NCBI GenBank assembly: GCA_021805985.1
Contig: JAJZDN010000044.1
Location: 1 to 34,837, forward strand
Source: Planctomycetota bacterium
GTDB taxonomy: Bacteria > Planctomycetota > Phycisphaerae > WQYP01
Reading direction: 5' to 3'
Length of the DNA stretch: 34,837 nt
Shown: positions 1 through 34,837 of the stretch, one piece after another
How positions within the stretch are numbered: position 1 is the stretch's first letter
Layout of the letters: each line of letters begins with the position of its first letter
Notes under the pieces: generated by a model
Database searches by the model: none
The model's input: only the letters and a program-made list of their open reading frames with translations
Told to the model about the DNA's origin: nothing
Position numbers and translations under genes: made by a program

Positions 1-890
1 GCAAGGTCAATCTGGAGGCGATCGAGGCGCTGGGCCTGATGTACGTGACCCGCTGCGGGGCCGGCACTCTGGATGAACTGCTGGCGGAATTACCCAGCGA
101 TCAGTCGCCCGAACTGTGGGATCGCACAGGGCTGATGGAAATAGTCAAAGAGGGTAAACGGTATGTGATTGCCGGGGGACCGTGGCGGCAAGAGCGGGAC
201 CGACAGCGGCGTGAGGCCCGCATGACCAAGGCGGAAAGCGAACTTAAGGGAATGGCGGCGGTGGAGCGTAAGAAAGTCAGTGCGCAAAAACTGGCCAGTC
301 AGGTGGGGCGGATGCTGCAACGGCTTAAGGCCCACAAGTATTTCAATTACGCGGTGGATGAGAAAGGGCAGTTGCAATGGAGTCACCGTCAGGATTTAAT
401 CCACGCCGAAGCCCAACGCGACGGCCTTTATCTCCTGCGAACCAATGCCCCGGCCCCACAGATACCCGACGCGGGAGTGGTCGCACATTATAAGAACCTT
501 CAGGAAGTTGAAGACGCCTTCTGCCATTTGAAAGATTATTTGCGTGTACGGCCGGTATTTCATTACCGCCCTGATCGCGTGCGCAATCATGTGCGGATTT
601 GTTTTCTGGCCTACTGGCTAAGCGCCAAGCTCGGGGCCCAATGGCGGCTGAAAGGTCAGGCCATCGAAGTGCATAATTTGCTGCGGCAATTACAGACCAT
701 CCGGCTGGGGCGTCTGGAGGTGAACGGTAAAAGTCTGAAAATCAAGGTCACCCGCGTTCCCAAAGGCCTCAATGCCATTCTCGGTAAACTGGGGTTGCTG
801 GAACTCTTTGCCCAGCCGCCGGCTTGGGCGCCGGGTTGAATGTAGCAAGTGCATCACTGCGGAAAGGCCGTAAATCAATGCTTTTCGCTC
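1..890 (+). mobile_element. Right part of an IS1634/IS4-type insertion sequence (left end outside window)
   Basis: The element is recognised from its transposase reading frame, which is open from the first bases of the window. Downstream, a different gene (a secreted-protein remnant) resumes at about position 895, so the right end of the element should lie between 840 and 895. I could not fix the terminal inverted repeat because the left end is not in the window. The insertion appears to have removed the 5' part of the downstream gene. Confidence 0.6.
3..839 (+). CDS. IS1634/IS4-type DDE transposase, C-terminal part
   Basis: This is the C-terminal part of a DDE transposase; the frame is open at the left edge of the window, so the N-terminus and the two catalytic Asp residues lie outside. 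The segment carrying the catalytic Glu is visible around nt 488-535. It reads YKNLQEVEDAFCHLK, which fits the Y-(2)-R-(3)-E-(6)-K signature of IS4-group transposases, with Leu at the Arg position. It is followed by RPVFHYRPDRVRNHVR, typical of the IS1634 branch, where the helix after the Glu leads into a conserved HxxxCFLAY-like stretch. A basic, helical region with many Lys, Arg and Glu (about residues 50-105 of the visible part) precedes it. The reading frame is intact to the TGA, so the transposase may be functional. The family assignment rests on these motifs only. Confidence 0.8.
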   Translation, partial: KVNLEAIEALGLMYVTRCGAGTLDELLAELPSDQSPELWDRTGLMEIVKEGKRYVIAGGPWRQERDRQRREARMTKAESELKGMAAVERKKVSAQKLASQVGRMLQRLKAHKYFNYAVDEKGQLQWSHRQDLIHAEAQRDGLYLLRTNAPAPQIPDAGVVAHYKNLQEVEDAFCHLKDYLRVRPVFHYRPDRVRNHVRICFLAYWLSAKLGAQWRLKGQAIEVHNLLRQLQTIRLGRLEVNGKSLKIKVTRVPKGLNAILGKLGLLELFAQPPAWAPG

Positions 891-1439
891 ATGTCAGGGG
901 GAAGTCAGGATAATGCCGCCTTGGATGCGATTCGATGGTTCGCAATCAATCCATTGAATAATACTGTGCTGGCGCAAGGGATTTTAACCGATTCGAACAA
1001 TTCATTCTATTACGGCTCAATCGCCGTAAGTACTACCGGCGCTATCGTAATTGATTTTGCTGAAAGCGGTGCATCGCAGCACATCAGCACCTACCTCGCA
1101 ACCGGGACGTTCAACGGGACGAGCGTCGCGATGGGGACCCCGACGTTGTTGCGTGCCGGCACAGGGATCTATGTGCAGCAGAATTTGGCACCAGGTGCCG
1201 CAGCGCGTTGGGGAGATTACAGCACGGTTCAGGTTGACCCGAACAATCCCAGCGAATTCTAGAGATTCCAGGAATTGCCCAACGGTATCAATCAAAATCA
1301 ATGGGATACACAAATTACAGCCATTGACCCGCCCGGTGGTATCGGTGCGACGGTTCCGGAACCGGGCGTATTGTCGATTCGTCTACTGGGGGCCGCGCCG
1401 CTGCTGTTAACATTGCGGCGGCGCAAGGTTGGGAGTTAA
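849..1439 (+). pseudogene. C-terminal remnant of a PEP-CTERM exoprotein, IS-truncated and with a nonsense codon
   Basis: From about nt 895 the frame encodes the end of a conserved bacterial exoprotein. Its landmarks are SIAVSTTGAIVIDF, then RWGDYSTVQVDPNNPSEF, and after the stop WDTQITAI. In relatives SEF is normally followed by Trp and a continuing WGTQI stretch. Here the codon after SEF is TAG (1260-1262), one base from the Trp codon TGG, and the same frame stays open to TAA at 1437-1439. The distal part contains VPEP followed by a hydrophobic segment and RRRK, a PEP-CTERM anchor. The gene is therefore damaged twice: its 5' end is cut off by the insertion sequence, and an amber codon separates the body from its sorting tail. 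A start around 849 is not credible as an original start. The family role is unknown; relatives are secreted repeat proteins. Confidence 0.72.
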
Positions 1440-1582
1440 ATTAACATCCAGCCATGAAGGGAGTGCGCGTGGCGACACCGCGCCTGTAAAGTCTGCGCCT
1501 TGTGCCGCCGGCACCCTGTCGATCATCGCCTGAAGCCCCTTGACCACGCCGCCGTTTCTTGACGCCGAGTCCGTGTCCGCAT

Positions 1583-1648
1583 GATAAAAAGTGGTACAGG
1601 AATTGATAAAAAGTGGGACTTCCAATTCCATTGAAATAGTGTCATAGT
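1583..1648 (+). promoter_or_regulatory. Repeat/promoter module copy A (upstream of PEP-CTERM gene)
   Basis: Two near-identical boxes lie 22 bp apart: GATAAAAAGTGGTAC at 1583-1597 and GATAAAAAGTGGGACTT at 1605-1621. After 21 bases comes a -10-like CATAGT at 1643-1648. The arrangement (tandem boxes on one helical face, then a -10 hexamer at fixed distance) fits an activator-dependent promoter. The 30 bases upstream (1555-1582) resemble those upstream of copy F. Confidence 0.6.
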
Positions 1649-1809
1649 GTCCTTGTTGATAAAAGTCGTGTCTGGATTTTCGGGGCCGGGGCAAAACCCA
1701 AAACGTGGCCGCCTGCGGTGAAACAACGGAGACGATTAAATCAGTTTTGGCGTTGTCCCACTTTGTGTATTTGTTACGTTGTTGTTGTTTTGTTTCAGGA
1801 GTAAGAGAC
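1649..1809 (+). promoter_or_regulatory. Conserved 5' leader of PEP-CTERM gene, copy 1
   Basis: About 160 nt between the putative -10 box and the start codon are nearly duplicated at 11161-11325, upstream of a second PEP-CTERM gene. Shared blocks include GTGTCTGGATTTTCGGGGCC, GGGGCAAAACCCAAAACG, CCTGCGGTGAAACAA and ACGTTGT. The inverted pair ACAACG ... CGTTGT (about 1724-1757) could form a hairpin. I do not recognise a known riboswitch. It may simply reflect gene duplication, or it may be a structured leader. Confidence 0.45.
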
Positions 1810-3456
1810 ATGTTTTCATTCACTTTCAAGTCACAGCGGAGTATCGGAATTCTTTCGGCGGGAGCGGCGGCGGCTTTACTGCTGACCGGACTGGGCGTTT
1901 CCCATGCAGTGGCGAGTAATCTGCTATGGAATCCCGGCCAGAGTGCGACGGGGGGCACCAATGGCTCCGGCACGTGGAACGGCACCGCCAATTGGTACGA
2001 CTCAACCGCCGCCACCAATCCGGTCGCATGGGCCAATGGGGACGGGGCTTATTTCGGTGCCGGTACCGGCGGCAGCGGTGCCTATACTGTAACGTTGGGC
2101 AACAGCAGCGGTACCTACAGCACCACCAATCTGGGGGTTAATAATTCGGGTAACGCTTATGTGCTCGATGGCGGCGGTGGAACCATCTCCGGCAGCGGAG
2201 AGCTGTTGGCCAATGACAATTTTACGCTGCAACATGTCACCCTCAATGCGTATAAAACGATCGTAGTAAATAGCAACACCGGCACTACTGCCAGCACATT
2301 GAATATCAATAGTGGTGCTACCGTTACGATGGCCGGTGCCAGCAACCTGTTTCTTAGTGATGCGACCAGTGGTGCCAGCGGTACCACGGGGACGGTCAAT
2401 GTCAATGGAGGTTCGCTTACGGTACAGGCGATTACCGTTGCGGCCAATAGCATTAAACAGACCGGAACTTTAAATATTAACAGCGGCATGGTGACCACGA
2501 CCGCCATCGCCGGGATTACCAGCAAGAGCGCTACGACGGTAGGTTCTCCAACCGTGGTGAATCTCAACGGCGGTACCCTCAACACGACCTGGATTACCGC
2601 AACAAACCACGGCAACGTTGTCATGGATTTCAACGGCGGCACGTTGCAATCCCACAATAGCGGAGGAATTGGTGCTGCCAGCAGTGCCTATACAATCCCA
2701 ACGAATCTCAACGTGCAGGCCGGCGGTGCCATCATTGATTCCAATGGACACACGTATTGGCTCCAAACGCCGCTGCTGCACGATGCCGCTTTAGGCTCAA
2801 CACCGGATGGCGGCTTGACTGTTATGGACAGCAAGGCCACCGGTTCGCAGACGACTTCCTATGTAACGCTGCAGGGAGCCAACACCTATACCGGTGCAAC
2901 CGTGGTGCAAAGCGGCGGCAACCTGGTGTTGGCCGGGGCGGCGAGCGCTGCAAATTCCGCTGCACTCGCGGCGGCTTCGATTGCCAATAGTTCCGCGGTG
3001 ACGATCAATTCCGGCGGGGTACTGACGCTGGCCAACAATGCCGCAGCAACGCAGGTAAATGCTCTGAATATCCGCGGCGGCACTCTCACGTTCGAGTTGA
3101 ACAGCAGCCAGGCGCCGAGCTTGTCGATCGGCAGCGCCGCGAATGTCAGTGGCGTCAACAATATCAATATTTTTGCCCTTGCCGGCACGTCATCGTTTAC
3201 CTACGGCACGTATAATCTCATTACGGACAGTTTGGGCGGACTGTCCGGCGGAACCTTCCAATTCACAGGCGGCGGGCAGACCGCCGTAGCCGGGCCGCTC
3301 TCCGGCGGCAAGAGCTACCTGCTGACGTTGGGAAGCACCGATACAGCCGAAACATTGACTGTCAGTGCTGTGCCCGAGCCGGCCACCGTGGGCCTGTTTG
3401 CCATGGGAGGTGTTGCGCTGCTGCTGTTGGGGCGGAAACGTAAGGCCCAAATTTAA
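1810..3456 (+). CDS. PEP-CTERM protein with autotransporter-associated beta-strand repeats
   Basis: A secreted, probably cell-surface or matrix protein of 548 aa. I chose the ATG at 1810 because it follows CAGGAGTAAGAGAC (a good ribosome site) and begins a signal peptide (MFSFTFKSQRSIGIL, then an Ala/Leu-rich core ending near VASN). The mature part is rich in Gly, Ser, Thr and Asn, with beta-helix-like repeats. The block GANTYTGATVVQSGGNLVLAG is a typical autotransporter-associated beta-strand repeat. The C-terminus has VPEP, a hydrophobic helix and GRKRK, the PEP-CTERM signal cut by an exosortase-type enzyme (none is encoded here). It is a paralogue of the damaged gene at 11326: the leaders, signal peptides, TWN/TANW start of the mature domain and the TDTAETLTVSAVPEP end all match. 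A hairpin terminator follows at 3490. Its ligand or structural role is unknown. Confidence 0.85.
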   Translation: MFSFTFKSQRSIGILSAGAAAALLLTGLGVSHAVASNLLWNPGQSATGGTNGSGTWNGTANWYDSTAATNPVAWANGDGAYFGAGTGGSGAYTVTLGNSSGTYSTTNLGVNNSGNAYVLDGGGGTISGSGELLANDNFTLQHVTLNAYKTIVVNSNTGTTASTLNINSGATVTMAGASNLFLSDATSGASGTTGTVNVNGGSLTVQAITVAANSIKQTGTLNINSGMVTTTAIAGITSKSATTVGSPTVVNLNGGTLNTTWITATNHGNVVMDFNGGTLQSHNSGGIGAASSAYTIPTNLNVQAGGAIIDSNGHTYWLQTPLLHDAALGSTPDGGLTVMDSKATGSQTTSYVTLQGANTYTGATVVQSGGNLVLAGAASAANSAALAAASIANSSAVTINSGGVLTLANNAAATQVNALNIRGGTLTFELNSSQAPSLSIGSAANVSGVNNINIFALAGTSSFTYGTYNLITDSLGGLSGGTFQFTGGGQTAVAGPLSGGKSYLLTLGSTDTAETLTVSAVPEPATVGLFAMGGVALLLLGRKRKAQI

Positions 3457-3489
3457 TTGCAACACAGTTACAATGTATCGCAGAAGTGC

Positions 3490-3525
3490 AAGAAGGCCGC
3501 GAGAGTTCATGGCCTTCTTTTTTTT
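3490..3525 (+). terminator. Rho-independent terminator after PEP-CTERM gene
   Basis: AAGAAGGCC (3490-3498) pairs perfectly with GGCCTTCTT (3511-3519) around a 12-base loop and runs into a tract of eight or more T. It lies 34 bp after the TAA at 3456 and would isolate the PEP-CTERM gene from the GH3 gene. Confidence 0.88.
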
Positions 3526-3613
3526 CAGTGTAAATTTTTGGCGGCACACGAATGTCGGCCCGAACATTTGCAAATGCAACGCAACAGGAAATAGAATTTG
3601 GCCCGCACGGCGT

Positions 3614-3625
3614 CCGTGGCCACGG
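3614..3625. promoter_or_regulatory. 12-bp perfect palindrome upstream of GH3 gene
   Basis: CCGTGGCCACGG is a perfect 12-bp palindrome 35 bp before the GH3 start codon, in a gap with no other recognised control signal. It could be an operator. A chance GC-rich palindrome is equally possible. Confidence 0.2.
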
Positions 3626-3660
3626 CCAAATTGATAGATCATCCAGGAGTTTACGTTCTT

Positions 3661-6438
3661 ATGCGTTTTAAATCCTCTATAGTTTTTCGCGATTCTTCCC
3701 GGATCGCCGCACTGGCGATCAGCATTGCCGCATCGATGGCATTTCTCCGCTTAACCACCGCAGCCAACCTGATGGGCAACCCTGATGGATCCGCCAAGGT
3801 CGGAGCAACCGTCGCGCGGCCGACCCTCGCCGGTGAATATTCGCCCATTGGTCTGTCGCCTGCGCAGATCAATGCGCAGGCACAACGTCTGCTGGAGAAA
3901 ATGACGCTGCCGGAAAAAGTGGCCCTGCTTTCCGGATACCGTCCCGCCAAGGCGACACATTCCATCCCGCGGCTTGGTATTCCCGCCATTCATGTCAGCG
4001 ACGCCACTCTGGGCGTGGTAGATTGGGGCAGGTCTACGGCTTATCCGGCAGCGCCTTGTTTGACCGCGGCATGGAATCGACACCTGGTTTACCGCGAGGG
4101 GCGGCACATCGGGATTGATGCGCGGGCCAAACACGTGGGAATGTTGCTGGGGCCGGGGGTCAATATTCTCCGGGAGCCGCAGAACGGGCGCAGTTTTGAA
4201 TACATCGGCGGAGAAGATCCATTTTTAGCGGCACAACTGGTAGTGCCCTATGTGCGAGGGCTGCAGTCGGAAGATGTCGTGGCATGTACCAAGCACTTTG
4301 TGGGCAATGAAATTGAAACCCAGCGCCCCAGCATCAATTGCATTATCAGCCGCCGCGCGCTGGAGGAAATTTATCTGCCGCCATTCCGTGCTGCGGTGCG
4401 ACAGGGGCATACCTGGATGATTATGGCGGCCTGCAATCGTATCAACGGTGAATACGGCTCGGAAAGTCATTTTCTACTGACGAATATCCTGCGTGATAAT
4501 TGGGGATTCCAAGGTGTCACCCGATCGGATGCGGGATGTGTCTACAGCACGCAGGGGAATCTTCGCGCGGGGCTGAATATGGAAATGCCGAAGACCAATA
4601 AATATTCGTTACCGGCCATAAGCAGTCTGTTGAACCATCACAAGATTTCTATCGCATTGATTAACCGCCGGGTACTGCCAATTCTTCGCATGATTGTCGC
4701 GATGGGTTTTAATGATTCCGCCAATCCATTTAAACACCTGCCGGCGGATACCGCGGGCGATACCGCTGTGGTCAATGACATCGCGGCGGAGGGGACGGTG
4801 CTGTTGAAGAATCGTGATCACATTCTCCCGCTCAATCCGGCACGGCAAATTCAAGTGGTATTCATCGGGCCTTGGGCCACGCGCGTTGTAACCGGCGGCG
4901 GCGGCAGTTCCCATGTCCCACCTTCCGTGGTTCCGTCATTAACTTTATTTAACGCAGTCAAACAGGTGGCGGGCCCCAATGTTCATCTGGCCGCCGTGCC
5001 ATGGGACGACACGTACAAACAATTCTGGGGCCGTGGAGTGCTCACCACGCCGGATGGGCGGCCCGGAGTCGTGGCGGATTATTATGGCAATGGCCGCTTC
5101 AAGGGAAAACCACAGCACGTGCAACAGCAAAATATCTCCCTGAACCCACCCACGGCGTTAAGCCGCAATACTTCGGATGGCCCGCGTAACAGCCGCGCTG
5201 CGAATCTCATTCAAGTGCTTACCAGAATGACGCATCAGGCCCATATCGGCAAAAAGCCAATCAGTGTGATATGGAAAGCGGCAATTCATCCCACCCGCAC
5301 GGGCGCTTACAGTTTTATCTGCGCCGTCAATGGTTCGGCAGAGGTTTATTTGAATGGTCGAAGGATTATTGATTTGTGGCTGCCGTTCTGGCAAAGACCT
5401 TTCCATCCACTTAAAGGGGCTTTGACAACCGTGCGCCTTCACGCCGGAAAAACGTATCAGATTCGCGTGGTGTACCGCAGCTTTATTAACAAACCCGCGA
5501 TCATCGGCTTTGGCTGGGTGCCAAGGAAAGCGGTGCATTTTTTTACCTCAACCCAACGCCGCATGATTCGCCATGCCGGTGCGGTCATTGCCTGCATGGG
5601 ATTTAATCAGACCATCCAACGGGAACAGGCCGACAGGCCTTATAACCTTACGGGTCCGCAGAACGAATATCTGCGCGACGCTTCTCTATTGAATCCACAT
5701 ACCATCGCAGTGGTTTATGCCGGGGCAGGCGTAGGCATGGAAAAATGGATCCATCATGTGGCGGCCCTGTTATGGGGATGGTATCCGGGACAGACCGGTA
5801 ATATGTCAATTGCTAAAATAATTTTTGGAAAAATTGATCCCAGCGGCCATCTGCCTGACTCGTTCAGTCGTTATGCGCGCGATGAGGCTGCTTATCACCA
5901 TTTTCCGGGTTATCCCGGCGTATTCAACCACCGCTGGTATGCCGAGCCGCGTTATGCTGGTTTTCCCGATGGGGCCGCCGCGCGTTGTAAATTTGTGGAG
6001 GGTATTTATGTCGGCTATCGCTGGTACGATTACAAGCATATCCGTCCTTTGTTTCCCTTCGGATTTGGACTTTCTTATTCGACCTTTTCACTTCGTGATC
6101 TGACCGTGCGTTCCCGTGGGGCCGGTCCGCAGCGGATGATCACGGTGCATGTAACGGTAACCAATACCGGGCGACGCGCCGGTGCGCAAGTCGTCCAGTT
6201 ATATGTGCATCCGCCACAGGGCGGAACAACCAATCGGGTGGTTCAAAAACTCGAAGGCTTCCAACGTGTGGAGTTGAATCCCGGTCAAAGTCGGACTGTG
6301 GCGATGCTATTGAACTGGAGGGCATTTGCCTGTTTTAACAGCCGAACCAATGCGTGGGTCGTGCCGCCCGGTCATTACACCATCGCCGTGGGAACCTCCA
6401 GCCGCGATGAACCCTTGCGCCAGGTTGTCCGCCCATAA
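3661..6438 (+). CDS. Secreted GH3 family glycosidase with inserted PA14 domain
   Basis: An exo-acting beta-glycosidase (beta-glucosidase or related) of 925 aa. The ATG at 3661 is chosen because AGGAG precedes it and it opens a signal peptide with a basic start and a hydrophobic core (AALAISIAASMAF). The order is GH3 N-terminal barrel (about 55-350), GH3 C-terminal alpha/beta domain, PA14 carbohydrate-binding insert (about 470-620, DYYGNGRF to VYLNGRRI), the rest of the C-domain, and a fibronectin-like domain (about 825-915). Visible active-site features are KHF at 211-213 with the following NEIETQR, and the nucleophile Asp290 in RSDAG, where most GH3 enzymes have SDWG. The substrate-contact stretch is SDATLGV rather than the common DGPxGV. 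PA14-type GH3 enzymes act on beta-glucosides and other oligosaccharides; the substrate cannot be fixed. It lies between two PEP-CTERM/prepilin units and is not obviously in an operon. Confidence 0.88.
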   Translation: MRFKSSIVFRDSSRIAALAISIAASMAFLRLTTAANLMGNPDGSAKVGATVARPTLAGEYSPIGLSPAQINAQAQRLLEKMTLPEKVALLSGYRPAKATHSIPRLGIPAIHVSDATLGVVDWGRSTAYPAAPCLTAAWNRHLVYREGRHIGIDARAKHVGMLLGPGVNILREPQNGRSFEYIGGEDPFLAAQLVVPYVRGLQSEDVVACTKHFVGNEIETQRPSINCIISRRALEEIYLPPFRAAVRQGHTWMIMAACNRINGEYGSESHFLLTNILRDNWGFQGVTRSDAGCVYSTQGNLRAGLNMEMPKTNKYSLPAISSLLNHHKISIALINRRVLPILRMIVAMGFNDSANPFKHLPADTAGDTAVVNDIAAEGTVLLKNRDHILPLNPARQIQVVFIGPWATRVVTGGGGSSHVPPSVVPSLTLFNAVKQVAGPNVHLAAVPWDDTYKQFWGRGVLTTPDGRPGVVADYYGNGRFKGKPQHVQQQNISLNPPTALSRNTSDGPRNSRAANLIQVLTRMTHQAHIGKKPISVIWKAAIHPTRTGAYSFICAVNGSAEVYLNGRRIIDLWLPFWQRPFHPLKGALTTVRLHAGKTYQIRVVYRSFINKPAIIGFGWVPRKAVHFFTSTQRRMIRHAGAVIACMGFNQTIQREQADRPYNLTGPQNEYLRDASLLNPHTIAVVYAGAGVGMEKWIHHVAALLWGWYPGQTGNMSIAKIIFGKIDPSGHLPDSFSRYARDEAAYHHFPGYPGVFNHRWYAEPRYAGFPDGAAARCKFVEGIYVGYRWYDYKHIRPLFPFGFGLSYSTFSLRDLTVRSRGAGPQRMITVHVTVTNTGRRAGAQVVQLYVHPPQGGTTNRVVQKLEGFQRVELNPGQSRTVAMLLNWRAFACFNSRTNAWVVPPGHYTIAVGTSSRDEPLRQVVRP

Positions 6439-6506
6439 CATGAGCCAACGTGGCCGAAATAGTGCTTGATCCGCTGCCACATTGCGGCTGATGCAGGCAT
6501 TAAATT

Positions 6507-6571
6507 GATTAAAAGTGGTACAAACTTTGATAAAAAATGAGACTTCCATTTCAGATACAAAGGTCTATAGT
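6507..6571 (+). promoter_or_regulatory. Repeat/promoter module copy B (upstream of prepilin gene)
   Basis: Box 1 is GATTAAAAGTGGTAC at 6507-6521 and box 2 is GATAAAAAATGAGACTT at 6529-6545, 22 bp apart. TATAGT at 6566-6571 follows after exactly 20 bases. The leader after the -10 contains ATAGCAAATTGG, also found after copy E, so two prepilin-type genes share both promoter and early leader. The start codon is 143 bp downstream of the -10. Confidence 0.62.
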
Positions 6572-6713
6572 CATGTATAGCAAATTGGCGCGTTGGTGCT
6601 CATGATTGTCGAATCGGACAACTTGTTTGAAAAGGTAAGTTATCGCAGCACCGGGCGTTCTGGTCGGTCCTGTTGCAGTCCATGATGCCTGAGGTTCTAA
6701 AAGGAGTGTCTTT

Positions 6714-7757
6714 ATGAATCGTTACATATTCAAGAATGTTTCAGATGCCTATCGTTCGATGCAGCGGCGGAGTTTGAGAGAAAACCAAAGCGCGCGGGCA
6801 GGTCTGCGCCAGGCCTCGAGGAAGGGATTTACCCTCATTGAATTGCTGGTGGTAATATCCATCATCGCGCTTTTGATCAGCCTGCTTTTACCCGCCCTGG
6901 CCCGCGCGAAGTATGTGGCGGAGCAAGTTGTTTGTTCGTCAAACTTGCGGCAGTTGGGGCTGGCCATGCACGAATACGCCAATGAATACAATGGTACCTA
7001 TCCCCTCAATGCCTCGTTTATGAATCCGATGGGTGGATTTCGGTGGCCAGTAGCTCCGGCTGTATATCCCGGTTGGGGATTTGCGATGCTTTACAACGAA
7101 TCCTTTGGTATTCGGGGCGGCAGTATGATTCCCACAACAATTCGCCCGGGAATTTTGACCCCCAACCTGAAGGGCATTTCCCTGCTTTTCTCCACGCAAC
7201 CCGGAGTGATCAGCCAGCCGGATCAGGTAATCGCCAGCGGCCCTAGATCCTTTTTTGTTCCTACCACGGGATATTTGAAACAATGGAATTTTTCCTCCGG
7301 CTATTGTTATTGGGTGGATCGTGGAACGGGCGGCAATGTTCCGCTGGGCCACAATTCCAGCACCGTCGGATCGGGCATCCCTCAGGGGTATAGTGCGGCA
7401 TACGATCTTTCAGCTATCATTAACCAGCCCACAAGGATCACCTCATGGTCCTATTTTAATACCAATACCTCGCACATGCCCGCGGAAAACGCTTTGGCAG
7501 GTCCGGGTGCGATATTAGCTTCGGACATTGCAGTGATGACCGATCCGTCAGGCACGATGGGGCAAATGGCAAACTGGGGTCCTGTTGGCGGTGCTCTCTC
7601 GGGATTAGCCCCGGTTTCCAACCACGTGGATATTCCCAATAACAACTATCTGCCGGAAGGTGTCCATGATCTGTACAATGATGGATCTGTATCATGGCAA
7701 GGAATGGCCAAAGTAAAAGTTCATTACTACAACGGCTATAATTATTACGCTTGGTAA
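6714..7757 (+). CDS. Prepilin-like protein with N-terminal cleavage/methylation motif
   Basis: A 347-aa protein of the type II secretion/pseudopilin-like class expanded in planctomycetes. The ATG at 6714 follows AAAAGGAGTGTCTTT. A 37-residue basic leader precedes [20 protein letters not shown], where a prepilin peptidase would cut after the Gly and methylate the Phe; the hydrophobic helix ends at LPALARAK. The large C-terminal part is shared with the genes at 8637 and 32752: [21 protein letters not shown]-like, then [10 protein letters not shown], and near the end NDGSVSW. That last motif resembles, but does not match, the H-X9-DG domain found in many planctomycete prepilin-like proteins. The likely location is the envelope or surface; the precise role is unknown. 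It has its own module-B promoter. No downstream terminator was seen. Confidence 0.85.
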
Positions 7758-7962
7758 ATCACAGCGCCCAGGCAATGGCATTCCGTCGGTCCGTCATTGC
7801 TGAGATAGCCGGAAGTAAATTCTCGTTTCGGAAGTCAAATCCGGTTGAATGTTTTTTCTCCGAGGTGAAAATTGAGCATGGTGATGGCTTGTACCCCACC
7901 GACTGCGTAATGCGACAATCGTTGATGAAGGCTTGCTCTCGAGCTGGCGCGCCGAGGTTGAA

Positions 7963-8322
7963 ATGTCCGGATCCTTTCTTCCAGTTTCGCTTGGCCGCAA
8001 TATCCTGGCGGTTATTCTTTCCTGCATTTCAGTTCTTTTAACTTTGACGGCGACCGTTGCGGCAAGTCCAAGAGTAATTTCTGTCTGGCCTGCGTTTGTT
8101 TTCTTTGCGCGTGATGACAAAACTGTACACCATCAGGTTGCCGGACAATTTTACGCGGCGCTGCGACGCGATGGTGTGCCCGTTAAGCTTGTTGAGTTCA
8201 AGCATGGCAAGCATGGTTTTGGCTTGGGAAGGAAAGGTACGGATACCACGCAATGGCCCCGCGATTGTTTCCGCTGGCTCAAGCAAATAAATGTTCTCTC
8301 GCACTACGGCCTCAGGTGGTAA
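7963..8322 (+). pseudogene. Deletion remnant of an exported alpha/beta-hydrolase (esterase)
   Basis: The ATG at 7963 (after GAGGTTGAA) begins a plausible signal peptide (RNILAVILSCISVLLTLTATVAA). About ten residues later the sequence jumps into the last ~70 residues of an acetyl-esterase/lipase-type alpha/beta-hydrolase. That tail carries the Asp region (FFARDDKTV), a helix (FYAALRRDGVPVKLVEF), the catalytic His region (HGKHGFGL) and the final QWPRDCFRWL. The nucleophile GxSxG and the oxyanion-hole region are absent. Normal members of this family are about 270-320 aa; this frame is 119 aa. The simplest reading is an internal in-frame deletion that fused a secretion signal to the C-terminus. 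No activity is expected. Such esterases usually de-acetylate plant polysaccharides, which fits the neighbouring GH3 enzymes. Confidence 0.65.
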
Positions 8323-8636
8323 ACCAGCAGACTCATGGAGCGTCCTGCCCCGGCCCTTGGTACCTTGGCCGAGTCCGAGATGGGAATATAAAAAACCCTG
8401 GAGGAGAAGGCCTCGATGTGCCTCCTGTGGTTTATTTCCTTGCGATAATAATTGGTACAGCTTTGATAAAAAGTGGGACTTCAATACAGGGAAAAAATAT
8501 GTATGGTCTACTTAATAGACATGGTGCTCGCCGGCACATCCGGTCGGCGAGTCAATGAGTCGGATTAACCGCCGCCGCCCGGGGTTTGTCGAGTGACTTT
8601 CTTGGCTCAGCGGCACATTCAGAACAGGAGAAGTTT
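8323..8636. other. Intergenic region between esterase remnant and prepilin pseudogene
   Basis: No gene is recognised in these 314 bases. The stretch holds promoter-like module copy C (8444-8507) and a GC-rich leader ending in ACAGGAGAAGTTT, the ribosome site of the prepilin pseudogene at 8637. Confidence 0.6.
8444..8507 (+). promoter_or_regulatory. Repeat/promoter module copy C (upstream of prepilin pseudogene)
   Basis: Box 1 is a weaker GATAATAATTGGTAC (8444-8458). Box 2 is GATAAAAAGTGGGACTT (8465-8481), 21 bp on. TATGGT at 8502-8507 follows after exactly 20 bases. Confidence 0.6.
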
Positions 8637-9580
8637 ATGAAAGATCACGGAATTCAAAAACGCAGCAGTGAAGGTTTTACGCTTATTGAGCTGTTGGTGA
8701 TAATATCCATTATCGCGGTTCTCATTGCGTTGCTGTTGCCGGCGTTGGCTAGAGCAAAAAGTTTGGCACAGCAGATCGTGTGCGCGTCAAACTGACAGCT
8801 TGGCATTGCCATGCAGGAATACGCCAACGAATATCAGGCGTACCCTCCGACCAACGATAATATGTTGCCCTTCGGTGGATTTCGCGCCAGCAATGCACGC
8901 AATGGTGTGGCCCAATGGGGGGGGGCGCAGCTTTACAACGGATCCTTTGGTGTCGTAGTCAAAAGATAGTGAATGTCCGCCCGGGTATTCTTACGCCAAA
9001 TGCACAAGGTATTGGTATGCTCTTTTCCACGGAGCCGGGATTGAAATTCACCGAAAGAAATCAGTTGGATCCGCCGTCAAAATATTTTGATGCGTCGACT
9101 GGTCTGTGCAATTATTGGGCCTGGTACTCCGAATACTGCTGCTGGGTGGATCGCGGTACGGACATGTCGCCCGGTGCAACAATTCCGGAAGGTTACAGCA
9201 TGGCTTACGACATGCGATCCGTTGAACTCAAAGGGATCAGGAATCCTGACTACGCCAGCTGGAAATTTTATAATAACTACACCACAATCCACATGCCGGC
9301 GGAAAATCCCCAGTCAAATCCCGGCTCGCTTTTAGCGTCGGACGTGGCGATTATGACGAATCCAACCGGGACTGTGGGTGCTTCGGTGCAAGCTTCAAAT
9401 ACGCTGGGGTCATCTTATATACCGGCCTGTAATCATGTGGATACACCCAATAATAACTACCTGCCGGACGGCGAGCATGAACTGTACAATGATGGATCGG
9501 TTTCCTGGGTGCCGATGTCTCATATAAAGGTACGTACCCTTGAGGCCACATTGAGTACGAGTTTCTATTTTGCCTGGTAA
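8637..9580 (+). pseudogene. Prepilin-like protein gene, broken by a stop codon and a frameshift
   Basis: This paralogue of the gene at 6714 starts at ATG 8637 (after CAGGAGAAGTTT), with [14 protein letters not shown] and [19 protein letters not shown]. The next codon is TGA (8793-8795). In the intact paralogues SNLRQLG or SNMRQIG stands here, so loss of three bases turning TTGCGA into TGA explains it. The same frame then continues QLGIAMQEYANEYQ to LYNGSFGVVVKR and hits TAG at 8967. The remainder ([18 protein letters not shown] to NDGSVSWVPM and the end) is in another frame from about 8955 on, stopping at 9580, so there is also a one-base-class frameshift near 8950-8970. A run of nine G (8917-8925) lies just upstream, but the frame is still correct after it. 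Promoter copy C is intact. Confidence 0.82.
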
Positions 9581-9630
9581 TCTGTTAGTAGTTGAATGAT
9601 CGTCTTGCATTAATCCTACAGGAGTCACCG

Positions 9631-11055
9631 ATGAAACCTATCTCTGGTCTTGCAATGCTCATGCTGGTTATCCTTGGCGTTGGCCGTGTCGCGTCTGCGG
9701 CCCATCCATTTTTTCTGAAAAATGGAGATCGCGTCTGTTTTTATGGTTACAGCATTACAGCCCAGCGCTATTACACCACGGATGTGGAAACGTATGTTTT
9801 AACGCACTATCCAGACCTGAAAGTTAACTTTGTGAATTCCGGCATTGGCGGAGACCGCGTTACCGGCGGCTGGGCAGGACCGATTGATCTGCGGCTTAAA
9901 CGGGATGTATTTCCTTTCAAGCCCAATGTCATTGTCTACCTGCTGGGTCAGAACGACGCCGGCTATAAACCTTATGCCAAGCGCGCATTCGATATTTACC
10001 GGCGCGGTTTGGCACATATTTTGCATTCGCTGCGATCCCATCTGCCCAACGTTCGCATTGTGCTTATCAACTCAACACCGTGGGATGATTTTACCCATCC
10101 ACCGGGGTTCATGCTCGATCCAAAGGCCAAGGGCAGCTATAACGACGTGCTGATCCGCTATGGTCAATATAACCGGCAACTGGCGAAACGTGACCATCTG
10201 TTTTGGGTTGATTTCAATGCCCCGCTTGTCGCCGTACTCAAGAAAGCTGCAAAAATAAACCTGGACCTGGCCCGGGCGATTATACCGGGACGAATTCACC
10301 CTTCCGCGGCGGGTCATCTGGTTATGGCGCAAACACTGCTGAAGGCGTGGGGAGCACCCGCGACGGTTACGTCGGTACGCATCAACGCGGCAGACAAACA
10401 TGTTGGAAAATCAGTCAATACCAAAGTAAGCGGCGTTGCTGATACCCAAGGCACACTGTCCTGGCGGCAAATGGATGGTTCTCTGCCGATGCCGGTTATG
10501 TCGCTGCATGACAAATGGCCGCTGTTTGCACCCCAGGGGCTTTGGCCCGCCCGTACTCCGAATTATAAATACACCAACCCCGCCACAGCTCTGGTAGTCA
10601 AGGAGTGTGCATTTTACCACGCCCTGGATCGTGAGACTTTACGGGTGAGGCATCTAAGTGCCCCCAAATACCAATTGCGGATTGACGGGCAGGCCGTAGG
10701 CACGTTCAGCAGTACGGATCTGGCCCACGGTATTAACTTAGCCAGGCTTTCAACTCCGATGATGACGCAGGCCTACCGGGTTCTGGCACTGGCCTGGCAA
10801 CGTACGGAGGTGCGATTTGCGGGTTGGCAGCAGGTGCAACTTCCTATGGCAAATATTTTTCACCGTCCGACATTCTTCCATGCCCCCAAGGGGCCGATCT
10901 TCCCGGTCGACACGCAGTCAAATCCGGCGGCCCGCGTAGCGGTTCAGAAAATTATGCGCGGATTTTCCGCCTTGGAGCGTGTGGTGGACGCGGCGGAGCA
11001 CCAGGCCGCGCAACCTGTTCCGCACCATTACACGTTGGTTCCGGTGGGTGGATGA
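9631..11055 (+). CDS. Secreted SGNH/GDSL-type hydrolase with altered catalytic motifs
   Basis: A 474-aa exported protein; the ATG at 9631 follows CAGGAGTCACCG and a signal peptide (LAMLMLVILGVGRVASA). The N-terminal ~240 residues are an SGNH hydrolase fold. Block I reads FYGYSIT, with Ser41 kept but the usual Asp of GDS replaced by Tyr. The Gly/Asn block is LLGQND (Asn108). Block V reads GRIHPSAAGH, with His223 kept but the Asp of DxxH replaced by Gly220. The C-terminal half is a beta-rich extension common in planctomycete relatives. Family members are carbohydrate esterases, lipases or sialate esterases. With the catalytic Asp missing, activity may be low, may rely on a Ser-His dyad, or may be lost. 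It follows the prepilin pseudogene by 50 bp with no separate promoter seen. Confidence 0.78.
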   Translation: MKPISGLAMLMLVILGVGRVASAAHPFFLKNGDRVCFYGYSITAQRYYTTDVETYVLTHYPDLKVNFVNSGIGGDRVTGGWAGPIDLRLKRDVFPFKPNVIVYLLGQNDAGYKPYAKRAFDIYRRGLAHILHSLRSHLPNVRIVLINSTPWDDFTHPPGFMLDPKAKGSYNDVLIRYGQYNRQLAKRDHLFWVDFNAPLVAVLKKAAKINLDLARAIIPGRIHPSAAGHLVMAQTLLKAWGAPATVTSVRINAADKHVGKSVNTKVSGVADTQGTLSWRQMDGSLPMPVMSLHDKWPLFAPQGLWPARTPNYKYTNPATALVVKECAFYHALDRETLRVRHLSAPKYQLRIDGQAVGTFSSTDLAHGINLARLSTPMMTQAYRVLALAWQRTEVRFAGWQQVQLPMANIFHRPTFFHAPKGPIFPVDTQSNPAARVAVQKIMRGFSALERVVDAAEHQAAQPVPHHYTLVPVGG

Positions 11056-11115
11056 GCGCAATCATCGGTAAAATCCGGTTTCCAAAAGCTGAAAGCTGGG
11101 CAGGCCGGTTATTTT

Positions 11116-11159
11116 GATAAGAAGTGGGACTGCCAATTCCATTGAAATAGTGTCATAGT
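11116..11159 (+). promoter_or_regulatory. Repeat/promoter module copy D (upstream of second PEP-CTERM gene)
   Basis: GATAAGAAGTGGGACTG (11116-11132) corresponds to box 2. CATAGT at 11154-11159 follows after 21 bases, exactly as in copy A. Box 1 is not recognisable here. The sequence between the box and the -10 is identical to copy A, unlike the other copies, so A and D belong to one duplicated unit. Confidence 0.55.
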
Positions 11160-11325
11160 GTCCTTGTTGATAAAGATAAAAGTTGTGTCTGGATTTTCGG
11201 GGCCGGGGCAAAACCCAAAACGCGGGTGCCTGCGGTGAAACAAGAGAGATGATTCACTCAGTTTTAACGTTGTCTCTCTTTGTGTATGTGTCACGTTGTT
11301 GCTGTTTTTTTCAGAAGTAAGAGAC
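11160..11325 (+). promoter_or_regulatory. Conserved 5' leader of PEP-CTERM gene, copy 2
   Basis: This is the second copy of the leader at 1649-1809, with a small GATAAA duplication near 11172 and scattered substitutions. ACAAGAGAGA (about 11238-11247) and TCTCTCTTTGT (about 11273-11283) are nearly complementary. Copy 1 has ACAACG and CGTTGT in the same area. Whether a hairpin is truly conserved needs more homologues. Confidence 0.42.
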
Positions 11326-12069
11326 ATGTTTTCATTCACATCACAATCACGTAGAAGTATCGCAATTCTATCAGCCGCCACAGCGGCGGCGCTGATCATC
11401 GCCGGTTTGGGCGTTTCCAGCGCAAGCGCAACAATAACCACGCTGAATTGGGATGTGGGTCTGACCGGGACCGAGGGAAGCAACGGCAATGGTACATGGG
11501 GCGCTACTACCGCCAATTGGTCTGATGGGACATCGGATGTAGTTTGGAACAGCGCCGATGCGGCGGGATTTACCGCTGTCGGCAGTGGAACGTACAGCGT
11601 TTCCGTAGCAAATGGCATTACAGCGGTTGGCCTGACCGTCGGAAACAGTTTGGCCGCGTCGCCGGCGGCAAGTAACTACACATTTGAAAGCGCCGGGACC
11701 GGGTCCTATACGCTCACCGATTCGGGAGTCCTCGGGATTAAAGGGGGCTCGGTTACCCCGCGGAACCTCACCATCGATAACACCAGTTATAACAACTACA
11801 ATGCCTCCGGTATTTCGGAAGCGTACACCGCCGCACTGAACATCGGAGCCGGCGGCTTGACTGGCATATTCCGATTTAGCAACGGTTTTGACACGGGCAC
11901 GCTCACGGTTGGCACCAATACCTACACGGGGACGTTGAATAACACGGACACGGCTGAAACCCTGACGGTCAGCGCTGTACCTTAGCCTGCTACGTTTGGA
12001 TTCTTTGCCCTGGGTGCCATTGGCCTGGCGCTGGCTGGTCGCAAACGGACGAACCTCCGGGGAGTTTAA
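11326..12069 (+). pseudogene. PEP-CTERM protein with an amber codon at the Glu of VPEP
   Basis: The ATG at 11326 after AGAAGTAAGAGAC opens a signal peptide closely matching that of the gene at 1810 (MFSFTSQSRRSIAIL). The frame encodes a 219-aa Gly/Thr/Asn-rich secreted domain and stops at TAG 11983-11985, directly after SAVP. Read through, the same frame continues PATFGFFALGAIGLALAGRKR to TAA at 12067-12069, a complete PEP-CTERM helix and basic tail. The paralogue at 1810 has SAVPEPATVG, so GAG has become TAG at the Glu of the sorting motif. The product would be secreted without its sorting and anchor signal. It is scored as a pseudogene, although a soluble secreted form could still be made. 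TAG ends a clear gene at 20386-20388, which argues against general recoding. Confidence 0.78.
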
Positions 12070-12153
12070 ATTCGTTTTTCAGACGGAACCGCTCCGGAAT
12101 GGGTATTTTATTGAGAGGCAGGTCATTTTGTCGCCACCGATATCGGCCCGTTC

Positions 12154-12197
12154 TAATAAAAAGTGGGACTTCCGTGAGGGGGACGTTGATGTATAGT
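12154..12197 (+). promoter_or_regulatory. Repeat/promoter module copy E (upstream of prepilin fragment)
   Basis: AATAAAAAGTGGGACTT (box 2, about 12155-12171) is followed after exactly 20 bases by TATAGT (12192-12197). Box 1 is not clear. The following ATAGCAAATTGG is shared with the leader after copy B. Confidence 0.55.
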
Positions 12198-12346
12198 GAT
12201 AAATAGCAAATTGGTATTTTGGCGTTGACTGACGGATGCGGGTGAATGCATCCAAAAATAAAAAATTGAAGTATGAAACGACCGGGGTAGCGCGTTCCGG
12301 TGTTTAGTATTCCCTGGTGCGGGCGATAGCCCGAAAGGAGAATTCT

Positions 12347-12487
12347 ATGAACTGTCATACATTGAATCAGCGGTCGGGCGACGAGGTTTGGAACCGGAAG
12401 GCGGAGCCTCGGAAAAACTGCCGCAGCGCGTCGGGATTTACCCTCATTGAATTGCTGGTGTTGATCCAATGTAAAAGCTCGTCTTGA
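12347..12487 (+). pseudogene. Truncated prepilin-like gene (N-terminal fragment)
   Basis: The ATG at 12347 with a strong ribosome site (GAAAGGAGAATTCT) encodes a 29-residue leader and then GFTLIELLV, the prepilin cleavage/methylation motif. Immediately after this the sequence diverges to LIQCKSSS and TGA at 12485-12487. The hydrophobic helix and the whole C-terminal domain are missing. None of the family landmarks (YWVDRG, NDGSVSW) was found downstream. The break, at about nt 12460, looks like a deletion or rearrangement endpoint. The promoter and leader (copy E) are still present, so a 46-residue peptide could be made, but no function is expected. Confidence 0.72.
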
Positions 12488-12897
12488 CGCAAATGACGGG
12501 TTGTATTTTGCTTGGTGACAACGCCTTTTGCCGGTCTTCCGCGGGTGTGGCGGCATCGGCGCACCGGCGCTTGTTGATGTGTGGACGGGGAGTGAATCCC
12601 TGTCGGTGTGAGCTGCTCTGTGGATTCGCTCGTCCCCTCTTTGGCCGGGACTGCAGTTTCTTGACGCCGGGTCCCTGTCCGCATGCTTAAAAGTGGCACA
12701 CGATCAGATTAAAAGTGGTATTCCCGTTTCCCCTTCGGCGGTATAAACTCTCACCGTGATACGCCTTGGGAAATCCTATGTGATCGCCCGGCGGCGGTAT
12801 ACCGGGTAACGGCTTGATCGGCTTTATGGGCGATGATCCGCGATGGTGTCACTGCGGCGAAGGCTCGGGTTTTATTTCTCTTCATAAGGACGTATGT
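12488..12897. other. Intergenic region before the xylosidase operon
   Basis: No gene is supported in these 410 bases. The part after the prepilin break (12460-12650) matches nothing recognised elsewhere in the window. From 12653 to 12684 it resembles 1553-1582 (TTTCTTGACGCCG, then TGTCCGCATG), leading into promoter-like copy F. A CATAAGGACGT ribosome-site region precedes the start at 12898. Confidence 0.55.
12685..12747 (+). promoter_or_regulatory. Repeat/promoter module copy F (upstream of GH3 xylosidase operon)
   Basis: Box 1 is GCTTAAAAGTGGCAC (12685-12699). Box 2 is GATTAAAAGTGGTATT (12707-12722), 22 bp on. TATAAA at 12742-12747 follows after 19 bases. This copy places a sugar-utilisation operon under the same type of promoter as the surface proteins. 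Confidence 0.55.
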
Positions 12898-15639
12898 ATG
12901 TCAGATCCAGTTACCGGTAATGTCAAAAATTGTGCTGTGAATCGCCGGGTGTTTATACAGGCTGCGGCACTGGCCGGGGCCGTCGGAACCATCGCCGCGC
13001 AGGGCCGCTCCGAAGCTGCCCGGCCGCGGCGCCAGGTCGGCATATCTGATGCCGCCTACCGGCGTGCGCGGCGGCGAGCGGAAAAAATCGTGGCCGGAAT
13101 GACGTTGGCGGAAAAGGTCGAGCAGGTTAATAATCCCGGTGCCCAGGGGCCGTGCAATGGAACCAACGGCATTCCCGCCATCGCCCGACTTGGGTTGCCA
13201 CCCTATAACTATGCGTCCGATGAAGGGTTGCATGGATTGGTCGATCCGTTTGTGGCAACGTCGTTCCCGCAGCCGCTGGCCATGGCCTGTTCATGGAATC
13301 CGGATCTGGCTCTGCGTGTCTATACGGCTGTATCCGATGAAGCCCGAGCCTACCACAAGAAAGAAAAGTGGGGACTAAGTTTCTATTCGCCTCAAACGCT
13401 GAATCTGCACCGAGACCCGCGCTGGGGACGTTGTGAAGAAGCACCGGGAGAAGACCCCTGCCTGGCCGGAACCTGGGCGGTGCAGGTGGTTCGCGGCATG
13501 CAGGGTGATGATCCCAACTATCTGAAGACCACGGCGTGCGCCAAGCATTTTATATGCAACAATACCGATGATGATCGGCAACGTGTGTCCGCATCCGTCG
13601 ACGCGCGGAGCTTCTGGGAGTATTACACGCGCGCCTATCAGGCCTGCGTGCTGGAAGGTGATGTTTTTACGTTCATGGGAGCGTATAACGCGATTAATGG
13701 CATCCCATGTTGTGGCGACCGCTTCCTGCTGACTGATCTGCTGCGGAAGCGGTGGGGATTTCGCGGCTATGTAACATCGGATAATCCCGCAGTGTTTAAC
13801 ATTTATGATCCGCACCACTATGTTGCAACCCGGCCGCAGGCCGCGGCGTTGGGTATTCAGGCCGGTTGTGACCTGATTCGTTTTACAGGACGAAAGGCCG
13901 ACCTGACGGACAGCTTACCCAAAGCGGTAGCTTTGGAACTCCTGAGCGTTTCGGACCTTGATCGGGCCATCACCCGTCTGCTGACGGTGCGTATTCTCCT
14001 GGGAGAAATGGATCCGCCGGAAAGTGTTCCGTACAATCGCATCCACTTTGATGTGGTGGATTCACCGGCCCATCAGGCCCTGGCCCTGGATGCTGCCCGG
14101 CAGTCGATTGTACTATTAAAAAACCAGCGGAACTTTCTGCCGTTGGACAAGTCCAAATTATTAAATGTCGCGGTGATCGGCCCTACTGCCGGATTCCATC
14201 TCGGGGGTTACAGTGGTCGGCCATCGGTGCGTATTTCACCTTACCAGGGCATCGCCGCCGCTCTGGGGGTGACGGTGCATAATCATGATGGACAACTCTG
14301 GCCGGACGAGCTTAAGAGCGTGCAGGCCGGCGTTCAAACACAAACTTCAAGTGAAGGCGGAAAGAACATCTGCCGGATTGATAACGGTTCATGGCTGGAA
14401 TATAAGCCGCAGGATTTTACAGGTAAAAATCGCATTGCGATCCGAATGGCCGGTATGGGTGCCCGGGCGATGGTGCGGGTTCATATTGACAGCCTCGATG
14501 GCCCGCAAATTGCCGCGTTGCATGTGCCGCACACCGGAAATTGGCAAAGATGGAGCACCATATCGGCCCCCATCAGCGGCATCACCGGGAAGCACTCGGT
14601 GTTCTTCAAATTCACCGGTAAAAGTACCGGTCCGGGCAAAGGACTGTGCAATGTGGAGTGGTTCCAACTGCAACCCTTGACCTCCGCAGCGTCAGCACAA
14701 AGCCGCCCGGGTCATCCCACGGTGGTGTACCATCCGGGATGCAGTGTCACCGGCCTCAAGGATGAAATGCTGTTCGCCCAGGCCGTGGCCGCCGCGAAGG
14801 CGGCTGATGTGGTCATCATGGTTTGCGGCGTAGATCAAAGCGAGGACCGTGAAGGGTATGACCGCAAGGATATCCAGCTTCCCGGCGTGCAGCATGACCT
14901 CATTAAGGCGTGCTTTCAGGCCAACGCCAATACCGTCCTGGTGCTCAACAGCAACAATACGGTCGCGGTGAATTGGGAACAGGAAAATCTTCCCGCGATT
15001 GTGGCTGCGATTTTCGGCGGGCAGGCCCAGGGAACCGCCATCGCGGATGTACTTTTCGGTAACTATAACCCCGGCGGCAAGACGTGCTGTACGTGGTATA
15101 AATCAGTGGATCAGTTGCCGCCGTTCCACAACTACGACATCATGAAGGGCCGCACGTACATGTATTTTGAAGGTGAAGCTCTGTATCCGTTTGGCTACGG
15201 ATTAAGCTACACGACGTTCCACTACAGCGATATGAAGATTTCATCCTCCGAGCTTTCACCGGGTAAGAGTGTCAAGGTATCGTGTAAGATCACCAATACC
15301 GGTTCACGCGCTGGTGCGGAAGTAGCGCAATTCTATATTGTCTCGCCAAAGTCGCCGGTCAAGCGTCCGGTTAAACAGTTGGTGGGATTCATGCGCATAG
15401 AGCTTAAACCCGGCGAAACGCGCGCCATGACATTTGAATTGCCGTACAATGCGCAGGCGGTGTGGTACTGGCACGAAAGCGACCGAAAATTTGTCCTGCA
15501 ACCGGGAGTAGTGAAGGTGTTGATCGGCAGTTCCTCGGCGGACATTCATTTGCACGGCGAGGTTGCATTGCAACGCTGCAATTCTTCATCGCTGGGCGGC
15601 CCGGAAACACTGCGCACAACGGCGTGTTCTGTGTCGTAA
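12898..15639 (+). CDS. Tat-exported GH3 enzyme, beta-xylosidase type, with CBM6-like insert
   Basis: A 913-aa exo-glycosidase. I chose the ATG at 12898 because it begins a Tat signal (NRRVFIQAAALAGAVG, Arg16-Arg17) and follows AAGGACGT. The GH3 barrel shows YNYASDEGLHG, the pattern of the xylosidase branch (YNxWxEALHG). It also shows KHF at 216-218 and the nucleophile Asp295 in TSDNPAV. A CBM6-like domain of about 110 residues (about 485-592, including DNGSWLEY and the closing VEWFQL) is inserted in the C-terminal alpha/beta domain. The C-domain resumes and ends in a fibronectin-like module (about 800-895). The expected reaction is release of xylose, or a related pentose, from the non-reducing end of oligosaccharides. 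The next gene, a sugar symporter, starts 57 bp downstream, and a XylR-type regulator follows, supporting a xylo-oligosaccharide operon. Substrate assignment is inference. Confidence 0.87.
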   Translation: MSDPVTGNVKNCAVNRRVFIQAAALAGAVGTIAAQGRSEAARPRRQVGISDAAYRRARRRAEKIVAGMTLAEKVEQVNNPGAQGPCNGTNGIPAIARLGLPPYNYASDEGLHGLVDPFVATSFPQPLAMACSWNPDLALRVYTAVSDEARAYHKKEKWGLSFYSPQTLNLHRDPRWGRCEEAPGEDPCLAGTWAVQVVRGMQGDDPNYLKTTACAKHFICNNTDDDRQRVSASVDARSFWEYYTRAYQACVLEGDVFTFMGAYNAINGIPCCGDRFLLTDLLRKRWGFRGYVTSDNPAVFNIYDPHHYVATRPQAAALGIQAGCDLIRFTGRKADLTDSLPKAVALELLSVSDLDRAITRLLTVRILLGEMDPPESVPYNRIHFDVVDSPAHQALALDAARQSIVLLKNQRNFLPLDKSKLLNVAVIGPTAGFHLGGYSGRPSVRISPYQGIAAALGVTVHNHDGQLWPDELKSVQAGVQTQTSSEGGKNICRIDNGSWLEYKPQDFTGKNRIAIRMAGMGARAMVRVHIDSLDGPQIAALHVPHTGNWQRWSTISAPISGITGKHSVFFKFTGKSTGPGKGLCNVEWFQLQPLTSAASAQSRPGHPTVVYHPGCSVTGLKDEMLFAQAVAAAKAADVVIMVCGVDQSEDREGYDRKDIQLPGVQHDLIKACFQANANTVLVLNSNNTVAVNWEQENLPAIVAAIFGGQAQGTAIADVLFGNYNPGGKTCCTWYKSVDQLPPFHNYDIMKGRTYMYFEGEALYPFGYGLSYTTFHYSDMKISSSELSPGKSVKVSCKITNTGSRAGAEVAQFYIVSPKSPVKRPVKQLVGFMRIELKPGETRAMTFELPYNAQAVWYWHESDRKFVLQPGVVKVLIGSSSADIHLHGEVALQRCNSSSLGGPETLRTTACSVS

Positions 15640-15696
15640 AGGGAATACTGCCGTCGGACGCCTCACGGGAGATATTCGTTCAAGAGAAGTATTTGT

Positions 15697-17220
15697 ATGT
15701 CCATTACTTCAGAAGACCCGGATACGTTATCTTGGGACACACATGTCCCGGGACTCGGCGCTATCATTTTTGCAGTGTGCGCCGCCGCTCTGGCGGGTCT
15801 GTTGTTTGGCTATGACACCGGCGTGGCTTCGGGAATACAGGGATACCTGCAATCTTATTTTCATTTAAGTGATACGCAACTGGGTTTTGCAATTGCCAGT
15901 CTGGAACTCGGCTGCGTGCCGGGAGCGCTGTTCTCCGGGAGTCTGGCCGACCGTTTTGGCCGTAAAAAAATGCTGATTGTCTGTGCGGTGCTATTCGCGG
16001 TTTCGGGCGTGCTTTCGGCGATACCGCGATCCTTCACCGAACTAATTCTGGCCCGAATCATCGGCGGCCTGGCCATCGGCGCTTCTTCGATGATAGCCCC
16101 GGTTTATATTGCGGAAATAGCCCCCGAACGCCATCGCGGCCGGCTGGGATCGTTATTTCAGCTCGGTATTGTCATCGGAATTGCCGGGGTTTATTGGGTC
16201 AATTACTGGATCGTCAGCGCGGGCCGTCAGGCCCGAATCGGACCGGCAATCGGTATGACCTGGAACCAGACCACGGGTTGGCGCTGGATGCTGGGGTCGG
16301 AAACTTTGCCGGCCATTATTTTTCTGCTGATGATATTGGCCGCACCGGAAAGCCCGCGCTGGCTGGTGATTAATAATCGTGAGGAAGACGGCCGGGACAT
16401 TTTAAGACGCTTCATCGGTGCAGACGGGGCGGATCGCGAGATCCAATCGGTCAAAGAAACGGCATCGCATGAGGAAGGCAGGTTTTCGGAACTCTTTACT
16501 GCCCGCTACCGCCTGCCCTTGATTATCGGATTATTTCTGGCCATTTTCCAGCAGTTCAGCGGCATTAACTCAATCATTTATTATGCCCCGCGGGTGTTCG
16601 AGGCGGCAGGGGTAACGGCGGGTCATGCCTTCGGTTTTACCGCGATCATGGGAACCGCAAAATTGCCGGCGATTTTTATTGCTTTTTCACTGGTAGATAA
16701 GGCGGGAAGAAAAATACTCCTGGCCATTGGAACGGCGATTCAGGTGCTGGCGCTGATATCCGTGGCGGCAATATTTCACGTGGCTGATCGTGTCGTGACG
16801 CCCACATTGGTGCAGGGAAAACTTATGCCTGTCAGCACCATCCACTTCAGTCACAGTCAAGTGTGGATTCTCCTTGGTTGTATCGTAATATTTTGTGTTG
16901 CCTTTACCATGGCGATGGGGCCGCTGGTGTGGATTATCATCTCGGAAATATTCCCGGCACGCATTCGGGGCCGAGCGGCATCGGTGTGTGTTGTGGCCCT
17001 GTGGCTGGCAACATTTGTCGTGGCGCAGAGCTTCCCGATGCTGAAGTCCGATGTGGGTATGTCAGCGACCTATCTTATCTATGCCGGCTGTTCACTGATA
17101 ACTTTTCTTTTTGTGGTTCTGGTGCTGCCCGAAACCAAAGGCCGGACGCTTGAACAGATAGAATCGTATTGGCGCACCCGGCGCGAAAAGCAGCCGTTCC
17201 GGAGTTCCGGTAATACATAA
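15697..17220 (+). CDS. MFS sugar:proton symporter (sugar porter family)
   Basis: An inner-membrane transporter of 507 aa, the usual length for XylE/GalP-type sugar porters, with twelve predicted helices. Signature motifs are all present: GYDTG (38-42) in helix 1, DRFGRKK in the loop after helix 2, PVYIAEIAPERHRGRLG, PESPRWL, QQFSGINSIIYYAP in helix 7, DKAGRKI, and PETKGRTLEQIE at the end. QQFSGIN is the sugar-contact motif of the family. It follows the GH3 xylosidase gene in the same direction and precedes the XylR-type regulator by 24 bp. The natural inference is uptake of xylose, or another aldose, freed by the GH3 enzyme. The start at 15697 has only a modest ribosome site (AGAGAAG), but begins right before the first helix. 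Confidence 0.88.
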   Translation: MSITSEDPDTLSWDTHVPGLGAIIFAVCAAALAGLLFGYDTGVASGIQGYLQSYFHLSDTQLGFAIASLELGCVPGALFSGSLADRFGRKKMLIVCAVLFAVSGVLSAIPRSFTELILARIIGGLAIGASSMIAPVYIAEIAPERHRGRLGSLFQLGIVIGIAGVYWVNYWIVSAGRQARIGPAIGMTWNQTTGWRWMLGSETLPAIIFLLMILAAPESPRWLVINNREEDGRDILRRFIGADGADREIQSVKETASHEEGRFSELFTARYRLPLIIGLFLAIFQQFSGINSIIYYAPRVFEAAGVTAGHAFGFTAIMGTAKLPAIFIAFSLVDKAGRKILLAIGTAIQVLALISVAAIFHVADRVVTPTLVQGKLMPVSTIHFSHSQVWILLGCIVIFCVAFTMAMGPLVWIIISEIFPARIRGRAASVCVVALWLATFVVAQSFPMLKSDVGMSATYLIYAGCSLITFLFVVLVLPETKGRTLEQIESYWRTRREKQPFRSSGNT

Positions 17221-17244
17221 AACGTGGGGTAAAAGGCGTGAGTC

Positions 17245-18420
17245 ATGATAAATATAGCCCTGGTCATTGATGCACTCGGAAGTTATGGAAGCGGCCTGCT
17301 GCGCGGGATATCACGTTTTGCGCACACCCACCCCAACTGGACCGTGGAATATGAACCCTGGATGGAGGAAGAGAATTTGCCGCGATGGCTGTTTCGCGGC
17401 AAATTTCATGGGGTGTTGTGTCGAATTAGAAATCCCCGTCAGTTTGCGTCACTGCGGCGTCTGCGCGTGCCGATCGTTGATCTGGGATCCCTCGAGCCGC
17501 CCAATGGGATTGCCAATATTCACTCCGATCATCAGGCCATTGCAGAACTCGCTGCGGATCACCTGATGCAGTGCGGTCTGCATACCTTCGCCTATTGCGG
17601 TTTTGAATCGCAGCAGGCATCGGAACGACGTGCCGCGGCATTTCACGCGTATATGTCTGAAAAAGGTTTCGACCCGCGGGTCTTTATCAGTCCAAGCCGA
17701 CGGGGGGGCGGTGCGCGGCGCTCACCGGGCTGGCGATCCAGCATTGATTATGCCCATTTGTTACCGTGGCTCAAGGCGCTTCCCAAGCCGGCGGGCATCA
17801 TGGCGTGCAATGACATCTGCGGACGGCTGGTCCTGGCCGGATGTCAACACGCCGGGATACATGTGCCCGCGGAAATTGTGCTCGTGGGAGTCGATGATGA
17901 CGAAGTACTTTGTGAATTGGCCGTCCCGACCATGACCTCTATCAATCCGGCCGCCGATAAAATTGGGTTTGAAGCAGCGGAAATGCTCGATAGTATCATT
18001 GGTGGCGTAAAGCCCCCGGCCAAGGCGCAGTTGGTTCCGCCGGCCGGGGTCATCACGCGCAGATCCACGGATACCATAGCCGTGGCGGATCCTCTGGTGG
18101 CCAAGGCGCTGCGCTACATCCGCGAGTACACCGGAAAGGGACTGACGGTTGATAAGGTGCTGGATTATCTGGCCAATGACAACATGCTGGTATCGCGTTG
18201 CACATTGGAACGGCGATTTATGTCCATGGCTGGATTCTCCCCCTATGAAGAGATCAATCGCGTGCGACTGAACCGTATCGAGCGTCTGTTGCTCAATACC
18301 CGCTATCCGTTGACGCGTATTGCCGAACTCACCGGGTTCGATGCGGAATGCCATCTGAATCGCTTCTTTAAGAGGTATCGCGGTCAAACCCCGGGCCGCT
18401 TTCGCCTGCAATCGCCGTGA
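17245..18420 (+). CDS. XylR-type transcriptional regulator (LacI-like sensor plus AraC HTH)
   Basis: A 391-aa regulator whose length and architecture match E. coli XylR. Residues 1 to about 270 form a type I periplasmic-binding-protein (LacI/GalR-like) sensor: it starts INIALVIDALGSYGSGLLRG and includes IMACNDICGR and VLVGVDDDE. Residues about 285-390 are an AraC-type double helix-turn-helix (DKVLDYLANDNMLVSRCTLERRF, then PLTRIAELTGFDAECHLNRFF and RYRGQTPGRFR). Such regulators bind a pentose and activate the catabolic operon. It sits 24 bp behind the MFS gene, probably in the same transcript as the xylosidase, so it should sense xylose or a related sugar. It might also act on neighbouring module promoters, but nothing in the sequence proves that. 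Confidence 0.87.
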   Translation: MINIALVIDALGSYGSGLLRGISRFAHTHPNWTVEYEPWMEEENLPRWLFRGKFHGVLCRIRNPRQFASLRRLRVPIVDLGSLEPPNGIANIHSDHQAIAELAADHLMQCGLHTFAYCGFESQQASERRAAAFHAYMSEKGFDPRVFISPSRRGGGARRSPGWRSSIDYAHLLPWLKALPKPAGIMACNDICGRLVLAGCQHAGIHVPAEIVLVGVDDDEVLCELAVPTMTSINPAADKIGFEAAEMLDSIIGGVKPPAKAQLVPPAGVITRRSTDTIAVADPLVAKALRYIREYTGKGLTVDKVLDYLANDNMLVSRCTLERRFMSMAGFSPYEEINRVRLNRIERLLLNTRYPLTRIAELTGFDAECHLNRFFKRYRGQTPGRFRLQSP

Positions 18421-18499
18421 CGCCAGGCCCTGTCCGTCATCAACACCAACTTGGCCCATGTCCCCTTGCGGCCGATAGTATTGTGCGGTGAATCGCTCT

Positions 18500-18565
18500 G
18501 ATAAAAAGTGGTACAACACTTGATAAAAAGTGGGACTTGCATTGATCTCTCAAGGATGGCAAAGT
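18500..18565 (+). promoter_or_regulatory. Repeat/promoter module copy G
   Basis: Box 1 is GATAAAAAGTGGTAC (18500-18514), a perfect match to copy A. Box 2 is GATAAAAAGTGGGACTT (18522-18538), also perfect and 22 bp on. The -10 position is poor: CAAAGT at 18560-18565 after 21 bases. No convincing gene follows within 300 bp, so this may be an orphan copy whose gene was lost, or a distal promoter of the lyase operon. Confidence 0.5.
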
Positions 18566-18754
18566 GTATTGCGACGAACCACTTGCGTGCACAAGGCGCG
18601 TTGATACGGTAAGAAAGGATGGTTGATTTCGTCGAACTCAAGGAGCACCCGTGGGCGGGCAATGCCGGATGCCATAATCGCAGGCTGCGATTGTTGTACG
18701 CCTTGGGTGTAACCGTTGCGGGAAAAAATCGAAAGAATCGTATGGCCGCCGCCT

Positions 18755-18819
18755 GACGAAATTAGTCACTGAAATTGATTAATTTCGGAACTTCCTTTTA
18801 TGGGAGTTGGAAGTATAGT
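18755..18819 (+). promoter_or_regulatory. Repeat/promoter module copy H (upstream of lyase operon)
   Basis: Box 2 reads GATTAATTTCGGAACTT (18777-18793), with a degenerate box 1 GACGAAATTAGTCAC 22 bp upstream (18755-18769). TATAGT at 18814-18819 follows after exactly 20 bases. The boxes have diverged but spacing and -10 are kept, which is what selection on a promoter would give. The -10 lies 121 bp before the first ATG of the operon. Confidence 0.5.
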
Positions 18820-18940
18820 TGCGAAAAGCGGCAGTGAAGAGCGATTGAATATCGGCGCCGCTGTTGAATAACAAAAAAGGGTTGGGTTTGATCACTTCCT
18901 GATATGTTCATGATAATTTAATGAAGTAAGGAGTCCACTG

Positions 18941-19219
18941 ATGAAAGAGTTTTTGATGCACGACGATCAAGACGGCGTCGGCGTCGCCGTTGTAGACATC
19001 AAGGCCGGACAGGAGGTGCAGGGGGCGGCCCTGCATGGCCACGCCGCGCCGCGGGTAAAGGCCTTGATGGAAATTCCACTGGGCCACAAAATCGCGCTGC
19101 GCGATTTCCAGCCCGGTGACACCATCATTAAATATGGCTGTGATATTGGTAAAGTCGTCGCGCCGATTAAAACCGGCGAGCATGTTCATGTTCATAATCT
19201 TAAAACCAAGAGGTGGTAA
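18941..19219 (+). CDS. UxaA/SuyA-type SAF-domain small subunit (candidate sulfolactate sulfo-lyase alpha)
   Basis: A 92-aa protein starting at ATG 18941 after AAGGAGTCCACTG. It is a SAF-domain N-terminal unit of the UxaA/GarD/SuyA dehydratase-lyase family: [46 protein letters not shown] and the typical end [14 protein letters not shown]. Altronate and galactarate dehydratases usually carry this domain fused to the catalytic part. Here it is a separate gene 5 bp before the catalytic subunit, the arrangement and size known for SuyA of (2R)-sulfolactate sulfo-lyase. It would work as a heteromer with the next product in the cytoplasm, cleaving sulfolactate to pyruvate and sulfite, or dehydrating a sugar acid. 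Split UxaA-type dehydratases also exist, so the sulfonate role rests on the operon context. Confidence 0.75.
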
Positions 19220-19224
19220 CAACG

Positions 19225-20388
19225 ATGGGTATTTCTTCATTCAAAGGGTTTCGCCGGGAAAATGGCCGCGTTGGCATCCGCAATTATGTTGTCATCCTGC
19301 CGGTGGACGATATTTCCAATGCGGCCTGCGAGGCCGTGGCCAGTAATATAAAAGGGACGCTGGCTTTGCCACACGCCTACGGGCGGCTGCAGTTTGGCGA
19401 GGATCTGGAGCTGTTTTTCCGCACGATGATAGGCACCGGCGCCAATCCCAATGTCGCGGCATGCGTGGTGATCGGAATTGAACCAGGCTGGACGCAGCGC
19501 ATTGTGGATGGAATCGCCAAAACCGGAAAGCCCGTCACGGGCTTTTCGATTGAGCGCCACGGCGACATCAAGACGATTGCAGCCGCGTCAGTAAAGGCGA
19601 AAGAATACGTTCACTGGGCCAGCGAACTTCAGCGTGAAGACTGTGGAATCGATGAATTATATATTTCTGTGAAATGCGGTGAATCCGATACCACGACAGG
19701 TCTTGCTTCCTGTCCGGCGGTGGGTAATGTGATCGACAAAACCGTGGCACGAGGTTCAACGGCGTCATTCGGTGAAACCTCTGAGTTAACCGGCGGAGAA
19801 CATATCGTAAAGTCCAAAGCCGCGACACCCGAAATTGCCGAAGCTTTCATGAAAGTCTGGAGCAGCTATAGCGATATGATTTTCAAGGAGAAGACTGATG
19901 ACCTGTCGGAATCCCAGCCGACCAAGGGAAACATTCGCGGTGGACTGACGACCATTGAGGAAAAGGCCCTGGGTAATATTGAGAAACTCGGCAAGAAGAC
20001 CAAGTTTGTCGGCGTGCTGAAACCCGCCGAAGCCCCCAGTGGCAAAGGGTTGTGGTTCATGGACACGTCATCCGCCGCCGCGGAAGCCGTAACGCTCTGG
20101 GCGGCATCGGGAGCGGTGGTTCATCTGTTCCCCACCGGACAGGGAAATGTCGTCGGTAATCCGATTGAGCCGGTGATAAAACTCTCGGCTAACCCGGTTA
20201 CATGTTCGACGATGAGCGAGCATATTGATCTTGACGTATCGGCCATTCTCCGGGGAGACATGTCGGTCGATCAGGCCGGGGAAAATTTGCTGGAAATAAT
20301 GTTACGCACGTGCAACGGGCGCCTGACCGCCGCTGAAGTGCTCGGCCACCGCGAATTTGTTCTGACAAAACTTTATCGGAGTGCATAG
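19225..20388 (+). CDS. UxaA/SuyB-type catalytic subunit (candidate sulfolactate sulfo-lyase beta)
   Basis: A 387-aa partner of the preceding SAF protein. I chose ATG 19225, with GAGGTGG eight bases upstream; a GTG at 19213 is the alternative. It is the C-terminal catalytic domain of the UxaA/GarD/SuyB family. It begins with the typical [20 protein letters not shown], followed by [45 protein letters not shown] and [12 protein letters not shown]. Separate coding and about 390 residues agree with SuyB. Family members bind a divalent metal (Fe or Mg) and eliminate a beta group (water or sulfite) from a 2-hydroxy acid. The following genes encode two 2-hydroxyacid dehydrogenases of the types that interconvert sulfolactate enantiomers, which favours (R)-sulfolactate to pyruvate plus sulfite. 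The stop is TAG, showing amber is a normal stop here. Confidence 0.78.
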
Positions 20389-20398
20389 GTAAATACAT

Positions 20399-21511
20399 AT
20401 GTCTAGTGATCAGATACACAAAAGGGTCCCGTCCGTATCAGGGCGTTACCCTCCGGAAACAGTCCGGGCGTTGGCGACAGAGTTGGCGGCGGCGGCCGGA
20501 GTGCCTGAAGCCGATGCGGGGCTATTGGCGGGCGCGTTGGTGGACGCGGATATTCACGGCGTGTCCAGTCATGGAATATCGCGGCTGAACATATATATCC
20601 GTCGCATTCAAAAAGGATTGATCGATCCGGTTGCCGCGTTGACGATGGACCGACACCGCCGTGCGGTATTGGCTGTGGATGCCGGGAACGGCTTGGGACA
20701 AGTTCAGACATTGAAAACCCTGGACCTGCTGGCCCCGATGGCCCGCGACAACGGCATCGCGGCGGCTACCATCCGGAATTCACAACACTTCGGGGCGGTC
20801 AGTTATTACTGTAACCGGGCTGCCGACCAGAATATGATCCTCTTGGCCACCACGAATTGTGAGCCGGCGATGTCTCCGGAGGGCGGATGTCAGGCCTTTT
20901 TCGGAACCAATCCAATTGCCGCGTCATTTCCTACCGGCAAAGGCTTTCATATAAAAATTGATATGGCGACATCCCTTGTGGCGCGAGGAAATATTATCGC
21001 CGCCCAAAAGAGCGGGAAGTCCATTCCGCCAGGATGGGCCTTGAATGTTGATGGTGAACCAACGACCGATGCCTCGGCGGCGTTATTGGGAACTGTGCTG
21101 ACTATGGCGGGACATAAGGGTTACGCCTTGGCATTAATGGTGGAAATGCTCTCCGGCGTGCTCTCGGGTTCCGCTATAGGCTCGCACGTGGGGTCCATGT
21201 ATAAGAATATGGAACGCAGGCAGGACGTCGGACATTTCCTCTGCCTGCTGGATATCTCGGCGTTTATGGATGTGGTCGAATTTAAAAACCGTGTGGATGC
21301 CACGATGGCCGAAATCAAGTCATGCCGCAAACGTCCCGGCGTCGATGAAATTCTGCTTCCCGGAGAACGTTCGCATCGTCTGGCCGTGGAGAACCTGCGG
21401 CGTGGAATATCCATTGACCCCCCCACGCTGAAAGAACTGCAAGTCCTATGCGAAGAGATGCACGTCGCATTTACGCTGGAAAGTTCGGCAGTTCGGGAGG
21501 CGGTATCATGA
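20399..21511 (+). CDS. Ldh2-family NAD(P)-dependent dehydrogenase (malate/L-lactate/(R)-sulfolactate type)
   Basis: A 370-aa member of the malate/L-lactate dehydrogenase (Ldh2) family, which includes ureidoglycolate dehydrogenase, YiaK and the (R)-sulfolactate dehydrogenase ComC. Landmarks are ADIHGVSSHGISRLNIYIRR, the NSQHFGAVSYY block with the catalytic His, FFGTNPIAASFP, DMATSLVARGNI and the GHKGYALALMVEMLSGVLSG block. It begins 10 bp after the lyase subunit, and its TGA overlaps the next start (ATGA at 21508). In a sulfolactate pathway it would reduce sulfopyruvate to (R)-sulfolactate, the substrate of the sulfo-lyase. In a hexonate pathway it could instead reduce a keto acid. The family is clear; the substrate is inferred. 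Confidence 0.8.
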   Translation: MSSDQIHKRVPSVSGRYPPETVRALATELAAAAGVPEADAGLLAGALVDADIHGVSSHGISRLNIYIRRIQKGLIDPVAALTMDRHRRAVLAVDAGNGLGQVQTLKTLDLLAPMARDNGIAAATIRNSQHFGAVSYYCNRAADQNMILLATTNCEPAMSPEGGCQAFFGTNPIAASFPTGKGFHIKIDMATSLVARGNIIAAQKSGKSIPPGWALNVDGEPTTDASAALLGTVLTMAGHKGYALALMVEMLSGVLSGSAIGSHVGSMYKNMERRQDVGHFLCLLDISAFMDVVEFKNRVDATMAEIKSCRKRPGVDEILLPGERSHRLAVENLRRGISIDPPTLKELQVLCEEMHVAFTLESSAVREAVS

Positions 21512-22494
21512 CAACGGATATCCTGGTGGCGGAAAATATCAATGCGCGGGCCTTGGATGAATTAAAAGCCGGATTCACCGTGCTGGTTGATCCGCATCTC
21601 TGGAAATCGCCGGAGAAGCTCCGGGCACACGCCGAGAATTGCCGGGCGCTGATGGTACGCAATCAAACGCGTGTTTCCGCGGAATTGCTTTCAGCCGCCA
21701 AACATCTGGAGGTCATAGGTCGTGCGGGTACCGGCCTGGACAATATTGATGTTCCCGCGGCGACCGCGGCAGGAGTCGTGGTGGTCAACACTCCGGACCA
21801 GAATTCAATGTCGGCTGCGGAATTGACGCTTGCCATGATGCTGGCGCTGGCACGAAAACTTCCTGCGGCGGACCGGAATGTCCGTGGCGGTGGTTGGGAT
21901 CGGCAAAGCTTTATCGGCACGGAATTGTATGGAAAAACCATGGGGATCGTCGGTTTGGGGCGCATCGGAGTTCTCGTGGCATTACGAGCGCGGGCGATGG
22001 GAATGCGGATTATCGCGCATGACGCGTACATCAGCCCGGATGCGGTGGCCGTGACGGAAACACACGCCCGACTTGTTGAACTCGATGTTCTGCTTGGTGA
22101 AGCTGATTTTGTATCGTGTCATGTGCCATTGACGGCTCAAACGGCACACTTATTTAATTATGATCGTTTCAAGAAAATGAAGCCGACGGCGTTTTTCCTG
22201 AATCTTGCGCGTGGAGAGGTGGTCGCGGAGCAGGATCTGCTCCGTGCTCTGGAAGAGAAACGTATTGCCGGTGCCGCTTTGGATGTGCGCGAGCAGGAGC
22301 CTCCGGCGGCCAGTCCGCTTTCGGAGCTGGAAAACGTGATATTGACTCCCCATATAGCGGCGTTCACCCGCGAGGCGCAGGATCGCGTGGTAACGTCCGT
22401 GTGCCGGGATGTGGGCCTGGTTCTATCCGGGCGTGAGGCCGGGAATTTTGTTAATTTTTCAAGACCGCGACGGCATGAAAACAGAAACAGTTGA
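21508..22494 (+). CDS. D-isomer-specific 2-hydroxyacid dehydrogenase (SerA/SlcC-like)
   Basis: A 328-aa NAD-dependent dehydrogenase. I chose the ATG at 21508, which overlaps the upstream stop (ATGA) and has GGGAGGCGG before it. It has the two-domain fold of the phosphoglycerate-dehydrogenase family: IGRAGTGLDNIDVPAA, the Rossmann motif GIVGLGRIG, NLARGEVV with the catalytic Arg, the Glu in REQEPP, and the catalytic His in LTPHIAA. The C-terminal ACT-type regulatory domain of long SerA proteins is absent. The (S)-sulfolactate dehydrogenase SlcC belongs to this family. Next to a ComC-type enzyme and a SuyAB pair, oxidation of (S)-sulfolactate to sulfopyruvate is the attractive role. Reduction of glyoxylate or hydroxypyruvate is the alternative. 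Confidence 0.82.
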   Translation: MTTDILVAENINARALDELKAGFTVLVDPHLWKSPEKLRAHAENCRALMVRNQTRVSAELLSAAKHLEVIGRAGTGLDNIDVPAATAAGVVVVNTPDQNSMSAAELTLAMMLALARKLPAADRNVRGGGWDRQSFIGTELYGKTMGIVGLGRIGVLVALRARAMGMRIIAHDAYISPDAVAVTETHARLVELDVLLGEADFVSCHVPLTAQTAHLFNYDRFKKMKPTAFFLNLARGEVVAEQDLLRALEEKRIAGAALDVREQEPPAASPLSELENVILTPHIAAFTREAQDRVVTSVCRDVGLVLSGREAGNFVNFSRPRRHENRNS

Positions 22495-22512
22495 AACTGG
22501 AAGGACATGGGT

Positions 22513-23160
22513 ATGAAACTATTCCTGGATACCGCTGATGTAGCGCAAATCCGCGAGGTACGTGGTTGGGGCATTTTGGACGGTGTGACCACCAATCCCA
22601 CCCACGTCTCAAAAACGGGACGTCCGGCGGCGGATGTCTATCGCGAAATTTGCTCTCTGGTTGATGGGCCGGTAAGTCTGGAAACCCTCAGCCTCAACGC
22701 CGATGAAATTATTGCCGAAGGCCGAAAGCTCGCGACATTTCATAAGAACGTTGTGGTCAAAGTCCCCCTGATGAAAGAGGGACTCAAGGCCGTGAAGACG
22801 TTATCCTCAGAGGGCATTAAGACGAATGTCACCGTCACGTTCTCACCGCTGCAGGCAATGTTGGCGGCCAAATGCGGCGCGACCTACATCAGTCCGTTTG
22901 TCGGACGGCTTGATGCGGTAGGACACGTGGGCATGGACCTGGTCCGGCAGATCAAGACCATTTACAATAATTATCGGTTCGAGACTGAGATTATCGTGGC
23001 GGCCGTGCGTCATCCGATACATGTACTGGAAGCGGCGCTTGCGGGCGCCGAGATATGCACGATGAGTTTTGATGTGCTCCAGCAGTTGTACCAGCACCCC
23101 CTAACCGATATTGGCATTGAAATGTTTCTTAATGACTGGGAAAAGGTGCCAACGTCATGA
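22513..23160 (+). CDS. TalC/FSA-type transaldolase (candidate sulfofructose transaldolase)
   Basis: A 215-aa protein of the short transaldolase/fructose-6-phosphate aldolase family. ATG 22513 is preferred over 22507 because GGAAGG then has proper spacing and the start MKLFLDTAD matches the family. Conserved features are DGVTTNPT (23-30), the Schiff-base Lys83 in [32 protein letters not shown], and [15 protein letters not shown] at the end. The family forms or breaks a dihydroxyacetone unit on an aldose phosphate. In the known transaldolase route of sulfoglycolysis a protein of this family moves the C3 unit of 6-deoxy-6-sulfofructose to an acceptor and frees sulfolactaldehyde. An isomerase and an aldehyde dehydrogenase in the same operon supply the steps before and after. 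Its TGA overlaps the next ATG at 23157. Confidence 0.85.
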
Positions 23161-24584
23161 CGGCTTTACCGCTTTATCTCAATGGTCAATGGGTGCACAC
23201 GCCGGCGAAAATCGGTGTCGTGAACCCGGCCTTGGGCGAAACATTCAGCGAGGTATGCACAGTAGAACGCGCGGCTGTCGGAAAGGCAATTACCGACGCG
23301 CATAGGGCTTTTGAGCAATGGCGTGAGATACCGGGTAAAGAGCGCGGCGAATACCTGGAAAAAATCGCCGAGGAACTCCAACGGCGCGGCGAGGATATCG
23401 CCCGTACCATTACCATGGAAAATGGCAAGCCTCTGGCACAAAGCCGCGGGGAGCTTGCCATGTCCATAGACCACCTGCGATGGTTTGCCCAGGAGGCCCG
23501 CCGCATCTACGGCCGAATAATTCCGCATCAGGTTCGCGGCAAACGGCATCTGGTCATAAAAACGCCCGTAGGTGTTGTGGCCGCAATTAGTCCATGGAAT
23601 TTTCCTCTGGTGCTGGCGTTGCGCAAAGTTGCCCCCGCGCTGGCCGCTGGCTGCACGGTCATACTTAAACCGGCCAGTGCCACGCCGCTGTGTGCGCTGG
23701 CTTTGGCCGAATGTGTGGACGCCGCAAAATTGCCCGCAGGCGTGTTTCAGTTGATCTTGGGGCGATCCGCGGATATCGCGGAGGAATTTTTAGACAATCC
23801 TCTTTGCCGCAAGATCACGTTCACCGGCTCAACTGAGGTGGGAAGGACGCTTATCCGGGGTGCGGCGGCACACATCAAGCCATTATCGCTGGAGCTTGGT
23901 GGGCACGCGCCGTTACTCATATTCGAGGATGCGGATATGGATGCGGCCGTGGAAGGTGCCATCATTACCAAATTCCGTAATACGGGTCAGTCTTGCATCG
24001 CCTCCAATCGCATATACGTGCAAAGCTCCGTGTACAATACGTTCCTTGAGCAATTTACGAAAAAAGCACGCGCCTTGAAAGTAGGCAATGGGCTGGAGGA
24101 AGATGTGCAGATCGGTCCGCTGATCAACAGCGAGGCTTTGGCCAAAGCACTGGAACATATTGACGACGCGGTGCGGCGCGGTGCCAGGCTTTTATGTGGC
24201 GGCAAACGTCTGGACCGCAAGGGTAATTTTCTTGAACCTACGATACTCGCGGACGTCCCGGCGGACGCTTTGTGCATGTCCGAGGAGACCTTTGCGCCGG
24301 TGGCACCGGTTTGCCCATTTCATACCGAGGCCGAGGCTGTTGCGCGGGCCAACGCGTCGCCTTATGGTCTTGCAGCCTATGCTTTCACACGGGATTTGGA
24401 CCGCGCTATGCGCCTTATGGAATCATTACAAGCCGGCACGGTCGGCATCAATGACGCTGTTCCATCGACCAGCCAATGTCCGTTTGGCGGCGTGAAGGAG
24501 AGCGGCTGGGGGCGGGAGTTGGGGATTGAGGGCTTGGACGGCTTTATGGAAACGAAACATATTTCCTTAGGAGTTCGTATATGA
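23157..24584 (+). CDS. NAD(P)-dependent aldehyde dehydrogenase, succinate-semialdehyde/sulfolactaldehyde type
   Basis: A 475-aa aldehyde dehydrogenase of the GabD-like subgroup. Visible are [21 protein letters not shown], the cofactor-loop FTGSTEVGR, catalytic Glu246 in LELGGHAP and the nucleophile Cys280 in GQSCIASNR, correctly spaced 34 residues apart. [13 protein letters not shown] lies near the end. The Arg just after the catalytic Cys (ASNR) is the one that binds the acid end of the substrate in succinate-semialdehyde dehydrogenases. Sulfolactaldehyde dehydrogenases fall in the same subgroup and use an equivalent site for the sulfonate. It overlaps the transaldolase gene and the isomerase gene by ATGA on both sides, so translational coupling is likely. 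Proposed reaction: sulfolactaldehyde to sulfolactate. Other acid-bearing aldehydes, including succinate semialdehyde, remain possible. Confidence 0.85.
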
Positions 24585-25987
24585 TCAGCCATCAGATGGA
24601 AACACTTCCTGAACAAAAAGCAGAGGGAACGATGCCCCGGAACCGACCGGTGTCGGTAGGAATTATTTTTCTGGGACGGCGACGCCCCGGATTTGATATG
24701 ACGTGGGGAGGGCAGATGGAAAAACGGGTTCGCGCCTCGCTGGCCGATATGGATATGACCTTATTTGAGCCGCCTCAAAAAGCCGTTGATGACAGCTCTT
24801 TGCGCCAGGCGGTAGCGGCCTGCCAGGCACAGGAAGTGGAAGTCATTGTACTGTTGCAGACCACCATGGGTGACGGGCGTCTTGCCCCGACACTGGCCCA
24901 GCTCTGGCCTGATCCGCTGGTGCTTTGGGCCACGCCGGAAAATCCGCAGGGAGATATGATCAGCTCGTGCTCACTGGTGGGCGTGCATTGCTGGGCCTCC
25001 ACACTGCGGCAAATGGGCCACCCGTTTGATCTGGTATATGGCGACCCCGCGGCTTCAGGCACCCAGCGCAGGTTTAATGAGGCCGTGCGGATTGCCGCGA
25101 CCATTCGTCGAATGCGGAAGCTGCGCCTGGGGATTATTGGCGGACAGGCTCCCGGTTATTTTGCAATGAGCGCCGATCCATTTGTGATGCACCGCAGGCT
25201 GGGCGCACAACTGCAAACATTCAGTCTCATGGAATTCGCGGACGTGGTGATGGGATTTAAGGATGCTCAGGTAGCCGCCGATGTGGCGGCGGTCAAAGCG
25301 ACGGGGCTGCTGCATAAAGACACCAGCGACGATGATTTGCCCATGGCTTCGCGGCTATATATGGCCATGCGATGGTTTATGGATCATGAATCTCTTGATG
25401 CAATGGCCCTTCGGGAATGGCCGGAGATTCCGAATAATTTTGGCCAGTGGCCCTACCTCGGAATCGCCCGGCTTACCGACGAAGGTCGCGCGGTGGCCTG
25501 CGAGGGTGATGCCGAGGGCGCCTTGTCCGCGTGGATGGGTGAAAGCCTGGGCCTGGGCCGCTGCTATCTCTCCGATTGGCTTGAACATAATGATGATACG
25601 ATTACGCTGTGGCATGGCGGCGCAGCGCCCATGTCGCTGTGTGCCCCGGCGGGCGAACTTGGTGCCCCGGTGATTGCACGGCATTTCAACATCAAAAAGC
25701 CGGCGGTTATTGAAGCCACGCTGCGCGTTAATATGCCGGTGACGATCATGCGACTATGGCGCTGCGATGGAAAGTATTTTCTTACCGCGCGTGAAGGTCT
25801 GACGATTCAACCTAAACGTCACTTGATGGGTACCAATGGCCTGGTGCAATTAATACGTCAGGATCCGCGGCAATGGTTTGAAGATCTTTGCTACCAGGGT
25901 ATGCCGCATCATGTGGTCGTTTTTGAAGGGCATCACTTTGAATTGTTGAAACGCTTCGCCCTGATCATGAATATTCAATTTATGTAA
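24581..25987 (+). CDS. L-fucose/L-arabinose isomerase superfamily protein
   Basis: A 468-aa protein with the three-layer fold expected of FucI/AraA-type aldose-ketose isomerases. The start at 24581 has TAGGAG at good spacing and overlaps the upstream stop; a later ATG at 24632 also has GAGGG. Recognisable blocks are VSVGIIFLGRRRPGFD, EVIVLLQTTMGDGR, LRLGIIGGQAPGYF, ARLTDEGRAVACEGDAEGAL (the metal-site region with Glu and Asp) and LWHGGAAPMSL. Family enzymes use Mn2+ to convert aldoses to ketoses. As last enzyme of an operon with a transaldolase and an acid-aldehyde dehydrogenase, it is a good candidate for sulfoquinovose to sulfofructose isomerase. L-fucose or another deoxyaldose is the alternative, but no kinase or class II aldolase is present for such a route. 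Confidence 0.78.
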   Translation: MISHQMETLPEQKAEGTMPRNRPVSVGIIFLGRRRPGFDMTWGGQMEKRVRASLADMDMTLFEPPQKAVDDSSLRQAVAACQAQEVEVIVLLQTTMGDGRLAPTLAQLWPDPLVLWATPENPQGDMISSCSLVGVHCWASTLRQMGHPFDLVYGDPAASGTQRRFNEAVRIAATIRRMRKLRLGIIGGQAPGYFAMSADPFVMHRRLGAQLQTFSLMEFADVVMGFKDAQVAADVAAVKATGLLHKDTSDDDLPMASRLYMAMRWFMDHESLDAMALREWPEIPNNFGQWPYLGIARLTDEGRAVACEGDAEGALSAWMGESLGLGRCYLSDWLEHNDDTITLWHGGAAPMSLCAPAGELGAPVIARHFNIKKPAVIEATLRVNMPVTIMRLWRCDGKYFLTAREGLTIQPKRHLMGTNGLVQLIRQDPRQWFEDLCYQGMPHHVVVFEGHHFELLKRFALIMNIQFM

Positions 25988-26000
25988 ATCCGGGGCGAGA

Positions 26001-26012
26001 TTCGCATGCGAA
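26001..26012. promoter_or_regulatory. 12-bp perfect palindrome before symporter gene
   Basis: TTCGCATGCGAA is a perfect 12-bp palindrome in the 107-bp gap between the isomerase and symporter genes. It could be an operator of a helix-turn-helix regulator such as the one at 30136. No matching site was found upstream of that gene. Confidence 0.25.
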
Positions 26013-26094
26013 GTGCGATATCAGTGTCATCAGGAAAGTTGTCATTGTCCGGAATCTTATGAGGCCGGCGATGTAACGCTATTAGGATTGTTAC

Positions 26095-27353
26095 ATGGGC
26101 ACACACGCCGCCATTGGGATTGGCTTGACCCTCTACGCCTGCGTGATGCTGGCATTCGCTTCCTTTTGGATGCGACGCACGACCAGGTCCGCTGATTACA
26201 TGATCGGCGGACGCAACTTTCCCTTCTGGGTGCTCACTGGAACAATCACCGCCGGTTGTATCGGCACTGGTGTCATTGTCGGTGCTTCCGGATTGGCTTA
26301 TCAACACGGCTGGGCGGGAAGCGCATATCCCATAGGACTGGGACTGGGTACGGTTCTGACCGGGCTGGGTTTTGCGGTCATGCGCCGCTACAAATTCATC
26401 ACACTTAGCGAGGAAATAACCGCATACTACGGCGGCAACCGCATCGTCGCCGAATTTTCCAACATCAGTCTGTTTCTGTCACAATTATGCTGGCTGACCG
26501 TGCAGATCATGGGTGCCGCCGCGGTGCTGGCCGCCGTTACCGCGCTTCCCATGCACTGGTGCGTTGTTATCGCCGGCTTAATTGCCGCGGGAATCGCCAT
26601 TCCCGGCGGCATTAAGAGTGTGGTATATACCGACTATATTCAGGCGATTTTTTTGTTGTGTGGATTTGCCGTGCTGACGCACTCGGCATTGACTCACAGC
26701 GGTGGGCTGGCCGGTCTGCGCCACGCGGTGCCGGCCTCATATTTCTCTTTTTTTGGCGAAGCCTCCTACGGTCAATGGAAACTCGCCGGTCTGCTGGTGG
26801 CGCTTATCCTGGCCGTCGTGGCGGACCCTGGGCGCAGGCTTACAATGTATAGCGCCCGAAGTGAGGGTGGCGCACGCGGCGCGATGATCGTCGCGGGTCT
26901 GATTGTCATGGTGTTTTCGATCGTTATCGGGATCGCCGGTATGTATGCATTTAAGCTCGCGCCACATCTGAAAGATCCCGATGAGGCGTTGCTTTGGCTG
27001 GTTATGAATGTACTGCCCGCTTGGCTGGCGGCCCTGGTGGTGGTTTCCGTAGCTTCAGGAATTATCTCGTGTGCCAGTTGGAACGCGATGACCGCCACCA
27101 CGTTCTTTGTGCGACATATCTATCCGTTAGTGACGGGCCATTTGCCGCAACGGCCGCTCCTCACCATGCGGTTGTCCCGACAATGGTGGGTGTGGCAGGG
27201 CATGTCCTGGTCAGCTCGCTCACGCCGCCCACCCAGCGCAGCTTCGAGCAGGTCGTCGCGGTGATGCAACAGCAACGGCAGGCGGTCGAGGGCGAATTAC
27301 CATTGGCTGGGGGCACGCCCATCGGCGCGGCGGAAAATCCGGTTAATGGTTAA
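26095..27353 (+). pseudogene. Sodium:solute symporter (SSS family) with internal deletion and frameshift
   Basis: The ATG at 26095 follows TTAGGATTGTTAC. The frame encodes a normal SSS N-terminal two-thirds: SADYMIGGRNFPFWVL, GVIVGASGLAY, IPGGIKSVVYTDYIQ, VVADPGRRLTMYSA and SVASGIISCASWNAMTATTFFVRHIYP. After TGHLPQRPLL (about 27160) it turns into a short Arg/Ser/Trp-rich tail and stops at 27264. The proper C-terminal tail (VPTMVGVAGHVLVSSLTPPT, then QRSFEQVVAVMQQQRQAVEGE) is in another frame from about 27165 to TAA at 27353. The helices that should lie between are missing. Full-length relatives are about 480-500 aa, so some 80-110 residues were lost, with a frame change. The gene follows the isomerase by 107 bp and probably was the pathway's importer. 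The truncated product is unlikely to transport. Confidence 0.72.
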
Positions 27354-27505
27354 ATGTTCAATGGACCACGAGAATCACGCGTGGCGCATTATGCGAGCCG
27401 GTAAAGACCGTACCAGGGAGGATGTTAAGGAAATTATCCCCGCCGTTGGTTCCGAGGGAAAAGCACATCTGATCAAATGAGTATTTCGTTGCCTTCCCGC
27501 GGACC

Positions 27506-27537
27506 AGCGATATACTGCCATAAGCGATATACTGCCA
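27506..27537 (+). repeat. Tandem 15-bp direct repeat upstream of glycosidase gene
   Basis: AGCGATATACTGCCA occurs at 27506-27520 and again at 27523-27537, a 17-bp period, just 10 bp before the AGGAGG ribosome site of the next gene. It could be a regulator site overlapping the start region, or a recent slippage duplication. Confidence 0.4.
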
Positions 27538-27560
27538 GAAAAGTTCAGGAGGCCTTCGAC

Positions 27561-29963
27561 GTGTCAGCTATGAAAATGCAAAAAGAAGATTCTTTGTCAT
27601 CGATCAAACAATTAAACCGACGGCAAATTCTTGCTGCGGCCGCCATGGCGATGGCCTTCTCCCAGGATCGCCACCCTAATGTCGCGGATGCGTCTGCTAC
27701 ACCAGAAAGCGCGCTCCCACGCCCCTCCAGCGGTGCGATGCCCGCAGCGCCAATGCCGGTACAGGTTCGACATATCGACGGTCATACGATTCTGGAAAAT
27801 GGCTTCATTCACGTCGAATTCGATGTGAAAAAAGCTGCAATAACCAACCTCACCGCCGATTTTTTCGGCCGAGGCTTATACCAGAACAATCTGCTGGGAC
27901 GAGACGGCATTCGCCTCGAGGGTGTCACGGCCAATGGCACGATCAGTGAACCGCGCATCAAAGCCGGGGCAGCTGTTGCGACAGGCCAGGAAACGAAAAT
28001 CTCACCGGTGGCGATACATTTGCCGCAAATCGATCTTGCTGTCGGCGCGGATGGTCATGCATCGATAATCTCTCAATGGACGATCGTTCTGCAACCAGCC
28101 GCACGGTGGTTTGACCTGCAACTGCACACACAGATTCTCGATGACAGGCACCCGGACATGGTGCGTTTACGCTTTGGCTGTAATCAATGGTTCTTCAATG
28201 CACTGTATGAGCGGGGCAATATGCAGCGTAGAGAGGGTTTGTCCCAGGCGTTCTGTTCACACAGTCCATTGCATGTGTTTTACACAATGGACTGTGAAAA
28301 CGGATCCATTTCCATTGTCCCGCAACAGCCTGATGTCATTCTCGAAAGCAATTTGTTTGCCGGCACTGTTTCACAGTGGGGTGGCAGCCAATGCGGGCTG
28401 GATCAAGTGCTCTGCGGAGCATCCAATATATTAAATACATGGGTCCCATTAAAAAATATTCATCCGGCTGGAACCGGAAAGCCGCCGCGCCCAACCATTG
28501 TTGCGTCATTTCGTGTGTATGCTTCGGATATGGCATTTCCAGTGCATACTCTGCCGCCGGAAACCACCATGGAATTTAACGATCTGGCCGCGCTTTACAC
28601 CGCAATCTACGGCAGCTCCGCCGGCGTGCTGGGGAGCTATGACATTCCCGGCTCCGCCTATCCCAATCTTGCCACACCACGTCGTCCGTATGGTGACGGA
28701 AACAGCTTTTTTGATCCGGATGCATGGGAGACTGTTTCGGCGTTAAGTTATTCCGGCGACCCCTTGCTGGCCCGATTGGCACGGCAGGTCGTGGAGCGCA
28801 GTGGAAAATATATGAGCCATGATGGCCAAATCCCCCACAACTTCAACGGTAAAGTACCTACCGACATCGCAATTTCCGGGGCCACGCAATCCGGTCCTAA
28901 TGTGTTCTGGGTCATGGCCTGCATGGATTATGTTCTGGGTACCGGCGATGAGTCCTGGCTGAAAAGCCACTATCCAACGATAAAAAGAGCGGTGGAATGG
29001 CTGCTGGATCGTTACGATCCTAAAGTCAAGCTCGTAAAATTCACCGGTTCTCTGTTCATTGATGTGTTTATCCGCTATGGCTATACGCTGGATACCAATA
29101 TGGCGACCGTTGGCCTGTTGGAGTTAATGGCCCCGGTCTCGGAATTCTGTGGTGATGCAGCCGGTGCACATCGCTATCGGGAACTTCACCAAGCCATCAG
29201 CGAAGGCATCCGCGCTAAGCTATGGAATGGTAAGGATCATTTTGTTACGCAGCGTAACACCAATGGAACCATCCGGGACTTAGTCGATTATGACGGAAAT
29301 TATGGCGCCTTGGCGTTTGGCGTGGTCGATGACCCCTCCTGGCGGGCGGCCATGTTTTCACGCTTGGATAATGGCCCGCACACTCACCCTGGCGGGCGCG
29401 GCACATGGGTTTCCGAAAAATACTACGGCCCGACGGATTGCTACAATGGCAATACCGGCGACTCGGCCACCGCCATGGGGCGCATCTGGTGGCTTGATAT
29501 GAAAGCGCGTCATCGCTACCCCACGATTTCCAACTGCGCTATGTTCAGCCGTACCTATCAAAATATTCGCGGCGATCTGCTGGCCGACACCTGGCTCACG
29601 GAGCGCTACAACGCCCGCGGACAATGTATACGCACGCCTTATTATCATGAATATCCTGAGATAGTCTCGATGGTCATGCGTACCATGCGCTACGGCATTG
29701 ATGTGCACATGGATCGCGTGGTAATTCGACCTATTGAACCCATGGCGTTCGATTTTCAGATGGGACAACTGCGTGTAACCTACGGCCCTGACCGCGTTGT
29801 TGTGCAAGTGCCGGGGCAGCGTAAAATTCGGTATGAGATATTCCATCTGACGCCGCATGCAGGCTATCGCATCTCCAATGGCGTATCGATTAAAGCGGAT
29901 GCCGTGGGGCGGGTAGAATTTTCGGGAAATGCCGGATTGACGTATGTCATACAAAAAATTTAA
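27561..29963 (+). CDS. Tat-exported six-hairpin glycoside hydrolase, family undetermined
   Basis: An 800-aa exported enzyme. I chose the GTG at 27561 because a perfect AGGAGG lies eight bases upstream. ATG 27570 is the next candidate; earlier starts have no ribosome site. A Tat signal (LNRRQILAAAAMAMAF) follows. An N-terminal beta-sandwich (about 55-330) leads into an (alpha/alpha)6 barrel (about 360-690) with DAWETVSALSYSGDPLLAR, QSGPNVFWVMACMDYVLGTG, EWLLDRYDP, LWNGKDHF and YDGNYGALAFG. A small C-terminal beta-domain closes it. This layout is that of glycogen-debranching/GH78/GH63-like and related six-hairpin enzymes; I cannot name the family or the catalytic acids with confidence. The neighbouring regulator at 30136 probably controls it. 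It is not a known sulfoquinovosidase type (GH31 or GH188). Confidence 0.65.
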   Translation: MSAMKMQKEDSLSSIKQLNRRQILAAAAMAMAFSQDRHPNVADASATPESALPRPSSGAMPAAPMPVQVRHIDGHTILENGFIHVEFDVKKAAITNLTADFFGRGLYQNNLLGRDGIRLEGVTANGTISEPRIKAGAAVATGQETKISPVAIHLPQIDLAVGADGHASIISQWTIVLQPAARWFDLQLHTQILDDRHPDMVRLRFGCNQWFFNALYERGNMQRREGLSQAFCSHSPLHVFYTMDCENGSISIVPQQPDVILESNLFAGTVSQWGGSQCGLDQVLCGASNILNTWVPLKNIHPAGTGKPPRPTIVASFRVYASDMAFPVHTLPPETTMEFNDLAALYTAIYGSSAGVLGSYDIPGSAYPNLATPRRPYGDGNSFFDPDAWETVSALSYSGDPLLARLARQVVERSGKYMSHDGQIPHNFNGKVPTDIAISGATQSGPNVFWVMACMDYVLGTGDESWLKSHYPTIKRAVEWLLDRYDPKVKLVKFTGSLFIDVFIRYGYTLDTNMATVGLLELMAPVSEFCGDAAGAHRYRELHQAISEGIRAKLWNGKDHFVTQRNTNGTIRDLVDYDGNYGALAFGVVDDPSWRAAMFSRLDNGPHTHPGGRGTWVSEKYYGPTDCYNGNTGDSATAMGRIWWLDMKARHRYPTISNCAMFSRTYQNIRGDLLADTWLTERYNARGQCIRTPYYHEYPEIVSMVMRTMRYGIDVHMDRVVIRPIEPMAFDFQMGQLRVTYGPDRVVVQVPGQRKIRYEIFHLTPHAGYRISNGVSIKADAVGRVEFSGNAGLTYVIQKI

Positions 29964-30135
29964 TAGAAGGATAATAATGCTCGGAAGCTCACGAGAATCC
30001 AGTTGAAGGAATTCAACCCCAGATAATCCGAATCTGGTATTGCCAGGTAACGGCAGCAAAATAAAACGTTGGCCCGGAGCGTGCCGTATACCGGCGCGGT
30101 AATTCGCAGCGTCATGAGAATCATTCGGAGAATTT
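29964..30135. promoter_or_regulatory. Gap with hairpins and an inverted repeat before GntR/LacI regulator
   Basis: GTTGAA-GGAA-TTCAAC (30002-30017) and CCAGAT ... ATCTGG (30019-30037) can form adjacent hairpins, without a T run. TACCG-GCG-CGGTA (30089-30101) is an inverted repeat 35 bp before the regulator start and could be an autoregulatory operator. CGGAG five bases before GTG 30136 is the ribosome site. Confidence 0.3.
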
Positions 30136-31272
30136 GTGCGAACCGCAAAAAAAACCCATGATGTTTATGCCTACGTCCTGCGCGGAATTGAGACCGGCAG
30201 GTTTCGCATCGGCGAACGAATCCCGGCTGAGCGTGATTTGGCGATCCAATTCAAAGTTTCCCGGCCAACGATTACCGCCGCGATCCAGCGTCTGGTCAGA
30301 GAGAACATGATTCGCCGCAGCCGCAATGCGGGCTCAGTTGTGCTGAAGGCCCCTACGCGAAAGTCCTTGACTTTTGGGGCCATACTTCTGGGGCTGAACC
30401 GCCAGCACCAGGAGGAGACAATTTTTAGTGCGGTGGGCAATGAAATCGTACACCGCGCAAGTATGGAGCATTCCATGGTGTTGCTGCAGGATCCTTCCTG
30501 GTTGGAGTATCCGGGTGATCCCGGCCTGACCCAGCGTTACGGAGCGATCATCCGCCAATTCATTGAGCGTAAGGTGGCGGGAGTATTTTTGACCCCCCAG
30601 TGGATACTGCCTGAACAATATGTCTCAACGACGGCCGGAGTTGTAGAAGAACTGGCTCAAGCCGCAATTCCCGTCGTCCTGATTGACGGTGACGTCGTCC
30701 GCTATCCGGCCCGTAGTCGATTCGATCTGGTCGGAATTGATAATTTTCATTCCGGTTATTTTCTGGCCGAGCACTTCATTAAACTGGGTTGCCGGAAAAT
30801 CGACTTTTTCGCAATCGCCATGCGCCATCCGACTCAGGAGGCCCGCATTGCCGGGTATCTTAAAGCGATTGAAGCCCACGGCCTGCACCCCGATCCCGCA
30901 GGTATTCATTACGGGGACCTTCTGGGCGGCGATTTTGTGGTGGCAACCCTGCGCCGGCGGCGTCCGGAAGCCGTGCTGGTGGTTAACGACTTTCGGGCGG
31001 CCTCCGTGATGCGGATGGCATTGGCGGCGGGGATCAAGATTCCGCAGGAAGTTCGCATAGGGGGCTTTGATGACCTGCCCATGGCTTGTCATTTATCCGT
31101 TCCTCTGACCACCATCCGGCAACCGGCGGCGGGGATCGGGGCCATTGCGCTGCACACCATGCTTCAACGGATCAACGAGCCACAGCTTCCCCCGATGCAC
31201 ATTGAGGCAACCGCGGAATTAATCGTCCGTGCCTCCTCTGGTTCCCCCATTGTCCATGCACGGACGCCTTGA
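30136..31272 (+). CDS. GntR/LacI hybrid transcriptional regulator
   Basis: A 378-aa regulator with a GTG start at 30136 preceded by CGGAGAATTT. Residues 1 to about 72 are a GntR-type winged helix (YAYVLRGIETGRFRIGERIP, ERDLAIQFKVSRPTITAAIQ, LVRENMIRRSRNAGSVV). Residues about 78-370 are a LacI/GalR-type sugar-sensing domain (TFGAILLGL, VAGVFLTPQW, VLIDGDVV, VGIDNFHSGYFLAEHF, AVLVVNDFRAASVM, IGGFDDLPMACHLSVPLTTIRQP). This is the AraR-like arrangement seen for repressors of sugar operons. It lies 172 bp after the six-hairpin glycosidase gene on the same strand and may respond to the sugar that enzyme releases. The inducer is unknown. Confidence 0.86.
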   Translation: MRTAKKTHDVYAYVLRGIETGRFRIGERIPAERDLAIQFKVSRPTITAAIQRLVRENMIRRSRNAGSVVLKAPTRKSLTFGAILLGLNRQHQEETIFSAVGNEIVHRASMEHSMVLLQDPSWLEYPGDPGLTQRYGAIIRQFIERKVAGVFLTPQWILPEQYVSTTAGVVEELAQAAIPVVLIDGDVVRYPARSRFDLVGIDNFHSGYFLAEHFIKLGCRKIDFFAIAMRHPTQEARIAGYLKAIEAHGLHPDPAGIHYGDLLGGDFVVATLRRRRPEAVLVVNDFRAASVMRMALAAGIKIPQEVRIGGFDDLPMACHLSVPLTTIRQPAAGIGAIALHTMLQRINEPQLPPMHIEATAELIVRASSGSPIVHARTP

Positions 31273-31780
31273 TAAGCCTGCAATCCAGTTATCGTAAAAG
31301 CTCCATGCTTGACGTTACCCGGAGCGACTTTTTGCTTCACTGTTCTTATTCATGGGCCGATAAAGTGTATGGAAGGCCGGAATTGTTGGTAAGGTTAAAC
31401 CATTTTAATTTTCATGTTTTATTAAAAAAATAAGCGTGGGAGGCTGGTTTGGTGGTAAAGTAACGCGAAAACAATGCCTCTAATTCTTGTGTTACGGTAC
31501 GAATCGGAATATCTTTGCTGTTGAGCTATGGCAGGGTGATCCTATCAAAATTCGACTTGCCATATCAGACGGATCGTTGGATTTTTTGAGCGACAGGCGG
31601 AGGGCGTGTGATTCAACTGGTTTGGGTGTCCGATTTTTAATGGGTTGTACTGGAGTAGGATTGTCACAAGCCCTTAGGGTTGTGTAAATAATGTCCACAA
31701 CTGCGTAGGTATGTGGACCCGCAGGTCCGCCCGGTTTGGCGGGAAATTCGAGAGGCTCCCAAAGGGAGCAGGAGATTTTT
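31273..31780. other. Long intergenic region with structured leader before PEP-CTERM gene
   Basis: No gene is supported in these 508 bases. An AT-rich part (31390-31440) may hold the promoter, but the A-H module is absent. The last 60 bases are rich in short stems: GGACC-CGCA-GGTCC (about 31713-31726), CCGCC ... GGCGG just after it, and GCTCCC-AAA-GGGAGC (31755-31769). The last stem ends one base before AGGAG of the ribosome site, so folding could influence initiation. Confidence 0.4.
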
Positions 31781-32593
31781 ATGTTGTTCAAGTTTTCTAA
31801 AAATTTGCACGGGTTCCATGGTTCTTCCTTGGCCGCTCATGCGGCCGTCGGCACTGCGGTGCTGATGGCGTTGGGGCTTGCAGGCCCCGCTGTTGTCAAT
31901 GCCAGCGTGATCCAACTGACAACTGGCGATCCCACGGCGACCGCACCAACCGGTTCCACGAGTGTAACTCTGTCAAACGTGGTCGATGCGATATATACTC
32001 CCGTCAGCAGTTCGGCATTGAATACTGCGGCGAGCACACTAACTTGGCAGGGGGTGGCATTTTCCGCCACAAGCGCCAACGTCACCCGCGCCGCCGGCGC
32101 TCCCCAGTGGTTTATCCCCCCAAGCTCGGATACGTCAAGCAACGCTGGTTTCACGAACATTTCGCCCAGCGCGGAGGACACAAACCTTTTGAATCTGGTG
32201 AACGCCGGGATGGCCTATGACGCCAGTAACGGTGTCGATAACATGTCGGTGACGATCACCGGCCTGACCGTCGGCAGCAGCTATCGCGTCGACAATATTA
32301 TCTCTTTGGTAGGCATTTCCGGCCGCCCTGACCAGGTATCCTACGACGGGGCGACTCCGGTGGCCGCAGACACAATTTCCTCGGCCAGCCCTAACGGAAT
32401 ATATGACATATACGACACGGTATCGGCTGACAGCAACGGCGAAATAGTGGTTGACTTCACGGGGCCCTCCGGCCCATTCTACAACGCGGTGGTTGTGTCC
32501 TCCGTGCCGGAACCGGCCATGCTGGGTCTCGTTGCGCTGGGCGGCCTTGTGGGACTGCTGCTGGTAAGCCGGAAACGTAAGGTGCTGGTTTAA
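31781..32593 (+). CDS. PEP-CTERM sorting-domain secreted protein
   Basis: A 270-aa secreted protein. The start at 31781 follows AGGAGATTTTT; the first 45 residues are a long signal peptide with a basic start (LFKFSKNLHGFHGSS) and a hydrophobic core ending near VNAS. The mature domain is Thr/Ser/Asn-rich and beta-type, with NMSVTITGLTVGSSYRVDNI and a closing EIVVDFTGPSGPFYNAVVVS. The C-terminus has VPEPAMLGLVALGGLVGLLLV and SRKRK, an intact PEP-CTERM sorting signal. No enzyme motif is visible; similar proteins are matrix or surface components. A strong hairpin terminator follows 16 bp after the stop. Confidence 0.84.
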   Translation: MLFKFSKNLHGFHGSSLAAHAAVGTAVLMALGLAGPAVVNASVIQLTTGDPTATAPTGSTSVTLSNVVDAIYTPVSSSALNTAASTLTWQGVAFSATSANVTRAAGAPQWFIPPSSDTSSNAGFTNISPSAEDTNLLNLVNAGMAYDASNGVDNMSVTITGLTVGSSYRVDNIISLVGISGRPDQVSYDGATPVAADTISSASPNGIYDIYDTVSADSNGEIVVDFTGPSGPFYNAVVVSSVPEPAMLGLVALGGLVGLLLVSRKRKVLV

Positions 32594-32608
32594 CCGCGGC
32601 GTAATTCC

Positions 32609-32650
32609 AACACCTTGCCATGGCGAATCGTGCCATGGCAAGGTGTTTGT
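32609..32650 (+). terminator. Strong hairpin terminator after PEP-CTERM gene
   Basis: AACACCTTGCCATGGC (32609-32624) pairs perfectly, 16 bp, with GCCATGGCAAGGTGTT (32632-32647) around a 7-base loop. A short T-rich tail (TTTGT) follows. Because the stem also starts with AA, the reverse strand could use it as well. Confidence 0.8.
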
Positions 32651-32751
32651 AGTCGGGTAGATGAGAATCAACGGCCTTGAGATGTGAGATGAAGTTGAGA
32701 GCCTGCGGGACTTTTAGGAAAGTTAAGCTTTTTGCTTCAGGAGCTAAAATC

Positions 32752-33786
32752 ATGTTTACCATTCAACCCAACCAACTTGGCGGAATCGTCGGCGGTAATA
32801 CGGGCACCCCGCCCGTACGGACCCTCATGCAAGACGCCCATGCCGCAACTATCAGCAGCGCAGCGCTTCTATATTCTTCCAACTCCTTTCTCCTAACTCC
32901 TAACTCCTCGCGGCATCGCCGCGCGGGCTTTACGCTCATCGAGTTGCTGGTGGTGATATCTATTATCGCGCTGCTGATTGCCCTGCTCCTGCCGGCTTTG
33001 GCACGGGCGAAGAGCTTGGCCTTGCAGATACAATGCGCGTCGAATATGCGGCAGATCGGTATAGCCTTGCAGGAATATTCTAATGAATTTCGGGGACAGT
33101 ACCCGCTGGCTTTTAGTGCCGGCTGGCCGTTCGGCGTCCTCGCTGGGTGGACCCCCAGCACCAGCTATGTAAATTATCCAAATTCGGGCTTGGCAATGCT
33201 TTACTACGATTCCTTTGGCATTCAGGGAAGCAATATGGTGAATCCGCGGCCGGGTATACTCAACCCGACGGCCCAGGGCATTTCAATGCTTTTTTCCACC
33301 CAACCGGGCGGCTTCACCCAAAATGCGTTCATTAAGCCAAGTTTTTACAACAGCGGTGGCATTCTGACCAACTGGACTTTTTACTCCGGCTACTGTTATT
33401 GGGTGGATCGCGGCCAGAATTACAAACCATCCGGAGACATGTATGCCTTGGAGACCAACCCCCAGAATTACGACCCAGGGACTTCCGGCGAGTACGTCTA
33501 TGCTAACTATAACACAGATCGAGAACCGGCGTTGAACCCTCGGTCCAATCCGGCGTCGATTCTAGTCACCGACGAGGTTTTCCTGAACAACAGCTATTCC
33601 ACCACGGCAGGAGGACTGACGGGATTTCCATTCCCAGGTGTTGTCGCATCGGATCACGTAACGCGTAACGACGATTTTCTACCCGCAGGCGCGCATGAGC
33701 TTTCCAATGACGGGTCCGTGGTATGGCAACCAATATCCAAAATAAAGGGCAGATGGGGCTACGGCGGAGTGATCATGGGCTGGTGA
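32752..33786 (+). CDS. Prepilin-like protein with N-terminal cleavage/methylation motif (third full-length copy)
   Basis: A 344-aa paralogue of the gene at 6714. I chose ATG 32752 because CAGGAGCTAAAATC precedes it; the earlier ATG at 32677 has no ribosome site. The leader before the cleavage site is unusually long (about 58 residues) and contains a short repeat (CTCCTAACTCCTAACTCC in the DNA). The motif [20 protein letters not shown] follows, then [19 protein letters not shown]. The family landmarks [21 protein letters not shown]-like, [10 protein letters not shown] and [10 protein letters not shown] are present, so the whole C-terminal domain is intact. Such proteins are processed by a prepilin peptidase and sit at the inner membrane or surface; the exact role is unknown. 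It has no A-H module, unlike the other family members here. Confidence 0.85.
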
Positions 33787-33894
33787 GTTTGCCCTTCCAA
33801 ATTCTTTTTCCTGTATTACGTGTACTCGATCCTTTGCCGACCATGCGGTTGAATGGAGAAGGGTGGCCGTAACCCATTTTCAGGAGAGCACATT

Positions 33895-34665
33895 TTGCAG
33901 ACAAAATCTTTTGCAAGTTCGCACGGTTCTTTGCTGGCCAGGATCCCGATGGCTATCGGGATCGCCGGTGCGTCGCTGGCGTCGCTGGCCGTGGTGGCCG
34001 GCACCCCCCAGGTAGGCGTTATTTATCAGGATAACTTCTCCGGGTCGAGCAGCGCGCCGCTTAAAGGCGCGGCTCCGACCGTGCATAACGGCACCGACGC
34101 AACATGGACTGCCGATGCCGTTTGGAAAGCGAACGGTTCAGTCGATGAAAGTCCCAGCAACAGTGCCAGTTATGGTAACGCCTACCTTTCATTCAAGCCG
34201 ACGAGTGGCCACATTTACACCCTGTCCGAGAAGGTCAACGCCACAGCTAACGCTCCCGGCACAACCAACTCTTGGATCGGCTTGGGATTTGTGACGTCCG
34301 AAACACTGGGCCATCCTTTTTATGAGAATGCCGGGCCATTTATTCTCGACTATGTGCCCAACAGCGGGTCTCAGATTGTGACATATACCGGCCCCGGCTT
34401 GACCTGTCCACACGGATATCCCTATCCCCGAACGGGGGAACAACACCTGCGGATGGTGTTGGACACGCGTGGTGTAAGATGGACGGTGCGGTTCTCCGAC
34501 AATGGAAAGGCCCTTGGCCCGATGTACAGTTATACAACCAATCCGGAGATTGTCGCGGTGAGCTTCGGCACGTCCAGTGCGACAGGTACCGTGGCAGCGT
34601 TTGGGCTTACCTCGGCCACCGTACCGGGACCAACAACGCGGGGATCCGGGATTGCAAATAAATAA
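33895..34665 (+). CDS. Secreted LamG/concanavalin-like protein, probable TTG start, no PEP-CTERM tail
   Basis: A 256-aa protein if translated from TTG at 33895, which has CAGGAG eight bases upstream; the only ATG upstream (33853) has a weak site. A signal peptide follows (LLARIPMAIGIAGASLASLAVVAG). The mature domain begins VIYQDNFSGSSSAPLKG and has the beta-sandwich pattern of LamG/concanavalin-like domains (YLSFKPTSGHIYTLSEKV, WIGLGFV, HLRMVLDTRGVRWTVRF). Such domains bind carbohydrate or serve as structural units. The end reads VPGPTTRGSGIANK: a VPGP in place of VPEP and no hydrophobic helix, so the anchor found in neighbouring proteins is missing or was lost. The next gene, a Tat-exported protein, starts 39 bp downstream. 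Confidence 0.7.
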   Translation: MQTKSFASSHGSLLARIPMAIGIAGASLASLAVVAGTPQVGVIYQDNFSGSSSAPLKGAAPTVHNGTDATWTADAVWKANGSVDESPSNSASYGNAYLSFKPTSGHIYTLSEKVNATANAPGTTNSWIGLGFVTSETLGHPFYENAGPFILDYVPNSGSQIVTYTGPGLTCPHGYPYPRTGEQHLRMVLDTRGVRWTVRFSDNGKALGPMYSYTTNPEIVAVSFGTSSATGTVAAFGLTSATVPGPTTRGSGIANK

Positions 34666-34704
34666 CATGAACCAGCTATGGACGCGGAAAAGGAACCTTT
34701 GATT

Positions 34705-34837
34705 ATGACTCATTTCTCTCGACGAAATTGGATGACCTCTACGGTTACGGCGGCGGCTGCTATGGCGATGGCGGGGCGAAGCGCCATGGGTGTAGCGGCG
34801 GATGGTGCCGTGCCCGCCGTCCCACAGCGCGGTAATG
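34705..34837 (+). CDS. Tat-exported protein, N-terminal part (runs off the window)
   Basis: The ATG at 34705 after AAAAGGAACCTTTGATT opens a frame that is intact to the window end. The visible 44 residues are a Tat signal peptide: FSRRNWMTSTVTAAAAMAMAG, with Arg6-Arg7, then an Ala-rich segment. Planctomycete glycosidases and oxidoreductases are often exported this way, as at 12898 and 27561. The enzyme class cannot be told from this part. Confidence 0.75.
   Translation, partial: MTHFSRRNWMTSTVTAAAAMAMAGRSAMGVAADGAVPAVPQRGN

Follow-up and report, generated by a model that had tools for sequence, protein, structure and literature searches.

Does the truncated symporter gene of this locus mark an operon that now takes up its substrate by another route, or a pathway that has begun to decay? 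The gene belongs to the SSS family and lies on a contig that was analyzed over its whole length (34,837 nt; hereafter the window), which is contig C13 of a 4.68-Mb assembly of 197 contigs with 95.5% completeness. The closest named relatives of this uncultured Planctomycetes genome are MAGs labeled Phycisphaerales or Planctomycetota. The reading that we favor, with a probability of roughly 0.6, is that the gene is a recent, ordinary deletion pseudogene in an operon that is still largely conserved and whose importer is replaceable. By this account, a 241-bp illegitimate, microhomology-flanked deletion would have led to a recent loss of SSS function; a second, possibly older, deletion of 769 bp would have removed most of the adjacent class II aldolase gene; and the otherwise intact operon would have been kept, with sulfosugar uptake through another carrier. 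Two further features of the contig were noticed by eye: a broken prepilin-like gene at 8600-9580, with a stop after 'CASN' near 8790 and the rest at 8915-9580 in a changed frame, and a transposase-like fragment at the contig edge (3-839), which matched no Pfam family.

Two deletions in neighboring genes

The truncated SSS gene occupies positions 26095-27264 (like all window features given below, on the + strand) and encodes 389 amino acids, of which residues 1-360 are homologous to those of its orthologues and the final 29 are frame-shifted. Orthologues in three congeneric genomes (L016 = G006 C333, L017 = G005 C10, L018 = G003 C337) are open genes of 499 codons in the same operon order, and the window gene is 91-92% identical to them as far as residue 361. 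When compared base by base with L017, the reference for both deletions, the window is missing 241 bp at a junction at 27172-27174 with a 3-nt microhomology (TTG), a loss that takes codons 361-440 and one base of codon 441 (80.3 codons). Not being divisible by 3, this loss shifts the frame, and the deletion point is followed by 29 foreign residues (361-389) and then a stop. A remnant of the C-terminal tail persists in another frame at 27175-27353, with its stop (27351-27353) kept; residues 432-498 match window positions 27147-27347 at 67% identity (tblastn, E 1.7e-20). Programmed frameshifting or read-through is ruled out by the size of the difference: the window is short of 241 bp that L016-L018 have, not of 1-2 bases. 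An earlier note on this DNA had proposed, from the sequence of the window, a symporter broken here by a deletion with a frame change, with the end of its tail surviving in another frame, and had suggested looking for the intact orthologue in relatives. The alignment with the three open orthologues bears out the break, its position and the surviving tail; from the loss of 80-110 residues that had been estimated, the lower end stands.

We then considered what the protein has lost. The Pfam SSF match of the window ORF is limited to profile positions 1-331 of 406, compared to 1-405 for the intact orthologue at L017, which belongs to the SSS family by this profile (96.5 bits, cut-off 22.8). An AlphaFold model of the intact orthologue (pLDDT 83, 19 sequences) has an SSS/LeuT-type fold that aligns over nearly the whole chain with CHT1 (Z 43.8), SiaT (Z 38.6) and vSGLT (Z 29.3), and its helices 354-373, 379-403 and 409-428 lie within the lost residues 361-440 or straddle their boundary. 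Since AgcS, a LeuT-fold protein, aligns with model residues 39-403, helix 379-403 was taken by position as TM10 and helix 354-373 as TM9. On this numbering, the window copy does not have a complete LeuT-fold core from TM1 to TM10, as it has lost TM10, the helix after it and most of TM9, together with 10 of the 75 invariant columns in the 19-sequence alignment. From the missing TM10 and most of TM9 in this model, we infer that the truncated protein would be without transport.

About 190 bp downstream of the first deletion lies a second, absent from the earlier note, at a junction at 27362-27363, where 769 bp are missing relative to L017 and the microhomology is 2 nt (TG). Downstream of the SSS gene, L016-L018 have a class II aldolase gene of 291 codons and, after it, a glycoside hydrolase gene; the second deletion takes the start and ~250 codons of the aldolase. 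Of the aldolase, the last 38 codons are left; with a preceding ATG at the junction they make up a 39-codon open frame (27361-27480), and its stop codon still shares the original ATGA with the start codon of the hydrolase gene. The intact aldolase of L017 scored 238 bits against F_bP_aldolase, 133 bits against PDB 8q58, which we take to be a SqiA structure, and 140 bits against an FBP aldolase. For a class II sulfofructose-phosphate aldolase of the SqiA kind, one would expect the higher score against SqiA and a kinase gene close by. Inspection of the L017 ORFs, as distinct from a family search, brought no kinase to notice.

Could both deletions be misjoins of a metagenome assembly? The window genome is fragmented, and its relatives are mostly MAGs, which would fit such an artefact. 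However, the sequences overlap at the junctions by just 3 nt and 2 nt, and overlaps of 2-3 nt are far below assembly k-mer length. In addition, the flanks are colinear over ~8.7 kb and 2.7 kb, and the aldolase stub bears changes of its own. We therefore regard misassembly as very unlikely. No tandem repeat was found behind the deletion in window positions 26000-28000.

Operon genes and the selection acting on them

The operon opens with a SuyA-like small subunit of 92 aa (18941-19219; SAF 25.4 bits, cut-off 21), whose homologues stand immediately 5' of SuyB at L023 (47%) and L025 (76%). It is followed by a SuyB-like sulfolactate sulfo-lyase large subunit of the galactarate/altronate dehydratase family (19213-20388; Pfam GD_AH_C 282 bits), a ComC-like (R)-sulfolactate dehydrogenase of the Ldh_2 family (20399-21511; NCBIfam NF040650 278.7 bits, cut-off 500) and a 2-hydroxyacid dehydrogenase matching the 2-Hacid_dh families (21508-22494; longest ORF from 21448). 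The latter is called SlcC-like from its neighborhood, and no SlcC model matched it. Next come a member of the transaldolase/fructose-6-phosphate aldolase family (22507-23160; TIGR00875 313 bits, cut-off 246), an aldehyde dehydrogenase identified by family profile searches (23157-24584) and an SftI-like sugar isomerase (24581-25987; best NCBIfam NF048012, sulfoquinovose isomerase, 163.7 bits, cut-off 700). The transaldolase is a candidate SF-transaldolase that scored 164.6 bits against BmSF-TAL (PDB 8bc3) versus 269 bits against an ordinary transaldolase (1vpx), and the aldehyde dehydrogenase is a candidate sulfolactaldehyde dehydrogenase. Behind the two deletions, the 6-hairpin-type glycoside hydrolase is an open frame with weak family matches only (27477-29963), and a GntR-HTH/LacI-type regulator lies further downstream (30136-31272). 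By eye, the glycoside hydrolase has a Tat-like N-terminus and is possibly exported; by its position, it could cleave a sulfoquinovoside outside the cytoplasm.

SuyA and SuyB are adjacent, as expected of an extended sulfo-TAL pathway, by homology and gene order, and their lyase activity is predicted. The isomerase and ComC had their best scores against sulfonate families, yet below the NCBIfam cut-offs. With SuyAB, ComC, SlcC, the transaldolase, the aldehyde dehydrogenase and the SftI-like isomerase together, the operon resembles an extended pathway for sulfoquinovose, in which the isomerase would feed a sulfofructose transaldolase, followed by sulfolactaldehyde dehydrogenase, racemization by SlcC/ComC and C-S cleavage by SuyAB.

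No spare second operon was found in the window genome (95.5% complete) at the thresholds used: there was no second SuyB at E <= 1e-30, no second intact SSS of the operon clade at E 1e-20, and, as to the lost kind of aldolase, just the stub and a 33% homologue. The two other SSS genes of the genome (C52 and C33; loci L035 and L036) have neighbors that match no pathway protein except for one aldehyde dehydrogenase at 34%. A side check for sulfite exporters returned two TauE-family genes, both located on other contigs than the window.

We analyzed dN/dS between the window and L017 for the operon genes from SuyB onward, and compared an AraC-type regulator upstream of the operon with L048. The values were 0.047 for SuyB, 0.145 for ComC, 0.084 for SlcC, 0.033 for the transaldolase, 0.079 for the aldehyde dehydrogenase, 0.114 for the isomerase and 0.164 for the glycoside hydrolase, while the regulator gave 0.062; the other operon genes of the window are open, with dN/dS of 0.03-0.16. 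For the broken symporter, dN/dS was 0.069 over residues 1-360 and 0.256 over the tail. When changes were polarized, the ratio of nonsynonymous (N) to synonymous (S) changes in residues 1-360 was 9/40 on the window branch and 5/34 on the other branch (Fisher p 0.57), and that in the tail was 0/4 on the window branch. Because the SSS remainder is not relaxed, its deletion would be recent relative to the split of the window from L017, at a dS of 0.62. It follows from such a recent deletion that the low dN/dS of the other genes is no proof that the pathway is needed or used at present.

Unrelaxed residues 1-360 could also be explained if the truncated protein retained some function, as a smaller transporter or a sensor, and both the dN/dS of 0.069 and the lack of a significant N excess on the window branch agree with this. 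Such a function is, in our judgment, extremely unlikely for a protein that has lost TM10 and most of TM9 and ends in 29 foreign residues, and a recent deletion accounts for the same numbers. In the aldolase stub, 4 N and 3 S changes fall on the window branch, and the L017 branch has 0 N and 6 S (L043 as the outgroup; one site unpolarized). Few as these sites are, they hint that the second deletion is the older of the two.

Alternatively, the pathway may be starting to decay, with the importer and one enzyme gene gone and the rest too recent to have degraded. Two separate deletions in neighboring genes, the second costing an enzyme gene, point in this direction, as do the hint of relaxation in the aldolase stub and the lack of a spare operon in the genome. 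On the other hand, the remaining operon genes are open and have low dN/dS. We consider decay, the main rival reading, possible but less likely, also in light of the related operons described below.

Repeated loss of the symporter in the genus

Eight copies of the operon, whole or partial, were found in the genus. The SSS is intact in four of them (G003 C337, G004 C154, G005 C10 and G006 C333), broken or reduced to a remnant in three (the window, G002 C312 and G003 C342) and absent from one (G004 C24). In a tree of the isomerase, the window groups with L016-L018 (98/98), and G002, G003 C342 and G004 C24 (loci L043, L047 and L044, respectively) fall into a sister clade (99/98), referred to here as the sister form. 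The SSS remnants in the gap between isomerase and aldolase of G002 and G003 C342 are a 5' scrap plus a segment that aligns with residues 403-432 or 403-437, with ~1.15 kb and 0.18 kb missing compared to L017, and the SSS breakpoints of these two copies differ from that of the window. The supported splits and the different breakpoints indicate that the SSS was lost independently in the window and in the sister form.

The sister form also bears on whether an operon is kept once its importer has gone. In L043, all seven enzyme genes seen are open. Between G002 and G003 C342, the enzymes differ by 8 N and 17 S changes, all but two of them in the aldehyde dehydrogenase; the pN/pS of 0.15 departs from neutrality with p 3.6e-6. 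The gap differs by 9 substitutions and one indel over an alignment of 312 columns. Identical and diverged stretches are mixed, with 0 differences in 1407 bp of the isomerase and 23 in 1170 of the aldehyde dehydrogenase, possibly as a result of recombination or of mis-binning of the short G003 contig. The selection on these enzymes after a shared loss is the best evidence that the operon can persist once its SSS is gone.

G004 offers a different outcome. Its copy on C24 (L044 3358-8141) has neither SSS nor aldolase, its transaldolase is missing the front part, and ComC and SlcC are gone as well. C24 is one more copy in decay, in a genome whose operon on C154 is complete. That a copy without an SSS went on to lose so much argues for decay in the window as well. 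However, with the complete second operon in the same genome, the state of C24 may reflect redundancy, and in G002 the other enzyme genes stayed open and under selection after the loss. The earlier note had left the choice between uptake by another transporter and decay open; the separate loss in the sister form, with its enzymes still selected, mildly favors the former. Together, these close relatives, differing as they do in the intactness of the SSS, make up a natural experiment on the sulfosugar carrier. They are also a warning that a missing importer goes unnoticed when operon completeness is scored only from the enzyme genes.

Candidate carriers and known systems

The same clade of SSS recurs next to the same genes well beyond the genus, in answer to the earlier note's suggestion to search for further SSS genes with these neighbors. 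We surveyed 19 loci with SSS homologues, within the DNA flanks compared. The SSS clade follows an SftI-like isomerase in Planctomycetota (L016-L018, L038), in Verrucomicrobiota (L025-L027, L031) and in one 'Acidobacteria' MAG (L024), and the SSS is in turn followed by an aldolase at L026, L027 and L031. Its place behind the isomerase in several phyla makes the SSS a recurring part of the operon. At L023, SuyAB and ComC lie ~5 kb from the SSS, and in G014 the SSS (71%) and SuyB are on separate contigs. In the DNA compared, no pathway genes were found at L019-L022 and L028 or at three Pseudoalteromonas loci (SSS identity 30-33%), and no SuyB at L029 and L030, the former of which has an aldehyde dehydrogenase at 49%. 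At L037, L040, L041 and L042, a paralogous SSS, 63% identical to that of the operon, has as its neighbors an AraC/LacI-type regulator and a sulfatase-like gene, and at three of the four a radical-SAM/SPASM gene as well (Pfam on L037 only).

With its solute read solely from the neighboring genes, the operon SSS is probably an importer of sulfoquinovose or a similar sulfosugar. No paper on a sodium-coupled sulfosugar importer was found, by title, in the sulfoquinovose symporter literature searched, and the operon SSS genes are testable candidates for one.

If the window SSS is defunct, uptake would now run through another carrier. The nearest candidate is an XylE-type MFS sugar porter upstream of the operon (15697-17220), which scored 364 bits against Pfam Sugar_tr, 360 bits against the NCBIfam sugar porter model TIGR00879 (above cut-off) and 276 bits against PDB XylE 4gby. 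It stands between a GH3 gene and the AraC-type regulator, which combines a periplasmic-binding-protein-like domain with an AraC-type HTH domain (17245-18420; 87% DNA identity to L048). From its position one might guess that this MFS takes up the sulfosugar. In G002, G003, G005 and G006 the same regulator adjoins a different kind of MFS, which we take to be ACS-type, and in G002 and G005 it does so at this locus. In NCBIfam, the G005 copy came closest to the D-galactonate transporter subfamily, at 186 bits and thus short of the cut-off of 395. G004 has an XylE-type MFS that is 84% identical to that of the window. Two carrier kinds thus occupy one slot (window 15697-17220; L048 6246-7580; L053 4426-5949). 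No galactonate-transporter-like MFS was found in the window genome, the only homologue being one of 57% on C114.

A unit of MFS and regulator lies upstream in all three SSS-deficient operons with a visible upstream region (the window, G002 and, ~8 kb off, G004 C24), compared to one of three SSS-intact operons (present in G005; absent from G006 over ~4 kb and from G004 C154 over ~9 kb). G003 C337 and G003 C342 were left out of this tally, as their contigs end too early. These operons are too few to conclude that linkage to an MFS caused the SSS loss. The pair of MFS and regulator is present somewhere in all six genomes, with GH3 beside it in five; in G003 the contig ends. In G006, the GH3-MFS-regulator unit and the sulfosugar operon are on separate contigs, and other genes follow the unit there, so that the link between MFS and operon may be only positional.

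A broader account would treat the importers of this operon as exchangeable modules: an ancestral sodium-coupled SSS, shared by Planctomycetota and Verrucomicrobiota, would have been deleted repeatedly wherever a linked MFS took over, be it XylE-type or D-galactonate-transporter-like, from the GH3-MFS-regulator unit. We hold this to be rather doubtful. For the window itself, we keep to a recent deletion pseudogene in an operon that is still largely conserved.

How does this operon compare with known systems? No title found in the sulfoquinovose gene-cluster literature searched names it in Planctomycetota or Verrucomicrobiota, and it may already be in print. Extended sulfo-TAL clusters with SuyAB are reported from Thermotogae and Chloroflexi (PMC9594981), suggesting the use of all carbon atoms. 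Like those clusters, ours places SuyAB together with genes of the sulfo-TAL kinds, which here are candidates. The present loci are from Planctomycetota and Verrucomicrobiota and were assigned by homology, and they also have SlcC/ComC, a class II aldolase, an SSS and an aldehyde dehydrogenase that is a candidate for the sulfolactaldehyde step. Sulfolactate biomineralization by SlcC/ComC and SuyAB is described together with an ED-type pathway for sulfofucose and a putative ABC importer (PMC12421959). The co-occurrence of these four kinds of gene is common to that system and the window operon, in which they are accompanied by an SSS, an isomerase and an enzyme of the transaldolase family.

As to the importer, the intact orthologue shares its fold and full length with SSS proteins of known structure (CHT1, SiaT, vSGLT and SGLT), at 15-20% identity in structural alignments, whereas the window copy differs from them in being without TM10 and the neighboring helices. 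Finally, the 2-3 nt microhomology, the frame shift and the remnants are those of an ordinary pseudogene formed by deletion within a catabolic operon; what differs is that the same importer was lost at least twice within one genus. Gene loss of this sort is ordinary and the operon is of a known kind, and what stands out is the recurrence.
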